Shown in pieces: positions 1 through 64,000 of a stretch of DNA of 64,000 nucleotides. Under the pieces are notes generated by a model that ran no database searches, was not told the DNA's origin, and saw only the letters and a list, made by a program, of their open reading frames with translations. The stretch spans positions 408,894-472,893 of the forward strand of contig NZ_FOGP01000001.1 in assembly GCF_900111255.1 (NCBI RefSeq), in the 5' to 3' direction. How positions within the stretch are numbered: the first letter of the stretch is position 1; every line of letters begins with the position of its first letter. Both the position numbers and the translations under genes were made by a program. The stretch is from Parafannyhessea umbonata. GTDB lineage: Bacteria; Actinomycetota; Coriobacteriia; Coriobacteriales; Atopobiaceae.

Positions 1-43
1 TTCTGTGACTCTGTCGGTATCTTTTTTTGCTGGACGGGCACAC

Positions 44-49
44 TATACT
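44..49 (+). promoter_or_regulatory. Possible -10 box for the desulfoferrodoxin gene
   Basis: TATACT lies about 80 bases before the start codon of the desulfoferrodoxin gene. No convincing -35 hexamer sits at 16-18 bases upstream, where there is only a T-rich stretch, so the assignment rests on the -10 match alone. Confidence 0.3.
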
Positions 50-129
50 CAGTCGGCTCGCCCCAGGGCGCCCGGCCGCGGCGCGTCGCCCGACCGCCGC
101 AAGGAGGGGTGGCAAAAGGAGGAAGGTCT

Positions 130-510
130 ATGGCTGAGGTCACGTTCTACCGTTGTGCGAAGTGTGGAAACCTGGTCATGCTGGTCAACGATGGTGGCGG
201 CACGCTTAGCTGCTGCGGCGAACCCATGAAGAAGCTCGTCGCCGGCTCCGTCGATGCCGCCGTCGAGAAGCACGTGCCTGCCATCGAGCCCGAAGGCGAG
301 CGCATCAGCATCAAGGTCGGCGAGGTCGAGCACCCCATGCTCGAGGAGCACTACATCGAGTGGATCGCGCTCGCCAACGACGGAAGGGCTATCATCAAGT
401 ATCTCAAGCCGGGCGAAGAGCCCACCGCGCGCTTCCGCGTCGCGGCCGGGTCGCACGGCACGGTCTATGCCTACTGCAACCTGCATGGGCTCTGGAAGGC
501 CGAGTTCTAG
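130..510 (+). CDS. dfx: Desulfoferrodoxin (superoxide reductase)
   Basis: Predicted 126-residue cytoplasmic iron protein that reduces superoxide to hydrogen peroxide in anaerobes. The N-terminal desulforedoxin-type FeS4 centre is visible as Cys9, Cys12 (CAKC) and Cys28-Cys29. The C-terminal neelaredoxin-like domain shows the catalytic iron ligands His48, His67, His73 and the Cys116-N-L-His119 motif. The length is that of the full two-domain family. The ATG at 130 is chosen over an ATG 21 bases upstream because an AGGAGG-type ribosome site sits just before it. The gene stands alone ahead of a hairpin that leads into the NAD synthetase-like gene. The presence of this enzyme suggests a strict or moderately aerotolerant anaerobe. 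The family call is secure. Confidence 0.95.
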   Translation: MAEVTFYRCAKCGNLVMLVNDGGGTLSCCGEPMKKLVAGSVDAAVEKHVPAIEPEGERISIKVGEVEHPMLEEHYIEWIALANDGRAIIKYLKPGEEPTARFRVAAGSHGTVYAYCNLHGLWKAEF

Positions 511-547
511 CACTAACCAAGGCATCGCCCCGCGCGGGCGGCCGAGT

Positions 548-589
548 CCCTCCAAGGGTGTTCCCCAAGGGTGGGGCGCCCTTGGAGGG
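548..589 (+). promoter_or_regulatory. Hairpin that buries the ribosome site of the NadE-like gene
   Basis: An 11-bp perfect stem (CCCTCCAAGGG at 548-558 with CCCTTGGAGGG at 579-589) encloses a smaller CCCC/GGGG stem. The GGAGG ribosome site of the next gene (start 598) is inside the right arm, so the folded RNA would block translation. It could also act as a weak terminator after the desulfoferrodoxin gene, but only four Ts follow. Confidence 0.5.
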
Positions 590-597
590 ATTTTCAT

Positions 598-2547
598 ATG
601 AGGATTGGCGTCGGCCAGATCAACACGAAGCCCGGTGACCTTGCGGCCACCATCGACCGCATGGTCGCCTACTCGGAGCGCGCGATGGGGCATGGGGTCG
701 ACCTCCTGGTCTTTCCCATGGCGGCCCTTACGGGGCCATTTCCCCTTGCCGAGGGGCAAAGGGACGACTTCCTCCTGGACACCTTCGACGCGCTCGCCGA
801 TGCCGCGACGCGCCTCGCGTGTCCCGCGATCGTCCCCATCGTGAGCGACATCGAGGGTGACACCCTGCCCGAGGCCATGCTCCTCAAGGATGGCGCCATC
901 GCCCCGCTCAAGCTCACCGCCTACGCGGCGAACGTTGGAGACGCCGACTCCGTGCCCTCTCCCGGCGACCCCTCGCCGGACCTGCCGGAGTTCGACGTCT
1001 GCGGCCTTCGCTTCGGCCTGGCCTTCACCTACGACGACCTCGACGACTACGCCTCGTTCGACTTCGGCCTCGACGTGCTCCTGTTCGTCTCGGGCTACGG
1101 CTACGCCGCGGACGACTCCTCGTCGGCGCTCGGCGGCGCGCTGACCGACAACCGCTTTGTCGGAGACGCCCGCACCACCGGCGCGTGGCTCATCGGCGCT
1201 GGCTCCCTGGGCGGCTACGGCACGCAGGTCTACACTGGCTCGAGCTTCGCGCTTTCTCCCGAGGGCGCCCTCGTCGCGAGCGCCCCGGCCTTCGAGGAGG
1301 ACCTCATGGTCGTCGACGTCACGCCTTGCGCTCGCGCCACGGAGGGCGACGCTCACACAGCCGAGAATGACGCGCCATCCCTCGCTGACGTCTCTGCCCT
1401 CGAACAGTCCAAGCTCACCCCCGAGGTCTACAACCGTCCGCTCTACCTCTGGCAGGCGCTTGTCCTCGGCCTGCGCGACTTCGTGAACAAGCAGGGTGGC
1501 CGTCAGGTCTCCCTCGTGATCGACGGAACGCTCTCGTCCATGGTCACGGCGGCGCTCGCGACAGACGCATTCGGCCCGTCCAACGTTCATGCCATCGTCG
1601 ACTGCCCCGGTGACCTCGAGCGCGAGGCCGCCTGCCAGCGTCTCGCCATCAACCTGAGGCTGGACGCGCGCAGCGCATCGGACATCCCGCGCCTGCCCCG
1701 CGCCGACACGCCGGCGGACGAGCTGCTGCGCCGCGGCATCGTCGAGGCGTATCTTGCGGCCACGTCCCAAAACCTCGGCGCGACGCCGCTCTCCACGCTC
1801 GACAAGACCGAGCTTGCCATCGGAAGATCGCATCTGGCGCCCATGGCCGCGCAGTTCATGCCCCTCGGCGACGTCTACCGCTCCGCCGTCGTCGACCTCG
1901 CGCGCATGCGCAACGCCATGAGTCCCGTATTCCCCACGGTGTCGCTGTCGTCTCGGGAGGTTCCGACCATCGGCAGGCTCCTGCGTGACGGTTACTCGGA
2001 CGAGAGTTGGGTTCGCGCAATCGATGCCGTTCTCCAGGACCACGTCGAGTGGTCGCACTCGCTCACCGACATCGTGCACGAGGACGTCCACGAGCGCTCG
2101 CTGGTCGAGGGCGTGATTGCGGCGTACGAGAGGGGGGAGGCACGTCGTCTCGGCAGGGGCCTCTGCCTCATGGTCAGCACCACCACGCTCTACGACGCCC
2201 GGCGTCCGCTCACGCTCGCCTGGCACGACCACGTTCGCCAGGGCAGCGACCCCCAGGCCGACTCCATCGAGTCCGTGCTCGAGCGTCTCACTGAGTCCAT
2301 CGGGGCGCGGGGGGACGGGTGGCAAGGTCAAGAAGAGGCCGAACAGTCCGGGCTCGAGATGCGCCGTACGCTCTCGTTCCTCAGGGACTTTGCGGTCGGG
2401 GGCGCCTTCGGCCCGCGCCATCCCGAGCCAGACTCCTTCGCTGGGCGCGCCATGGGCCCCGACGCGGCCTCGGGCGACGACTCCGGAGTCGCGCGCTTCC
2501 GCGACTCCGCAGGAAACGAGTGGCCCACCCCGTTCTCCGAGAACTAG
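598..2547 (+). CDS. NAD(+) synthetase-like protein with degenerate active sites
   Basis: A 649-residue protein with the two-domain plan of glutamine-dependent NAD synthetase (NadE): an N-terminal nitrilase-like amidase (about 1-270) and a C-terminal ATP-pyrophosphatase domain (about 280-560), plus a diverged tail. Hallmark residues are changed. The amidase Glu of the FPE motif is Met41 (FPMAALTG). The Lys near 105 is kept. The nucleophilic Cys expected around 144 is absent (AFTYDDL). The synthetase P-loop SGGxDS reads DGTLSS at 309-314, and the TGNKxE motif reads STLDKTE. ATG 598 is preferred because a GGAGG site precedes it. By family it would convert deamido-NAD to NAD, but from the residues I infer it is catalytically weak, altered, or a pseudoenzyme. 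Function uncertain. Confidence 0.7.
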   Translation: MRIGVGQINTKPGDLAATIDRMVAYSERAMGHGVDLLVFPMAALTGPFPLAEGQRDDFLLDTFDALADAATRLACPAIVPIVSDIEGDTLPEAMLLKDGAIAPLKLTAYAANVGDADSVPSPGDPSPDLPEFDVCGLRFGLAFTYDDLDDYASFDFGLDVLLFVSGYGYAADDSSSALGGALTDNRFVGDARTTGAWLIGAGSLGGYGTQVYTGSSFALSPEGALVASAPAFEEDLMVVDVTPCARATEGDAHTAENDAPSLADVSALEQSKLTPEVYNRPLYLWQALVLGLRDFVNKQGGRQVSLVIDGTLSSMVTAALATDAFGPSNVHAIVDCPGDLEREAACQRLAINLRLDARSASDIPRLPRADTPADELLRRGIVEAYLAATSQNLGATPLSTLDKTELAIGRSHLAPMAAQFMPLGDVYRSAVVDLARMRNAMSPVFPTVSLSSREVPTIGRLLRDGYSDESWVRAIDAVLQDHVEWSHSLTDIVHEDVHERSLVEGVIAAYERGEARRLGRGLCLMVSTTTLYDARRPLTLAWHDHVRQGSDPQADSIESVLERLTESIGARGDGWQGQEEAEQSGLEMRRTLSFLRDFAVGGAFGPRHPEPDSFAGRAMGPDAASGDDSGVARFRDSAGNEWPTPFSEN

Positions 2548-2631
2548 TGCCGCAGCCTGGCCCCCGACTTCCGGTCATCCCGAGCGTGGCGTTGGCCTGC
2601 CACAAGCCCAGCGCGTCTCTGTGATACTATA

Positions 2632-2643
2632 GAACGAACGTTC
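2632..2643. promoter_or_regulatory. LexA (SOS) box upstream of ruvCAB
   Basis: GAAC-GAAC-GTTC matches the Gram-positive LexA operator form CGAAC-N4-GTTCG, about 60 bases before the ruvC start. ruvCAB induction by DNA damage is well known in other bacteria, and the site's placement supports SOS control of this operon. Confidence 0.75.
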
Positions 2644-2703
2644 GATAGCATCTAAACCAACGGAAGGCTAACGCCGCCCGCAGCGCTCGCAAGGGAGGGA
2701 CGC

Positions 2704-3357
2704 GTGATCATCCTGGGTATCGATCCCGGCCTCGCCAACACCGGCTGGGGCGTGGTGGAGACGCGCGGCAACGTGTGCCGTGCACGCGCCTACGGATGCG
2801 TGTCCAGTAAGGCGTCCGAGCCGCTCGACCAGCGTCTGGGTCGCATCTTCGACGAGATCTCCGAGGTCATCGAGCGCTACCACCCCTCGCAGCTCGCGAT
2901 CGAGAAGATCTTCTTCGGCGAGAACACTCGCTCCGCCATCGCGACGGCCCATGCCCGCGGCGCGGCCATCGTGGCCTGCTCCATGGCGGGCCTGCAGATG
3001 GGCGAGTACACGCCCATGCAGATCAAGCAGGCCGTCGTGGGCACGGGCTCCGCCGACAAGCGCCAGGTCATCTACATGGTCCAGAACATCCTCGCGCTCG
3101 ATCACGAGCCGCGCCCGGATCACGCGGCCGACGCGCTCGCCGCGGCCGTGTGCCACGCAAACCTGGCGCGCACCAACGCCATCGCGCACCGCGTCGCGGC
3201 CGACCAGATGGCCGCCCAGGAGCGCGCGCAGCGCATTGCCGACGCCGATGAGGCCCGCCAGGTCACGGCGGCGGCCACGGCGGCAAACGTCGCCCGTGCT
3301 CGTGGCGCGCGCCAGAGCCTTCCCGCAACCCGCACCAGCAGAAGGAGCTCCAAGTGA
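2704..3357 (+). CDS. ruvC: Crossover junction endodeoxyribonuclease RuvC
   Basis: A 217-residue Holliday-junction resolvase that cuts four-way junctions after branch migration by RuvAB. The acidic catalytic residues are visible: Asp7 (GIDPG), Glu67 (IEKIFF) and Asp139/Asp143 in PDHAADALA. The core ends near residue 160; an Ala/Arg-rich tail of about 50 residues is longer than in typical RuvC. It starts with GTG behind GGGAGG. Its stop overlaps the ruvA start by four bases (GTGA), indicating translational coupling. It is the first gene of an SOS-box-controlled ruvC-ruvA-ruvB operon. Confidence 0.97.
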   Translation: MIILGIDPGLANTGWGVVETRGNVCRARAYGCVSSKASEPLDQRLGRIFDEISEVIERYHPSQLAIEKIFFGENTRSAIATAHARGAAIVACSMAGLQMGEYTPMQIKQAVVGTGSADKRQVIYMVQNILALDHEPRPDHAADALAAAVCHANLARTNAIAHRVAADQMAAQERAQRIADADEARQVTAAATAANVARARGARQSLPATRTSRRSSK

Positions 3358-3986
3358 TAGTCCAGCTCACAGGAACCCTGCTCGAGGTCCTGCCCTTGCA
3401 TGTCGTGCTCGACGTCCAGGGCGTGGGCTACGAGCTCGGCGTCTCCGCCACGACGGCCGCATCGCTCCCGCCCGTGGGGCAGTCCGGCGTAACCATCCTC
3501 ACACGTCTCATCGTGCGCGAGGACGCCATGGACCTCTATGGCTTCTCCAGCCGAGAAGAGCGCGCCCTCTTCGACCGCCTGGTCGCCATTTCCGGCGTGG
3601 GTCCCAAGCTCGCGCTGGCGGTACTCTCCACCTTCAGTCCCGCCGGGCTCGCTACCGTCGTGGCGACGCAAGACGTATCGCGCATGTCTCAGGTGAGCGG
3701 CGTAGGCAAGAAGAAGGCCCAACGCCTGCTCGTCGAGCTCGAGGGCGTCTTCCAGAAGGATGCGGAGCTGCGCGGCCTGGTCGGCCTGCAGCAGCCCGCG
3801 CTCGACTCCGCGCCTGCCGCCCCCTCTGCTTCTTCGGTCGGGGCCGAGGCCACCGAGGCGCTCCTCTCCATGGGCTTCACGCAGCAGGAGGCGGAGCTTG
3901 CGCTCGAGGGATATGATGACGCCGGCACCGGCACCGTCGAGGCGGCGCTCGGCTACGCGCTCAAGCACCTGGGAGGTGGCGCCTAA
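3354..3986 (+). CDS. ruvA: Holliday junction branch migration subunit RuvA
   Basis: A 210-residue DNA-binding subunit that holds the Holliday junction as a tetramer and loads RuvB. Visible parts are the N-terminal OB domain (1-65), tandem helix-hairpin-helix motifs ([10 protein letters not shown] near 80 and [10 protein letters not shown] near 115) and a C-terminal RuvB-contacting domain (about 160-210, with the family phrase [15 protein letters not shown]). It starts with GTG, has an AAGGAG site inside the end of ruvC, and overlaps ruvC by 4 bases and ruvB by 1 base. Full length, no anomalies. Confidence 0.97.
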
Positions 3987-5059
3987 TGTGGGAGGCACCA
4001 GAAGACGACCTCTTTGCCGACGGCAACGCGCCCCAGCGCCCTGTGCGCCGCGAGGCGGGCCCGCGCTCGGTGACCGGCGAGCTCACCGCAGACGACCTCG
4101 AGGTCGACCGCACGCTTCGCCCCAAGACACTCGACGACTACTGCGGCCAGGAGCGCGTCCGCGAGAACCTGCGCGTGCTCATCCAGGCCGCCCGCGACCG
4201 CAACGAGCCGCTCGACCACGTGATCTTTTCGGGTCCTCCGGGCCTGGGCAAGACCACGCTCGCGGGCGTCGTCGCGAACGAGATGGGCGCCAAGCTGCAC
4301 ACCACCTCCGGGCCTGCCATCGAGCGCACCGGCGACCTCGCGGCCATCCTCACCAACCTGGGCGAGAACGACATCCTCTTCGTGGACGAGATCCATCGTC
4401 TCAACCACCAGGTCGAGGAGGTGCTCTACCCGGCGATGGAGGACTTCTTCCTCGACATCGTCATCGGCAAGGGGCCGGCCGCGCGCTCCATCAGGCTCGA
4501 CATGCCCCACTTCACGCTCATCGGCGCGACCACGCGCACCGGCCTCCTCACGGGGCCCCTGCGCGACCGCTTCGGCATCTCGTATCGTCTGGACTACTAC
4601 TCCACGCAGGAGCTCTCGCACATCGTCCAGCGCTCCGCCGCCATCTTGGGCGTGCGCATCGACGCACAGGGCGCTGCCGAGATCGCCTCGCGTAGCCGCG
4701 GCACGCCGCGTCTTGCCAACCGGCTCCTCAAGCGCGTTCGCGACTACGCTCAGGTCAAGGCCGAGGGAGAGATCACGTGGGAGGTCGCTTCGCAGGCGCT
4801 CTCCTTCTTCGAGATCGACCAGATGGGTCTCGACTGGATGGACGTCAAGATCCTCGAGGCCCTCACCAAGACCTTCCGCGGCCGTCCCGTGGGGCTTACC
4901 ACCATCGCCTCGGCGGTTGGAGAGGACCCCTCTACGCTCGAGGACGTCTACGAGCCCTACCTGCTCCAGATGGGCCTCATCATCCGTACGCCTCAGGGGC
5001 GCGTGGCGACCAGCCTGGCCTTCGACCACCTTGGTGTCACCCCGCCCGCCGTCAAGTAA
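3986..5059 (+). CDS. ruvB: Holliday junction branch migration ATPase RuvB
   Basis: A 357-residue AAA+ motor that drives branch migration with RuvA. Walker A GPPGLGKT is at 83-90, Walker B DEIH at 134-137, sensor-1 GATTRTG follows, and the C-terminal winged helix contains the family phrase TPQGRVAT. It has a short acidic and Arg-rich N-terminal extension of about 40 residues before the conserved LRPKTLDDY. The ATG shares a base with the ruvA TAA, so the three ruv genes form one coupled operon. Confidence 0.98.
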
Positions 5060-5070
5060 GGTGGCAACCC

Positions 5071-5469
5071 ATGCTCCAACACGACTATCTCCTCGAGATC
5101 ATCGGCCGCTTCGTCGAGAGCGTCTCCGTCGCCCTCGTGAGCGTCTTTCGCGACAGAGAGTTCGGGCGCGTGGAGGAGGCTGAGTCCGCCGTGGCCGAGC
5201 TCCTCGACCTCGACGCCTCGACGGCCATGTCGCTCGCTCCCCAGTCGCTCGTCACGATGATGTCCCTTTCGGGCGTGGGGGAGTCCGTTGCCGGCTATGC
5301 CGCCTACGTCCTCCAGAGAGTCTCGCTCGCCTACGAGCTCGAGGGCAAGCCGAATGTTGCCCGCGTTCGCCACGAGCAGGCGCAGGCCATCGCCGATGCC
5401 TTCAACGCCGATCTCGAACAAGTTCCTGAAGAGTTCCTTAGCCTTGAGCGTCAGATTATCAACCGGTAA
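5071..5469 (+). CDS. Small DUF6483-like protein of unknown function
   Basis: A 132-residue soluble, mostly helical, acidic protein beginning MLQHDYLLEII, which resembles the opening of the DUF6483 family (QDYILRMIEQ-type). No catalytic motif, signal peptide or membrane segment is seen. The ATG is 11 bases after the ruvB stop, so it probably rides on the SOS operon transcript. The longer open frame reaching back into ruvB is rejected because it has no ribosome site. The family assignment is from memory of the N-terminal pattern only. Confidence 0.75.
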   Translation: MLQHDYLLEIIGRFVESVSVALVSVFRDREFGRVEEAESAVAELLDLDASTAMSLAPQSLVTMMSLSGVGESVAGYAAYVLQRVSLAYELEGKPNVARVRHEQAQAIADAFNADLEQVPEEFLSLERQIINR

Positions 5470-5662
5470 TCCGCAAGCGTCAGCTATGTTTCAGGGGGCG
5501 TTGGCTTCTCGGTCATTCGCGTTCAATTTTGCCCGTGAACGGATTTTCGTCTATTTTCCCAGCGTCTTGGGGTAATATGTCCCTCGTGGTCAAAACCCAC
5601 ACTTTGTATCGCGCGTACAGCGCACTGTTTTCGCCCCTCGGGGCAAGAAAGAAAGGCACGAC

Positions 5663-5866
5663 ATGGCACAGGGTACTGTTAAGTGGTTCAACCCGGACAA
5701 GGGCTACGGCTTCATCTCTCGTGAGGACGGCGACGACCTGTTCGTCCACTACTCCGAGATCCAGATGGACGGCTTCAAGACTCTGGACGAGGGCCAGGCT
5801 GTCGAGTTTGACATCACCACCGGCCAGAACGGCAAGCTCCAGGCTTCCAACGTCCGCAAGGCCTAA
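5663..5866 (+). CDS. csp: Cold-shock protein (CspA family)
   Basis: A 67-residue single CSD/OB-fold RNA chaperone. Both RNA-binding motifs are intact: KGYGFI (RNP1) and the DDLFVHY segment (RNP2). It would melt RNA structure during cold or stress. An isolated TAATAT at 5573-5578 could be its -10 box, giving an untranslated leader of about 80 bases, typical of csp genes. It is monocistronic and ends in a strong terminator. Confidence 0.97.
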
Positions 5867-5901
5867 GCAGCCGTAAGCCTCATTCATACTTAAGGCTGAT
5901 G

Positions 5902-5927
5902 AGCCCCCGCATCGCGGGGGCTTTTTG
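5902..5927 (+). terminator. Rho-independent terminator of the cold-shock gene
   Basis: Perfect 9-bp stem AGCCCCCGC / GCGGGGGCT with a 3-base loop, followed by TTTTTG. It is placed 35 bases after the csp stop. Confidence 0.93.
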
Positions 5928-6114
5928 TTTGTGCGTTTGCGCAAAATGGTCCCGTTTCGACGAGGCTCATTTACGTTTGAAATGCTTGTGTCAAATACTG
6001 TTCCATCTATAGCCGCAACAAACCTGTCTGCCATTCTATCTGCTTGGTTTCTTTACGATAGTGGTAGATTAGTAAAACCTAATAACGGTTCAAGTTCTTT
6101 TAAGGCGGCAGCTG

Positions 6115-7518
6115 GTGGGTTCTTCTTACTTCAGAAAATTATCTCTCTGGCTACTGGACGTCATCTGCGTCGTTCTGAGCTTCTGGCATGCGACGAGCAT
6201 CAAGGCGCTTGGACCCATCTTGTCTTCCACCGGTAGTGCAACCGGCCTGACCATCATTACTCTAGTCTTCCTCGTCACGTTCTTCAATTTCATCACGCAC
6301 GTGAACCGTGGTTTCATGAAGCGCAACGCAACACAGGAGTTTGGCCTTGTCTTCCTCTACAACGTCTATCTCGTGCTCGGCGTCGCCCTCGTGATGCTTG
6401 CCGTCGAGCCCGACGTCTCGCCCTCGCGTACCGTCGTGATGCTCTTCTTCGGCATCGATGTCGTGGTCATGTGCGCGCTCAGGGCGCTTTCCAAGCTCGC
6501 GACGCGTCTCGTGTTTGGTCGTGAGAGCGTCCGCTACCACGTTCTTATGATTGCTGAGCCCACGTGCAGGGAGTTTGTCCAGAAGCGCTTCAAGACTGGG
6601 TCAACCTACAACGTCGCAGGATGGCTCGACCTTTCAGGAGACTTCGTCCAGGGCAAGGTGGGGGAGAAGACCATAGCCTGCCGGCTTGAGTCCATTCCCC
6701 AGCACCTTGCGGGCAAGCGCATCGACGACGTCTTCGTTGCGGCCCCCAATGCGACTGAGGATCAGGTGGCACGTCTGGTCGACTCTGCGGAGCGCCTTTC
6801 GGCCTCTTGCCACGTGCAGGTGGTTCTGCCTGACCCCGATATCCAGGGGGCGCATCTCGACTCTTTTGGCGAGATTCCTACGGTCACCTACTCGAGCACC
6901 GGCAGCAAGTTCTACCGCTACGTCGGCAAGCGCCTGTTCGACATCCTCTTCAGCCTTGCGGTCATAGTAGTCGCCTTCATTCCCAGCCTCATCCTGAGTC
7001 TCGTTATCTACCTTCAGACCAAGGGCTCTCCCTTCTACACCCAGAGTCGCGTCGGCCTCGACGGCAAGCACTTCGACCTCCTCAAGTTCCGCTCCATGGT
7101 CGCTGATGCTAACGACGTCAAGAAGTATTTGAGCGCGGAACAGCTTAGGGAGTGGGAGACGGAGCGCAAGGTCGAAAACGATCCACGCGTCACGAAGGTG
7201 GGGCGCATCCTGCGCAAGACGTCGCTGGATGAGTTTCCGCAGTTCATCAACGTATTCAAAGGCGACATGAGTGTTGTTGGCCCGCGTCCCATTGTCGATG
7301 AGGAGCTTGTCAACTACGGGGATAGGTTGAGTGAGTTCCTCAGCTGCAAGCCGGGCATCACAGGATGGTGGCAGGTGGTGGCTCGTAACGATGCGACCTA
7401 TGCCACGGGTAAGCGTCAGGAGCTCGAGCTCTATTACGTGCGTCACCAGTCCGCCCAGATGGATTGGTCAATAATTAAGCGCACGGTTAGCGCTGTGATA
7501 TATGGCACTGGCAAGTAA
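6115..7518 (+). CDS. Undecaprenyl-phosphate sugar phosphotransferase (exopolysaccharide initiation)
   Basis: A 467-residue membrane enzyme of the WbaP/CpsE polyprenyl glycosylphosphotransferase type, which moves a sugar-1-phosphate onto undecaprenyl phosphate. About four hydrophobic segments lie in 10-120, a Rossmann-like middle domain in about 140-240, and the bacterial sugar-transferase domain in 268-467. The last opens with an amphipathic membrane helix after KRLFDILFS and contains FRSMV, LRKTSLDEFPQ and VVGPRPI, all family signatures. The GTG start follows an AAGG-type site. The 190-base upstream region is noticeably AT-rich. No other glycosyltransferase, polymerase or flippase gene is nearby, so it is an orphan initiator whose glycan locus must lie elsewhere. 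Confidence 0.9.
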   Translation: MGSSYFRKLSLWLLDVICVVLSFWHATSIKALGPILSSTGSATGLTIITLVFLVTFFNFITHVNRGFMKRNATQEFGLVFLYNVYLVLGVALVMLAVEPDVSPSRTVVMLFFGIDVVVMCALRALSKLATRLVFGRESVRYHVLMIAEPTCREFVQKRFKTGSTYNVAGWLDLSGDFVQGKVGEKTIACRLESIPQHLAGKRIDDVFVAAPNATEDQVARLVDSAERLSASCHVQVVLPDPDIQGAHLDSFGEIPTVTYSSTGSKFYRYVGKRLFDILFSLAVIVVAFIPSLILSLVIYLQTKGSPFYTQSRVGLDGKHFDLLKFRSMVADANDVKKYLSAEQLREWETERKVENDPRVTKVGRILRKTSLDEFPQFINVFKGDMSVVGPRPIVDEELVNYGDRLSEFLSCKPGITGWWQVVARNDATYATGKRQELELYYVRHQSAQMDWSIIKRTVSAVIYGTGK

Positions 7519-7658
7519 TCAGTCATCATGACTCGCTTGACTCAGTGCGAATGACCTTCACTGCAGTGGAAAACAATCTGGCCGAAGCGCTTGACCCTTA
7601 CGTTACGTCATGGCTTATCCTCATGCGTGACAAGGGCGGATGCGGGAAGGGGGCCGGT

Positions 7659-8432
7659 TTGCTGACCGTTAAGGAAGTCGCGGAGCTGTCGGGTGTGAGC
7701 GTGCGGACGCTGCACCACTACGACGCCATCGGCCTACTGGGTCCCGCTGGGCGCACGGAGGCTGGCTACCGGCTCTATGGGGACGCCGAGCTCGCACGGC
7801 TGCAGCAGATCCTGCTCCTGAGGGAGCTGGGCTTCTCCCTTGCTGACATCCGCAAGACCATTGACGCCACGTCACGGGACCGAAGGCGCGCGTTTGAGCA
7901 GCAGGCGCGGCTCCTGGAGCTCAAGCGGGAACACATCGACGGGCTAATCGAGCTCGCTCGGTCGCTGGCGCGGGAGGAGGGGGCGAAGGTGAGCTTCGAG
8001 GCGTTCGACACCGGCAAGATGGACGAGTACGCTGCTCGCGCGAAGGAGGCCTGGGGCGACACACCCGATTGGTCCGACTACCAGAGGCGCAGCGCGGGAC
8101 GCACGAGTGAGGAGGAGTCTGCCATGGGGGAGCAGCTGATGGAGCTGTTCGTTCCGTTCGCGAAGATGGCGAAGGAGGGCACGGACCCCGCCAGTGAGAG
8201 AGCCGTGGCGCAGGCCGCGCTGATTCGCGGCTTCATCTGCGAGCACTACTACGAGTGCAGTCTCGAGACGTTCGCGGGCCTTGGCAGGGCCTACGGAGCC
8301 AGCGGCGAGTTCACGCGGAACATCGACCGCTTCGCGGGCGAGGGCGCCGCCGAGTTCGCGTCTAGGGCAGTGGAAGCCTACTGCAAGTGGGACGGCGGTG
8401 CGACTGGTGTGCACAATTGCAGGATGGGCTGA
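7659..8432 (+). CDS. MerR-family transcriptional regulator with TipAS-like domain
   Basis: About 257 residues. It has an N-terminal MerR winged helix-turn-helix (TVKEVAELSGVSVRTLHHYD), a coiled-coil dimer helix (about 75-115) and a C-terminal TipAS-like helical ligand domain (about 130-255). Such proteins activate promoters with long spacers upon binding a ligand, often a peptide antibiotic or drug. I choose the TTG at 7659 because GGAAGGGGG lies five bases upstream and the protein then starts two residues before the HTH as usual. In-frame ATG 7623 and GTG 7545 have no ribosome site. No neighbouring transporter reveals its target. Confidence 0.85.
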   Translation: MLTVKEVAELSGVSVRTLHHYDAIGLLGPAGRTEAGYRLYGDAELARLQQILLLRELGFSLADIRKTIDATSRDRRRAFEQQARLLELKREHIDGLIELARSLAREEGAKVSFEAFDTGKMDEYAARAKEAWGDTPDWSDYQRRSAGRTSEEESAMGEQLMELFVPFAKMAKEGTDPASERAVAQAALIRGFICEHYYECSLETFAGLGRAYGASGEFTRNIDRFAGEGAAEFASRAVEAYCKWDGGATGVHNCRMG

Positions 8433-8563
8433 TCTGTCCGATTGCATTCGAGTAACGGAGTATGAAAAACCGGCCAGTTGCTCGAACTCTATCAGTCGTG
8501 ACAGGGCTGCAGATTGAATGCAGCTCCTTCGTTTTGAGGTTTGCTGCCAGAAGATACGTTGAT

Positions 8564-9199
8564 TTATATGGCCGTGCTTCGGCGCGTCTGAAGCGGCAGC
8601 GTCTGATTCGATGACACCTGACATTCCAGCCACTCGACGAATCTGTTGGTGTTGTCTGCATAAATGTTCTGATATGCAGGTTTGAGATCATCCAACGAGG
8701 GCAGATGGCGAGCAAGAACATCCTCTTCGTAACGGGATTCTTGTCGGAGACCCCGTTCATCTCACGTTTCTCCAGCCTTATCTCTCTGCGCAGGCATTCT
8801 TTAATTGCGGCGTCGGTCTCGCTCGCTTTACGGTATTTCGCCTTGGTGCAAAGACTGTCGCTCATGATGCGAACAGGGGATTGCCGCTACAAGGAGAAGA
8901 GTAAAACGATTTGATTGAGCCGCGCGCAATGATCTTTGCGCAGCGCTCGTGTGTGGAAAAGCCTTCACGAGCCATCTTCCGGGAACTCTCTTTATGGCTT
9001 AGATCTCGAAGCCCTTTCCTTGTTAGGCCTCCGAGCTTGTCAACAACCTTAGATACTGCGTTCTTCTCGAGGGCAGGGGTAGAGCATGGGCAATCAGGGC
9101 ATTGACCTGAGTTTGAAATGACGTAATGTCCGACATGAACCTTGTAGTCGGACCAGTGGATTGAAGAACGCCATTTGCGATGTCGGCAACGTCAGCCAT
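8564..9199 (-). pseudogene. Decayed gene relic of unknown function
   Basis: A 943-base stretch (8433-9376) has no intact gene, but the minus strand contains successive protein-like frames. An ATG at 9199 with GGGGGAG before it opens MADVADIANG. The reading then continues in a second frame to a TGA at 8862-8864, which overlaps an ATG at 8865 (MSDSLCTKAKYRK) in a third frame. Near 8715 the coding signal shifts again into a frame containing LDDLKPAYQNIYADNTNRF and ending TAA at 8564-8566. I do not recognise the family. The pieces look like one or two genes with at least two frameshifts; the ATGA junction could also be a true overlap of two short genes. Confidence 0.4.
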
Positions 9200-9261
9200 T
9201 TGCTGCTCCCCCAAGTCTTGGGATGTCTTTCTGGATGCACTTGGCGGCTTCAAAAGAGCAA

Positions 9262-9313
9262 AAAAACAATTAGAAGAAAGCTGCCGGATCGCACGCGGGA
9301 GCGATCCGGCAGC
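9262..9313 (-). terminator. Terminator of the truncated peroxiredoxin gene
   Basis: Perfect 13-bp stem (GCTGCCGGATCGC at 9280-9292 with its complement at 9301-9313). Read on the minus strand it is followed by TTTCTTCTAATTGTTTTTTT. It lies 64 bases beyond the peroxiredoxin stop and is intact although the gene is not. Confidence 0.85.
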
Positions 9314-9376
9314 AGACAAGGGAATCCCGCGCACGCGGTAGTGGGGGACGGCACGCACTCAGCGCATGCGGGATTG

Positions 9377-9605
9377 CTAGTGGGATGTCTTCTTGAAGCA
9401 GAGGAACCAGTCGAGGCAGTACTGCTCCTCGGTCTGGTTCTCCATGCGGTCCTTGGCGACGCCGCAGGAGCCGGCCGTGGGGACGATCACGTCGTCGCCC
9501 GGACGCCAGTCGGCCGGGGTGGCGCAGGCCTGTGCGTCTGCGGTCTGGAGTGCCTGGATGACGCGCTTGATCTCGTCGAAGTTTCGCCCGGCTTGGACAA
9601 GCGTC
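9377..9605 (-). pseudogene. 3' fragment of a peroxiredoxin gene
   Basis: The last 66 or so codons, reading from GRNFDEIKRVIQALQTADA through ATPADWRPGDDVIVP to CFKKTSH-stop, match the C-terminal part of Prx6/archaeal-type alkyl hydroperoxide peroxiredoxins, including the late Cys pair region (YCLDWFLCFKK). Upstream of GRNFDEI the homology stops abruptly at about 9605, where the sequence becomes antisense to a Crp-type regulator gene. The thioredoxin fold and peroxidatic Cys (about 150 residues) are missing. The minus-strand frame stays open into the neighbour by chance. This is a deletion remnant. Confidence 0.8.
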
Positions 9606-9610
9606 TGCGC

Positions 9611-10216
9611 ATGATGATCAAGAACTCCGCGCGGTTCATCCGCTTCCACGATGGCGCGCGCGTTCATGGCAATGATACCGACCGCACGGGGCTGCTCATG
9701 GTTCTTAAGGGGAGCCTCCGCGCCTACCTGCTGTCGTCTTCGGGTCGCGAGTGCACGCTGTTTCGCGTGGAGGAGGGCGAATGCTACGCGCTGTCGTGTT
9801 CCAGGTTGCTGTCGCTCGTCACCTTTGACCTCTTTCTGGACGCCGATGGGACAACGGAGCTGCTCGTGGTCGACTCGGAAGTCTACAACAGGGTCGCCGT
9901 CGAGTGCCTTGCCGCTGAGGCCTTTGCCTACCGTCAGGCCGCGATGAGGTTCAGCGATGCGATGTGGGTTATGGAGCAAGTGCTGTTCATGCGGTTGGAG
10001 GCACGCGTGGCGGCGTTCCTGCTCGACGAGGTGGCGCGGCGGCGGAGGGACTCGCTTAGTCTTACCCACGACGAGCTTGCGCGTCACATTGGGAGCGCGC
10101 GAGAGGCGGTCTCGCGCGTCCTGAAGCAGCTTGACCGTCGCGGCGTCGTCCTGCTCTCGCGCGGCCGGGTTGACGTGCTTGACAAACGAGCGCTGCGCGC
10201 CCTGGTCGGCGTCTAG
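9611..10216 (+). pseudogene. 5'-truncated Crp/Fnr-family regulator
   Basis: About 201 codons remain. They cover a cyclic-nucleotide-binding-type beta barrel (LLMVLKGSLRAYLLSSSGRE, truncated at its N-terminal side), a dimer helix and a C-terminal winged HTH with the family phrase DELARHIGSAREAVSRVLKQL. The first 20-30 residues usual in this family are absent. The first ATG (9611) has no ribosome site, and the upstream sequence is the antisense of the peroxiredoxin remnant, so promoter and start were lost in the same deletion. Crp/Fnr regulators next to peroxide genes usually respond to oxidative or redox signals; here regulator and target were probably divergent before the deletion. Residual expression cannot be excluded. 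Confidence 0.7.
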
Positions 10217-10402
10217 GGTCGATTGCTTCGCGAGCGGGGCGGCACGTCCTTCTTGCTGGCCTTGCCTTGCTAATTTTGAACGCGCTGCGATGTCGTGTTT
10301 CATGCTCCTTGCGTGGGTTTGGCCGTACCCTGCGATGCGCTACGATGGGCGGGCTAGACATGGGGCGGGCGTGCCGTCCGCCATCGATCGCAAGGAGGAG
10401 AC

Positions 10403-11881
10403 ATGGCCAAGGAGCCGAGTGGCGACAAGCTGCTGGACGCGGGCAGCCTGGACGCTGACCAGCTGGACAAGAAGATCGACGCCTACGTCGACGAGGTGTG
10501 GGAGGGTGCCATCGAGGACATCCGCTCGCTGGTGAGGATTCCCTCCGTCGAGGACACCTTGGCTGCGCAGCCGGGCATGCCCTGGGGTCCCAAGGCCCAC
10601 GACGCGCTCGTGCAGGGGCTTGCCATCGCCTCCAAGTTGGGGATGGACGCTCATGAGTGCGAGGGCGGCCGCATTGGCTACGCCGACGTCGCGGGCGCGT
10701 CTGACACGCAGATTGCGCTGATCTGCCACACCGACGTGGTTCCCGAGGGACTTGGCTGGACCGTCGACCCGTTTGACGTCACCCGCCGCGAGGGCTACCT
10801 GATCGGCCGCGGCGTCCTGGATGACAAGGGCCCCTGCGTGATGGGCCTCTACGCCGTCGAATTCGTCGCGCGCCTGGCCCGCGAGAGGGGAGAGCGGCTG
10901 CCCTACACCCTTCGCTTTCTCGTTGGCAACAACGAGGAGACCAACATGGGCGACCTTGACTGGTACCTCAAGAACTACGATGAGCCCGCCTTTGCGTTCT
11001 CGCCCGACGCCGACTTTCCGCTGATCTGCGGCGAGAAGGGCGTCTTCCACGGTCACTTCGAGTCTGCCGAGGTCTTCGGCGGTAAGGGCGACTCGCGCAT
11101 CGTCGAGATGGACGGCGGCACCGTCGCCAACGCCATCCCGTCTCAGGCGACCGCCACGGTCCGTGCGACCGCGGGCGAGCTCGCTGCCACCGACGTGGTG
11201 GACGTCGAGCCTGCGGGCGACGGCCTGGCGAGGCTCACGTCCCACGGCAAGGGCGGCCACGCATCGCTTCCCGAGGGCACCGTCAACGCGATCGGCCTGC
11301 TCGTTGACTACCTGCTGGACAACGGCGTCTGCTCTGCGGACGAGAGGGCCTTCCTCGAGCTGCAGCACGCGCTCTGCAGCATGGGCCACGACGGCGCGTC
11401 GCTGGGCATCGAGAGCTCCGACGACAAGTTCGGCGCGCTGTCCGTCATCGGCGGCACGGTGCGCACCGAGGGCGGCCGCCTGAGGCAGACCATGGACTCT
11501 CGCTATCCCACGTCCATCACCGACGAGCAGATCGCCTGCGCGCTGGCTACGCTGGCCGACGCGCACGCCGCTACCTTCGACGTGGACGCGGTGAAGGTGC
11601 CGTTCTACATCGACCCCGAGTCTCCCGAGGTCAAAGCCCTGCTTTCTGCCTATGACGGAGTCACCGGCAAGACCTCGAAGGCCATCACCATTGGCGGCGG
11701 CACCTACGCCCGCAAGTTCACGCGCGCCTGCGCCTTTGGCCCCCACGACCCCGACGAGGTCGTCCCCGGGTGGGTCGGCCCCGAGCACGGTCCCGACGAG
11801 GGCATCAGTGAGGCCAGCCTGAAGTGCGCCATGAAGGTCTACATCCACGCGATCCTGAACCTGATGCAGCTCGAGCTCTAG
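10403..11881 (+). CDS. M20 family dipeptidase (PepV/Sapep type)
   Basis: A 492-residue cytosolic zinc dipeptidase. The two-metal site is visible: His in ICHTDVVP, bridging Asp in GVLDDKGP, the Glu pair in NNEETN, Asp in SPDADFP and a late His after GGGTYARKF. The lid domain occupies roughly 215-400. It would cleave dipeptides taken up from the medium. The ATG follows AAGGAGGAG. A paralogue with the same motifs lies at 30161-31573, on the other side of the Amadori-product region. An Ala/Asp-rich N-terminal extension of about 20 residues is not seen in the paralogue. Confidence 0.92.
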   Translation: MAKEPSGDKLLDAGSLDADQLDKKIDAYVDEVWEGAIEDIRSLVRIPSVEDTLAAQPGMPWGPKAHDALVQGLAIASKLGMDAHECEGGRIGYADVAGASDTQIALICHTDVVPEGLGWTVDPFDVTRREGYLIGRGVLDDKGPCVMGLYAVEFVARLARERGERLPYTLRFLVGNNEETNMGDLDWYLKNYDEPAFAFSPDADFPLICGEKGVFHGHFESAEVFGGKGDSRIVEMDGGTVANAIPSQATATVRATAGELAATDVVDVEPAGDGLARLTSHGKGGHASLPEGTVNAIGLLVDYLLDNGVCSADERAFLELQHALCSMGHDGASLGIESSDDKFGALSVIGGTVRTEGGRLRQTMDSRYPTSITDEQIACALATLADAHAATFDVDAVKVPFYIDPESPEVKALLSAYDGVTGKTSKAITIGGGTYARKFTRACAFGPHDPDEVVPGWVGPEHGPDEGISEASLKCAMKVYIHAILNLMQLEL

Positions 11882-11920
11882 GCCGGCCATTGCGACGAGA
11901 TAGTCCATCAGGTGCGACTG

Positions 11921-11960
11921 GGGCCGCCATCCGAGTGCAATCGGGTGGCGGCCCTTCTTG
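11921..11960 (+). terminator. Terminator after the first dipeptidase gene
   Basis: A 14-bp stem with one G-U pair (GGGCCGCCATCCGA at 11921-11934 with 11941-11954), a 6-base loop and the T-rich tail TTCTTGT. It lies between convergent genes. Confidence 0.75.
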
Positions 11961-11974
11961 TCGTGCGGGCTTTG

Positions 11975-12655
11975 CTAGGGGCGTGCGAGGTCGCGCCAGT
12001 CGTCGAGAACGAGGTCGGCCTCACGCTCGATCTGGCGCATGTCCTGCACGGGGTCGCTTGATCGCACACCGCATGCGAGCATGCCGGCCGCGCGGGCCGA
12101 GGCGAGGGCGGCCGGGATGTCCTCGAAGACGATGCAGGAGGCGGGGTCTGCTCCCAGGCGCCGCGCGGCCTCGAGGTAGATGTCAGGGTGGTCCTTCCCG
12201 CGTGCGACCTCGCGACCGTGAACGCGCACGTCGAAGAGGCTCGCCACGTCCACCTGACTGAGGCCGTCGAGGACCTCGGGGTCGTTGGTTGTTGCGAGTG
12301 CGACTTGCACGCCGCGTGCGCGGAGTCGCCCGATGTAGTCGACGACGCCCGGCCTGAGGGTGGCCTCGGCCTCGTAGAGCTTGCGGCCCATGCGGACCCA
12401 CTCGGCGCAAATCGACTCGACGCTCTCGTCGAGGCCGAAGCGCTCGATGGTGTACTCGGCCCCCTTGGAGAACCCGAGTGTGGAGAGGGTGAGCGCGTAG
12501 TCGTCCGGCACGACGAATCCGCGTGCCCCGAGGAACTCCTCGTCGACGCGCCTCCAGAGGGCGGCGGTGTCCGAGATGGTGCCGTCGAAGTCGAAGATGG
12601 CTGCCTCGAAGGCGGGCGGCCACAGCGGCGAAGGGGCGTCGTTATTGATGGTCAA
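11975..12655 (-). CDS. HAD-superfamily phosphatase (beta-phosphoglucomutase/PGP-like)
   Basis: A 226-residue HAD hydrolase with nucleophile motif FDFDGTISD (Asp22, Asp24), a helical cap in about 35-95 (type C1), motif II Thr in LATTNDP and motif IV VFEDIPAALASARAAGM. Such enzymes dephosphorylate small sugar phosphates or isomerise hexose phosphates. The Lys motif region GKDHPDIY is present. It starts with TTG, supported by CAGGAG seven bases upstream. Its neighbour is another HAD phosphatase on the same strand. The substrate cannot be read from sequence. Confidence 0.88.
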   Translation of the reverse strand: MTINNDAPSPLWPPAFEAAIFDFDGTISDTAALWRRVDEEFLGARGFVVPDDYALTLSTLGFSKGAEYTIERFGLDESVESICAEWVRMGRKLYEAEATLRPGVVDYIGRLRARGVQVALATTNDPEVLDGLSQVDVASLFDVRVHGREVARGKDHPDIYLEAARRLGADPASCIVFEDIPAALASARAAGMLACGVRSSDPVQDMRQIEREADLVLDDWRDLARP

Positions 12656-12732
12656 GGGTTATCTCCTGAGGTGGTGCCGGGGCGCGGTGGCGCACTTCAC
12701 AACTGACTCATGATAGCGCCCGCGCTATGGCG

Positions 12733-13608
12733 CTAGTCGAGGAATAACTGCTCGAGGGTCTCGAGTACTCCCGACTCCGTATTTGGCGGACAGGTTGTGT
12801 CAGCTGCACGAATCGCGTCCAAGGCGGCATTGTCCATCGCAGCACCCCAGCCGACGGCGGCAAGCATATCTACGTCGTTGCCGTTGTCGCCGAACGCAAG
12901 GCATTCGTCGAGTGACAGTCCCCATCTCTTGCAAAGGGTTGCTAGGCCAGTGGCCTTCGTGCAACCGGGCGCCATGAGGTCGACCGAGCCGTTGCCCGAG
13001 ACAACGGGGACGAGGGCCCCGCAGAGGGCGTCGGAAACAGCCTCCGAGAGCGCCTGCTCTGTCCCGTTGCGCGTTTCGATCGAGAATTTGAGCGCGATGT
13101 CGCTCAGGGACGTAAGGTCGTCGGTCCAGGAGATTCGGGGAAAGTATCGGCTCATGAGCTCAAAGAAGCCTTGGCTTGCCGAGCCGTGCTGGACGTAGGC
13201 TCCGCTCACGCAGCAGAGGGCGCACTCGGCATCCACTCTGGAGGAGAGGAGCCTCCATGCGTCCTTGACGACGCCTTGCGAGAGGGACGCATGGTCGATT
13301 ACGAGCCCGTCATCGACGACGAGGGCGCCATTCTCGGCGACGTAGGCAATGGGCGACGCGTCCGCCTCTTCCTCGATTCCTTCGAAGAACGTGCGGAGCT
13401 GGTAGTACTGGTTGCCGCTTGCGACGACAAAGCGCGTGTCAGACTCGGCCATGGCGGAGAGAACTCGGGCAAAGCGCTCACGGTCATATTCCCCGAACTG
13501 GTTTAGAAACGTTCCATCCATATCTGTGGCAACGAGACGTGGCTTGCTACCGTCCTGGAACGGCCCCAGACTCACTTTCCGTTTGCTGCTGCCGCATCGC
13601 TTCACCAT
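12733..13608 (-). CDS. Cof-type HAD phosphatase
   Basis: A 291-residue HAD-IIB (Cof/YidA) phosphatase. Motif I is ATDMDGTFL (Asp29, Asp31), motif II is VVASGNQ, and the C-terminal motif IV is FGDNGNDVDMLAAVGWGAAM. A C2 cap lies between about 100 and 215. It has a basic 20-residue N-terminal extension before the first strand. The ATG at 13608 has GGAGAG upstream. It is divergent from the short-chain dehydrogenase of the frl region and shares its AT-rich upstream region. It may dephosphorylate sugar phosphates; substrate unknown. Confidence 0.88.
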   Translation of the reverse strand: MVKRCGSSKRKVSLGPFQDGSKPRLVATDMDGTFLNQFGEYDRERFARVLSAMAESDTRFVVASGNQYYQLRTFFEGIEEEADASPIAYVAENGALVVDDGLVIDHASLSQGVVKDAWRLLSSRVDAECALCCVSGAYVQHGSASQGFFELMSRYFPRISWTDDLTSLSDIALKFSIETRNGTEQALSEAVSDALCGALVPVVSGNGSVDLMAPGCTKATGLATLCKRWGLSLDECLAFGDNGNDVDMLAAVGWGAAMDNAALDAIRAADTTCPPNTESGVLETLEQLFLD

Positions 13609-13697
13609 GGGTCTCTCCTTAATCTGAATGCCGCCTGCCCCCGAATAGATGCCAGATAAGTGAACGTGAAAATTATACCTTGTATAAGAGCGGTAAA

Positions 13698-13722
13698 TAA
13701 GTTAATACGAAATATATACCAG
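13698..13722 (+). promoter_or_regulatory. Shared 25-bp element, copy 1 (before the SDR-frlB operon)
   Basis: TAAGTTA, ten bases, then TATACCAG. The same two blocks with identical ten-base spacing occur at 17512 and 25415. It lies 53 bases before the dehydrogenase start. A second half-site TATACC followed by TTGTATA is at 13674-13686. It is either an operator for a GntR-type regulator or a promoter element. Read on the other strand, CTGGTATAT resembles an extended -10 box for the divergent Cof gene. Confidence 0.5.
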
Positions 13723-13775
13723 TACCGAATCAGGCAGTGCTGCCAGAGGGTCTCGCTGCCAGGGAAGGAGCGTTC

Positions 13776-14549
13776 ATGCGGGGAATCGAAGGGAAGGTAG
13801 TCGTCGTCACCGGTGCCGCGAGCGGCATCGGCAAGGCCACGGCGGGACGATTCGCGCACGAGGGCGCGACCGTGGCGATGCTCGATCTGTCGGCTGACGC
13901 CGTCGAGGCGGCCGCTGCCGAACTCGGTCTTTCCAAGAATGCCTACGTTGCGGTCGCCGTTGACGTGACCAACGACGAGTCGGTGGCCTCTGCCGTCGCA
14001 TCGGTTCGCGAACGCCTTGGCCGCATCGACGTCCTCTGCAACATCGCGGGGATCGGCGGTGAGGTCGGATCCGTCGAGGAGCAGGATGTCGCAACCGCCC
14101 GAAAGGTCATCGAGGTTAACCTGCTCGGTACCTACGACATGATCCACCACGTGCTTCCCGTGATGCGCGAACAGGGCGAGGGCGTGATTCTTAACACGGC
14201 CTCCGTGGACGGTATCGCCTGCTACGCCTTTGAGGCCCCGTATGCCATGAGCAAGGCCGCCGTCATTCACCTGACGCAGTGCCTTGCGAACGAGCTTGGC
14301 GGTAAGCTCCGCGCGAACTGCGTGAGCCCCGGCTGGGTGAGGACGCCCATGATGGACGCCACGGCCGACGCCTTCGGTGACATGGAGTACCAGAACGAGG
14401 GTGACCTCGTGGATCTCGGGCCTCTCGGAAGGGTGGAGGAGCCCGAGGAGATAGCCGCGGTGTTCGCGTTCCTCGCATCTGACGACGCAGCCGTGATCAA
14501 CGGTGCAGACATTCACGCCGACGGCGGCAAGTACCTCGGCAAGCAATAG
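13776..14549 (+). CDS. Short-chain dehydrogenase/reductase (SDR)
   Basis: A 257-residue classical SDR oxidoreductase. The NAD(P) motif TGAASGIG is at 12-19, Asp in MLDLSAD favours NAD, NIAGIGG is present, and the catalytic Ser-Tyr-Lys is in NTASVDG and YAMSK. The C-terminus (NGADIHADGGKYL) is typical of sugar or polyol dehydrogenases. ATG 13776 is preferred over an ATG 39 bases upstream because GGAAGGAG precedes it. It leads an operon with the FrlB-like deglycase and the broken FrlC-like gene, so it may oxidise or reduce a sugar derived from a glycated amine; that role is inferred. Confidence 0.9.
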   Translation: MRGIEGKVVVVTGAASGIGKATAGRFAHEGATVAMLDLSADAVEAAAAELGLSKNAYVAVAVDVTNDESVASAVASVRERLGRIDVLCNIAGIGGEVGSVEEQDVATARKVIEVNLLGTYDMIHHVLPVMREQGEGVILNTASVDGIACYAFEAPYAMSKAAVIHLTQCLANELGGKLRANCVSPGWVRTPMMDATADAFGDMEYQNEGDLVDLGPLGRVEEPEEIAAVFAFLASDDAAVINGADIHADGGKYLGKQ

Positions 14550-14604
14550 CCAAAGGCGCCCGTGGCAGAGGGCCGCGGGCTCGACTAGTTGGGAGACCGT
14601 AAGA

Positions 14605-15600
14605 ATGATCAAGTATGACAAGCAGCACGAGCTGGACAGCGTGAGGGGTGCCCTCGCCATTCGCGGCGAAATCGAGGCCATGGTGGACGAAGTATGCGAG
14701 CGTGGCTTCGATCTCGTATGCTACATGGGCATCGGGGGCACCTGGGCCTCCGCGCTCCAGGCCGAGTCGCACATCAAGGAGCTGAGCGACTTGCCGGTCG
14801 TCGTCGAGAACGCGGCCGAGTTCAACACGCTCGGAAACAAGCGCCTCACGGACAAGAGCGTCGTTGTCTTCTCGTCCGTCTCCGGCAACACCGCGGAGAT
14901 GGTCGTCGCCCTGGATGCCCTGAACGAGCGTGGCGTCACGACCATCGGCTTCGTTGACGACGAGGACTCGCCGCTTGCAAAGGGGGCGACCCACTGCATC
15001 GTCTATCCCGAGAACGAGCAGCTCAAGTTCTTCATGGTGGCCGATCGCTTCATGAGGAACGCCGGCCAGTTCCCGCAGTACGACGCCTACTATGCCGAGC
15101 TCGACGCGCACCTTGCGGATGCGCTCGTCTCGGTCGCGGAGGCCTCTGACGAGTTCGCTCAGAGGTTTGCCGAGGAGCACCACGACGATGACATTCACTA
15201 CTTCGTGGGCGCTGGCGAGCAGTATGGGTCGACCTACTCCTATGCGATGTGCTACTGGGAGGAGCAGCACTGGATCCGCACCAAGTCGATCCATGCCGCC
15301 GAGTTCTTCCACGGCATGCTCGAGGTGGTTGACCGCGACACGAACGTGACCGTCATCATGGGCGAGGACGCCGAGCGCCCGCTGGCCGAGCGCGTCGCCC
15401 GGTTCCTCCCGAAGATCTGCGCGCGCTACACCATCATCGACTCCAAGGACTATGCCCTTGAGGGCATCTCGCCGGAGTATCGCGGCTACCTGAGCCACCT
15501 TGTGACCCATCAGGTCACGAATCGAATTGACGCGCACATCGAGCGTATCAACTGCCACCCGATGGACATCAGGCGCTACTACCGTGCCCTCGACTACTAG
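14605..15600 (+). CDS. Fructoselysine-6-phosphate deglycase-like SIS protein (FrlB type)
   Basis: A 331-residue protein with two SIS domains. The family reaction splits a 6-phosphofructosyl-amine into an amino acid and glucose 6-phosphate. FrlB-like landmarks are VFSSVSGNTAE (first SIS sugar-phosphate loop), AAEFFHGMLEVVD, which mirrors the GEFRHGPLEIV segment of E. coli FrlB, and the C-terminal RRYYRALDY, mirroring its YYGGL tail. The ATG follows GGGAG. The gene sits 55 bases after the dehydrogenase and before an FrlC-like pseudogene. Three SIS proteins occur in this region; this one and the protein at 23309-24370 differ clearly, so they probably take different glycated substrates. Confidence 0.82.
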   Translation: MIKYDKQHELDSVRGALAIRGEIEAMVDEVCERGFDLVCYMGIGGTWASALQAESHIKELSDLPVVVENAAEFNTLGNKRLTDKSVVVFSSVSGNTAEMVVALDALNERGVTTIGFVDDEDSPLAKGATHCIVYPENEQLKFFMVADRFMRNAGQFPQYDAYYAELDAHLADALVSVAEASDEFAQRFAEEHHDDDIHYFVGAGEQYGSTYSYAMCYWEEQHWIRTKSIHAAEFFHGMLEVVDRDTNVTVIMGEDAERPLAERVARFLPKICARYTIIDSKDYALEGISPEYRGYLSHLVTHQVTNRIDAHIERINCHPMDIRRYYRALDY

Positions 15601-15618
15601 GGCATCGTTTCCCCATGC

Positions 15619-15640
15619 GGGGCCGCCTCCGGGCGGCCCC
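15619..15640 (+). terminator. Intercistronic hairpin
   Basis: A 9-bp GC stem (GGGGCCGCC / GGCGGCCCC) with a 4-base loop, 18 bases after the deglycase stop. No U-run follows, so it is more likely an attenuator or mRNA stabiliser than a full terminator. Confidence 0.5.
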
Positions 15641-15659
15641 GTCCCGTTTGGAGGTTCGC

Positions 15660-16517
15660 ATGAGCACGATAACGATGCGCGACGTCTCCGTCATGGGCAC
15701 ATCGTACGTGCATTACCCGTTCGAGTTCTTTCTCGACTCAATGGCCGAGCTTGGAATCGAGCGCATTGACCTTTGAGGTGCCGAGCCGTTCTACTGCAGG
15801 CTCGACTACCCTGACTCCTGGGCGGCCTCCCGCCGCCTGCGCGCCATGCGGCGGCAGATGGAGGAGCGCGGCCAGTGCGTGACGATCTACACGCCCGAGA
15901 CCCTTGGCTACCCCTATAGCCTCTGCGATCCCAACCCGGCGCTCACGCTGCGTACGATCGAGTTCTTCAAGTGGGCCTTCGAGGACGCGCACGAGTTGGG
16001 CTGCGGCCGCGTCTTCGTCAACTCGGGCTGCGGCCTGAGGAGCCTGCCGCGCGAGGAGTCGCTCAAGCGTTGCGTGGACACCCTGGCGACCATCTGCGAC
16101 CTCACCGAGGCGGAGGGCATCGTCATGCCCCTCGAGCAGCTCCAGCCCTACGAAAGCAACCTCGTCACGACCCTCCCCGACGTGCGTCGGGTGCTCGAGA
16201 CCGTCTCCTCTCCCGCGCTTCGGGTGTGCGTCGACCTCACGGCGATGGAGGTACAGGGAGAGACGCTCGACGACTACTTTGATTGCTTTGGGGACAAGGT
16301 CGAGTGGATTCACTATTCCGACTCCCATCACGAAGCGGTGGGCTCGGGCTCCTACGGACGCGAGAAGCTCGCCGGTTTCATCCGCACGCTTGAGGAGCGT
16401 GACTTCGAGAATGGGATCGACCTCGAGATCAACGATTCCATCTACTGGGAGGACCCGCACTCTCCCCATGAGGCCACCTGTCGGTATTTGCGAGAAGAGC
16501 TTGGCCTTGAAGGCTAG
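15660..16517 (+). pseudogene. FrlC-type sugar epimerase/isomerase with an in-frame TGA
   Basis: A TIM-barrel AP-endonuclease-2 family protein (285 codons) related to fructoselysine 3-epimerase FrlC. The reading frame is otherwise perfect from ATG 15660 (TGGAGG upstream) to TAG 16517, but codon 39 is TGA (15774-15776). In FrlC and in the intact paralogue at 26325 the equivalent position is Trp in the ELWGGRPH motif; here it reads DL-stop-GAEPF. One G-to-A change from TGG explains it. Metal-site segments TPETLGYPY, PLEQLQPYESN, WIHYSDSHHE and LEINDSIYWED remain intact, so the lesion is recent or is read through. A restart is possible at ATG 15846. It ends overlapping the convergent esterase by four bases. 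Confidence 0.85.
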
Positions 16518-17302
16518 AGGCTCGGTACCTCGAGGCCAGAAAACATCCGCAGCGCGCGGTCCAGGGCGCCGTTCCAGAAGAGGAAGTCGTGCCGCCCAGG
16601 CCAACTCTCGAAGGTGCTCCTGCAGCCGAGGCGCGCAAGCGCCTCGGCGAGCCCTCTTACGTAGGGGCAGAACGGGTCATCCTCTCCGACCATCTGGATG
16701 ATGCGCGGGATACTGTCTATTCCGACCTGTGAGATCGCCGTTCGAGCAAGGCTCTCGACCGAGTGCTCCTCGTCAGGTCCCGCCTCGCCGAAGACGGCAC
16801 GCATCTCGGCGTCACCCCAAAAGAGGTCAGAGAAGTGCTCGGCAAGCGCTGCGGGGTCAGTCACGGCGGAGAGCGCTGCCACCCCGGCGAAGCGCTCGGG
16901 GTGGGCGAGGGCCATCCTGAGCGCACCGTATCCTCCCATGCTCTCGCCGCACACGAAGGTGTGCTCTCGGTCGCGCGGAAGCCTGAACCAGGTGTGCACG
17001 AGCTCGGGCAGCTCTTCCGAGACCCATTCGAAGTAGCGCGGTCCCGTGGGTGCGTCGAGATAGAAGCTCCGGTTGCCGTCGGGCATCACGACGGCAAAGT
17101 CATAGACCTTCGCGAAGGCCTCGACCATCGAGAAGCGGGCCCACTCGTCAGCGTTCGAGCCGAGTCCGTGCAGGAGGTATAGAACCTTCAGGTCATTATC
17201 TATCTCGGTCCAGAAGTCTTCAGAGTCGTCAGGGAGAATTACGTTCACATGCTGCGTGACGCGAAGCGATCTCGAGTAGAAGTCCCCGCTTAGCGTGCTC
17301 AT
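16514..17302 (-). CDS. Alpha/beta-hydrolase esterase (esterase D/PF00756-like)
   Basis: About 262 residues. The nucleophile elbow is GESMGGYGAL, the oxyanion region LLHGLGSNADEW, the acidic residue is in GEDDPF and the His in WPGRHDFLFW, all consistent with the S-formylglutathione hydrolase/acetyl-esterase family. There is no signal peptide, so it is cytosolic. The start at MSTLSG (17302) is chosen because AAGGTGGGG precedes it; a longer frame begins ten residues upstream. Its stop overlaps that of the convergent FrlC-like pseudogene. Within the frl region it could deacylate acylated sugar-amine substrates; this is inference. Confidence 0.85.
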   Translation of the reverse strand: MSTLSGDFYSRSLRVTQHVNVILPDDSEDFWTEIDNDLKVLYLLHGLGSNADEWARFSMVEAFAKVYDFAVVMPDGNRSFYLDAPTGPRYFEWVSEELPELVHTWFRLPRDREHTFVCGESMGGYGALRMALAHPERFAGVAALSAVTDPAALAEHFSDLFWGDAEMRAVFGEAGPDEEHSVESLARTAISQVGIDSIPRIIQMVGEDDPFCPYVRGLAEALARLGCRSTFESWPGRHDFLFWNGALDRALRMFSGLEVPSL

Positions 17303-17339
17303 GGCCCCACCTTTCTGACGTGCGCGCGTCATGCGCTAA

Positions 17340-17370
17340 TTGACAGTTTCTGGCGAAGAGCTGGTATATC
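17340..17370 (+). promoter_or_regulatory. Candidate promoter with GGTATA site
   Basis: TTGACA at 17340-17345 and TATATC at 17365-17370 (19-base gap), the latter inside TGGTATATC. It reads toward the permease gene, which begins 311 bases downstream. The 380-base gap from 17303 to 17681 holds this, the shared element at 17512, and no gene. Confidence 0.4.
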
Positions 17371-17511
17371 CCTTATATTGCGGCCTTTGACTGGGTCGGC
17401 TCAGTGGCTCCGCAAGGATGTCCTTGTTGCGCAGAGGGCTTGCCTTATCGAGACGGCAATTCTTCGAGATGGGGGCATATACCTAAATTGCACCCATCAT
17501 ATTGAACTAAG

Positions 17512-17536
17512 TAAGTACGAAGTAATTCTATACCAC
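17512..17536 (+). promoter_or_regulatory. Shared 25-bp element, copy 2 (before the permease gene)
   Basis: TAAGTAC, ten bases, TATACCAC. The left block is preceded by another TAAG (TAAGTAAGTAC). Spacing is identical to the copies at 13698 and 25415. It is 145 bases before the permease start, next to a TTGAAC that could be a -35 box. Confidence 0.5.
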
Positions 17537-17585
17537 TCGCCGACGAATAAACAAGTGTAAGCAAAAAATATTCCAGTGCGTGTAG

Positions 17586-19196
<1,611 letters not shown>

Positions 19197-19279
19197 TCCC
19201 TCCCACGAGGGGCGCGCCCGGCCCAAGGCAGAGGCTCTTCTCCGAGGGCTGAGCCGCCCCTCTCCTTGAACCAACGGCT

Positions 19280-19322
19280 GGCCACCCGCGCGCATCGACC
19301 GCCGCGGGTGGCCTCCTCTTTT
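19280..19322 (+). terminator. Terminator after the permease gene
   Basis: Perfect 11-bp stem GGCCACCCGCG (19280-19290) / CGCGGGTGGCC (19303-19313), followed by TCCTCTTTT. Confidence 0.85.
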
Positions 19323-19380
19323 GCGTGGCGGGCCGCGGTCCTCCGCGCGAGACACCGTAACGACTCCAGAAGGGATTGAG

Positions 19381-20913
19381 ATGGACGAGAAGAGCTTTGT
19401 CCTCCGCTCGGAGGCGATTTTCGACGGCACGGGCGACGTGCCGTTTTCGGGCTACGTGGCCGTGCGCGACGGCGAGATCGTGGGCGTGGGGGAGGGTGAC
19501 GGAGACGCCTTCGTCACCGACGGGGTGCGCGTCATCGACGTCGGCGACGCGCTCGTGACCCCCGGCCTCGTGGACGCGCACTGCTTCTTCCAGGGCTGGC
19601 TGCTTCAGAACTATGGCGCGGACCTCTCGGGCTGCGCGAGCCTGGCCGAGGCCGCGGCGCGCGTCGCGGCCCAGGAGGGGTTCGCCCTTCGCGTGGGCCA
19701 CGGCCTGCCCCTCGCGCTTGCCACGACCGACACGCTCCTGCTTGACGAGGTGTTCGGCGACGAGCCGTGCGTGCTCGTCTGCGAGGGCGCCGAGGCGATG
19801 GTGATGAACGGCGCCGCCGAGGACGCCTTTGGCTTCACGCCCCAGGAGTGCTGGTCGGAGCGCGCACACCTGCTGCTGGCTGCCGTCATGGCGGACCATG
19901 CGGCGTCCGTTCCGCTCTACCGCAGGTACCTGTCGATGATGAACGGCTACGGCGTGACGTCGACCAAGGAGATGGGCTACGACGACGACTGGTTCGTCGA
20001 CGAGGTGGTCGGCCTCGAGCGCTCGGGCGAGCTCACCCTGCGCGTGAGCCTGATGAGCCAGCCGGTGGGGCGCGACGCCGACATCGGCTACGGCCTCGGC
20101 CTGCGCGACCGCCTCGCGAAGAGCGACCTTGTTGCGTTCAGCGGGTACAATCAGATGACCGACGGCTCGATAGGGGATCATGCCGGCGAGATGAAGGAGC
20201 CCTACCTCGACTTCGACGGCCGCTGCTCGCTCGACATCGACTGGGGGCATCACGCGGAGGAGGTGCGCCGCGCCGAGGAGGCTGGCTTCCGGTTCTCCCT
20301 GCACGTGCAGGGCGACGGAGCCGTCTCGCACGCGCTGGACATCTTCGAGGGGTGCGCGCGCGACGACGACGGCCGGCTGCGGTTCCGTCACGCCATGACC
20401 GACCTCGAGGCGGCCGACCCCGCCGACTTCGCCCGCATGGCCGCGCTCGGCGTCGTCGCCGAGGTGTATCCGCTCATCCAGTCGATCGCAAGCCGAGCGG
20501 GAAAGGTCGAGATGATCGGGCGCACCATCGGAGAGGAGCGCGGCGCCCACTACTGGAACCGGCGCGGGATGCTCGACGCCGGCGTCAGGGTCGCCTGCGC
20601 GACCGACCTCCCCATGACTCTCGACGACCTGGGGTCGGGCGTCTACTGCGCGTGCGGGGGCCTCTTCCCCGAGGGCGGCAGCCCGCTCTTCTCGCAGAAC
20701 ATGATCACGCCCGCCGAGCTCGTGCGCGCCTGGTGCGCGGGCGGCGCCTTCGACCTCATGCTCGAGGACCGCGTGGGCACGCTTGAGCCGGGCAAGCGGG
20801 CCGACATCGCGGTCTTCGACACGAACGTGCTTGCCTTGGACCCCGCCGACGCGCGCGGCTGCTCCTGCCAGATGACGATCTTCGACGGGCGCGTGGTGCA
20901 CGACGCCCGCTAG
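19381..20913 (+). CDS. Amidohydrolase family 3 protein (YtcJ-like) with altered metal motif
   Basis: About 510 residues with the amidohydrolase-3 layout: a small beta-sandwich from the N- and C-termini (ending EPGKRADIAVFDTNVL) around a TIM barrel. Family landmarks are STKEMGYDDDW, HVQGDGAVSHALD and ATDLPMTLDD. The normally invariant HxH metal pair after PGxxDxH reads VDAHCFF, so the second His is Phe. Other His residues (HVQGD, RHAMTD) are kept. The enzyme would hydrolyse a cyclic or N-acyl amide, with one metal or altered chemistry. Start ATG 19381 has AAGGG upstream. It sits between the permease and the SIS/ROK operon (convergent with the latter). Substrate unknown. Confidence 0.8.
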   Translation: MDEKSFVLRSEAIFDGTGDVPFSGYVAVRDGEIVGVGEGDGDAFVTDGVRVIDVGDALVTPGLVDAHCFFQGWLLQNYGADLSGCASLAEAAARVAAQEGFALRVGHGLPLALATTDTLLLDEVFGDEPCVLVCEGAEAMVMNGAAEDAFGFTPQECWSERAHLLLAAVMADHAASVPLYRRYLSMMNGYGVTSTKEMGYDDDWFVDEVVGLERSGELTLRVSLMSQPVGRDADIGYGLGLRDRLAKSDLVAFSGYNQMTDGSIGDHAGEMKEPYLDFDGRCSLDIDWGHHAEEVRRAEEAGFRFSLHVQGDGAVSHALDIFEGCARDDDGRLRFRHAMTDLEAADPADFARMAALGVVAEVYPLIQSIASRAGKVEMIGRTIGEERGAHYWNRRGMLDAGVRVACATDLPMTLDDLGSGVYCACGGLFPEGGSPLFSQNMITPAELVRAWCAGGAFDLMLEDRVGTLEPGKRADIAVFDTNVLALDPADARGCSCQMTIFDGRVVHDAR

Positions 20914-20994
20914 CGCGCCTGCCGGCACGCCCGCTGGCACGCATGCCGGCATACCCGCCGGCATGCCACCCGCGCGTCGTTCGCGCGACAAGAA

Positions 20995-21032
20995 TCGGCC
21001 CCGCACCGCCGTCTGGCTTGGTGTGGGGCCGA
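20995..21032. terminator. Hairpin between convergent genes
   Basis: A 13-bp stem with one G-U pair (TCGGCCCCGCACC / GGTGTGGGGCCGA) and a 12-base loop. No clear U-run on either side; probably a bidirectional terminator. The preceding 20914-20994 contains degenerate GCCGGCA repeats and no gene. Confidence 0.5.
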
Positions 21033-21159
21033 ACTCCGTTGGTGCAGGTCTGAATGGGAACTGGCGTGGTCGTGGTGGTGCGGCGAGTGGGTGGTGCTTG
21101 GACCGGTCGTGGTGCGGACGCTGCGCGTGAGGCGGCGATGGCGGGGGCTCCCCGCGCCC

Positions 21160-22257
21160 CTAGAGGACCTCGCGGTCGACGTAGTTCTCGCTCTTGCCGG
21201 AGACGGCCCTGTCGAAGGCGGAGACCAGTGGGTGCTTGTGCCAGAGGTGCCTGTCGTCGGTGAGCTGGTAGGCGAGGGTCTGGTAGTAGGGGAGAAGAGC
21301 GAGCGGCGCGGCGAGGGAGTCTCCCTGGGGCGCGAGGGCGACGTCGGGGTCGGCGGACGCGGGATCGTCGGTCAGGACGAAGACGTGGTCGGTCACGAGC
21401 CGCGTGGCCTCGACGAGCTGGCGGCCGCGGGCGTGGTCGCGCGCGCCCACGAGGTTGAAGAAGACGGCGTAGTCGGGCGAGAGCTGCAGGTTGGGGCCGT
21501 GCAGGTACTCCTCGAGCTCGAGGGCCGTCGCGGGGATCTGGAGGCACTCGCCGAACTTGAGCGCGCCCTCGCAGGCGATTCCGTAGTTGGCGCCGGCGCC
21601 CACCATGAAGACGCGCTCGAGGCTCGTGAGCTCCTTGTAGCGCGCGGCGAGCGCGCCGGGCGCCTGGGCCGCCACGTCGGCGAGGGCGTCGGCCACGCCG
21701 GAGAGCCGCGCGACCTCGCGCTCGCGCTCGGCGTCGTCGATGCGGCCCTCGGCCCGCGCGACGTCGAGGGCGAACAGGCAGAGGAAGTTCGCGAGGGCCG
21801 AGACGCCCTTGGTCACGTAGCCTACGAGCTCGACGCCCACGCCGTAGTCGACGAGAAGGTCGGACGCGCCGGCGAAGTCGGACGCGACGTCTCCCGTGAC
21901 GCCGATCGCGCGTTCGCCCTCCTCCCGGATGGCGGCGAGCGCGGCGAGGGCGTTGGTCGAGTAACCGCTCTGCGAGACGACGAAGGCGAACTCGTCGGAG
22001 GTTACCTCGCGCTCGTAGGCGCAGAACGTGTACGGCTCGACGATGTCGACCTCGCGACCGAGGACGGAGCGCATGTAGGGGCGGGCTATCGTGGCCGCGT
22101 TCTTGGACGACCCGCAGGCGACGATCCGCACGCGTGTGTGGGTGCCTTCGAGAAACGCCCGTGCGAGCGGGGCGGCGGCGTCGCTTTCGAGCTGCGCCCT
22201 GAGGACCGAGGGGGTCTCGTGGACGTAGGTGAGCATGGTTGGTCTTGCCGTGGTCAT
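21160..22257 (-). CDS. SIS-domain sugar-amine deglycase/isomerase-like protein
   Basis: A 365-residue two-SIS-domain cytosolic protein. The first domain shows CGSSKNAA and SQSGYSTNALA; the second shows VGAGANYGIACEGALKFGE and LEEYLHGPNLQL, matching the GlmS/GfrE/FrlB superfamily sugar-phosphate and catalytic Glu-His segments. The C-terminus HKHPLVSAFDRAVSGKSENY resembles the tails of glucoselysine-type deglycases. By family it releases an amine from a phosphorylated sugar-amine. The start has AAGGAG upstream. It follows the ROK gene by 107 bases and probably ends the operon running from 25165 leftward. Substrate assignment is tentative. Confidence 0.8.
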   Translation of the reverse strand: MTTARPTMLTYVHETPSVLRAQLESDAAAPLARAFLEGTHTRVRIVACGSSKNAATIARPYMRSVLGREVDIVEPYTFCAYEREVTSDEFAFVVSQSGYSTNALAALAAIREEGERAIGVTGDVASDFAGASDLLVDYGVGVELVGYVTKGVSALANFLCLFALDVARAEGRIDDAEREREVARLSGVADALADVAAQAPGALAARYKELTSLERVFMVGAGANYGIACEGALKFGECLQIPATALELEEYLHGPNLQLSPDYAVFFNLVGARDHARGRQLVEATRLVTDHVFVLTDDPASADPDVALAPQGDSLAAPLALLPYYQTLAYQLTDDRHLWHKHPLVSAFDRAVSGKSENYVDREVL

Positions 22258-22315
22258 GTGTCTGGGTCTCCTTGCGATTGAGGTCCGATATGGTGTGGGT
22301 GGTTCCCATGGGGAT

Positions 22316-22353
22316 GGGGCGACGTGCTCGCGGGGGAACGGGCACGTCGCCCC
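22316..22353 (-). repeat. Intercistronic 12-bp hairpin
   Basis: GGGGCGACGTGC at 22316-22327 pairs with GCACGTCGCCCC at 22342-22353 between the ROK and SIS genes. There is no T-run, so it probably tunes mRNA stability or lowers expression of the downstream SIS gene. Confidence 0.6.
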
Positions 22354-22364
22354 AGAGGAGGGCG

Positions 22365-23312
22365 TTAGCTGGAGACGAGGCCTGCGGCGCCTATGACGCC
22401 GGACTCCTCCCTGAGCCGCGTGACACGCAGCTCGGTATGCTGCCCCTGGTACACCTCGGCGACGATGCCGCGCTGGAGTCGGTCGACGTAGGACTCGAGG
22501 CCGCGGGCAACGCCGCCCCCAAGGACGATGACGTCGGGGCAGTAGAGGTATACGTACTGGTTGAGCGCGCGAAGCAGGTAGCCCAGGAACCGGTCCACCA
22601 CCCTGCGGGCGACGGGGTCTCCCGCGACGGAGCGCTGGAACAGGTCTTTGTTGGTGACCGCCGGCCCCAGCACGCGATGGACGACGCGCTCGAGGGCCGT
22701 GCCGGAGCAGGTCTGCTCGAGGCAGCCCTCGAGCCCGCAGTAGCAGGGGCTCTCGTCGATCCAGGGGTCGTCGTCGCGCTCGCGAACGCAGACGTGCCCG
22801 GCGAGGTGGCCCCGGGGCTCGCCCTCGACGAGCCGGCCGTCCTCTACGAGGCCGAACCCGATACCCGTGCCCAGGGTGAGCGTGAGCACGCGGCCGAAGC
22901 CCCGGCCCTCTCCGGCCAGCGCCTCGGCCATGCAGATGAGCCGGGCGTCGTTGTCGACGCGCACGGGCAGGCCGAGAGTGACCGACATTTGCTGGCCGAG
23001 CGGGTGGCCATGGGTGAGGAAGGGCACCATCGAGGAGAGGCCGTCGATCGTCCCGTCCGAGAAGACATAGGATCCGATGCTCACGCCAGCCCCTACGGGC
23101 GTCGCGCCCGTTTGCGCGACGAGCCGGCAGACGCTTTCGGCTATGCCGCGGTAGAAGGCGCCCTCGCTCTCGCGCTCCGTCGGGAAGACGTCCAGCGCCA
23201 TCACGCGTCCGGGCCTGGACGCGTCGACGAGCCCGACCTTGGTGCGCGTCCCGCCGACGTCGATCCCGCAGACGACTCGGATCGGCGTCGCGCTCTTCTC
23301 GCCCGCGCTCAT
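22365..23312 (-). CDS. ROK-family sugar kinase
   Basis: 315 residues. The ATP motif GIDVGGTRTKVGL is near 18-30, LGTGIGFG follows, the catalytic Asp is in VRVDNDARL, and the ROK zinc motif CYCGLEGCLE binds one Zn. There is no HTH, so it is a kinase rather than a repressor. The start is placed at the ATG overlapping the upstream SIS gene stop (ATGA), which makes the pair translationally coupled. In this cluster it could phosphorylate free sugar (glucose or an isomer) or the sugar-amine itself, complementing the FrlD-type kinases. Substrate inferred from context only. Confidence 0.88.
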   Translation of the reverse strand: MSAGEKSATPIRVVCGIDVGGTRTKVGLVDASRPGRVMALDVFPTERESEGAFYRGIAESVCRLVAQTGATPVGAGVSIGSYVFSDGTIDGLSSMVPFLTHGHPLGQQMSVTLGLPVRVDNDARLICMAEALAGEGRGFGRVLTLTLGTGIGFGLVEDGRLVEGEPRGHLAGHVCVRERDDDPWIDESPCYCGLEGCLEQTCSGTALERVVHRVLGPAVTNKDLFQRSVAGDPVARRVVDRFLGYLLRALNQYVYLYCPDVIVLGGGVARGLESYVDRLQRGIVAEVYQGQHTELRVTRLREESGVIGAAGLVSS

Positions 23313-24370
23313 TTGACGACCCATCCGTCCTCGAAGAACATGCCCGGCTCGACGCCGTGGGCGAGCGCGACCTGGTAGCTAAGGAGCTGGAAGTAGATCG
23401 CCTCGACGAGCATCATCCACGGGCCGTCGAGTCCGAGCTCGGGGAAGGTGAAGCGAGCTCCCGCACGGGCGGAGTCGTCGAAGCCGAAGTAGAGCGAGTC
23501 CGGCGCGGCGTCGTTCACGTAGCCCCAGATCATGCGCGAGCGCTCGTCCGGGCAGACGTCGATCAGGACGGGCGTGGTGCGCGTGCGAGTGATGCCCTGT
23601 GCGCGCACGAGCTCCATCGGGCCGTGGTAGAAGTTGTCGGCCGTCATGACGTTGGCCCCGACCTTGGCGGTCTCCTCGATCCAGAGCGATGCGCTCCTCG
23701 CCATGTTGACGCCCTCGTCGCGCGAAATGAGGTAGAAGCAGTCGGTCGCGGAGAGGAACGGCACCTCCTCGAGCCGGGCGAGGATGGCGCGCTTGTTGGC
23801 CTCCATCCAGTCGAGCGCGCCGTGAAGTGCCGAGACGAGCGTGGCGTCGGGCTCCGTGCGGCCTGCCATGTGCGCGATGAAGAGCCCGCAGAGGGCCATG
23901 GAGCTGTAGGCCTTGATGCAGACGATCTTGTCGTAGCTCGCGACGTCGTGCAGGACGTGGGCGCAATGCGTCGCCATCGTGGAGGCCGGCGTCATCGTCA
24001 CGCACGCGGCCTCGTGGCCGTGCGCATCGAGCCATGCGGCGAAGTCGGCGACCTCGCGGCTCTCGCCCGAGCGGCTCATCAGGATGTAGAGCGTGTCGTG
24101 GTGGACGCGCTCGGGATGGTGGATCAGGGTCGCGGTCTCCACGAGCTCGACGTTGCGCCATCCGTCGTCGACGAGCGCCTCGTACATTGGCATGAGGGAG
24201 TAGAGCGCGCTTCCCATGGAGGTGAGGACGACGCGGTCGTAGGACTGCATGAGGGCGCAGATCTCTCGCACCTTGTCGAGATGCGGGCCGCAGAGGTCAT
24301 CGAGGACGCGATGGAGCTCTGCGGGTTGCTCGAAGATGTTGGCGAGTATCGGATTGGTCTCGTTAGCCAT
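23309..24370 (-). CDS. SIS-domain deglycase/isomerase-like protein
   Basis: 353 residues with two SIS domains. Landmarks are LTSMGSALYSL, LMSRSGESREVADF (sugar-phosphate loop), the middle AYSSMALCGLFIAHMAG and ADNFYHGPMELVRAQ, the position of the catalytic Glu/His segment in FrlB and GlmS. It starts nine bases after an FrlD-type kinase gene and overlaps the ROK gene, giving the operon kinase-SIS-ROK. That pairing of FrlD-like kinase plus SIS deglycase is the minimal phosphorylate-and-split module for Amadori compounds. It is distinct from the other two SIS proteins of the region. Confidence 0.82.
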   Translation of the reverse strand: MANETNPILANIFEQPAELHRVLDDLCGPHLDKVREICALMQSYDRVVLTSMGSALYSLMPMYEALVDDGWRNVELVETATLIHHPERVHHDTLYILMSRSGESREVADFAAWLDAHGHEAACVTMTPASTMATHCAHVLHDVASYDKIVCIKAYSSMALCGLFIAHMAGRTEPDATLVSALHGALDWMEANKRAILARLEEVPFLSATDCFYLISRDEGVNMARSASLWIEETAKVGANVMTADNFYHGPMELVRAQGITRTRTTPVLIDVCPDERSRMIWGYVNDAAPDSLYFGFDDSARAGARFTFPELGLDGPWMMLVEAIYFQLLSYQVALAHGVEPGMFFEDGWVVK

Positions 24371-24379
24371 GTCCGCCCC

Positions 24380-25165
24380 CTACCATGCGCCGAAGTACTG
24401 GAGGGTGACCGCCGAGCTCTGGGCGCCCTCGTCCATGCAATCCGAAACGCCCTTGCCCTCGAGCACGCCCTTGATGAATCCGGCGATGAAGGAGTCACCC
24501 GCGCCCATGGTGTCGGCGAGGTCGACCTCGACGATGCCGTGCTTGTAGAAGGTGGTTCCGTCGAAGGCGAGGCTTCCGTGCTCGCCCAGGGTCACGACGA
24601 CGGCCTTGGGACCCATAGCCTGCTTCTCTCGCATAAAGGCACGCACCTCGTCACTGTCGTCGGCGTCGAGGCCGAAGAAGGCGTAGTCGACGTAGGGGAG
24701 CGCGGAGTCGACCATGGGGTCGTCGGGCTGGTCGGAGAAGTCGAAGGCGACCGTGGTGCCCGAGGCCTTGATGGCCGGAAGGTCCTCGGCAGTGTGGCCC
24801 CAGATGCCACTCACAAAGAGGTCGTGGCCGCAGACGAAGGCGAGGTCGTCCTCGGTGAGTCTGAAGCTCTCCATGACGCCCTCGGTGTAGTCGCCGAAGA
24901 CGCGGTTGCCATTGACGATCTTCACCTGGGTGACGGCCGTCTGCCCCTCATCGACGTGGAGGTGGGAGAGGTCAACCCCCTTGGCTTCTAGGGCATCTGC
25001 CAGGAAGGCGCCCTCGGGGTCGGTCCCGACTGCGCCGGTATAGGATGCGTCGATCCCCATGCGCTTGAGGTAGACCGCGACGTTGACGGGGTTCCCGCCA
25101 GGGAACTTCTTTCCTTCGTCCTGGTAGACGTCAACGCAATTGTCTCCTGCTGCGGCAACTCTCAT
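24380..25165 (-). CDS. frlD: Fructoselysine 6-kinase (FrlD), PfkB family
   Basis: A 261-residue PfkB kinase that phosphorylates the sugar of fructoselysine at O6. The match to E. coli FrlD is close at landmark segments: GDNCVDVY, GGNPVNVAVYLKR, RVFGDYTEGVM, IWGHTAEDLP, DTMGAGDSFIAGF (anion hole and catalytic Asp) and the terminal LQYFGAW. The start has AAGGAG-like sequence upstream. It leads the leftward operon kinase-SIS-ROK-SIS and is divergent from a second FrlD-like kinase gene, with a 293-base AT-rich control region between them. Function is confident at family level. Confidence 0.9.
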   Translation of the reverse strand: MRVAAAGDNCVDVYQDEGKKFPGGNPVNVAVYLKRMGIDASYTGAVGTDPEGAFLADALEAKGVDLSHLHVDEGQTAVTQVKIVNGNRVFGDYTEGVMESFRLTEDDLAFVCGHDLFVSGIWGHTAEDLPAIKASGTTVAFDFSDQPDDPMVDSALPYVDYAFFGLDADDSDEVRAFMREKQAMGPKAVVVTLGEHGSLAFDGTTFYKHGIVEVDLADTMGAGDSFIAGFIKGVLEGKGVSDCMDEGAQSSAVTLQYFGAW

Positions 25166-25262
25166 GTGCTTCTCCTTCTGGTGGTCTCGATCGTGTGCGC
25201 ACGCTGCGCGTCCACGGCAATGCTACAGATTGGAATGCCGCGTGCATCTACTCTGAGATGAG

Positions 25263-25291
25263 TGGTATGAAAAACACTATAAGCGGTATAG
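25263..25291 (-). promoter_or_regulatory. Paired GGTAT half-sites in the frlD divergent region
   Basis: GTGGTATG (25262-25269) and CGGTATAG (25284-25291) lie 100-125 bases before the leftward kinase gene. GTGGTATG is the exact complement of the CATACCAC block of the shared element at 25415, suggesting that the same protein binds both sides of this divergent promoter. The left TAAGT block is not present here. Confidence 0.4.
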
Positions 25292-25414
25292 CGAATCTAC
25301 GCTTCGGTGAATGCGTTTGATAATCCTTGGAGTTTCAAGCTGAACGTTGTGAAATCGTCCGCGTGCGGTATGAGCCGAATATAAGCGAGCTGTACGTCAG
25401 ATGAATTTAGTATA

Positions 25415-25439
25415 TAAGTACATTTTAAAGGCATACCAC
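25415..25439 (+). promoter_or_regulatory. Shared 25-bp element, copy 3 (before the second frlD-like gene)
   Basis: TAAGTAC, ten bases, CATACCAC. It ends only 19 bases before the start codon, immediately ahead of the AAGGAGG ribosome site. At that position a bound protein or a transcription start would strongly affect the gene. Same spacing as copies 1 and 2. Confidence 0.5.
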
Positions 25440-25458
25440 GTATCACCAAGGAGGAGTC

Positions 25459-26259
25459 ATGAGGGCAGCCTGTATCGGCGACAACTGCATAGACTACTAT
25501 CGCAATCTCGCGCGCGCCTATCCCACGGGAAACGCCGTGGATACGGCCGTTAACATGCAAAAGCTCGGCGTGCCCACGTCGATCATCTCGACCACGGGGT
25601 CGGATGGCCATGGCTCTTGGATGGTCGAGACCCTTCGCCGCGAGGGCCTCGACGTCTCGCATCTCAAGGTCGTCAAGGGCATGACCGCCATCACGTACAT
25701 GGACCTCGAGGGGCTCGATCGCGTGCATGGCGAGTACCTGGAGGGCGTCCTGGCCGACATCTCCTTTTCCGATGACGACATCGCCTTCGCGTGCGAGCAC
25801 GACATCGTCCACACGGCGCTCTGGGGCAACGCCGAGGCGACGCTGCCCGAGATTCACGCGTCCGGAACCCTCGTGAGCTTCGACTATGCCGATCGACTCG
25901 ATCACCCGCTCGTCGAGAGCACCCTTCCCTACGTCGACTACGGGTTCTTCTCCTCCCATGGCGAGAAGGACGACTCCATCCGCGACTTCCTGCAAGACAA
26001 GGTGGCGCGCGGCATGAGGGTCGCGACGGCCACCTTCGGGAAGCGGGGCAGCCTCTCATGGGACGGCGATCGTTTCTGGGAGGGCCCCGTCTACCCGGCC
26101 GCACGCCTCGTGAACACCGTCGGGGCGGGAGACTCCTTCATCGCGGGCTTCCTCGTCGGCGTCCTCACGGGCGATGACGTTGCCGGATGCCTTGATCGTG
26201 GGGCTCGAATCGCGAGCGAGGTCGTGGGGGTCTTCGAGCCCTGGGTTGTCACTGCATAG
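25459..26259 (+). CDS. FrlD-like PfkB sugar kinase, second copy
   Basis: A 266-residue PfkB kinase paralogous to the one at 24380. Shared landmarks are GDNCIDYY, GNAVDTAVNMQKLG, HGEYLEGV, ALWGNAEATLP and NTVGAGDSFIAGF. The diagnostic FGDYTEGVM of FrlD is changed to HGEYLEGV and GGN to TGN, so the substrate may differ. AAGGAGG precedes the ATG. It heads the rightward operon kinase-FrlC-amidohydrolase-YjbQ. It probably phosphorylates another glycated amine or a psicoselysine-type epimer; this is inferred. Confidence 0.87.
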   Translation: MRAACIGDNCIDYYRNLARAYPTGNAVDTAVNMQKLGVPTSIISTTGSDGHGSWMVETLRREGLDVSHLKVVKGMTAITYMDLEGLDRVHGEYLEGVLADISFSDDDIAFACEHDIVHTALWGNAEATLPEIHASGTLVSFDYADRLDHPLVESTLPYVDYGFFSSHGEKDDSIRDFLQDKVARGMRVATATFGKRGSLSWDGDRFWEGPVYPAARLVNTVGAGDSFIAGFLVGVLTGDDVAGCLDRGARIASEVVGVFEPWVVTA

Positions 26260-26324
26260 CTCTATACACCTGAGCCGGCGATGCCGGCACGAGCGGCCGC
26301 GCGTCCGCCAGAGGGGATGGGAAG

Positions 26325-27149
26325 ATGTTTGAGATCGGTTTGTTTACGAGTGGATACCAGCGCAGCAACATCGAGGACATGTTTGCTGACGCAAAGCGAT
26401 TCGGGTACGACTTCATCGAGCTCTGGGGCGGACGTCCGCACGCCTACGCCCCCGACCTTGCCGCGGGCGAGATCGACGAGATCATTCGCTTGAGGGATGC
26501 GTACGGGGTCGACATCCGTGGGTACACGCCCGAGCACAACGCATATCCCTACAACTTCATGATCGGCAGCGAGCACCAGCGTGAGGACGCCGTGCGCTAC
26601 CTCAAGGTATGCCTCGACCAGGCGCGCGCCCTGGGCAGCGACTTCATGCTCGTCAGCCCGGCCCACGCCGGCTACGAGGCGACGCACGACCAGATGCGCG
26701 AAAGGCTCTATCGCACGATGGAGGAGCTCTCCGGCCATGCGGCCAAGGTTGGGGTCAAGCTCGTGGTCGAGACGCTTACCCCCGAGGAGTCCAACGTCTT
26801 CAAATGTGCCAACGACCTCGTCGACCTTTTCGAGCATGTTGACAGTGACTACCTCGTGGGGATGCTCGACGTCGTGCCCCCGTTCCTCCAGCAGGAGCAG
26901 ATCATGAGCTACTTCACGTTGCTTGGCGAGAAGCTCTATCACCTGCACATCCCCGACTCCAACGGTGTCGATGCGACGCATCTGGTTCCCGGGGAGGGCG
27001 TCATGCCCTATCGTGAGCTCGTCCAAGAGATCCGCGACCTGCCCTTCGAGGGGACGGCCACGATCGAGCTGGTCACCAACTACCTCAGCGAGCCGCGCCT
27101 CTATGCGCGCCGCTCCATCGAGAACCTTCGCTCGATGCTGGCCGAGTAG
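26325..27149 (+). CDS. frlC: Fructoselysine 3-epimerase (FrlC)
   Basis: A 274-residue TIM-barrel sugar isomerase. It matches E. coli FrlC along its length at landmark segments: FDFIELWGGRPHAYAPDL-type opening (YDFIELWGGRPH), GYTPEHNAYPYNFM, SPAHAGYE, ETLTPEESNV, LHIPDSNG, PGEGVMPYREL and the C-terminal IELVTNYLSEPRLYARR. The metal-binding Glu/Asp/His/Glu positions are all present. FrlC interconverts psicoselysine and fructoselysine. It lies 65 bases after the second FrlD-like kinase gene, with GGGATGGGAAG before the ATG, and replaces or partners the nonsense-bearing paralogue at 15660. Confidence 0.92.
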   Translation: MFEIGLFTSGYQRSNIEDMFADAKRFGYDFIELWGGRPHAYAPDLAAGEIDEIIRLRDAYGVDIRGYTPEHNAYPYNFMIGSEHQREDAVRYLKVCLDQARALGSDFMLVSPAHAGYEATHDQMRERLYRTMEELSGHAAKVGVKLVVETLTPEESNVFKCANDLVDLFEHVDSDYLVGMLDVVPPFLQQEQIMSYFTLLGEKLYHLHIPDSNGVDATHLVPGEGVMPYRELVQEIRDLPFEGTATIELVTNYLSEPRLYARRSIENLRSMLAE

Positions 27150-27158
27150 GAGGCACGC

Positions 27159-28010
27159 GTGTTTATCGACATCCATGTCCACCCCGCCTTCTATGAGCCC
27201 ATCAACTCGGACCCCGTGCGCGAGGAGATGCGTCACGAGGCCCTTGACATCCACCTGAACGGAACCGCCAAGCTCGCCCACATCGAGAACCAGATGCGTC
27301 TGGCCGGACTTGACAAGATGTGCCTCCTCGGACAGGACTACCTCGTCAAGGAGGGCGTCACCCCCGTCTCGAACGAGGAGGTCCAATCGCTCGTTGACCT
27401 CCGGCCCGACCGCTTCATCGGCTTCGCCTCGGTCGACCCGCACGACCCCGCCGCCGCCGAGAAGCTCGAGTGCGCATTCGCGGAACTTGGCCTCGTGGGA
27501 CTCAACCTGCACCCCGGCAGGCAGCGCTTCTATCCCACGGATGACTGCGTCCAGCCGCTTTACGACATCTGCGAGCGCCACGACAGGCCCGTCATGTTTC
27601 ACGCCGGCATGTCCTGGGAGCCGCATGCCCTTGCGAAGTTCGGGCGGCCCGTGGAGTTCGAGGAGCTTGCCGAGGCCCGACCGAACCTGCGCTTCTGCCT
27701 CGGCCACTTCGCATGGCCCTGGCTCGAGGAGGCGGCGATGCTCATGGTCAAGCACAGGAACGTCTATGCCGACACGGCCGCCCTGTACTTCGACTGCGCG
27801 CGAGAGTTCTACGACCGCCTCTTCACGCAGGAGCTTCCCCTTACCTGGATCGATCGCAGCCTGAGACACCAGGTCATGTTCGGCAGCGACAACCCTCGCT
27901 TCGAGCAGATCCGCATGGCACGGGCCCTCGAGGGGCTCGGCCTGCGCGAGAGCACCCTCGAGCTCGTCAAGGGCGAGAACGCCCTTGAGTTCCTGTACGG
28001 ACGCGACTAG
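27159..28010 (+). CDS. Amidohydrolase-2 family metal-dependent hydrolase
   Basis: A 283-residue PF04909-type TIM-barrel hydrolase. The metal motif IHVHP is at residues 4-8, with LNLHPGRQRFYPTDD, MFHAGMSWEP (His of strand 5), CLGHFAWPW and FGSDNPRFEQ (catalytic Asp) at expected places. It starts with GTG behind AGGAGG, 10 bases after frlC, and ends 9 bases before yjbQ-like, so it is within the operon. Family members hydrolyse lactones or decarboxylate; here a role on a lactone or amide from glycated compounds is a guess. Intact, unlike the HxF amidohydrolase at 19381. Confidence 0.85.
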   Translation: MFIDIHVHPAFYEPINSDPVREEMRHEALDIHLNGTAKLAHIENQMRLAGLDKMCLLGQDYLVKEGVTPVSNEEVQSLVDLRPDRFIGFASVDPHDPAAAEKLECAFAELGLVGLNLHPGRQRFYPTDDCVQPLYDICERHDRPVMFHAGMSWEPHALAKFGRPVEFEELAEARPNLRFCLGHFAWPWLEEAAMLMVKHRNVYADTAALYFDCAREFYDRLFTQELPLTWIDRSLRHQVMFGSDNPRFEQIRMARALEGLGLRESTLELVKGENALEFLYGRD

Positions 28011-28018
28011 GGAGGACC

Positions 28019-28447
28019 ATGGTCTTCGAGAAGAGCTTCACCTTCCTCACCAGCGAGTACAACCAGTACACGCTCATTACCGAGAAGATCGAGAGCGTCG
28101 TGGCCGAAAGTGGCGTCACCAACGGCATGGTCACGGTTCTGTCCCGCCACACGACGACGGGTATCACCACCAACGAGGCGCTCGAGTGCCTTGAGAGCGA
28201 CATCGACGAGTTCCTCTGTCGGCTCGTGCCGGAGGATCATCCCTACGCCCATGCCCGTATGCTTGCCGACTACGGCTCGACGGCCGGGAACCCCACGGGT
28301 CACCTCAAGGCACTCCTAACGGGCAATCACGCGCACTTTCTCGTGCGCGACGGGCGAATCGAGAAAGGTGGGGCCCAGGAGGTGTACTTCTGCGAGTTCG
28401 ACGGACCCTCTGAGCGGACCTTTCTGGTGCAGGTGATGGGCGAATGA
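28019..28447 (+). CDS. YjbQ family protein (UPF0047)
   Basis: A 142-residue single-domain protein with the UPF0047 signature: SRHTTTGITTNEALECLESD near 42-61, the HPYAHARMLADYGSTAGNPTGHLKALL-type centre (GNPTGHLKALLTGN) and the QEVYFCEFDGP-R end. Homologues have weak thiamin-phosphate synthase activity, but their true role is unclear. It starts nine bases after the amidohydrolase stop with GGGAGGACC and closes the operon. Its inclusion in a glycated-amine operon is unusual and may hint at a metabolite-repair function. Confidence 0.88.
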   Translation: MVFEKSFTFLTSEYNQYTLITEKIESVVAESGVTNGMVTVLSRHTTTGITTNEALECLESDIDEFLCRLVPEDHPYAHARMLADYGSTAGNPTGHLKALLTGNHAHFLVRDGRIEKGGAQEVYFCEFDGPSERTFLVQVMGE

Positions 28448-28458
28448 CCCGCGTGCCG

Positions 28459-28488
28459 TTGGCACGGCGACGGCAAGTCTTATATATT
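28459..28488 (+). promoter_or_regulatory. Promoter of the GntR regulator pair
   Basis: TTGGCA (28459-28464) and TATATT (28483-28488; an overlapping TATATA gives a 16-base spacer) lie about 50 bases before the TTG start. The -35 overlaps a small CGTGCC/GGCACG hairpin that may end the preceding operon. Confidence 0.45.
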
Positions 28489-28536
28489 TAGGAGAATCGA
28501 GGAAACAAGACTCAGACGTCTGACAGGTGGGGACCC

Positions 28537-29262
28537 TTGAGTTCCAGAGACACGATCACAGAGCTAATTGAGTGCTACATCATCGATAACGACCTGCGCC
28601 CTGGTGACAGGCTCCCTTCCGAGAGGGACCTGTGCAAGCAGTGGGGTGTCAATCGCATGACGCTGCGCAACGCCATCAAGCGACTCTCCGAGCTCGGCGT
28701 CGTCGAGAGCAAGGTGGGGCTCGGCACGTTCGTCGCCAAGCCCAAGATCGTTCGAAACCTTCAGGACACGCTCGGCTCCTCCGAGGCCATTGCGGCGGCG
28801 GGCGGCGAGCTCGAGCGGATTGTCGTCTCGTCTCGTCTTGCCGAGGCCGACAAACACGCAGTGCGCCAGCTCCACGTGATGCTGGCCTCGCCCGTCTTCG
28901 AGCTCACGAGGGTTTGCATCGTCGACGGCGAGAGGGCGGCCATCGAGTCCGTGATCGTCAACGCAAGGGACTGTCCCGGCATCGAGGGGCATGACTACGC
29001 GGTGGAGTCGCTCTACGGCGTTCTCCGCGAGGAATACGGCCTCGTTGCGACGCGGGGCACCGAGAGGATCGACGTCTGCAAGCTCGACGAGCGAGAGGCT
29101 GACCTCCTGGACTACCCCGCGGGCACGACCGCCTTCTTCCAGGAGGGACTCATGCTCGACCAGGAGGGCAAGCCGCTCGAGTACTTCACGACCATCGCGA
29201 TGCCGCAGCGTATCGTCTTCGGGACGGAGCTTCGTCCGTTCAGCGAAGGGGAGGGCAGGTAG
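28537..29262 (+). CDS. GntR-family regulator, HutC/UTRA type
   Basis: 241 residues. The N-terminal winged HTH includes PGDRLPSERDLCKQWGVNR and MTLRNAIKRLSELGVV; the C-terminal UTRA ligand domain (about 85-235) includes ERIDVCKLDEREADLL and TTAFFQEGLMLDQEGKPLEY. HutC-type proteins usually repress sugar or amino-sugar operons and release DNA on binding the phosphorylated substrate. TTG start with GGTGGGG upstream. It is followed by a second GntR gene one base after its stop. The paired UTRA regulators next to two kinase/deglycase modules suggest one regulator per module. Confidence 0.9.
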   Translation: MSSRDTITELIECYIIDNDLRPGDRLPSERDLCKQWGVNRMTLRNAIKRLSELGVVESKVGLGTFVAKPKIVRNLQDTLGSSEAIAAAGGELERIVVSSRLAEADKHAVRQLHVMLASPVFELTRVCIVDGERAAIESVIVNARDCPGIEGHDYAVESLYGVLREEYGLVATRGTERIDVCKLDEREADLLDYPAGTTAFFQEGLMLDQEGKPLEYFTTIAMPQRIVFGTELRPFSEGEGR

Positions 29263-29263
29263 C

Positions 29264-29992
29264 ATGTCGGGCATCGATGAGAGCTCACCCATCTTCATGC
29301 AGCTGAGGGGTGTCGTTCGCGAGCGCATCTCGACGGGCGAGTACGCTCCCGGCGTGGCGATTCCCTCGGAGAACACGCTTGCTAAGACCTATGGCATCAA
29401 TCGCCTGACCGTCCGTGCGGCCCTCGACGGGCTCGTCGAGGAGGGGCTGCTCAAACGTGTCCAGGGCAAGGGCGTCTTCGTTGTCGGCAAGCGTATCGAG
29501 CGAGACCTCGATCACCTCACCGGATTTCGCAAGGCCATCGAGGGCGGGATGTCCAAGCCCGGCGTGAAGATCCTCGATCGACAGCGTCGGCGCGCCGGAT
29601 CGGCGTACGCGAAGCGTCTCGGCATCGATCCCGAGGATGAGATCTTCTACATCAAGCGCCTCGACCTGGCTGACGGTGAGCCCATCTCGATGGAGGAGGT
29701 CTACGTCCCCTGCGAGCTCTTCCCGAACCTCATGGACGTCGACCTCGAGATCTTCCCCATGCAGGACGTCTACGACTTCTACGAGTCGTCGCCCGTGCGC
29801 GCCTGGCAGACCCTCGAGATCGTTCCCGTCGAAACGAGGCTCGCGCGCATGCTCAAGCTTGGCGACGAGCGCGACGCGCTGCTGTTCACCTGCTACACGT
29901 ACCGCGAGGACGGGCGCGTCATTGAGTTCATGCGCTCTTACAACCGAAGCGACGCCTGCTTCTTCACCGTCAAGGTGAGCGACGGAGAATAG
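29264..29992 (+). CDS. GntR-family regulator, FrlR-like (UTRA domain)
   Basis: 242 residues. HTH (IPSENTLAKTYGINRLTVRAALDGLVEEGLL) near 35-68 and a UTRA domain from about 90. It contains DLADGEPISMEEVYVP and the C-terminal EDGRVIEFMRSYNRSDACFFTV, characteristic of the family to which the E. coli frl regulator FrlR belongs. The ATG is at 29264, GGGGAGGG lies upstream, and the gap to the preceding regulator gene is one base. Candidate binding sites are the GGTAT-type elements at 13698, 17512, 25263 and 25415; this is inference. Confidence 0.9.
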   Translation: MSGIDESSPIFMQLRGVVRERISTGEYAPGVAIPSENTLAKTYGINRLTVRAALDGLVEEGLLKRVQGKGVFVVGKRIERDLDHLTGFRKAIEGGMSKPGVKILDRQRRRAGSAYAKRLGIDPEDEIFYIKRLDLADGEPISMEEVYVPCELFPNLMDVDLEIFPMQDVYDFYESSPVRAWQTLEIVPVETRLARMLKLGDERDALLFTCYTYREDGRVIEFMRSYNRSDACFFTVKVSDGE

Positions 29993-30160
29993 CCCTGCCT
30001 CAGGAGCGCTGCGGCCGCAGCCCGAGCGGGCGCGGGGGAAGGCCATGCTCTTCTCGGCATTCGAGGCCCCCTTCGCCCGAAAGGCGCAGAACCTGCGAAT
30101 CCAACTGCTACACTAGCTAGTCGTATTCGATAGAGTCCGCCATCTATGTAAAGGAGCACC

Positions 30161-31573
30161 ATGGCAGATGAGATGCTGAAGGCACAGGTCAAGGCCTATG
30201 TCGAGACCAACTGGGAAGACATCGTAAAGGACATTGAGGACCTCGTTGCTATTCGTTCCGTCGAGAACATGGCAGAGGCCACTGAGCAGATGCCCTACGG
30301 TCCCGAGCCGTACCAGGCCCTGTGCAAGGGTGTCGAGATTGCCGACCGCCTTGGCCTGGACGCGCACAACTGCGACGGCCACATTGGCTACGCCGACCTT
30401 GCCGGCGAGTCTGACAAGCAGATAGCGATCATCGCGCACACCGACATAGTCCCCGAGGGCTCCGGTTGGACCTTCGACCCGTTCAAGCTCACGCGCAAGG
30501 ACGGCTACCTGATCGGTCGCGGCGTCCTGGACGACAAGGGTCCCCTCGTGCTCGAGCTCTACTGCGCCAAGTACTTTGCCGAGCAGGTCGCGAAGACCGG
30601 CAAGAAGCTTCCGTACACACTTCGCTGCATCATCGGTAACAACGAGGAGACCGAGATGGCAGACGTCGAGTGGTACCTCGAGAACTTCGAGCAGCCCGAG
30701 TTCCTGTTCTCGCCCGACGCGGACTTCCCGCTGATCTGTGGCGAGAAGGGCGGCTGGGCCGGAACGATCGTCTCAGGCCCCATCAGCGACGTCATCGTCG
30801 ACTTTGACGGCGGCACCGTGGGCAACGCCGTCGCCGGCGAGGCGACCGCCGTGGTAAAGGCCGACGTCGCTTCCCTCAAGGGCACCGACCGCATTGACGT
30901 CGAGGCCGCAGGCGACGGCCTGGTCAAGCTGACCGCCCACGGCATCGGCGCCCACGCATCGCTGCCCAAGGGCTCGATCAACGCCATCGGCCTCCTGGTC
31001 GACTACCTGCTCGACAACGGCCTCTGCTCCGACGCCGAGAGGAAGTTCCTCGAGCTCGAGAAGCTCTGCTTCGACTCCTATGATGGCTCCACGCTGGGCA
31101 TTGCCTGCCAGGACGAGTACTTCGACCCCCTGACCTGCATTGGTGGCACCATACGCACCGTCGACGGCCACTTCGAGCAGACCCTTGACAGCCGCTATCC
31201 CACCTCCATCACCGGCAAGGAGATTACCGAGCGCATTGGCAAGCTCTGCTCCGAGCACGACTGCGAGCTGCGCCTCGACCTCGACATGGTCCCGTTCCTG
31301 ACCGATCCCGAGACCCCTGCCATGCAGACGCTCGTGCGCACCTATAACGAGTACACGGGTCGCAACGACAAGGCCTTCTGCATCGGCGGCGGCACCTACT
31401 CCCGCCACTTCAAGGCGGGCGGCTCCTTCGGTCCCAACGACCCCAGCTTCCCGATGCCCGAGTGGGTCGGCTCCGAGCACTCCGCCGACGAGGGCTTCAG
31501 CGAGGAGCAGCTCAAGCGTGCGCTCGAGATCTACATCGTCTCCGTCGCTCGCCTGATGGAGCTTGACTTCTAG
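30161..31573 (+). CDS. M20 family dipeptidase (PepV/Sapep type), second copy
   Basis: A 470-residue zinc dipeptidase, paralogue of the protein at 10403. Metal ligands appear in IAHTDIVP, GVLDDKGP, NNEETE, SPDADFP and a late His after GGGTYSRHF. The sequence is less Ala-rich and lacks the long N-terminal extension of the first copy. AAGGAG precedes the ATG by eight bases. It is monocistronic, with a hairpin after the stop. It marks the right edge of the frl region; cytosolic hydrolysis of dipeptides (possibly glycated ones) could feed the same metabolism, which is speculative. Confidence 0.93.
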   Translation: MADEMLKAQVKAYVETNWEDIVKDIEDLVAIRSVENMAEATEQMPYGPEPYQALCKGVEIADRLGLDAHNCDGHIGYADLAGESDKQIAIIAHTDIVPEGSGWTFDPFKLTRKDGYLIGRGVLDDKGPLVLELYCAKYFAEQVAKTGKKLPYTLRCIIGNNEETEMADVEWYLENFEQPEFLFSPDADFPLICGEKGGWAGTIVSGPISDVIVDFDGGTVGNAVAGEATAVVKADVASLKGTDRIDVEAAGDGLVKLTAHGIGAHASLPKGSINAIGLLVDYLLDNGLCSDAERKFLELEKLCFDSYDGSTLGIACQDEYFDPLTCIGGTIRTVDGHFEQTLDSRYPTSITGKEITERIGKLCSEHDCELRLDLDMVPFLTDPETPAMQTLVRTYNEYTGRNDKAFCIGGGTYSRHFKAGGSFGPNDPSFPMPEWVGSEHSADEGFSEEQLKRALEIYIVSVARLMELDF

Positions 31574-31619
31574 ATCGTCCCTCGCGCCACCGCGCGTGGC
31601 CAGCATAGCGATCTGACTT

Positions 31620-31650
31620 GGGAGGCCGCCTCGTGCGGCCTCCCTTCGCT
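31620..31650 (+). terminator. Terminator after the second dipeptidase gene
   Basis: Perfect 10-bp stem GGGAGGCCGC (31620-31629) / GCGGCCTCCC (31635-31644), then TTCGCTTCG. The T-run is weak. Confidence 0.6.
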
Positions 31651-31800
31651 TCGCGATGGCTTGCACAAAAGAGGCCGAGCGGTGCGCTTCGACTGTCGCC
31701 CGGCCTAAAAAGCGAAAAAGTGTCCTTCGGGCTGCGAATGCTTGCTCTGACACGCCGCTCGCCATCATTTGCGCACGAGGCGGTTGCCTCGCGTCCCGCA

Positions 31801-34464
31801 TCAGCGGTCCGGCGCGTCCTCCAGCGAGTCGATGATCGCTCGGACCACGTCGTCAGAGGTAAAGGAGCCCAGTACCGCGGCGAAGTTCTTTGCGACGGGG
31901 AAGACCTCGGCGTCCAGCGAAGCGCGCGTACACTCCATGAACGTCTGCGAGACCTCCTGGGTCGGGGCGAGCGGCACGCCCGCGTCCTCGAGCACCTCCA
32001 CGACCTGCTCCTGCGAGAGCTCGCGCGTGAGGGCCTGCGGGTTCTGCAGCGCCAGGGCGGCAAGCTCGACCGAGATGATGCCCGCCGCGCTGGGCGAGAA
32101 GGTCATGGCCAGCTGGTAGCAGGCCTGTGCGGCTAGGAGGTTGTTCGCCTGCCACTGGAAGAAGGCCATACGGTAGTAGGCCACTCCCAGGGAGTCCGGG
32201 TCGTGCGCCAGCTTGAGATAGTCGGTCAGCGCCTTCCTCGCCTCGTCCATCTTCTCGCACTCCTCGAGGCAACGGACCAGGTGCATGTTGGCGTTGCGGT
32301 CGAGAGGGGCGAGCTCGAACAGGCGCCACGCCTCCGAAAGCGCCGCATCGTAGTCGTGCTGGGCAAGGTACGCGACCGAGAGGATGAAGTGGGCCTCGAA
32401 GTAGGCGTCGGGCACCAGGAAGACCGAGCGCTCGCGGGCGAGCATGCGGTTGTAGAGGGCTCGGTCAACGTAGTTGCCGAAGTAGCGGTGCTCGATGGTG
32501 GGGGAGTCGGCATACAGGCCGTTCTCGTCGATGGGCGCAAGCACCTTGGTGAGGATCCTGGCCGCGGCGATGGCGTCTTGGCTGGGGACATTCGCCTCCT
32601 TTGCCCGACCCTCTCCGTCCCGTGCGTCGGGTCGCGGGGCGGCGTTGGACGCGCCTCCCACCATCTTGTGGGCCAGCAGGCGCTTCGCGTCACGCACTGC
32701 CTGCGTGAGCGCGTCTCCAGATACGAACTGGTCACCCACGTCAAGCGGCTCGGAGCTGTCGACCGTGCCGTCTATGAGGGCGCGAACGGTCCTCTCGGCG
32801 GCGCTCCTGACCGTGGGGTCGGGATCGTTCGCGGCCAGCTCCATGACCATGCGGACGTTCCTCTCGGTGGACTTCTCCTCGTGCGAGGGCACCAGGTTGA
32901 GCAGGATGTCGCTGGCGACCATGCGGCGCTTGTCGGCCTCCTCGATGGCGAGGCCATTTACGCTGGGCGTCCCCAGGGCCTGGGCCAGGGGCGGCTTCAG
33001 GCGGCGGGACGTGAGCGAGACGGCCGCAAAGCGTTCGGGCGGGCAGAAGCGCGGCTCCTCAGGGTCGAAGGTCTGCTTGACGGGGCGCAGGATGTCGTTC
33101 TCGATGCGCATCGTCGGGACGAAGGGACGCATGGCACGCGGGAGGTCGTCCACGTGCGCGAGGTCGAGCTTCGAGAAGCGCCAGCGGTCAAAGTCGACGG
33201 AGAGGTAGCACCAGTGGCGTGTCGCTGTGTCGATGGTGCCGGCGAACCACACGTGCTTGATGCGCCACGAGGCGCGAAACGCGGTGGCAGCCATCAGCAG
33301 GGCGATGCGCTGGGCGTAGGCGCTCGCGGCCTTGCGGCGCATCTCGCGCGAGCTCTGGACGACTCCGAGCCCCTCCACGTACATGGAGGCGGGAAACACC
33401 GACTCGGGAGTGAGCGTGACCTTGAAGCTCACGTTGCCGTCACGTACGTTGGCGCGCATGGACCACTCCAGGCGGTAGGGTAACTGCAGCTCGTCGATGG
33501 CCTGGGCAATCTTGCGCCTCACGGCCCACTCGCCGTCGGGGTCCTCGCCGACCTCGGCCTCGAGCGGCTCGTCGAGGCCGAGCGACTGCGCACAGATGGA
33601 GGACGTGAGGTTCTGTATCAGCTTGTATGCCTGCACCTGCGTGGCCCCGCAGAGGTCGTCGAAGTAGGTGTCCGAGAAGCGCATGGCGTTCAGGGCCGCC
33701 TCGATGCTCAGGACGCGAACGCGCGCAAGGTAGGCGCACTTCTGCTCCTTGATTCTCAGGTCGATGCGCCCCGAGCGCTCGGACTTCGCGATCCTCACCT
33801 CGGGAAGCTCGACGTCTTTCGAGAAGAGCCCGGCCTCCTCGAGCTGGCGTGCCACGAAGAGCTCGAGCTCGGAGGGGGCAAGGGTCCCGTTGATCGCTGC
33901 CTCGGCCTCGCTTGCGTCCGAGGCGCTCGCGTCGTCGGTTCCACCCTGTGCCCTCGTGTGGGCCTGGCGCGTGCGGATGTCCCCGACGAAGAGCTTGAGC
34001 TCCGCCCAGGGGTCCGCGCTCCCCAGGAGCGTCTCCATGGTGCGCTCGTAGTCGAGCTGCGAAACGGGGGAAGGTGCCGCGACGGAGGCGTGGGTGCTCG
34101 CTTGGACGGACGACTGGGCGGAAGCCTCGTCCTCGCCCGTGGCGGCCAAGAGTCCCTTGGCCGCCTGCCGTGCCTGTGCCACGCCCTCGCCCGCGGGCGC
34201 CTCCTCTGCCACGGCCTTTGTGACCGCCTCTTTCCCGTTCGCCTCGCCGCGCGTGCGCCCGCCCGTGGGCGCGGACGACTCGCTCATGCGGAACGCCACG
34301 ACGAGCAGGGCGACCGCCATGCCGAACAGCGCGCCCAGCGTGGTGAGCATCCATTCGGTTCCTCCCAGCGCGAATGCCGCCCATACGGACGAAGCGCCGA
34401 TCAACGCAAGCAGTATCTGGCTTGCAAGGAGGATGGTTCGCTGTCTTTTGTCGCGTGAGATCAT
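31801..34464 (-). CDS. Large membrane-anchored protein with TPR-like C-terminal region, unknown function
   Basis: 887 residues. Two hydrophobic helices lie at about 10-30 and 38-58. A low-complexity Ala/Glu/Ser stretch runs to about 200, then a globular region with no recognised motif (about 200-560). A helical repeat region (about 640-850) has TPR-like phrases such as AHFILSVAYLAQHDYDAAL, ALTDYLKLAHDPDSLGVAYY and AAQACYQLAMTFSPSAAG. It probably faces the cytoplasm as a scaffold or stress-response assembly protein. I do not recognise the family; it may be Coriobacteriia-specific. It stands alone on its strand and starts with ATG. Confidence 0.8.
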   Translation of the reverse strand: MISRDKRQRTILLASQILLALIGASSVWAAFALGGTEWMLTTLGALFGMAVALLVVAFRMSESSAPTGGRTRGEANGKEAVTKAVAEEAPAGEGVAQARQAAKGLLAATGEDEASAQSSVQASTHASVAAPSPVSQLDYERTMETLLGSADPWAELKLFVGDIRTRQAHTRAQGGTDDASASDASEAEAAINGTLAPSELELFVARQLEEAGLFSKDVELPEVRIAKSERSGRIDLRIKEQKCAYLARVRVLSIEAALNAMRFSDTYFDDLCGATQVQAYKLIQNLTSSICAQSLGLDEPLEAEVGEDPDGEWAVRRKIAQAIDELQLPYRLEWSMRANVRDGNVSFKVTLTPESVFPASMYVEGLGVVQSSREMRRKAASAYAQRIALLMAATAFRASWRIKHVWFAGTIDTATRHWCYLSVDFDRWRFSKLDLAHVDDLPRAMRPFVPTMRIENDILRPVKQTFDPEEPRFCPPERFAAVSLTSRRLKPPLAQALGTPSVNGLAIEEADKRRMVASDILLNLVPSHEEKSTERNVRMVMELAANDPDPTVRSAAERTVRALIDGTVDSSEPLDVGDQFVSGDALTQAVRDAKRLLAHKMVGGASNAAPRPDARDGEGRAKEANVPSQDAIAAARILTKVLAPIDENGLYADSPTIEHRYFGNYVDRALYNRMLARERSVFLVPDAYFEAHFILSVAYLAQHDYDAALSEAWRLFELAPLDRNANMHLVRCLEECEKMDEARKALTDYLKLAHDPDSLGVAYYRMAFFQWQANNLLAAQACYQLAMTFSPSAAGIISVELAALALQNPQALTRELSQEQVVEVLEDAGVPLAPTQEVSQTFMECTRASLDAEVFPVAKNFAAVLGSFTSDDVVRAIIDSLEDAPDR

Positions 34465-34883
34465 GTCAGGCGTTTCCCGTGAGCTTTCGTGTTGTCTTTC
34501 GTCTTGGCGGGCGCCTGCATCCTTTGGTCGCAGGGTCCCTACAGTGCGAGTTTATACCCATGCCGCGCGCGTTCTTTGGGGGCGGGCAACACGTGGCGGT
34601 ATGTTCACGATGCGAACGCACGCTCATATAAGAAATTGTAACGTTCGCCGGATTTCGGAAAACTGTCAACCGCACCATATGCACGCATAGCACCAAATGA
34701 TTATGCACTCTATTGTGTGCGCCACGGGGTTTACAACCAGGGTATGATTACTGGCATTTACCTGCATGGCTCTATGCTCGGAGTAAGTCTCGAAACATGC
34801 TTGAAACCTGTATTGGGAGCGCGTACAACAGTGACAGGGGGCGGCGGGAGCCGCTCGGGACTAGTCAGTGTTTGGAGGGTCAG
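34465..34883. other. Gene-free divergent region
   Basis: About 420 bases between the TPR membrane protein gene (leftward) and the small membrane protein gene (rightward). Moderately AT-rich in the middle (34560-34760). A GGTATGAT at 34741-34748 could be a -10 box for the small gene, but no -35 box fits. No RNA gene or ORF with coding character was seen. Confidence 0.4.
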
Positions 34884-35066
34884 ATGAGCTTTTTTTCAAT
34901 GCCGGTGGTTCAGTTTATTGCCACAACGCTCGGCTATTACGTAGTGGCGCTCTTTGCGCTGATGGTAGTGGTTGGAGTCGTCCGATGCATCATTCGCAGG
35001 GTGCTCAAACGGGTGGAGCCTGACCCTAACGAAACCACGTACCCAACCGAGGTTCCCTGGGTTTAG
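34884..35066 (+). CDS. Small single-pass membrane protein (60 residues)
   Basis: 60 residues with one long hydrophobic helix (about 8-33), a positively charged VRCIIRRVLKR stretch after it (inside-positive) and a short acidic/proline tail. GGAGGG five bases before ATG 34884 fixes the start; the longer open frame has no ribosome site. The stop codon lies inside a terminator hairpin. No homologue recognised. Small proteins like this often regulate membrane complexes, but nothing here shows which. Confidence 0.65.
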   Translation: MSFFSMPVVQFIATTLGYYVVALFALMVVVGVVRCIIRRVLKRVEPDPNETTYPTEVPWV

Positions 35067-35082
35067 CCAGGGCCTCGGTTTG
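35046..35082 (+). terminator. Terminator overlapping the stop of the small membrane protein gene
   Basis: ACCGAGG...CCCTGG pairs with CCAGGG...CCTCGGT, with a bulge and a short TTTAG loop, followed by TTTG. The TAG stop is in the loop. Confidence 0.6.
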
Positions 35083-35088
35083 ACTCGG

Positions 35089-35125
35089 GAGGGGGAGAGG
35101 GCCATGTCTTCTCCCCCTCGTTTTA
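35089..35125 (+). terminator. Second terminator-like hairpin
   Basis: Perfect 10-bp stem GAGGGGGAGA (35089-35098) / TCTCCCCCTC (35110-35119), followed by GTTTTA. It backs up the preceding hairpin. Confidence 0.65.
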
Positions 35126-35163
35126 TGCAAATGCGAACACTGTATCAGAATACAATCTTTGGT

Positions 35164-35206
35164 AAGAAAAATGCGCCGCTCCCTCGATTGTGCAGGGGCG
35201 GCGCAT
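35164..35206 (-). terminator. Terminator of the polysaccharide deacetylase gene
   Basis: A 9-bp stem ATGCGCCGC (35171-35179) / GCGGCGCAT (35198-35206). Read on the minus strand it is followed by TTTTTC. Confidence 0.8.
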
Positions 35207-35271
35207 TGGTATGTGGGCAAATCTATTCAAATTCCTGTAAGCGACAGCCGCCCGCGCGACGGAGGCGCTGG

Positions 35272-36771
35272 CTACGAGGCAATCTCTGTGGGCCAGACGG
35301 CTCCCTCGGGCATCGTGGCGGAGCCGGTTGCGATGTCGGCGGGAATGGAGCTGTCGGACTGCATCAGCTCGTCGATGGTCACGAACTCGTATCCCTGGTC
35401 CTGCAGCGTCTTGATGATGGTGGGGAGGGCCTCGACGTCCTGGTCACGGTTCCCGCCGCCATCGTGCATCAGGATGATCGAGCCAGGCTTCACGTTGGTG
35501 GTACATGACTGCACTATGGCGTCGGCGCCGGGGCGCTTCCAGTCGACCGAGTCGATGTTCCAGATGATGGAGGCCGACGCAATGCCTCCGGAACTGAGCC
35601 AGCACTTGATGTTGTAGGAGCCGTAGGGCGGGCGGAAGATGGTGGTGGTCACGCCGTCCGCGTCCTGGATTGCCTGGAAGGCCGTGCTGAGCTCGGACTG
35701 AAGTCCCGCCGCGTCGAGCGTGGCGAGGTCCTTGTGCGAGGTGGTGTGGCTCGCCACCTGCGAGCCCTGCTCGACGATGGCCCTGGATGCGTCCGGCATG
35801 TTCTTGACGCTGTTGCCCAGGTTGAAGAAGGTCGCGTGCGCGCCGTACTGGTTGAGGATGTCCAGGTACTGCTTGGTGTAGGTGCTGGGGCCGTCGTCGA
35901 AGGTGAGGGCGACGATCTTCCTGTCGTTGTCGGGCTTGACGTTGTGCAAGTAGATGACGCAGTCCTGGGGGTCGCTCACGGTCACGGTCGCCGTCTCGCC
36001 GGACTGCTTGCCCGTGCGGGTCTCGACCTTGCCGGGCATGCCCCACTGCTTGACGTAGGCGATCGCGCCTGCGCCGCCCTCCATGCGGAGCTTGGGCTGG
36101 GTGGTCTCCTCCGTGGCGTCGTAGTCCTCGATCTTGTCGGAGCCGTCGCCGATTTCGATCTTCTCGCCGCCCTGGACGTGGAAGGAGCCGGCATCCTGCC
36201 CGCTCACGTCGGCGTCGTTCACCTTGGCGCTGTAGGCGCTGCCCTTGCCCTCCTCGAGAACGTTGCCGCTGACCGAGACCAGGTTGCCGGGCTTCACCTG
36301 CACGTCGCCCTCTGATATGACGTCCTCCAGCGTGGAGCCGATCCGTACCTCGGTGGCTTTGCCGTTGAGGGTGATGTCGACCTTGCGGTTCGACCAGAAG
36401 ACGAAGCCGCCCAGGACCGCGAGGGCCAGAAGGGCGACGACGATGATCGCGCCCTGGGGCGTGGAGCTCGTGCTGTTGAGCTTGCTGGGCCTGCGCGCCG
36501 AGAGCATCTTTGCGGCCGCGGGCTTGGGTGCCTGCGCCGCCGGCTTGTGGGCCTGAGCCTCGGCTGCGGGTCGGTATGCGTGTACCGCGCCCTGGCTGAT
36601 TGCCGCGTGATGACTGGTGTGGGCGGGACTCTGGGCGCGTGCGTGCGGCTTTGGCGCCTTGTGCGCCGCGCCGGCGTGACGCGGGGTCTCGGCGTGCCGG
36701 GCGCTGCGGCGGCCGCCGGGGGTTGGGACCGAGTGGCGCGTGTTGCTGTTGCGATGGTCCATGTTTGTCAT
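35272..36771 (-). CDS. Membrane-anchored polysaccharide deacetylase (NodB domain)
   Basis: About 499 residues. A long His/Ala/Pro-rich cytoplasmic N-terminus (1-105), one membrane helix (about 108-130), a G5/YabE-like small domain (about 133-205) and a NodB carbohydrate-esterase-4 domain (about 285-480). The deacetylase motifs are complete: ALTFDDGPS, SHTTSHKDL, FRPPYGSYN and IILMHDGGGN. It acts outside the membrane, probably removing acetyl groups from peptidoglycan or another wall glycan. The start codon is uncertain: GTG 36780 and ATG 36771 lie 2 and 11 bases from AGGAG; I prefer ATG. Strong minus-strand terminator downstream. Confidence 0.88.
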   Translation of the reverse strand: MTNMDHRNSNTRHSVPTPGGRRSARHAETPRHAGAAHKAPKPHARAQSPAHTSHHAAISQGAVHAYRPAAEAQAHKPAAQAPKPAAAKMLSARRPSKLNSTSSTPQGAIIVVALLALAVLGGFVFWSNRKVDITLNGKATEVRIGSTLEDVISEGDVQVKPGNLVSVSGNVLEEGKGSAYSAKVNDADVSGQDAGSFHVQGGEKIEIGDGSDKIEDYDATEETTQPKLRMEGGAGAIAYVKQWGMPGKVETRTGKQSGETATVTVSDPQDCVIYLHNVKPDNDRKIVALTFDDGPSTYTKQYLDILNQYGAHATFFNLGNSVKNMPDASRAIVEQGSQVASHTTSHKDLATLDAAGLQSELSTAFQAIQDADGVTTTIFRPPYGSYNIKCWLSSGGIASASIIWNIDSVDWKRPGADAIVQSCTTNVKPGSIILMHDGGGNRDQDVEALPTIIKTLQDQGYEFVTIDELMQSDSSIPADIATGSATMPEGAVWPTEIAS

Positions 36772-36874
36772 GTGGGTCACTTCTCCTGAACGTACGAAGA
36801 TTTGAAGCCGCCTTCACTATAGTGCCCGTCTGGGCAAGATAGAGCCATCTTCCAGCATGACAGAAACGCACGAC

Positions 36875-36905
36875 AAAAAAGCCCGCACACGCAAGGCATG
36901 CGGGC
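36875..36905 (-). terminator. Terminator of the serine operon
   Basis: Stem GCCCGCA (36881-36887) / TGCGGGC (36899-36905), followed on the minus strand by TTTTTT. It lies 97 bases after the DUF1015 stop. Confidence 0.85.
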
Positions 36906-37001
36906 AGCGGGCTCATTTGGAGAGGTTGCGGCGGCTGGCGCCGGGCAAGAGGCGCTCGTGGCAGCGGGGTGATGGGCAAGAAGCCCATGGCTGCCCTCCC
37001 C

Positions 37002-38237
37002 CTAGATCCTCCTGACAAAGAGGCCGCTTCTGAGCTTGGGCTCGAACCAGGTCGACTTGGGCGGCATGAGCTCACCGGCGTCCGAGACTGCCATGAGCTG
37101 CTCGACCGAGGTGGGACAGAGCGAGAACGCCACGCCCTTCTCGCCCGCGCGACGCTCGAGCTCCCCGTGGCCCTCGATGCCGCCGACGAAGCTGATGCGT
37201 GGGTCCTCTCGGGGGTTCAGGATGCCCAGTATGGGGGCGAGCACGCGCTCCTGGAGCACGGAGACGTCCAGGGCCGCCGCGGGGTCTGCGTCCGTTGTCC
37301 CTGCGGAGGCAGCCAGGCGCGCGGCGTGCCACGCGCCGCCCACGTAGATGGAGAGCTCGCCGGGCGCCTGGGGCTCAGCGTAGGGCGCGGGGTCCTCCAG
37401 CTGGTAGCCCGCGGCCTCGACCTGCTCGAGGAACTCCGTGGTGGTCCTTCCCGCGAGGTCGGCGACCACGCGGTTGTAGGCCATTACCCTCAGCTGGCTT
37501 GCCGGGAACAGGACCGAGAGGAAGAGGTCGGAGGGCATCTCGGGGGCGTCGGCGCCCGCCTCCTCACGCTTCTGGTGGCTGACGGCCACGGCGCTTGCGG
37601 CGCGGTGGTGGCCGTCGGCGATGTAGGCGCAGGGCACGGTCTTGAAGGTCTCGCGGATCGCCTCGACCGCCGCCTCGCGCGCGATGCGCCAGACGCTCTG
37701 GTGGACGCCCTCGTCGTCGGTGAAGTCGTACAGGGGCTCGGCGGTCATGGCCAGGCCGACCAGCACGTCGATCGCGTAGTTGTCGCGGTAGGTCAGGAAG
37801 ATGGGGCCGGTCTGGGCGCCGGTCGCGCGGATGTGCTCGATGCGGTCGCGCTCCTTCTGGGCGCGGGTGTTCTCGTGGCGGCGGATGGTGCCGTCGTCGT
37901 ACTCGGCCACCGAGCATGCGCAGACCAGGCCGGTCTGGGCACGGCCGTCCTGCTCCAGGCGATAGACGTAGTAGCAGGACTTCTCGTCCTTCAGCAGCAC
38001 GCCGTCAAGCGCGGCCTGGCGAATGAGCTCGCCCGCCTTCGCGTAGACGTCGGCCGCGTACATGTCGTGGCCGGGCTCGAAGTTGACCTCGGGGCGGTCG
38101 ATGCTCAAGAACGAGCCGGGGTGCGCCTGGGCGTAGGCCCGCGCCTGCTCGCGGTCGAACACGTCGTAGGGAAGGGCCGCGAACGAGGCGGCCTTCTCGG
38201 GGCGGGGACGATAGCAGTTGATTGGCTCGACGCGCAT
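37002..38237 (-). CDS. DUF1015 family protein of the serine operon
   Basis: A 411-residue soluble DUF1015 protein. Characteristic segments are ALPYDVFDREQARAYAQ, the central RRHENTRAQKERDRIEH, IADGHHRAASA and the end MPPKSTWFEPKLRSGLFV. The biochemical role of the family is unknown, but DUF1015 genes commonly follow serC-serA in clostridia and related bacteria, suggesting a serine or phosphoserine-related function. The start (38237) is chosen at MRVEPIN, where the domain begins and GAGG lies upstream; a much longer open frame reaching into serA is spurious. Confidence 0.9.
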   Translation of the reverse strand: MRVEPINCYRPRPEKAASFAALPYDVFDREQARAYAQAHPGSFLSIDRPEVNFEPGHDMYAADVYAKAGELIRQAALDGVLLKDEKSCYYVYRLEQDGRAQTGLVCACSVAEYDDGTIRRHENTRAQKERDRIEHIRATGAQTGPIFLTYRDNYAIDVLVGLAMTAEPLYDFTDDEGVHQSVWRIAREAAVEAIRETFKTVPCAYIADGHHRAASAVAVSHQKREEAGADAPEMPSDLFLSVLFPASQLRVMAYNRVVADLAGRTTTEFLEQVEAAGYQLEDPAPYAEPQAPGELSIYVGGAWHAARLAASAGTTDADPAAALDVSVLQERVLAPILGILNPREDPRISFVGGIEGHGELERRAGEKGVAFSLCPTSVEQLMAVSDAGELMPPKSTWFEPKLRSGLFVRRI

Positions 38238-38311
38238 GGGTACCTCGATTTCCTGGGTGGCTCTCTCTCGGTCGGGCGCGGCGGTGGCTCGCGGCTGCGC
38301 CCGGCGACTCG

Positions 38312-39526
38312 CTACTGGCAGATGCCCTTGAAGTCCGAGCGCTGCGCCAGCGGCGTGATCTTGCGAATGCGATAGATGCCGGGAATCTCGCGCAGGCGCT
38401 CGAGGGTCTCCACCTCGACGAACTGATCGAGGTCGATCACCGTGTAGGCGCTGTCGGCCTGGGCCTCGTTCGCCATGCGCTGGATGTTGGCATTCGACTC
38501 TGCAAGGATAGCCGTTATCTGTCCGATCATGTTGGGGACGTTGGCGTGGAGCGCCACGATGCGGCCGCCCGTGCGGCAGGGGCCCAGATCGCAGTCGGGG
38601 TAGTTGACGGAGTTGCGCACGATGCCGTGCTCCAGGTAGTCCTTCATCTGCTGGACGGCCATCCCGGCGCAGTGCTCCTCGGCCTCGAAGGTGCAGGCGC
38701 CCATGTGGGGCGTGATGAGCGTGCGCGGCATGTGCGTGGTCTTGGGCGTCGCGAAGTCGCATACGAAACGGCCCAGCTGTCCCTCCTCGAGCGCCGCGGC
38801 CACGGCGTCCTCGTCGATGATGTCGGCGCGCGCGTAGTTGATGAGCATGCCGCCCTTGCGCATGAGCGATAGCTCGTGGGTGCCCATCATGCGGCGCGTG
38901 TCCTCCTTGGAGGGCACGTGCAGGGTGACGTAGTCGGCGTCACGGCACAGCTCGTCCATGCTGTCGACGCGCTTGACGTGCTTGCTCAGCTCCCACGCGT
39001 GCTCGACCGACAGGTACGGGTCGTAGCCGTAGACGTCCATTCCCAGGTGGAGAAGGGCGTTGGCCACCTTGCTTCCCACCGCGCCCAGACCGACGACGCC
39101 CACCTTGCGCCCGATGGCCTCGCGTCCGACGAAGGCCTTCTTGTTCTTCTCGGCGTCCCTCACGATGTCGGGGTCCTCGACGTTGTCCAGCACCCAGCGC
39201 ATGCCGCCCAGGGCGTCGCGGGAGTTGACCAGGATCATGCCGACGACGAGCTCCTTTACGGCGTTGGAGTTTCCGCCGGGGGTGTTGAAGACGACGATTC
39301 CCCTGCGCGCGCACTCGTCGATGGGGATGTTGTTGAAGCCGGCACCGGAGCGGGCCACGCAGCGCACGTCGGGGCCGAAGTCCATCCCATGCAGGCTGCT
39401 CGCGCGCACCAGGATGGCGTCGGCGCGCTGCATGTCGTCCGTCTTCTGGTATCCGTCTCCCAGTTTCGCGACGCCGTCCCTGGTGATGTCCTTGGCGATG
39501 TTGTCCATTACCTTTACGTAGCGCAT
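38312..39526 (-). CDS. serA: D-3-phosphoglycerate dehydrogenase
   Basis: A 404-residue NAD-dependent enzyme for the first step of serine synthesis. Dinucleotide fold with GLGAVGSKVANAL, substrate Arg in SGAGFNNIP/ARSG region, catalytic Glu/His in the RADIIDEDAV and TPHMGACTFEAEE segments. A C-terminal ACT domain (about 325-395; ANVPNMIGQITAILAESNANI) suggests serine feedback. AAGGAG precedes the ATG. It lies 100 bases after serC, and DUF1015 follows. Catalytic positions match the ACT-containing short SerA class. Confidence 0.94.
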   Translation of the reverse strand: MRYVKVMDNIAKDITRDGVAKLGDGYQKTDDMQRADAILVRASSLHGMDFGPDVRCVARSGAGFNNIPIDECARRGIVVFNTPGGNSNAVKELVVGMILVNSRDALGGMRWVLDNVEDPDIVRDAEKNKKAFVGREAIGRKVGVVGLGAVGSKVANALLHLGMDVYGYDPYLSVEHAWELSKHVKRVDSMDELCRDADYVTLHVPSKEDTRRMMGTHELSLMRKGGMLINYARADIIDEDAVAAALEEGQLGRFVCDFATPKTTHMPRTLITPHMGACTFEAEEHCAGMAVQQMKDYLEHGIVRNSVNYPDCDLGPCRTGGRIVALHANVPNMIGQITAILAESNANIQRMANEAQADSAYTVIDLDQFVEVETLERLREIPGIYRIRKITPLAQRSDFKGICQ

Positions 39527-39626
39527 GCTCTTCTCCTTGGGTTTTGCCGGCGCGTCGTGGTGTCGGGGACACCCGTGCGTGCGCCGGTCGCTCTTGCGGT
39601 CTATGTGCGGGGGCCGGACGAGCCGG

Positions 39627-40790
39627 CTAGCTAGATCGCGGGAGCGCCGAGGGGGAGGTGGCGTTCGCGTTGGCATTGCTCGGGTTATCGGCGTCGTCGG
39701 CTGCGTCCGCGCGCGTGGACTCGAAGTCGGCCATGTAGGCAAGGAGCGCGTCGATGGCCTTGGCCGGAACCGCGTTGTAGCAGCTCGCGCGCAGGCCGCC
39801 CAGGACGCGGTGGCCCTTGATGCCCACGATGTTGCGCTCGGCCGCGCCGGCCACGAAGGCGGCGTCGAGCTCGGGCGAGGGGGCGCGGAAGGTGACGTTG
39901 GCGATGGAGCGTGAAGGGCCCTGCGCCAGGGGGCTGAAGAGCGCGCTCTGGTCCAGGTAGTCGTACAGGCGATTGACCTTCTTCCAGTTTCGCTCCCGCA
40001 TGGCGACAAGGCCGCCGGACTCCTCGATCCAGTGGAAGACCTTGCCGCACAGGTAGATTCCCCAGGTGTTGGGCGTGTTGTACATCGAGCCCTTGCTGGC
40101 CTGGAGACGGTAGCCCATGTAGGTGGGCACCACGTCGCCCAGTGCGGGGGCGTCTCCCAGCAGGTCGTCGCGCACGATGACTATGGTGTTGCCCGCGGGG
40201 CCGGCGTTCTTCTGGACGCCGGCGAAGATCAGCCCGTAGCGGCTGACGTCGACGGGACACGAGAGGAACATGCTGCTGAGGTCAGCCACCAGGGGCACGC
40301 CGCCCGTGTCGGGCAGGTCGTGGTACATGGTGCCGTAGACAGTCTCGTTCTGGCAGAGGTAGACGTAGTCGAGGCCCTGGTCGACGGGGGAGGCGAGCGT
40401 CGGCACACGGTCGAAGCTCGTGTTCTCGCTGCTTGCCAGGACGTCCGCCTGGCCGTACTTGCACGCCTCGAGCCAGGCCTTCTTGGACCAGTTTCCGCTC
40501 ACTAGATAGCCGGCGTGGCGGCCGCGCATGAGGTTCATCGGGACGGCCGCGAACTGGAGCGTGGCGCCTCCCTGCATGAACAGGACGCGATAGTTGTCGG
40601 GGATTGCCATGATGCGCCTGAGCGTTGCCTCGGCGTCGTCGATGATCGCCTGGTAGGCCTGCGAGCGATGACTCATCTCCATGACGGACATGCCGCTGCC
40701 CTTGTAGTCGAGCATTTCCGCGGCAGCCTCGCGCAGCACCTCCTCGGGAATGGCCGAGGGGCCAGCAGAGAAGTTGAACGCTCGGGGCAT
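39627..40790 (-). CDS. serC: Phosphoserine aminotransferase
   Basis: A 387-residue PLP enzyme that converts 3-phosphohydroxypyruvate to phosphoserine. N-terminal signature FNFSAGPSAIPEEVL, FMQGGATLQF, the PLP-binding Lys in FAGVQKNAGPAG, YNTPNTWGIYL and the C-terminal GHRVLGGLRASCYNA. An unusual Asn/Ala/Ser/Asp-rich tail of about 25 residues follows the fold. GGAGG before the ATG. First gene of the leftward serC-serA-DUF1015 operon. The 275-base divergent region to the phasin-like gene contains an extended -10-like TGGTATAT on the minus strand near 40825. Confidence 0.94.
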   Translation of the reverse strand: MPRAFNFSAGPSAIPEEVLREAAAEMLDYKGSGMSVMEMSHRSQAYQAIIDDAEATLRRIMAIPDNYRVLFMQGGATLQFAAVPMNLMRGRHAGYLVSGNWSKKAWLEACKYGQADVLASSENTSFDRVPTLASPVDQGLDYVYLCQNETVYGTMYHDLPDTGGVPLVADLSSMFLSCPVDVSRYGLIFAGVQKNAGPAGNTIVIVRDDLLGDAPALGDVVPTYMGYRLQASKGSMYNTPNTWGIYLCGKVFHWIEESGGLVAMRERNWKKVNRLYDYLDQSALFSPLAQGPSRSIANVTFRAPSPELDAAFVAGAAERNIVGIKGHRVLGGLRASCYNAVPAKAIDALLAYMADFESTRADAADDADNPSNANANATSPSALPRSS

Positions 40791-41064
40791 GCAATCCTCC
40801 TTTGGAAACGGCTTTTTGAAACCATATACCAGTAGTGTTTCGACGGTGATAACGAAGTGCTTCGAGAAATCGCCGGAAGGAGCTCCCGCGCCCGCCGGGC
40901 TCGCGGCCCGCACCCAAGCGTCGCCTTCTCTACCGTCTATGGCGCACCGGGCGATTGTCGCGCCATGCGTTGGGTAAAAGGACAAACATGTACGCAGGCC
41001 GGGTGCCGCCCGGCCACGCGCGACGCGCCAGACCCGGCGTGCCGCAGTCTGAAAGGGGTTTCCT

Positions 41065-41418
41065 ATGGCAGGCGTTGACTTTGACTCTATGAGCGACCTT
41101 GCCCGCAAGGTCTTCCTGGCGGGCGTGGGTGCCGTGGCCACCGGGGCGGAGAAGTCCCAGGAGGTCGTGGCAGACCTCATCGAGAAGGGCGAGCTCACCG
41201 TCGAGCAGGGCAAGGCCGTGAACGAGGAGCTCAAGCGCAAGGTGTCGCAGGCCACCGAGGACACCACCGACTCGCTCCTGCGTGCCAAGTTCAAGACCAT
41301 GACGCCCGAGGAGCGCGCCGAGTGGGTCGCCAAGGCCCAGAAGATCGCCGAGGACCTCGAGGCGGAGCCCGTCGAGGTCGAGGTGGACGATGCCGAGGCC
41401 GAGGGCGCCAAGGAGTAG
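41065..41418 (+). CDS. Phasin-like helical protein
   Basis: A 117-residue, charged, all-helical protein. It opens MAGVDFDSMSDLARKVFLAGVGAVATGAEKS, whose LARKVFLAGVGA..T segment resembles the helix of polyhydroxyalkanoate granule-associated (phasin-like) proteins, followed by an amphipathic coiled-coil helix and an acidic tail. In many actinobacteria and firmicutes such a gene sits directly upstream of an AarF/UbiB-type kinase gene, as here (gap of six bases). No PHA synthase gene is in view, so a membrane-associated partner role for the kinase is more likely than granule coating. Confidence 0.8.
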   Translation: MAGVDFDSMSDLARKVFLAGVGAVATGAEKSQEVVADLIEKGELTVEQGKAVNEELKRKVSQATEDTTDSLLRAKFKTMTPEERAEWVAKAQKIAEDLEAEPVEVEVDDAEAEGAKE

Positions 41419-41424
41419 CCTGCC

Positions 41425-43263
41425 TTGTCTGAGGACCGCACGACAGATCATCGCGCCGGCCGTGACGACGCGGGCGACGCGGAGAGGGACATGCCCAACG
41501 CACACGGGGAGGCACCTCGCGGCGCGGGGGATGACCCCTCCGCCGACTGGGTCGAGGACTCCCTCTTCGACGACCGGCTGGTCGACGACATGCTGGGGGA
41601 GGACGACGAGCCGATCTGGTACGACACCATCGGCATTTTCGGGGGCAGGTCGAGCGCGGCGAGCCGCTACCAGATCACGCGCGCCAAGAAGACCGCGCGC
41701 CTGGCCGAGATCCTGCGCATCGCCAGCCACTACGACATCTTCAGGGGCCTGACGCCCCTGACCTTCCGCAAGCTCCTTGAGGAACTGGGGCCCACCTTCG
41801 TCAAGGCGGGCCAGATTCTCTCGATGCGCTCGGAGATCCTTCCCGAGAGCTTCTGCCACGAGCTCACCAGGCTGCGCTCCAACGTCGAACCCATGGACCG
41901 CGAACTGGTGCTCGAGACGCTGCGCGCCGAGTACCGCGAGCCGATAGAGGACATCTTCGACGCGATTGACGACGTGCCCCTGGGGTCGGCCTCTGTGGCG
42001 CAGGTGCACAAGGCGCGCCTGGCCACGGGCGAGCTCGTCGCCGTCAAGGTGCAGCGCCCCCACGTGCAGGAGATCATGGCGCAGGACATATCGATCATGC
42101 GCTCGCTGGCACGGCGCGCCTCTCGCTTCATAGGAGACGCGCAGTTCCTGGACCTGCAGTCCGTCGTGGACGAGCTGTGGCAGTCGTTCAGGGAGGAGAC
42201 TGACTTTCTGGTCGAGGCCCACAGCCTCGAGGAGTTCCGGCGCAACAACGCGGACTGCGCATACGTCACCTGCCCCAAGCCCTACATCAAGCTCTGCACC
42301 GAGCACGTGGTGGTGATGGACTACGTGGAGGGCATCTCGATAGGCGACACCCGAAAGCTCTCGAGCCTGGGCTACGACCTGGGGGACATCGGACGGAAGC
42401 TCGTTGACAACTACGCCAGCCAGATGCTTGACGAGGGCTTCTTCCACGCCGACCCGCATCCCGGGAACCTTTTGGTCTCGGGTGGCAAAATCGTGTACAT
42501 GGACCTCGGCATCATGGGCAGGCTGTCCTCGCACGACAGGGCGGCCCTGACCGAGATGGTCGAGGCCGTCGCCCTGCGTGACGCCGCCCGTCTCAAGAGT
42601 GGGCTACTGCGCTTCTCGGTGTCCGACGTCTCGGACGTCGACCACCCGGGGCTGCTCGCGGACCTCGACGGCATCATCGCGGACTTCGGCGAGGCGGACC
42701 TGTGCGACCTCGACCTCTCCGCGTTCATGAACGCGCTCATATCGATGGCGCGCAAGAACGGGATCGAGCTTCCCGGCACGGTCACCATGCTGGCCCGCTC
42801 GCTGGTCACCCTTGAGGGCGTGGTCGATGAGCTTCTGCCGGGCACGAGCATCGTCGAGATCGTGCGCGAGCACATTAAGGCGCACTCCGACCTTGCGGAC
42901 AGCGCAAAGGCCGAGGCCAGGCGCCTCTCTCGCGCCTCGCTCGCGGCGACGCGCGGCCTGCTCGACGCCGCCGCGCAGAGCTCGACCGCCATGAACATGC
43001 TCACGCGCGGGCAGCTCAGGATGAACCTCGATCTGGTGGGCTACGAGGACCCCGTGGGCGACCTCGCGCGCTCGGCCGACCGCCTGACCATGGGCATCGT
43101 CATCGCAGGCCTGTTCATCGGCTCGTCGGTCGTCTACTACGCGCGCATCAAACCTGTCATCTTCGGCGTGCCGGTCATCGGCTTCGTGGGCTACGTGGTC
43201 GCGTTCCTGATGGGGGTCTGGCTGGTGCGTAGCATCATGAGCGAGGGCAAGAGGCGCAGGTAG
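41425..43263 (+). CDS. AarF/UbiB (ABC1) family atypical kinase
   Basis: A 612-residue membrane-linked atypical kinase-like protein. The KxGQ motif is KAGQILSMRSEILP, the Ala-rich nucleotide loop replaces the Gly loop (LGSASVAQVHKA), VAVKVQRP carries the lysine, and FHADPHPGNLLV and MDLGIMGRL carry catalytic and metal residues. Two C-terminal hydrophobic helices (about 555-605) anchor it. An acidic, low-complexity N-terminus (1-70) is added. TTG start with AAGGAG upstream, coupled to the phasin-like gene. Family members act as ATPases supporting quinone or isoprenoid-lipid handling; the specific role here is unknown. Confidence 0.9.
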   Translation: MSEDRTTDHRAGRDDAGDAERDMPNAHGEAPRGAGDDPSADWVEDSLFDDRLVDDMLGEDDEPIWYDTIGIFGGRSSAASRYQITRAKKTARLAEILRIASHYDIFRGLTPLTFRKLLEELGPTFVKAGQILSMRSEILPESFCHELTRLRSNVEPMDRELVLETLRAEYREPIEDIFDAIDDVPLGSASVAQVHKARLATGELVAVKVQRPHVQEIMAQDISIMRSLARRASRFIGDAQFLDLQSVVDELWQSFREETDFLVEAHSLEEFRRNNADCAYVTCPKPYIKLCTEHVVVMDYVEGISIGDTRKLSSLGYDLGDIGRKLVDNYASQMLDEGFFHADPHPGNLLVSGGKIVYMDLGIMGRLSSHDRAALTEMVEAVALRDAARLKSGLLRFSVSDVSDVDHPGLLADLDGIIADFGEADLCDLDLSAFMNALISMARKNGIELPGTVTMLARSLVTLEGVVDELLPGTSIVEIVREHIKAHSDLADSAKAEARRLSRASLAATRGLLDAAAQSSTAMNMLTRGQLRMNLDLVGYEDPVGDLARSADRLTMGIVIAGLFIGSSVVYYARIKPVIFGVPVIGFVGYVVAFLMGVWLVRSIMSEGKRRR

Positions 43264-43349
43264 CCTGCTGCTTGCGCTGGCGCTCCGTTCATTGTCTCGT
43301 TACCTTGCGGCGCTATAGTCTCCCAAACCATCGGGCGAGAGGGGACGGC

Positions 43350-44489
43350 ATGCCGCTGGGCACCAACACCGCGTTAGAGGGGCTTGCCCCATCGGAGATC
43401 AGGCGCTTCTCGGCGCTCGCGCGCAAGGTCCCGGGCTGCGTGGACCTCACGCTGGGCGAGCCTGCCGAGTGCACGGCGGGCCCCGTCTGCGACCAGGTTG
43501 CCCGTTCGCTCGACGCGGGACAGACGCACTACCCGCCCAACCGCGGCCGCGAGGGGCTGCGTGAGGCCATATGCGCGCACATGGCGTCCGGCGGGCTCTC
43601 GTTCTTGCCCGAGCAGGTGGTCGTCACCAACGGCGCCACCGAGGCGCTCTTCTCGACCCTCTTCGCGCTGCTCGAGCCGGGAGACGAGCTCATCGTCCCC
43701 ACGCCGGCCTTCCTGCTCTACGGAGCGGTCGCCACCCTCTGCCGCGCCCGCGTGGTCGCGCTCGACACCGCGCCCGACTCGTTCCAGATCGACCCCCAGA
43801 GGCTTATGGCCCTGGTCGGCCCCAGGACCAAGGCGATCGTGGTCACCTCGCCCAACAACCCCACGGGGGCCGTGCTTGACGCGCGGAGTCTCGACGCCGT
43901 CGCGACGGCTGCCGGGCGCGGGCTCTACGTCATCTGCGACGACGTGTACGACCAGCTGGTATATGCGGATGGCGTCCAAGGCTTCGCACTGCGCCACCCG
44001 GAGCTTTCCGACCGCACCGTTGTGGTCAACAGCATGAGCAAGCCCTACGCCATGACCGGCTGGAGGCTCGGCTGGCTCGCCGGTCCCCGGGAGCTGGTCG
44101 ACCGGATCGCCATGGTCCACCAGTACGCCGTCTCGAGCGTCGTGAGCTTCACCCAGGACGCCGCGGCCCTGGCGCTCTCGACGGACGTCGCGCCCATGCG
44201 CGCGGCCTATCGCGCCCGCAGGGACCTCGTGCTGGAGCGGCTGGACGGGATGGGGCTTCCCGTGGTGCGTCCGGAAGGCGCGTTCTACGCGTTCCCGCGC
44301 ATCGAGGAGCTTGGTCTGGGCTCGCGCGACTTCTGCGTTCGCGCCGCTCGCGAGGCGGGCGTCGCCCTGGTTCCCGGCGCGGCCTTCGGGGCCGAGGGCC
44401 ACGTGCGCCTGAGCTATGCCTGCGCGGACGACGCGCTGGTGTGCGGGCTCGACCGGCTTGGCGACTTCGTGGGGGCGCTGCGCCCCTGA
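43350..44489 (+). CDS. Class I/II aminotransferase, probable N-acetyl-LL-diaminopimelate aminotransferase
   Basis: A 379-residue fold-type I PLP aminotransferase. LGEPAECTAGP, TNGATEALFSTL, SPNNPTGAVL, CDDVYDQLVY and the PLP Lys in NSMSKPYAMTGWRLGWLAG, with the substrate-carboxylate Arg in HVRLSYAC. ATG 43350 has GAGAGGGG upstream; a frame starting 26 codons earlier lacks a site. Context points to the PatA step of the acetylated lysine pathway: the deacetylase and lysA-dapA-dapB-dapH lie just beyond an inserted block. Its last 63 bases and the following junction are duplicated at 52383. The substrate is inferred from neighbours. Confidence 0.85.
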   Translation: MPLGTNTALEGLAPSEIRRFSALARKVPGCVDLTLGEPAECTAGPVCDQVARSLDAGQTHYPPNRGREGLREAICAHMASGGLSFLPEQVVVTNGATEALFSTLFALLEPGDELIVPTPAFLLYGAVATLCRARVVALDTAPDSFQIDPQRLMALVGPRTKAIVVTSPNNPTGAVLDARSLDAVATAAGRGLYVICDDVYDQLVYADGVQGFALRHPELSDRTVVVNSMSKPYAMTGWRLGWLAGPRELVDRIAMVHQYAVSSVVSFTQDAAALALSTDVAPMRAAYRARRDLVLERLDGMGLPVVRPEGAFYAFPRIEELGLGSRDFCVRAAREAGVALVPGAAFGAEGHVRLSYACADDALVCGLDRLGDFVGALRP

Positions 44490-44571
44490 CGCGGGGGGGC
44501 GAGGGGCACGCGCGCGGCGCGCGGCACGGGCCCCGCTACGGCATGAGCGTCAGCGCCTTGAGCGCCGCGAG
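44427..44571 (+). repeat. Left copy of the 145-bp direct repeat bounding the inserted block
   Basis: It contains the last 63 bases of the aminotransferase gene, the short junction and the final 3' codons of the convergent deacetylase gene (minus strand). It aligns with 52383-52525 with four mismatches and two single-base gaps by eye (about 96 percent). Homology ends sharply at 44571 (GCGAG then ACGTATACT). Confidence 0.92.
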
Positions 44572-44659
44572 ACGTATACTTACGGGAGTCGACCTGTGCA
44601 GAACGGCTCTTTTAGTGTTGCCGCAAAAAAACGGGGAACATGTACGAGGAGGCTTCACC

Positions 44660-47435
44660 AGGAATTCGAAGAACGGGACAGTCGCAAGGCGTTTCTTGAT
44701 TCCCCTTGGCATCATGCTGGCAATGGCTGCGGCAATCCTCGCTGGTGCTGGCGCGCCTACTGCATTTGCAGATAACGGCGATCTTGCTGCCACCGAAACT
44801 CCGTCTCTTGGCAGTGGCGATAAGGCCGTTCGCACCATCATGATTTACTTGGATGGCGCCAGCTCCGAGGAGACCGGCTCCGCGTGCACTGACATGCTCG
44901 AGGAATAGATAGCATCGAAGTTCAATCGCAGCGATTTCCGCATCATCGTCATGACGGGCGGCTCGCTCAAATGGCATCTGGATGCGGGCTACCTACGGGA
45001 CAAAGACGACCACACCGGCACGCTGACCGAGATCAGCAGCGAGTACAATCAGGTCTGGGAAGTGTATGGAGCCACCGATAACGCCGAAAGCTACTTGAGG
45101 CTGTTAGACGGCGACGGCGTGAGCGACGACGGGGCTGCTGCCAAGAAGTCCGAAGACGAGCTCATGAGCGACCCGAACACATTGAAGAAGTTCATCAACT
45201 ACGCCCATGGCATCGCGCCGGCGGGCAAATACGATCTGATCCTGAACGACCATGGCATGGGCCCCGAGGGCGGTTACGGCGTGGATGACCACGACACCGG
45301 GGACTCACATGCGTCAATATCCGTGCGCCAGCTCCGGCAGGCGATCTCGGACAGCGATGTTGTGCGGGATGAGGGCAAGTTCGACTTCATCGACTTGGAC
45401 TGCTGCATGATGGGCAATTTCGAAACGGCGCTCGCCTTGTGGGATTACACAGACTATTATTTCGGGTCGGCGGACGTCAACCCGTTCCCAACGGTCGATT
45501 TCACGGCACTGTTCGATTACCTCGCAGATGCCCCCGATATGGATGCCTGGGACTTGGGACGCAAGTTCGTGGACCTTTTCGTCGATTACTATGACGAGCA
45601 TCCCGAAAAGGTATCGGTAGGCCGTTCGGTCGGCCATTGCGCGATCAACGTAAAAGACCTCAAGGATAGTGGGATCGTGGACAAGCTGCTGACGGTCGCA
45701 CGGCAGATGAGGGCAGAGGCGACACCGGGAGCTTCTACGACGAGATCCGCGTTCCGAAAGACGATTACCATTTCGTCATCACCAACCTGCAGGACTTCGC
45801 GACCGTGGTGGAGCAGCTCGGGATCGGATTGTACGAAACCGACTGGCAGGAGCCGGGGTTCCTGAACGCATACACGCAAACGGCGCTCGAGATCCAGAAC
45901 ATCTTGCATGATAAGGACATCGTCTATTCGAGGCACACGCAGAAATCGAAGGAAACGTATGCGTTCTTCGGCAGGAACGATGACGAGAGCATAAAGATAA
46001 GGGCTACGAAATCCCCGACAAGCGGGCTGAGCATCTTCCACTTCTTCAATCCTGCCAAAGGCGATGCTTCAGGGGAAGTGTCCTTCTACATCGATGCGAT
46101 GAACGAGTTGGCTGGGTCGTATGCGGAAGGTTCGACCGAGAGGGAGCTGCTCGAGACGTACATGCAGGCAGTTCTCGATTACGAGTTGATCTGCAACGCC
46201 GGCGTGGCCGTCTCGACCCTTGTGGAAAACGGTTGCGCGCCTGACGAGATCGACTACGACAAGGTTCTGGAATACCTCCAGTCCCAGAAGTCCGAAAACC
46301 ACGTCAAGAGGGGATGGGAGTACATCTCGAAGGCCTTTAAGGGAAGCGACAGGGACGTGCCGGCATGGCTCGGCGGGATCATAGACATCCAGCGCGAGGA
46401 GGTCTTGGATCACGACAAGGTCTCCCTTGCGACGGAATCGAAGGATGGGACGGATTACTATCGCATCGACGTTGCGGACACGCCCAAGCGGGTCATCGAC
46501 GTCCCGGTGCTCACGGTGACGGCCAACAGGGAAGACGAGGTGTTCAAAAAGCCCACCAGGACGTTTTACGGCACCCGGGCGCCCGGCGGCGCGAGGGGGA
46601 GTCTGCTGACGATTACATGAGCGCCACCGACTCTTCCTACCTGATCCCGAAGTTCGACGGGCAATGGTATGCCGTGAAGGATGCGGATGGGAAAATGCAT
46701 CTGGCATCCGATGCGTCGGACAACTCCGTTTACGCAGTTTTCTACTTGGGCGAGCAGCTTTTGGGTGCGGGAGAGCTGGTCTTCGATGAGAACGGCAAGG
46801 CGAAAAGCATCTACATCTACGGCAACACGATACCGATCCCCCTCGATACGCTCGATGACATGGTGACGGTGGCCCTTTGCAATGATCCGAGCCTTGGGAA
46901 AGCGGACCCCATAGACATGTTCATGCTGGAGAAGACGAACGCCGAGCTCGTGAAGGACAGCTACTCGAACCTGGGCATAGACGACGTCGAGGTCAAGCTC
47001 GCCATCTCGGACATGTACGACGTCCAGCATGAGGTCAAGCCGGAACTGAGCTTCGATCCTACCGGCGGGCGGTGGGACGACGGCACGGACGCCGTCAGGA
47101 AGTACGAACCCGCACTGGAAAGCGAGTTCGCCATCATCGACGCCCCGACGCGCGATGGCTATACGTTTGAATGTTGGGAAGGGTCTGAGTACCAACCAGG
47201 GCAACAATATCATGCGGACAGCGATCATGTGTTCACGGCAAAGTGGAAGAAGAACGACTCCAGCAGTGGTGACGACAACACTTCTGGTGGAGCAAAGAAT
47301 GCCCAAACAAAATCAAGCCCGAGCAAGACGCCAAGCACGGGAGACCTCCTGAACCCGGCGCTCCTGCTGCTGGCGGTGCTGGCGTCAGGAGGGACGGTTG
47401 CGGTGGCTGCGAAGAAGCGAAAACGCGAATTGTAG
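44660..47435 (+). pseudogene. Clostripain-like (C11) surface protease, multiply broken
   Basis: A secreted, wall-anchored cysteine protease relic of about 920 codons. AGGAGG at 44647-44652 is correctly spaced for a start at 44660, but that codon is AGG instead of ATG; it is followed by a perfect signal peptide (NSKNGTVARRFLIPLGIM...AFA). An in-frame TAG is at 44906-44908. One base is missing near 45718 (gcagaGGcgac region) and another in the G-run at 46595-46599. C11 motifs survive: ILNDHGMG (His) and FIDLDCCMMGNFETA (Cys). The 3' end has an InlB/Flg_new-type repeat (GYTFECWEG...FTAKWK) and a TPSTGD sortase-like signal with membrane helix and KKRKREL tail. At least four lesions; non-functional. 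Confidence 0.88.
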
Positions 47436-47579
47436 CCGGGAACGAATTGCTGGGTTCCAGCATCCGGCAAGTGCTGTGGTACGGCCGCTAGAGTTAGTTT
47501 TTGCAAACAAACACATTTCCGCAGGTAATTCTGGCTCTACGATGAGTTTGTTGTGTCCATGATGCGCGTCGTAACGTTA

Positions 47580-48791
47580 TCATCGCGATGCCTGCGTGGG
47601 GACGAAGATCGTCACCCTGGTCCCGCCCGCCTCGCGGGTTCCGATCTCCAGCGTGCCACCGCACTGCGCTTTTAGCCGCTCGCGGACGTTGTTAAGGGCG
47701 AAGTGCCGCTCATCCTCATCGGGCGGCGTAAAGCCAGGGCCGTTGTCCTCCACGATGATCTGCACGCCGCACCCAAGGTCGCGCGTGGCGACGGAGACCT
47801 GCAGCGGCTCCGAATCGGGGTCCATGCCGTGCTTGACGGCGTTCTCTACGATGTGCTGCAGCGTGAGGGGCGGAACGTTAAACGACGTGACCGGCGTGTC
47901 GAATTCCACGAACACCTGTCCCTCGTAACAGGCCTGCTCCACCGCGAGTTATGCCTTCGTATGCTCCAGCTCCCGCTCGAAGGAAATCGTTCCGTCCTCC
48001 GCAACGATCTCGAAGTTGCTCTGCAGGTAGCGGGAGAAGTCCAACGTTGTCTGCTGGGCCATTTCGGGATCCTTGGCAATAAGGTAGTAGATGCTCGTCA
48101 GCGTGTTGTGGATGAAGTGGGGCCTCATCTGCAGGACGGCGACGTGTGCTCGTTCCTGCGCGACCTCCTCCTTCTGGTCCAGGTAGCGACGGACCAGGCC
48201 AACCAAAAGGAGGAGCTCCACGAGAATGACCTGAATGGGCGGCGCCGCGAGAAAGCAGGCCAGGAACATAAGGCCCTGTACGTTCGTTATGTCTTTCCAG
48301 TACCGGACAAGCGTTACGAGGTTGATTGCCGTAAGCGCGGCTATCGAGGCGAACGTCAGGGCAATCCATGGCCCGAAATGGGGATCTTGACCAGCAACGA
48401 CGCGCGCTTCCCCACTCAGCTTCGCCAGACACCCCGCAACGATCAGGATGCCAGTCAACACACATTCGATGCGTACAACCGCATTCGTTCGGAAGTCTCT
48501 CCCACTGCAGTAGACGAAATACGCGAACACGAGCAAGGAGGGAATCGGGGCTATCAGCGTTTCGGCAAGGCTCAGAGCAAGCACGGACGCGTACGACACG
48601 TCGGCTTGTGCAGCGCCGTTTCCCAAAAGGCCTACTACCGCACGGGCAATCGTCGATATCAGGATGGCGACGCACAAGCCCTTCGGCCATCGCTCGACGT
48701 CGCGGGCGATATAAAGCAATATCAGACCAAACGCCCCGAACAGGAGCGCGGACATATCCAGTGTTGCATAGAAATACTGTTCCGTTATCAC
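47580..48791 (-). pseudogene. LytS-type sensor histidine kinase with in-frame TAA
   Basis: About 403 codons. Start GTG 48791 overlaps the regulator gene stop (GTGA). Six or so membrane helices lie in 1-215, then the His_kinase box LQMRPHFIHNTLTSIYYL, and the C-terminal HATPase domain with IVENAVKHG (N box) and VEDNGPGF (G1). A TAA at 47949-47951 interrupts ELEHTKA-stop-LAVEQACYEGQ, precisely where this family has a conserved Tyr (HxxAYLxVEQ), so a one-base change from TAC or TAT explains it. The stop separates the His domain from the ATPase domain, abolishing the kinase unless read through. Confidence 0.85.
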
Positions 48792-49378
48792 AGCAGCCCT
48801 CGCACGGGATGCCGCAGCCTGGGAATCAGCCTGCGGACCTCCTCCGCCTTCAGCGGCTTCAGTATAAAACCGCAGGCGTCGGTGTTCCATGCGTCGAGGG
48901 AATATTCTGGGTATGCGGTGAGGTAGGCCACGTTAGCATTCGGCCTAATTTGCAGGAGCTCTTGGCAAAGGTCAAGTCCATTGGTCTTGCCCAGCTTGAT
49001 GTCGAGAAGCACCAGCGCAACTGGGTTGTTCTTGAAATAGCGCACAGCTTCCGCCGGGCTTGCGAGACCGACGACGTTTGCGTTCGGAAGCGCCTCCCGC
49101 AGAACGGGGAGGCCCTCTTCGAGGGCAATGGGACTGTCGTCCACCAGCAGGACGTTCGGGGCATCGTGGGACTCGTCTGCAGCTGCGAGCAGCGCCGCGG
49201 CGCCGGCGTCAAGCGCCCTGGCTATATGGGAGATCATGGCGGCGTTGGGCAATCGGTGCCCGGTTTCCCAGTTGGCGACCGCAGAACGAGTCACGTGCAG
49301 CCGGTTTGCCAGCTGCTGCTGTGACAGACCCTTTTCGGACCTCGAGCGACACAGCGTTTCTCCGAAGTAGTTTGCCAT
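48788..49378 (-). CDS. XRE-type HTH plus receiver-domain regulator
   Basis: 196 residues with reversed architecture: an N-terminal XRE/Cro HTH (1-66; SQQQLANRLHVTRSAVANWE) followed by a C-terminal response-regulator receiver (about 74-190; VLLVDDSP acidic pocket, phosphorylated Asp in VLLDIKLG, Thr in YLTAYPEY, Lys in ILKPLK). Conventional regulators carry the receiver first. It is coupled by a 4-base overlap to the sensor kinase gene that follows. With that kinase truncated by a nonsense codon, the regulator probably works unphosphorylated or with another kinase. The ATG start has GGGCC upstream, a weak ribosome site. Confidence 0.88.
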   Translation of the reverse strand: MANYFGETLCRSRSEKGLSQQQLANRLHVTRSAVANWETGHRLPNAAMISHIARALDAGAAALLAAADESHDAPNVLLVDDSPIALEEGLPVLREALPNANVVGLASPAEAVRYFKNNPVALVLLDIKLGKTNGLDLCQELLQIRPNANVAYLTAYPEYSLDAWNTDACGFILKPLKAEEVRRLIPRLRHPVRGLL

Positions 49379-49569
49379 GGCCCTTCTCGTCCCATCCCAC
49401 CGCGCGAATAGCTTTGCTGCCTCGAAGCAGAATGCAATTCGGTCAAATATCTACCCACATACATAAATCCGCATTCACCAAAAGTGCTTGCATGAAACCC
49501 GTCACGAAACGAAACACCTTTCTGGGATCCCCCCCGCCCATTCTTAAAAGAAAATGAAAAAAAAGAGTG

Positions 49570-49615
49570 GGTTCTTTGGTTGGCAGTACGGCTGGTACCA
49601 GCCAAACAAAGAAGA
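49570..49615 (+). repeat. Long inverted repeat in the leader of the small membrane protein gene
   Basis: TTCTTTGGTTGGC (49572-49584) pairs with GCCAAACAAAGAA (49601-49613) with one mismatch, around a perfect palindrome GGCTGGTACCAGCC (49590-49603, partly shared). It lies 30 bases before the gene start. Either an operator or a leader hairpin. Confidence 0.6.
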
Positions 49616-49643
49616 ACGAATAGCGGAGAAAGGAGCTTGAAAA

Positions 49644-50141
49644 ATGGATGGGAAAATCAAGAACGCGAAGAGCACGTTGAAGATCCTGGGCATCCTGAGC
49701 ATCCTCCTGGGTGCCTTGGCTATTCTCCTCGGCGCCATGTCGATTGGCGGCGGCGGCGTTCTCGCTGGAGGAATTGCCACCTCGGGCGGTATGAGCTCAG
49801 CCGATGCGGAGACCGCCACCATGGTGACAGGCCTGGTGCTGGTCGGGGGAATCGTCCTCCTGATTTCGGGAATCTTCACCCTGCTCCTGGGTATCTTCTC
49901 GGTCCGTGCGTCGAACGATTTCAGCAAGGTCGGGCCGGCTTACGCCTTCGCGCTTATCGATCTCATCGTCTCGGTTGTCGGCGTCATCGTGAACTTTGCC
50001 GGAACTATGAATGTCTCGTCTCTGCTCGAGGGCGTCGTCGGAATCGTTTTCGCCGCCTGCATCTTCTGGGCAGCGAAGACCATCAAGGATTACAATGCTG
50101 GTGGTGGCAACCCCGGCAATGGCCAGCTCCCTCCACAGTAG
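49644..50141 (+). CDS. Small four-helix membrane protein, unknown function
   Basis: 165 residues with four hydrophobic helices (about 12-32, 38-50 Gly-rich, 62-92, 97-145), a Gly/Ser-rich loop and a Gly/Asn/Pro/Gln C-terminus. No enzymatic motif. AAAGGAG nine bases before the ATG. It resembles the many DUF4064/TMEM-like small Gly-rich membrane proteins of Gram-positive bacteria, without a firm family assignment. It lies in the foreign block between the two-component genes and the relaxase, followed by a strong terminator. Confidence 0.75.
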   Translation: MDGKIKNAKSTLKILGILSILLGALAILLGAMSIGGGGVLAGGIATSGGMSSADAETATMVTGLVLVGGIVLLISGIFTLLLGIFSVRASNDFSKVGPAYAFALIDLIVSVVGVIVNFAGTMNVSSLLEGVVGIVFAACIFWAAKTIKDYNAGGGNPGNGQLPPQ

Positions 50142-50169
50142 TGAGCACCTGTTTCAATCGCATCGCTGG

Positions 50170-50212
50170 AAAGGAGAGCGCCCGGTGTTTTTCCGGGCGC
50201 TCTCCTTTTGCA
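50170..50212 (+). terminator. Terminator after the small membrane protein gene
   Basis: Perfect 16-bp stem AAAGGAGAGCGCCCGG (50170-50185) with 50193-50208, a short T-rich loop and a TTTT tail. Confidence 0.92.
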
Positions 50213-50264
50213 CCGCGGAGCGTGAAGCCCTCGACGGCACGAAATCGCTGGTTGACGTAGTACA

Positions 50265-51566
50265 CTACCACCGCTCCGGTTCCGGGACGGCATGATGGGG
50301 CATCGGCACCCGAAGCCGATGTCCCCTTTTTTGCTTCAACGGGACCAGCCGCCCCTGTCGTGGCTGACCGAGTGTTGGTGCGAGGGGGGAGTCCCCGTGC
50401 GAGCCGGAGTGGTGGTCGTGCCATGAGCCCGAGTCGTGCCGGGGCTCGTGGTTGCTGACCGGCCTGGGCCTGCGGGCGGGCAGCATCCCGTGCCCGACGG
50501 CGAACTTGTGGGCGTCCCCAAAACGCCCAAGTTTATCGGCTATGGTCGCCTTGCCCTGCGCGTCTTCGGCGGCTTCCAGGTCGCGCTCCAGCAGCCCGAT
50601 CTGCCAGTCGATGTCGGCGATCGAGGCGATGCGGGGGTCTCTGAGCGCCTCCATGAGCCTCGCCAGCTCGCCGAGCTCGTCCAGGTCGCGAACCAGCACG
50701 GCGCCCTCGATGCGCTTGTCGATGGCATCGCATTTTAGGGCCGTAGGATACCCCCACTCCCATTCCAGCGCCTGCTTGCCGTAGCAGCGCCCCAGCTTCT
50801 CGCCGCCGACCCTGCGGGCTGGATGGTCGGAGAGCGCGTAGAGGAAGTCGCGTCGCCGTGCGTTGGGGGAGTTGAGCGAGAGCTCCACGCCCAGCGCCCC
50901 CAGAACGCTGCGGTAGCTCGCCTCGTCGTGGGCGAGGGCGCGGGCCGTCCGGGCGCGCTGCCTGATGTCGGCGACCCAGCTGTACCCGCCCTTGCGCTCA
51001 ATTCTGCGCTCGGCTCGCCCCTTGTACTCGCGTTGGGTCGTCCTGGCCTCGCCGCCCTTGGCTCGCCGGTCGAATACCGCGTGCTCGTCGGCGAGGTATC
51101 CCAGCCCCCGCTCGCGGGCCATCCGCTGCAGGTCGCGGTTGAGCCCCTTGGGGTCGGGGACGTGAAGGCGCCTTCCGGTCTCGACGTTGGTGTTGCCCAC
51201 GACGACGTGCGCGTGCGGGATGGCGTGCTCGTTGTCGTCGTGGTAGACGATGGTCACCTGGTACTCGCCGAAGTGTCTCTCCGCCCAGCTGAGCGCCAGC
51301 TCGCGCAGGCGCTCCAAGTCGACCTTGTCTGCGGGGTCGGGGCTCACGACGTAGTGGCGGTACGTGATGGCAGGCCTGCCGCGGTAGGGCTCGCCGTTGC
51401 CGTAGACGGCCCTGAGCTCGTCCATCTCCGCCGCCCAGCCGCGGGCCTCGCCGCCGCCCCGCTCCATGCAGTCGAGGTTGACGAAGTCGTGGCCTATGGC
51501 GCGGCCTCCCCGCTCGAGGTAGCGCTCGATGGCTGCCATTGTTTCCATATTGAGGGGCGTGGGCAT
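50265..51566 (-). CDS. Mobilisation relaxase (VirD2/MobA-like), N-terminus probably trimmed
   Basis: 433 residues. The relaxase domain shows YLERGGRAIGHDFVNLD near the N-terminus (the Tyr lies in the usual nicking region), then FGEYQVTIVYHDDNE and the HxH metal motif IPHAHVVVGNTNVETGRRLH. A helical middle region and a Pro/His/Ser-rich tail follow. It would nick an oriT and lead plasmid transfer. Relatives have about ten more N-terminal residues with a GHT-type motif; here the first residues overlap, head-to-head, the start of the AT-rich ORF at the composition change, suggesting a trimmed 5' end. The only clear mobility gene of the block. Confidence 0.82.
   Translation of the reverse strand: MPTPLNMETMAAIERYLERGGRAIGHDFVNLDCMERGGGEARGWAAEMDELRAVYGNGEPYRGRPAITYRHYVVSPDPADKVDLERLRELALSWAERHFGEYQVTIVYHDDNEHAIPHAHVVVGNTNVETGRRLHVPDPKGLNRDLQRMARERGLGYLADEHAVFDRRAKGGEARTTQREYKGRAERRIERKGGYSWVADIRQRARTARALAHDEASYRSVLGALGVELSLNSPNARRRDFLYALSDHPARRVGGEKLGRCYGKQALEWEWGYPTALKCDAIDKRIEGAVLVRDLDELGELARLMEALRDPRIASIADIDWQIGLLERDLEAAEDAQGKATIADKLGRFGDAHKFAVGHGMLPARRPRPVSNHEPRHDSGSWHDHHSGSHGDSPLAPTLGQPRQGRLVPLKQKRGHRLRVPMPHHAVPEPERW
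50297..50332 (+). terminator. Terminator-like hairpin inside the 3' end of the relaxase gene
   Basis: GGGGCATCGGC (50297-50307) pairs with GCCGATGTCCCC (50315-50326), then TTTTTT on the plus strand. It could stop read-through from the left, or mark the true end of an older unit. Confidence 0.6.
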
Positions 51567-52500
51567 GAACGAGATCGCAAGGCGAATACTGGTTGATCAG
51601 GGGCTAAAACCTGTTGAATTTGAACAACCCCATGTAATTGATTTAATTCGAAAACCTATATCAGATGTGTGGACTGTTGTATGCACACACAATGACAAAG
51701 TTTTCGGCACTCCGGCAATCTTTTGCTGTTTTGCCAATATGGAACATAAAGCGCAAATCTTAGAGGAATCCAATTGGCTCAAGCATCCTGATAGCTTTTC
51801 TCCTGGATTTTGCATGAGCGCCGGTTCTGCGCGATTTGATTCAAGCAGCTATGACGGTTTTCACTTCATAGTTATGGAGCAGTATTTTCACAGCCTCGAA
51901 GAAGCCCAATTCCATTTGAACCAAGAATTTGCGCTTCTCTTCGAGCTGTATCGAGACCCTAGTGGTAATTACTACAAGATTGACGAATGTGGCAATCGTG
52001 AACCAGTTGTTGTGTTTGAGAAACACCAGGTAAAGGTAAAAACTAAATACCTACTCCGCTATATGTGCGCCAGGCAATTCCTATTTATCCAATTCGTCGA
52101 TTTGCGGGTAAGTACACCAGGCCATATGCCGTTTCATACAGATCCTATGGGCGACGACAGCGATGCTGGCCCAAATTACATTTTCGATCGCTGGTACCAA
52201 GGCAACGAAACTGAAAACTATCTGCTATCGATGATATATGCCAGAAGCTATGTTGAACCTGGCCCTATTGAAGACTGCGGACTCTGGCCTTACGACGAAG
52301 ATGAGGAGCAGTACCCGGAGTTCATTATTAATGAGCTGCCTGACGGGTCATTCGAACGTTTCACATGCGAAGAATCAAAGCTGACGACGCGCTGGTGCGC
52401 GGGCTCGACCGGCTTGGCGACTTCGTGGGGGCGCTGCGCCCCTGACGCGGGGAGCGAGGGGCACGCCGCGGCGCGCGGCACGGGCCCCGCTACGGCATGA
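51565..52500 (+). pseudogene. AT-rich chimeric ORF, unknown function
   Basis: The ORF reads MNEIARRILVDQG to ERFTCEESK (about 272 codons) and then runs into the direct repeat at 52383, where the frame becomes nonsense derived from the aminotransferase 3' end (TTRWCAGST...), ending at 52500. The native C-terminus is thus lost. Composition is clearly AT-richer than every neighbour. Its start has no good ribosome site and overlaps the divergent relaxase start, so the 5' end may be cut too. The protein is soluble, acidic and Tyr/Phe-rich with no recognised motif. Probably a truncated imported gene. Confidence 0.6.
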
Positions 52501-52525
52501 GTGCCAGCGCCTTGAGCGCCGCGAG
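52383..52525 (+). repeat. Right copy of the direct repeat bounding the inserted block
   Basis: 143 bases matching 44427-44571. It contains a detached copy of the last 63 bases of the aminotransferase gene and the functional 3' end of the deacetylase gene on the minus strand. Confidence 0.92.
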
Positions 52526-53647
52526 GCCGCCCGCGAGCGCTCGCTCGTCGAAGTCGAAGCCGTCCGAGTGGAGCGAAGGCACTTCTCCCACGCCCAAGAG
52601 CAGGAACACGCCGGGCAGCTGCCTCTGGTACCAGGCGAAGTCCTCGGCGATCATGTACGGCTCCTCGAGGATCTGGAGTTCCGGCACGCGCTCGGCGACG
52701 CGCCCGAAGAGCTCCGGGTCGTTCGTGACGGGTGGGTATCCCTCGGCGAAGTCGACCTCCGCCGTGCAGCCACAGCTCGCCGCGGCGCGTGCTGCCAGCT
52801 CGCGCACCTCCGCCATCACCTCGTCGCGCAGCTCGACGTCGAACGTGCGCAGCGAGCCCTCCAAGCGCGCCCTGTCGGCTATCTGGTTGCAGACGAGGCC
52901 GCCCTGCAGGGTGCCGAACTTGAGGACGACGCCCTCGCGCCCGCGCGCGGCCTCCCTCTGGCACAGCCGCTCGATGTGGCCGTAGGTCGCGGTTAGGAAG
53001 CGCGCCGCGGCCTCCACCGCGTCGGCCCCCAGCTCGGCGCGGGCTATGTGGGCGGCACGGCCCAGGAAGGTCACGTGCGTCTCGTTTCCCGCTGCCAGGA
53101 GCGCCCCCGACCTGCCGGCAAGCCGTCCCTCTGGAAGCCCGGGCCACAGGTGAAGCCCGAAGATGCGGTCGACGCCGCACTCCTCTAACGCGCCGCTCTG
53201 GCAGATGCCGCGCGCGCCGCCCGTCGTCTCCTCGGCGGGCTGGAAGACCAAAAGGAGGCTCCGTCCCAGGCGATCCAGGTTCTGCGGCAGCCATTGGGCA
53301 AGCGTCAGCAGCATCGACATGTGCCCGTCGTGCCCGCAGGCGTGCATGTGCCCCTCGATGCGCGAGGCGTACGCCGCGCCCGTGCGCTCGATGACGGGCA
53401 GGGCGTCCATGTCGGAGCGCAGTGCGGTCGCGTGCGGGGTGCCCCTGTCGACGTAGAGGCAGAGCGCGGAGCGCGAGGGCGAGAAGACCGTTGCCCTCCC
53501 GCCGCGGGACGTGATGTCCCCGGCGACCGGCTCGAGGATCCCGCGCACGTAGGCGAGGGTGCGGGGGAGGTCGTAGTCGAGCTCCGGTATCTGGTGGAGC
53601 GCGCGGCGGTGCTCCCTGAGCATCCGCCCCTCGATCGGCTCTGCCAT
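52490..53647 (-). CDS. M20 amidohydrolase, probable N-acetyl-diaminopimelate deacetylase
   Basis: 385 residues, M20D/ACY1 family. Segments: REHRRALHQIPELDYDL, LRSDMDALPV, MHACGHDGHMSML (metal His), FQPAEETTGGAR (catalytic Glu) and SLHSDGFDFDE (late His). Start ATG 53647 with GGAGAAG; the 26-codon longer frame is not supported. By context it releases acetate from N-acetyl-LL-DAP, the last acetylated-pathway step before epimerisation; relatives include indole-amide and hippurate hydrolases. It is divergent from the lysA riboswitch region and was convergent with the aminotransferase before the insertion. Confidence 0.85.
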   Translation of the reverse strand: MAEPIEGRMLREHRRALHQIPELDYDLPRTLAYVRGILEPVAGDITSRGGRATVFSPSRSALCLYVDRGTPHATALRSDMDALPVIERTGAAYASRIEGHMHACGHDGHMSMLLTLAQWLPQNLDRLGRSLLLVFQPAEETTGGARGICQSGALEECGVDRIFGLHLWPGLPEGRLAGRSGALLAAGNETHVTFLGRAAHIARAELGADAVEAAARFLTATYGHIERLCQREAARGREGVVLKFGTLQGGLVCNQIADRARLEGSLRTFDVELRDEVMAEVRELAARAAASCGCTAEVDFAEGYPPVTNDPELFGRVAERVPELQILEEPYMIAEDFAWYQRQLPGVFLLLGVGEVPSLHSDGFDFDERALAGGLAALKALALMP

Positions 53648-53809
53648 GTTCTTCTCCTCTGGTCCATCTGCTTGCCCGCGCGCCCGGAGCCCGCCTTGCG
53701 GGCTCACCAGACATGCGTCTTGCAATTATCCGACCGGAAGTTGTCATTCGCCCGAATAAGTCAACTTTGTTAACCGTTGCGATGAATGGCGTTTCAGCCC
53801 GTAGAATCA

Positions 53810-53965
53810 TCCCAACGAAAGAGGTGCGGAAGTGATGAGCGCGGGCGAGCCGGCAGGCGCGGACCCCGCGGGAGGCTAAATCCGCCGAACTCCTTGGCCC
53901 GGCAGGGCGAGGGGTGGGCCAGCGGGGAAGACCCGCCGGACTGTCTGTGGGGGCATCCCACAGTT
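53810..53965 (+). promoter_or_regulatory. Lysine riboswitch-like (L-box) leader of lysA
   Basis: The lysA leader shows L-box hallmarks in order: AGAGGTGCGG (53820-53829), CCGCCGAAC (53882-53890), GTGGGCC (53914-53920) and GGACTGTC (53938-53945). Two mutually exclusive hairpins follow: CTGTGGG (53945-53951) with CCCACAG (53957-53963), or that same CCCACAG with CTGTGGG at 54000-54006, close to the ribosome site. Lysine would bias the fold and shut lysA. Assigned from remembered consensus; not modelled. Confidence 0.55.
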
Positions 53966-54025
53966 GCGCTTTCCCGACGCGAGCATTCGCGGGCCGCAGC
54001 TGTGGGACTGGCGTCGGGGGGCATC

Positions 54026-55351
54026 GTGGAGCGCAAGAGACCGTTTGCAAGCAGGGAGCGGCTGGAGTCCATCGCGACTCGCTATCCCACGCCGTTCTAC
54101 CTTTACGACGAGAAGGGCCTGCGCGCCAACTTGGAGCGCATCCTGCGCGCGTTCTCGTGGAACCCTGGGTTCAGGCAGTTCTTTGCCGTCAAGGCGACGC
54201 CGAACCCCGCGCTCATCCAGATTATGCGCGAGTACGGCTGCGGCGTCGACTGCAGCAGCCTGACCGAGCTCATGCTTGCCGAGGCCATGGGGATCTCGGG
54301 CGAGGACATCATGTTCAGCAGCAATGACACCCCGCTCGACGAGTTCGCCCACGCGCATCGCCTGGGGGCCATCGTCAACCTGGACGACATCACGCACATC
54401 GACTCGTTCGCGGAGGCGATCGAGGGCGAGGCGCTCCCCGATACCATGAGCCTGCGCTTCAATCCCGGGGGCGACTTCTCGTTCGCCAACGGCATCTTCG
54501 GCCGCCCGGAGGACGCGAAGTTCGGCCTGATGGAGCCGCAGATGCTCGAGGCGGCCCGCCGCCTCGCGTCGATGGGCGTGCGCAACGTGGGCATCCACGC
54601 GCTCCTGGCCAGCAACACCCTCACGAACGAGTACTATCCCGCGCTCGCGAGACGCCTGTTCGAGCTCGCGGTGCGCCTGCGGGCCGAGGCGGGCGTGCGC
54701 GTGCCGTTCGTCAACCTCTCGGGCGGGGTGGGCATCGCGTACCGCCCCGAGGAGGAGCCCAACGACATCGAGGCCATCGGCGCGGGCGTGCGCCGCGCGT
54801 TCGACGAGGTGCTCGTGCCCGCCGGCATGGGCGACGTCGCCATCTTCACCGAGATGGGCCGCTTCGTGACGGGGCCGTACGGGGCGCTGGTCACGCGCGT
54901 CATCCACCGCAAGAGCACCTACCACGACTACCTGGGCGTCGATGCCTGCGCGGCGAACCTCATGCGACCGATGCTCTACGGCGCCTACCACCACATCACC
55001 GTCATGGGCAAGGAGGACGAGCCTGCGACGCACGCCTACGACGTGACGGGAATGCTGTGCGAGAACAGCGACCGGCTCGCAAGCGACCGCGCTCTGCCCG
55101 AGGTGGAGGTGGGCGACCTGCTCTTCGTCCACGACGCGGGTGCCCACGGCCACTCGATGGGATACAACTACAACGGGCGGCTGCGCTCGGCCGAGCTCCT
55201 GCTCCAGGCCGACGGCGGCGTGCGCTGCATCCGCCGCGCCGAGAGGCCGTCCGACTACTTCGCGACGCTCGACGTGCTGCCCATCGCGCCCAAGCTGGGC
55301 GTCAAGCCGGCGGCGTCTTCCGCGGCCCGGCCCAAGCCCGCGCGTCCCTAG
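54026..55351 (+). CDS. lysA: Diaminopimelate decarboxylase
   Basis: A 441-residue PLP enzyme that turns meso-DAP into lysine. N-terminal alanine-racemase-like barrel with the PLP Lys56 in FFAVKATPNP, CGVDCSSLTEL, FNPGGDF, NLSGGVGIAY; C-terminal beta domain with TEMGRFVTGPYG, GMLCENSDRL (active-site Cys) and HDAGAHGHSMGYNYNGRLR. GTG start (54026) follows GTCGGGGGGC; the open frame continues 80 codons upstream but through the leader element. First gene of lysA-dapA-dapB-dapH. Slight family differences (YLYDEKGL) match the longer LysA subgroup. A 134-base gap precedes dapA. Confidence 0.93.
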   Translation: MERKRPFASRERLESIATRYPTPFYLYDEKGLRANLERILRAFSWNPGFRQFFAVKATPNPALIQIMREYGCGVDCSSLTELMLAEAMGISGEDIMFSSNDTPLDEFAHAHRLGAIVNLDDITHIDSFAEAIEGEALPDTMSLRFNPGGDFSFANGIFGRPEDAKFGLMEPQMLEAARRLASMGVRNVGIHALLASNTLTNEYYPALARRLFELAVRLRAEAGVRVPFVNLSGGVGIAYRPEEEPNDIEAIGAGVRRAFDEVLVPAGMGDVAIFTEMGRFVTGPYGALVTRVIHRKSTYHDYLGVDACAANLMRPMLYGAYHHITVMGKEDEPATHAYDVTGMLCENSDRLASDRALPEVEVGDLLFVHDAGAHGHSMGYNYNGRLRSAELLLQADGGVRCIRRAERPSDYFATLDVLPIAPKLGVKPAASSAARPKPARP

Positions 55352-55485
55352 GGGCGCAATGCCGAAGCGGCAGCATCTGCTGGCTGGCATACGTTTTTGG
55401 AGGGGCGTCGCACGCCCTTCTCGCGCATCGCAACGGACACGCATGACGAAGCGGGCCGCACGGAGCGGCCCGAGAGGAGGCTGCC

Positions 55486-56376
55486 ATGGGAATGGACAAG
55501 CTGAGGGGATCGATAGTCGCATTGGTCACGCCGTTTGACGAGCGGGGGGCCATCGACTTCGACGCGCTCGGCCGCCTGGTCGACTACCAGCTCGAGGGCG
55601 GAACCGACGGAATCCTGGTGCTGGGGACGACGGGCGAGTCGTCAACCATGACCGACATCGAGGACTACGAGGTCGCGCGCTTCGTGAAGGAGCGCGTCGC
55701 GGGTCGCGTGCCCGTCATCGGTGGCGCGGGCTCCAACTCGACGCAGGAGTCGCTCGACAAGAGCCTCGGCCTTCAGCAGCTGGGCCTCGACGGGCTCCTG
55801 CTCATCACGCCCTACTACAACAAGTCCAACGAGGAGGGCATCTACCGCCACTTCAAGACGGTCCTCGACGCCGTCGACATCCCCTGCATCCTGTACAACA
55901 TCCCCGGGAGAACCGGCTGCAAGATCAGCGAAGAGAACGTGGCGCGCCTCTGCGGCCACCCCAACGCCTGGGGCATCAAGGAGGCCAGCGGAGACATCGC
56001 CTATGCGACGGCCGTCGCCCGCTACGTGAGCGACGACTTCCGCATGTTCAGCGGAAACGACGACATGGTCGTGCCCATCCTCTCGCTGGGCGGCTCGGGC
56101 GTCATCAGCGTGTGGGCCGACGTCGCGCCCGCCGCGGTGCACGAGATGTGCGAGGCCTGGTTCGCCGGAGACGTCGCGCGCGCCCGCGAGATCCAGCTGG
56201 GCAATCTCGAGCTGGTACACTCTCTGTTCGCAGAGGTAAACCCCATTCCGGTCAAGGCTGCGCTGGCGAGCATGGGGCTGATCTACGAGAGCTACCGCGC
56301 GCCCCTGTGGGAGCCGACGGACGAAACGCGCTCGCGCCTCGCCGCTGCGCTGAAGGGAGCTGGTCTGATTGACTAA
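55486..56376 (+). CDS. dapA: 4-hydroxy-tetrahydrodipicolinate synthase
   Basis: A 296-residue TIM-barrel aldolase that condenses pyruvate with aspartate semialdehyde. GTTGESSTM, PYYNKSNEEGIYRHFK (proton-relay Tyr), YNIPGRTG and the Schiff-base Lys in WGIKEASGD are all present. GAGAGGAGG precedes ATG 55486. It overlaps dapB by eight bases. Full length, typical of the family. Confidence 0.96.
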   Translation: MGMDKLRGSIVALVTPFDERGAIDFDALGRLVDYQLEGGTDGILVLGTTGESSTMTDIEDYEVARFVKERVAGRVPVIGGAGSNSTQESLDKSLGLQQLGLDGLLLITPYYNKSNEEGIYRHFKTVLDAVDIPCILYNIPGRTGCKISEENVARLCGHPNAWGIKEASGDIAYATAVARYVSDDFRMFSGNDDMVVPILSLGGSGVISVWADVAPAAVHEMCEAWFAGDVARAREIQLGNLELVHSLFAEVNPIPVKAALASMGLIYESYRAPLWEPTDETRSRLAAALKGAGLID

Positions 56377-57109
56377 CGAAGCCGCACGCACGAGCGTCAT
56401 CCTCATCGGCGGCGGGCGCATGGGCACGCTGATAGCCAAGACGCTCGAGGCCGAGGGCGGCTTCGAGGTCCTGGACACCTACGGGTCTCGTGACGCTGCC
56501 CAGCTGGACCGGGAGGCGCCGCGCGCCGACGTCGCCATCGACTTCAGCAACCGAGCGGCCCTTCCGCACGCCCTCGCCTACGTCAGGAGGACCGGCGCCG
56601 CGCTGGTCAGCGGCACCACGGGCTACGCACCCGAGGAGCTGGAACAGATTCGTGCCCTGGGCGAGGCCTGTGCCGTCACCTGGAGCGCCAACTACTCGCT
56701 GGGCGTCGCGGTCCTGCGCCGCGCCACCGAGGTCGTCGCGCGCGGTCTGGGCGACTGGGACTGCGAAATTGTCGAGACGCACCACAACCAGAAGGCCGAC
56801 GCGCCCTCCGGCACCGCCAAGCTGCTGCTCGGGGCTATTGACCCCTCGAGCTCGATGGAGGTCGTCTGCGGCCGCGAAGGCATGGTGGGGCCGCGCGGAA
56901 GGCGCGAGGTCGGCATGCACAGCCTGCGTGGCGGCACCGTTGCGGGCACGCACGAGGTGCACTTCTTCGGGACCGACGAGGAGGTCTGCCTGACCCACCG
57001 GGCGACGAGCCGCCAGATCTTCGCGAGCGGGGCCGTCGCCGCGGCGCGCCGCATCGTGGGCCGCGAACCCGGATTCTATACCTTTGACCAGCTCATGTTT
57101 GGAGAATAG
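56369..57109 (+). CDS. dapB: 4-hydroxy-tetrahydrodipicolinate reductase
   Basis: 246 residues. NAD(P) fold ILIGGGRMGTL at the N-terminus, SGTTGY, NYSLGV, and the catalytic ETHHNQKADAPSGTA with the substrate-binding His and Lys. It starts with TTG inside the end of dapA (GGGAG upstream), so translation is coupled. The glycine motif GGGRMG departs a little from the usual GxxGxMG. Second step of the DAP branch. Confidence 0.95.
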   Translation: MTNEAARTSVILIGGGRMGTLIAKTLEAEGGFEVLDTYGSRDAAQLDREAPRADVAIDFSNRAALPHALAYVRRTGAALVSGTTGYAPEELEQIRALGEACAVTWSANYSLGVAVLRRATEVVARGLGDWDCEIVETHHNQKADAPSGTAKLLLGAIDPSSSMEVVCGREGMVGPRGRREVGMHSLRGGTVAGTHEVHFFGTDEEVCLTHRATSRQIFASGAVAAARRIVGREPGFYTFDQLMFGE

Positions 57110-57150
57110 CCGTCGGGTCGGATGCCGCCCGCCGCGAGTGAGGGAGAGCC

Positions 57151-57852
57151 ATGGACGCTCAGGAGATCATCAGCTACATCGCCAGCGCACCCAAGAAGAC
57201 GCCAGTGCGCGTCTTCGTGCGCGAGCGTGAGGGGGCCAGTGTCGACTACGGACCGGAAGCCCACGTCTTCGGCGCGGGCGACAAGGTCGTCTTCGGAGAC
57301 TGGGAGCAGGTCGGGCCGGCGCTCGCGGCCGCGGCCGACGACATAGAGGACGTTGTGGTCGAGAACGACCGCCGCAACTCGGGCGTGCCGCTTCTGGACA
57401 TCAAGGGCGTGAATGCCCGCATCGAGCCGGGTGCCCTCATCCGCGAGAAGGTCCAGATTGGCGACGGCGCCGTCGTCATGATGGGCGCCATCATCAACAT
57501 CGGCGCCGTCGTCGGACCGGGCACCATGATCGACATGGGTGCCGTGCTGGGCGGACGCGCCATCGTGGGCGCACGTTGCCACGTGGGCGCCGGCACCGTC
57601 CTCGCGGGCGTCATCGAGCCGGCAAGCGCCACGCCGGTCGTCATCGAGGACGACGTCATGCTGGGCGCTAACGCTGTCGTGATCGAGGGCGTGCGCGTCG
57701 GGGCCGGTGCCGTGGTGGCCGCGGGCGCGGTCGTCGTCGAGGACGTCCCCGCGGGGGCCGTCGTGGCGGGATGCCCCGCGCGCGTCATCAAGATGAAGGA
57801 CGAGCGCACCGCCGCCAAGACTGCGCTCGTCGACGCGCTCAGGCAGATCTAG
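57151..57852 (+). CDS. dapH: Tetrahydrodipicolinate N-acetyltransferase
   Basis: A 233-residue left-handed beta-helix acyltransferase matching the DapH/YkuQ family: [19 protein letters not shown] opening, hexapeptide repeats ([27 protein letters not shown]-type, here [20 protein letters not shown]), and the acetyl-CoA region [21 protein letters not shown]. It defines the acetylated DAP route, which then needs an aminotransferase and a deacetylase; both candidates lie at 43350 and 52490. GGGAGAG before the ATG. Last gene of the operon. Confidence 0.94.
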
Positions 57853-57892
57853 CCGCGGAGCCGCCTGGACTCCGCATACTCGCATTCGAGCT

Positions 57893-57938
57893 CGAACGCC
57901 CGGGGTGCCGTGAACGGTGCCTCGGGCGTTCGCCTTTT
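57893..57938 (+). terminator. Terminator of the lysA-dap operon
   Basis: Stem CGAACGCCCGGGG (57893-57905) with CCTCGGGCGTTCG (57920-57932), one weak pair, then CCTTTTC. Confidence 0.85.
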
Positions 57939-57985
57939 CGGGTGTCCCGTCGGCGAGGTATCCCTATGAGTCGCGTGCTATATGT

Positions 57986-58020
57986 GATAGTCTGACTATC
58001 GTATTGATAGTCAGACTATC
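57986..58020. promoter_or_regulatory. Twin palindromic operators before the TetR gene
   Basis: GATAGTCTGACTATC (57986-58000) and GATAGTCAGACTATC (58006-58020) are perfect 7+1+7 palindromes that differ only at the centre base, spaced 20 bases (two helical turns) apart. They end 23 bases before the TetR start and are the likely binding site of that TetR. Confidence 0.85.
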
Positions 58021-58043
58021 ATCATGTTTGGGGGAGCGGTCGG

Positions 58044-58790
58044 ATGACGGATCGGAAGGGCGCGGCGTCTGGGTTTGCTCCCGGCGCCCTCGACGGCGCA
58101 AATTGGTCGCGGCCTCTTGCGGGGGAGGGCTGCCTCGCTGACCTTGCCCCGACCGGCCGCCTAAGGCTCGGCCAGTTCGACCTCCACGTGGTCGAGTGTG
58201 CGGCGGAGCTCTTCCTGCGCGAGGGCATCGCCAGCGTGAAGATGACCGACATCGCCGATGCGGCCCAGGTGGGCGTCGCGACCCTCTACCGGCACTTCTC
58301 GACCAAGACCGCCCTGGCGGTCGGCGCCGCCACGCTCATGTGGTCGTACTTCAACGATCGCATAAGCTCGCTGGTCGAGAGTGCGGAGTTCCTGGACATG
58401 AGCGGGGCCCAGAGGCTCGAGCGCCTTCTGGGCGAGTACGCGGCCAGCTACGTCCAGAACAGCTCCTTCGTGTCGTTTCTGGACGAGTTTGACCACCTGG
58501 TGCTCTCCGAGGGGCTCCAGGCGGATGACCTCGAGGCGTATGGTGCGCAGATCGACTCGTTCTACCTCATGTTCGAAGACGCCTACCTGCTGGGGAGGCA
58601 GGACGGCTCCGTCGTGCGAGAGGTCGACTTCAGGACCTTCTACACCAGCGTCGCGCATGCGCTCATCGGCGTCGCCCAGAAGCTGTCGCGCGGCGAGGTC
58701 ATCTCGTCGGACCGCTTCGCCAACGGCACCAAGGAGCTCGAGTACATCATCGACATGGCCGTCAGCTACCTGAGCCAAGGCACAACCTGA
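58044..58790 (+). CDS. TetR-family transcriptional regulator
   Basis: 248 residues. The HTH is at about 46-92 (AELFLREGIASVKMTDIADAAQVGVATLYRHFSTKTAL), followed by an all-helical ligand domain. It has an unusual 40-residue N-terminal extension before the HTH. GGGGGAG precedes ATG 58044. Two palindromic operators overlap its promoter, indicating autoregulation. The galactokinase-like gene follows by 23 bases and is presumably co-regulated. Ligand unknown. Confidence 0.9.
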   Translation: MTDRKGAASGFAPGALDGANWSRPLAGEGCLADLAPTGRLRLGQFDLHVVECAAELFLREGIASVKMTDIADAAQVGVATLYRHFSTKTALAVGAATLMWSYFNDRISSLVESAEFLDMSGAQRLERLLGEYAASYVQNSSFVSFLDEFDHLVLSEGLQADDLEAYGAQIDSFYLMFEDAYLLGRQDGSVVREVDFRTFYTSVAHALIGVAQKLSRGEVISSDRFANGTKELEYIIDMAVSYLSQGTT

Positions 58791-58813
58791 TCGGTTGAGG
58801 ATGGGAGAGGATC

Positions 58814-60088
58814 ATGGCAACTGTGGGTGCTGGGCGTGACGCTGGGCAGAACCTATGCGGGTGTTGCGACGATGTGGTCGGCGGTCTTCCCACTGGCTCC
58901 GACCTCGACCTTTTGAGGGAGGGGCTCTACGGCTGCTTCGGAGGCGCCTTCGCGAGGGAGCTTGTCGTGCTGAGCCCGGGAAGCATCGTGCTCGCCGGCA
59001 ACCACACCGACCACCAGGGAGGACATGCGGTCGCCTGCGCGGTCGGGTCCTACGCTCGCGGAATCTTCAGGGCCAACGGCGAGGGGCGCATCCGCGTGGG
59101 CGGGCGAGGGCTGCCCGCGATCCAACTTGACAGCGCGGACCTCGATGCGAGGGATGGCGGGCTCGATGACCTGTCGGCCATGGTGCGCGGCATGGTTGCC
59201 CTCTTCCTGCAGAGGGGACTCGCGCCCGGGGACGCGCTGGGCTTCGACGCCTACCTTGCGCTCGACGAGCCTGTCGGGTCGGGGCTTTTGGGGGAGTCCG
59301 CCCTCGAGCTCGCGTTTGCCCAGGGCCTCAATAACCTTTGGGCTGGGGGCACCCTTTCGGGGGAGGAGCTTGCGCTGGCGGCGCTGCGCGTCGCGCGCGA
59401 GCGCCTCGGCGGCTCGTCTGCCCCCATGTGGCAGCTTCCCGTCGCGCTTGGCGGCATCCAGCACCTCTCGTTCGCGGACTCCGGGGGCGCCGTCGCGGAG
59501 CGCATAGACTTCGACTTCGCGCAAGAGGGCTACAACGTCTGCCTGGTCGAGGTTGGGGACGGCCGCGTGACGGAGCCTGCCAGCTGCTCCTCCATCCTGC
59601 AGGAGATGCAGGCCGTCGCAGGTGCCCTGGGAGCAGAGCGCCTGGGTGACGTGCGCGAGGTCGACTTCATGATGGATCTGCCTGTCATTCGCGACCAGTT
59701 TGGCGACCGCGCCGCACTGAGGGCCATCCACTTCTGGCGCGAGGACCGCATGGTGGAACACCGCGTGAGGGCGCTCAAGGCCAAGGACATGCACGCGTTT
59801 CTGGAGCTGACGCGTGCGAGCGGGGCGAGCACCGCGATGTATCTGCAGGGCACGCCGCGCGTGGCGCGCAGCCAGGCGATAATGCTCGGGCTTGCGGTTG
59901 CCGACGAGAACCTGCGCCACGAGGGCGCGGCCTGCATCCATGGGGGAAGTCCCGAGAGAGCCATCCTGGCATTCGTCCCGGACTCCGTGTACGAGCTCTT
60001 CTCGCAGGGCATGAACGCCATCTACGGAGAGGGTGCCTGCCGCGCGTACGAGGTCGTGGATGAGGGCGCGAGCGCGTGGTGGCTCTAG
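58814..60088 (+). CDS. Galactokinase-like GHMP protein lacking the catalytic Asp
   Basis: 424 residues with galactokinase organisation. The N-terminal galactose motif is present in altered form (SPGSIVLAGNHTDHQGGHA). The GHMP ATP motif PxxxGLSSSA reads PVGSGLLGESALELA. The catalytic Asp of MDQ is replaced by Trp (APMWQLPVALGG). The C-terminal GGGFGG motif reads HGGSPERAILAFVP. With three of four key motifs changed, galactokinase activity is doubtful; a sugar-binding sensor or different chemistry is possible. GAGAGG before the ATG, co-transcribed with the TetR gene. No galT or galE is nearby. Confidence 0.75.
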   Translation: MATVGAGRDAGQNLCGCCDDVVGGLPTGSDLDLLREGLYGCFGGAFARELVVLSPGSIVLAGNHTDHQGGHAVACAVGSYARGIFRANGEGRIRVGGRGLPAIQLDSADLDARDGGLDDLSAMVRGMVALFLQRGLAPGDALGFDAYLALDEPVGSGLLGESALELAFAQGLNNLWAGGTLSGEELALAALRVARERLGGSSAPMWQLPVALGGIQHLSFADSGGAVAERIDFDFAQEGYNVCLVEVGDGRVTEPASCSSILQEMQAVAGALGAERLGDVREVDFMMDLPVIRDQFGDRAALRAIHFWREDRMVEHRVRALKAKDMHAFLELTRASGASTAMYLQGTPRVARSQAIMLGLAVADENLRHEGAACIHGGSPERAILAFVPDSVYELFSQGMNAIYGEGACRAYEVVDEGASAWWL

Positions 60089-60106
60089 CGCACCTCCGAG
60101 AAGCGC

Positions 60107-61105
60107 CTAGCCTACGACGCGGTAGCCGAGCGTGCCTACGCCGCTGAAGCCCAGGGCATGGGCCACGGCGGGCTGGAGGTCGATCTGGCGATTGCCCGTG
60201 AAGGGGCCACGGTCGTTGACGACCGCCTGCACGGTGTGACCGTTGTACGTGATCTCGATTACCGTGCCCAGGGGCATGCTGCGCATCGCAACGCCCATGG
60301 AGGTGGGCGTGACGAGGGCGCCCGAGGCCGTCTTGCCGTACATGAAGCCGTCGCCCTCGCCGTAGGTCGAGGCCCCGACGTAGGTGTACGAGGTTCCCAC
60401 GTTGCCGGAGTTCGAGCCTCCGTTTGCGGGGGCGTCGTTGTTTGCGGGGGCGTTGCCCGTGGCCGCGCTGATCTGCTGGGAGGTCGTGTCGGTTATCTGG
60501 CCCGAGGCGTAGGCCGCCTCGTTCTGGGCGGTGTCGGCGGTCGCGGCGGCGACGGCGGCGTTGCGGGCCGCATCGGCCTCCTCCTTGGCCCTCTGGGCTT
60601 CAGCGAGCTTTACGTCCGCGTCTTCCTTCTGCTTGGTGAGCTCGTCCTTGGTGGTGTTGAGCTCCCAGACGGAGTCGTTGAGCTCCTTGATGGCGTTCGC
60701 GTTGGACTCCGTTATGATGTCGAGGTAGGCCGCCTGGGTGACGAACTGGTTGAAGTCCTCGGCGGAGAGCAGCAGCATCACGAGGTCACCCTGTGCCTGC
60801 TGAAGCTTGTAGCTGGCACGCATGGCCGCGGCGGCCTTGTTCCTCAGGCCCGGGAGCTTCGCCTCGAGCTCGTGGATCTTCGCCTCGTTGTCCTCGATCT
60901 GCTTCTGGAGGTCCTGGGACTCCTGTTCCGCCTTCTCGTAGCTGTCGTTCGCCGCGATCGCGGCCTCCTGGAGCTTCTCGAGCGACTCCGCGTGGGCGCT
61001 TACCGGACAGGCCGCAAGAACGAGCGCGAGCGAGAGGCCCGCGCATGCGGCTCCCCGCGCGATGCGCATGCGAAGGGGGCAGATGGTTGACTGGATCGTG
61101 GACAT
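60107..61105 (-). CDS. Secreted coiled-coil protein with C-terminal 3D/RlpA-like domain
   Basis: About 332 residues. A signal peptide lies in about 10-40 (SLALVLAACPVSAHA), a long coiled coil in about 42-185 rich in Glu/Lys/Ala (PcsB/NlpC-type hook), a Thr/Asn/Gly linker in about 200-235 and a double-psi beta-barrel 3D domain in about 240-332 (GVAMRSMPLGTVIEI and the catalytic-type VVNDRGPFTGNRQIDL). Likely a cell-wall lytic enzyme or remodelling factor outside the membrane. The start at MSTIQS is chosen for the GAGGAG ten bases upstream; a GTG six codons earlier is possible. It follows the cyclophilin gene on the same strand. Confidence 0.85.
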   Translation of the reverse strand: MSTIQSTICPLRMRIARGAACAGLSLALVLAACPVSAHAESLEKLQEAAIAANDSYEKAEQESQDLQKQIEDNEAKIHELEAKLPGLRNKAAAAMRASYKLQQAQGDLVMLLLSAEDFNQFVTQAAYLDIITESNANAIKELNDSVWELNTTKDELTKQKEDADVKLAEAQRAKEEADAARNAAVAAATADTAQNEAAYASGQITDTTSQQISAATGNAPANNDAPANGGSNSGNVGTSYTYVGASTYGEGDGFMYGKTASGALVTPTSMGVAMRSMPLGTVIEITYNGHTVQAVVNDRGPFTGNRQIDLQPAVAHALGFSGVGTLGYRVVG

Positions 61106-61122
61106 GTTCAGCGTGCTCCTCA

Positions 61123-61839
61123 CTAGTCGACCATCTTCACCGTCGTGATGACGGGCTGGTCCTCGGGGTTGGTCGTGCCGTTCGAGTCTTGTGTGGGCAC
61201 GTTGTTGCAGATGGCGTCGACGACCTCCATTCCCTCGGTCACGCGACCGAAGGCGGCGTACTGGCCGTCGAGACTGCTCCTATCCTGCTGGACGATGAAG
61301 AACTGCGAGCTCGCACTGTCGTAGCTGGCCGCAGTGCGCCCCATGCTGATCGTTCCGCGCTTGTGCTGCAGCCCGTTAGCGACGCCGTTCGCGGAGAACT
61401 CGCCCTTGATGCGGCGGTCCGCCCCGCCGGTTCCGTCATGCTTGGGGTCGCCGCCCTGGATCATGAAGCCCGGGATGATGCGGTGGAACGTGAGGCCGTC
61501 GTAGAAGCCATCGCTCACCAGCTGACAGAAGTTGCTGACCGTGATGGGGGCGATTCCCGCATAGAGCTCTAGACTGAGCGTTCCGTAGCCTCGGACCTCC
61601 ATGGTGGCGTGGTGCGTCCCCGTGCCGTACCCGTTGTCGAGTGGCTGCTGGATGAGCGGGGCGTCCTGCGTCGTGGCCGAGGCGGCCTTGGCTTGAGAGT
61701 CCGTCTGGGTCGAGGACGCGTCCGCCTCGCTGGCGCCTGCCGATGATGCCGCACAACCCGTGAGAGCGAGGACCCCTGTCGCACCGGAGGCTCCGGCAAG
61801 GGATGCAAAGGCTCGGCGGCTCATGCAGCGGTTGGTCAT
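61123..61839 (-). CDS. Cyclophilin-type peptidyl-prolyl isomerase, Tat lipoprotein
   Basis: 238 residues. The N-terminus carries a twin-arginine motif (SRRAFASLAG) and a lipobox LTGC with Cys29, so it is a folded lipoprotein on the outer face of the membrane. The cyclophilin domain (about 72-238) contains FHRIIPGFMIQGGD, the MGRTAASYDSASSQFFI segment and FGRVTEGMEVVD, covering the catalytic Arg and the substrate pocket. A Ser/Ala/Thr linker separates the two. GGAGAG seven bases before the ATG. It probably assists folding of exported proteins. Confidence 0.9.
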   Translation of the reverse strand: MTNRCMSRRAFASLAGASGATGVLALTGCAASSAGASEADASSTQTDSQAKAASATTQDAPLIQQPLDNGYGTGTHHATMEVRGYGTLSLELYAGIAPITVSNFCQLVSDGFYDGLTFHRIIPGFMIQGGDPKHDGTGGADRRIKGEFSANGVANGLQHKRGTISMGRTAASYDSASSQFFIVQQDRSSLDGQYAAFGRVTEGMEVVDAICNNVPTQDSNGTTNPEDQPVITTVKMVD

Positions 61840-62092
61840 GCAGCTCTCCTTGATCGGCGGACAGGTCGTAAGCCTCAGGTTCAGGCTGAGGCGATGAGGC
61901 TCAACTTGGCCATGGTACCGCAGAGGCCCCGTTTTACCTAATTTGGGGGTACCTCAACGCTCCCTTGCGTCGGCAAAATGATCATATTCCTTTACATGAC
62001 CAAAATACCGTAACCCTATCGCATGGTCCTGCAGACCGAGACGCGCGAGGCGATTGGGTTCCACTGGTCGTCTTTCGCGCGAGGCGTTACGA
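61840..62092. other. Gene-free region between two leftward genes
   Basis: About 250 bases. AT-rich around 61925-62010, probably holding the promoter of the cyclophilin gene on the minus strand; no clear hexamer pair was found. No RNA gene or ORF with coding character was seen. Confidence 0.4.
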
Positions 62093-62128
62093 AAGAGGCC
62101 CGCAGCTCATGTGAGTTGCGGGCCTCTT
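62093..62128 (-). terminator. Terminator of the ABC exporter gene
   Basis: Perfect 12-bp stem AAGAGGCCCGCA (62093-62104) / TGCGGGCCTCTT (62117-62128), followed on the minus strand by TCG after a TT pair. 35 bases beyond the stop. Confidence 0.75.
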
Positions 62129-62163
62129 GGGACGCGGGGCTGGCGCACGAAGGGGGCCTTGGG

Positions 62164-64000
62164 CTACTCGAGCTCGAAAGCTCCCGTGTAGAGCTGGTAG
62201 TACGTTCCGCGCTGGGCGATGAGTTCCTCGTGTGTGCCGCGCTCGATGATGTGGCCGTGGTCAAGGACGATGATCACGTTGGCGTTGCGGACCGTCGAGA
62301 GACGGTGGGCGATGACGAACGTGGTGCGTCCCGCCATGAGGGCGTCCATGCCGCGCTGGACGATGGCCTCGGTGCGCGTGTCGATGGAGGAGGTCGCCTC
62401 GTCCAGGATCATCGCGGGCGGGTCGGCGACGGCGGCGCGAGCGATGGAGATGAGCTGGCGCTGGCCCTGGGAGAGCGACGCCGCGTTGTCGGTCAGCATC
62501 GTGTTGTAGCCTTCGGGCAGGCGCCTGATGAACGAGTCCGCGCCTGCGAGCTTGGCTGCCGCGATGCACTCGCCGTCGGTCGCCTCGAGGCGGCCGTAGC
62601 GGATGTTGTCCATGACGGTGCCGGTGAACAGGTTGACATCCTGAAGGACGATGCCCAGGGAGCGACGAAGGTCGGACTTCCTGATCTTGTTGATGTTGAT
62701 GCCGTCGTAGCGGATCTTGCCGTCGGCGATGTCGTAGAAGCGGTTGATCAGGTTCGTGATGGTGGTCTTGCCCGCGCCGGTGGCACCGACGAAGGCGACC
62801 TTCTGGCCCGGCTTTGCGTAGAGCGTCACGTCGTGCAGGACCGTGTGGTCCGGCGTGTAGCCGAAGTCTACCCCGCGCAGGCGGATGTCGCCCTCGAGGG
62901 GATGGAAGGTGAGAGTGCCGTCGTGGTGGGGGTGCTTCCACGCCCAGGTGTCGGTGCGCTCGTCAGACTCGACGTAGTTGCCCTTCTCGTCCTTGCGGAC
63001 GTGGGTGAGCGTGACGTAGCCGTTATCGGCCTCGGGCTCCTCGGCAAGGAGCGTGAAGATGCGCTCTGCGCCTGCGAGGCCCATGACCACGAAGTTGATC
63101 TGCTGGGAGACCTGGCCGATCGACCCGGCAAAGCGCTTGGTGAGGTTGAGGTAGGGGACGACGATGTCGATGGAGAGCGCGAAGCCGCCGATGGAGGGGT
63201 TGGGGATGCCGAGCGCGAGCGAGATGCCGCCCGCAAGGGCGACGAGGACGTAGGCGAGGTTGCCAACGTTGAAGAGCACCGGGCCCAGCGTGTTGCCGTA
63301 GATGTTGGCGTTTCTTGCCGCGACGAAGAGCTCCTCGTTTACCTTGTCGAAGTCCTCGGTCATCTGCTTCTCGTGCGTGAAGACCTTGACGACCTTCTGG
63401 CCGGTCATGGACTCCTCGGCAAAGCCCTCTGCGCGAGCAAGGGTCTTCTGCTGGGCGATGAAGAAGCGCGCCGACCTTCCGCCCATGAAGCGGACGAGCC
63501 AGGCCATGAGGGCGACCATGACCATAACGACGAACGAGAGGGGAATCGAGTACCACAGCATGATGGCGAGGGTCGCTGCCATCTGGAGGAACATGGTCAG
63601 CAGGTTCGGTAGGGCCTGGCTGATGAGCTGCCTCAACGCATCGACGTCGTTGGTGTAGTACGACATGATGTCACCGTGCTTGTTGGTGTCGAAGTAGCGG
63701 ATGGGCAGGTCCTCCATGTGGTCGAACATCTCGTTGCGGACCTTCATGAGGGTGCCCTGGGTGACCATGGCGCCCAGCTGCGTCTGGAGCACGTTGCAGC
63801 TGATCGCGACGACGTAGACCCCGATGAGCGTCGTGACAAGCGGCGCAATCTCTGCAAGGGCGCTGTTCCAGTCGCCGGACTGCCAGTACTTGCCCACGAT
63901 CACGAGCGCCTGCTGCATGAAGATGGAGGGGAGTGACGTAAGAATTGCCGCCGCCACGATGCAGATGACCATGACGGTGGCGTGGACGGGGTAGTACCTG
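62164..64000 (-). CDS. ABC exporter, fused permease and ATPase (5' end outside window)
   Basis: The frame stays open to the window edge, so the N-terminus is missing; about 611 residues are visible. A six-helix exporter membrane domain (first helix partly outside) with YFDTNKHGDIMSYYTNDVD is followed by a nucleotide-binding domain: Walker A GATGAGKTT, Q-loop FTGTVMDNIRYG, signature LSQGQRQLISIARA, Walker B MILDEATSSID and H-loop VIAHRLSTV. A 30-residue insert precedes the ATPase domain. It is one half of a multidrug/lipid/peptide-type exporter, usually paired with an adjacent half-transporter upstream. Substrate unknown. Confidence 0.93.
   Translation of the reverse strand, partial: RYYPVHATVMVICIVAAAILTSLPSIFMQQALVIVGKYWQSGDWNSALAEIAPLVTTLIGVYVVAISCNVLQTQLGAMVTQGTLMKVRNEMFDHMEDLPIRYFDTNKHGDIMSYYTNDVDALRQLISQALPNLLTMFLQMAATLAIMLWYSIPLSFVVMVMVALMAWLVRFMGGRSARFFIAQQKTLARAEGFAEESMTGQKVVKVFTHEKQMTEDFDKVNEELFVAARNANIYGNTLGPVLFNVGNLAYVLVALAGGISLALGIPNPSIGGFALSIDIVVPYLNLTKRFAGSIGQVSQQINFVVMGLAGAERIFTLLAEEPEADNGYVTLTHVRKDEKGNYVESDERTDTWAWKHPHHDGTLTFHPLEGDIRLRGVDFGYTPDHTVLHDVTLYAKPGQKVAFVGATGAGKTTITNLINRFYDIADGKIRYDGININKIRKSDLRRSLGIVLQDVNLFTGTVMDNIRYGRLEATDGECIAAAKLAGADSFIRRLPEGYNTMLTDNAASLSQGQRQLISIARAAVADPPAMILDEATSSIDTRTEAIVQRGMDALMAGRTTFVIAHRLSTVRNANVIIVLDHGHIIERGTHEELIAQRGTYYQLYTGAFELE

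Follow-up and report, generated by a model that had tools for sequence, protein, structure and literature searches.

A composite fragment of foreign DNA, 7,811 bp long between two direct copies of a 145-bp host segment, occupies the former spacer of about 44 bp between two convergent host genes at the lysine (DAP) locus of Parafannyhessea umbonata (Table 1; positions are those of the window, that is, the whole 64,000-nucleotide stretch of DNA that was analysed). The block is a degraded composite; as an insertion it is of a familiar general type, but the stretch of host DNA that it duplicates is unusually long. On the sequence evidence, we regard it as an even call that the fragment was captured by illegitimate recombination with the 145-bp target duplication arising in the same step.

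The original prediction placed direct repeats of about 145 bp at 44427-44571 and 52383-52525 and proposed aligning the two regions as a check; local alignment indeed spans 145 columns, of which four are mismatched and two are 1-base gaps, with a longest exact run of 54 bp and a score of 125, as against at most 22 for 300 random pairs of window segments. A whole-genome search returned no third copy of the segment, the next match being about 50 bp long at 81% identity. Both host genes were correctly described as complete outside the repeats, with the final 63 bases of the aminotransferase gene falling inside the left copy; measured with the right copy, the stop-to-stop spacing of the aminotransferase and deacetylase genes would be 44 bp. 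A lysine riboswitch (Rfam RF00168, 54 bits) at 53811-53979 on the forward strand, upstream of lysA, is consistent with a lysine/DAP locus.

Table 1. Features and joints of the insertion locus, in window coordinates.
Feature	Positions	Strand	Basis or remark
Host class I/II aminotransferase, complete	43350..44489	+	Pfam PF00155, E 2.8e-56
Left repeat copy (aminotransferase 3' end, intergenic spacer, last deacetylase codons)	44427..44571		Alignment
Junction J1, host to foreign DNA	44571..44572		1 bp (G) common to host and donor
Clostripain-family (C11) cell-surface protease pseudogene	44660..47435	+	PF03415, E 1.8e-21
Sensor histidine kinase, split by in-frame stop	47580..48791	-	PF06580, E 2.7e-11
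Response regulator with N-terminal helix-turn-helix, intact	48788..49378	-	PF00072 and PF13560
165-aa membrane protein, intact, no family match	49644..50141	+	Conserved neighbour in donors
MobA/VirD2-type relaxase	50265..51566	-	PF03432, E 1.8e-12
Junction J2 (internal), between relaxase 5' end and HYP start	51530..51565		Relaxase match ends near 51530
HYP, N-terminal half (residues 1-273) of a 543-aa protein	51565..52382	+	Relatives in other genomes; 44% GC
Junction J3, foreign DNA to host	52382..52383		0-1 bp microhomology
Right repeat copy of host segment	52383..52525		Alignment
Host M20-family amidohydrolase/deacetylase, complete	52490..53647	-	PF01546, E 1.8e-36; TIGR01891 above cut-off

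The insertion event is inferred from a comparison that took in the genus-mate G001 and other Atopobiaceae relatives. In G001 and in G010, the aminotransferase gene converges on the M20 deacetylase gene, followed by lysA-dapA-dapB, at a single-copy empty site where the stop codons lie 42 and 43 bp apart, respectively; because these relatives have a single copy at that spacing, the block is an insertion and the single-copy junction is ancestral. The two genes are convergent in G002 and Olsenella profusa (G008) too, with spacers of 276 and 1,036 bp, and the aminotransferase orthologues that G001, G002 and G010 carry at their empty sites are 66-68% identical. An empty site of this kind in relatives, and the adjacency of the aminotransferase, deacetylase, lysA, dapA and dapB genes once the block is removed, had both been anticipated, and both are found in block-free Atopobiaceae, the genus-mate included. 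The relatives further suggest that an Arg codon in the right repeat copy is ancestral and the Cys codon in the left copy, which serves the functional aminotransferase gene, derived. In G001, the aminotransferase gene is immediately preceded by a thiamine-type transporter locus with a TPP riboswitch, which in G008 and G002 lies close by. Here, that locus is about 80 kb away (369500-371500 of contig C3), and in the stretch that ends with the aminotransferase gene (window 41425-44489) an ABC1-type kinase gene takes its place; the region upstream of the aminotransferase gene has therefore been rearranged.

The description of the intervening DNA as lower in GC, with a relaxase and broken genes, agrees with the GC survey and the gene calls: at 58.2% GC, the block is below 97% of equal-sized genome stretches (mean 63.5%). 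Compared with its relative at locus L063, the C11 protease gene has lost its start codon and carries an in-frame TAG near 44905 and frameshifts at 45725 and 46593 (intact donor reading frames encode 936-977 aa), and the kinase gene, 95% identical to those of L063, L064 and L065, is interrupted by one stop, near 47943-47949. Alignment with full-length relatives shows that the first 13-16 or so residues of the relaxase have been replaced, because donor homology ends near 51530. The second half of HYP is likewise missing. Two genes of the block are still open, those for the response regulator and for the 165-aa membrane protein. No transposase or integrase family was matched among the scanned reading frames of the block, and no replication gene was recognised in it. 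HYP has a GC content of 44%, compared with 60% in the rest of the block, and the two appear to be of different origins. The 543-aa HYP family (also at L104:371-2002 and L195:7217-8845) has no Pfam, NCBIfam or PADLOC match; its relative in L195 sits among abortive-infection-like genes, and its C-terminal part contains an R-x5-H stretch (RSAGAAHGKG) that resembles a HEPN motif by eye; HYP is possibly an uncharacterised defence protein.

The remainder of the block can be traced to another family of the same order. Positions 44572 to about 51530, comprising the protease, the two-component system, the small membrane protein and the relaxase, are mostly 83-93% identical to DNA of that family, with 44572-50200 forming a single continuous match of 88% identity to one contig (G343:C150), a second contig (G344:C635) extending the match to 50470, at the relaxase 3' end, and the relaxase DNA being 77% identical to that of contig C50 of G351, in which a tyrosine integrase gene (PF00589, E 4.8e-14) lies directly upstream of the relaxase gene. 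We infer that this donor family is Eggerthellaceae or Eggerthellaceae-like. A 45-bp core is present without mismatches in contigs of G351, G343 and G349; it corresponds to the part of tRNA-Asp from the anticodon loop to the CCA end, and the tRNA-Asp of the host itself agrees with it in 41 of the 45 positions. Judging from the overlapping contigs, the protease, two-component system, membrane protein and relaxase are probably parts of one tRNA-Asp-associated mobilizable element. Elements of this family (tyrosine integrase, MobP-like relaxase, DUF3800 and DUF6998) were observed in Eggerthellaceae-like genomes at L098 (1075-11944; G351:C50), L094 and L063; the family is apparently uncharacterised and possibly arranged in tandem arrays. 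Phage origin was rejected, as the block had no match in 50,697 phage records and the relaxase no relative in viral contigs; against plasmid records, the relaxase had, among the matches listed, only matches below 30% identity.

Donor comparison also fixes the nature of the edges, neither of which is the end of an element. On the left, the G343 and G349 contigs stay homologous to each other upstream of the point at which the window switches to host DNA, and the donor att core lies 186-197 bp outside that point. On the right, HYP has relatives in six other genomes of the order, four of which match up to residue 273 and run on to 543-545 residues, and the window turns to host sequence exactly at that residue, cutting the gene in half. 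The internal joint is likewise without homology, HYP beginning at its start codon without its upstream region. With edges that cut donor sequence and at most 1 bp of microhomology, the joints bear the marks of illegitimate joining rather than those of homologous exchange or of integrase or transposase action.

In the mechanism proposed, the composite fragment would have been captured by illegitimate recombination, with no transposase, integrase or homology acting at the joints. The host DNA would have been opened with a 145-bp overlap, either by a staggered break that was filled in on both sides or, alternatively, by a replication fork that changed templates, copied the foreign DNA and came back 145 bp upstream, such that the duplication would have been made in the same step as the insertion; the cargo would afterwards have lost its protease and kinase genes. 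Both genes of the lysine locus stayed complete because the duplicated stretch covers both gene 3' ends and the spacer, whereas an insertion without duplication would have needed to fall within the 44-bp spacer to spare them, and the insertion probably survived for this reason. Ku is the usual bacterial end-joining protein; since the genome has no Ku gene, Ku end joining was rejected, and the explanation has to postulate either another way of joining the ends or template switching. Hairpin-driven fork stalling was also rejected, the spacer folding no better than shuffled sequences (z 0.06) and therefore giving a fork no particular cause to stall at this point. ComEC is present in the genome; neither its presence nor the absence of Ku decides between the routes. 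The locus resembles illegitimate insertions with target duplication in that foreign DNA, joined without homology, lies between two direct copies of the target, although no bacterial example with so long a duplication is known to us.

The principal competitor is a Campbell-type event, in which a circle with a slightly different copy of the 145-bp junction would have integrated by a single RecA-dependent crossover; we consider this rather unlikely, though it is the second choice. Homologous recombination can proceed over 145 bp of sequence that is 96% identical, the two copies differ as would be expected if one came from another strain, and an imported left copy would fit the derived Cys codon as well. 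In E. coli, linear incoming DNA may be circularised by ligation and integrate by a single crossover (PMC3240628). Two nonsense mutations over about 182 mutation-weighted sites give the block a change of about 1.1% per site (95% range roughly 0.1-4%), and four substitutions over 143 sites (2.8%) give about 1.4% per repeat copy, a rough agreement that is compatible with copies identical at insertion. The repeat copies nevertheless differ by two indels, many more per site than the block genes show, where about 6.1 kb contain two frameshifts; this hints that the two copies were perhaps not identical when the insertion took place. The 2.8% divergence itself does not separate illegitimate insertion from single crossover. 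Of the original suggestion of single-crossover capture, the direct host copies at both edges stand, as in insertion-duplication integration generally, but the crossover needs a donor molecule already holding the host junction, and none carrying that host segment together with the foreign DNA was found among 399 genomes of the order. A host segment would, moreover, have had to be joined non-homologously to foreign DNA on both sides beforehand, which shifts the illegitimate step elsewhere, and the block, with no recognised replication gene, combines its parts as in no other genome searched. One-step illegitimate insertion is simpler and is favoured. Homology-facilitated illegitimate recombination, which the same source describes for competent species and, at a low rate, for E. 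coli conjugation (PMC3240628), is a more doubtful prospect still: DNA of a related strain with a foreign insert beside the junction would have recombined homologously on one side and illegitimately on the other, 145 bp out of register. It likewise captures heterologous DNA with one joint lacking homology, and both the presence of ComEC and the apparently derived codon in the left, functional aminotransferase copy speak for it; yet it expects one homologous joint, while both inner joints here are without homology, and it presupposes an earlier insertion in another strain.

Integrative mobilizable elements (IMEs) in tRNA genes offer the closest resemblance in content, the relaxase and cargo of the block matching an element beside the 3' end of tRNA-Asp (contig C50 of G351, and G343 and G349). 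The original prediction allowed for a site-specific insertion whose integrase has been lost. If the inserted DNA was a mobilizable element and the repeats are its attL and attR, both the relaxase and the tyrosine integrase beside it in the G351 relative would suit this account. The related Eggerthellaceae-like IME, however, has its integrase next to the relaxase, whereas the block contains no integrase and no att core, has a relaxase cut at its 5' end, lies away from tRNA-Asp and is not bounded by att sites. The donor core is absent from the window even with up to 12 mismatches allowed, and the integrase side of the related element was not found elsewhere in the genome, the matches being to the relaxase start and to the tRNA-Asp gene (contig C5). 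With the left edge displaced from the att core and the right edge in mid-gene, the claim did not hold up: insertion by the known donor integrase is refuted, and a site-specific origin is highly improbable. An assembly artefact is equally far-fetched; the genome is a draft of 13 contigs, but it is 99.8% complete with 0.4% contamination, the repeat copies are distinguished by six alignment columns and have no identical run longer than 54 bases, the joints at the inner repeat ends lie in unique sequence and must therefore be crossed by reads, and the block genes bear decay lesions of their own. A DDE transposon was rejected for want of any transposase family among the scanned reading frames and on the length of the duplication, which at 145 bp is, as had been pointed out at the start, far beyond a transposon target duplication.

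Similar duplications were sought in 1.60 Mb of the 2.06-Mb genome as direct repeats of at least 50 bp and at least 80% identity within 40 kb. Only four pairs emerged, the 145-bp pair among them, and the other three provided no convincing second case of a long-duplication insert in the sequence surveyed. One is a 270-bp pair (92% identity; 543838-544106 and 549478-549747 of contig C3) in a surface-polysaccharide locus, where an intact glycosylphosphotransferase gene has a remnant of its 3' end lying 5.4 kb upstream and separated from it by low-GC genes; another is a 73-bp stretch of a TPP riboswitch, of which relatives likewise have several similar copies; the last is 64 bp long. Between the 73-bp partial and the complete riboswitch copies lies a two-gene module (367073-369770 of contig C3; 347 and 254 aa, no Pfam match) that, by eye, looks like an AbiE-type toxin-antitoxin pair. 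Within the window, direct repeats of about 73% identity at 10666-11532 and 30376-31224, with a second stretch at 11678/31370, are probably paralogous genes.

The locus represents an unusually readable scar of DNA transfer between families: one can see from which lineage the DNA came, what the empty site looked like, exactly where the joints lie and what was duplicated. The case illustrates that an insertion beside lysine-biosynthesis genes can leave both neighbours whole when the duplication covers both gene ends, and, if the duplication arose in the same step, it would document target duplications far longer than those that transposons usually make. The broader proposition, that Atopobiaceae capture foreign linear DNA via a Ku-independent replication or repair route duplicating 100-300 bp of the target, is a long shot; if true, DNA would repeatedly be inserted beside essential genes, without breaking them, by a route that has gone unrecognised.
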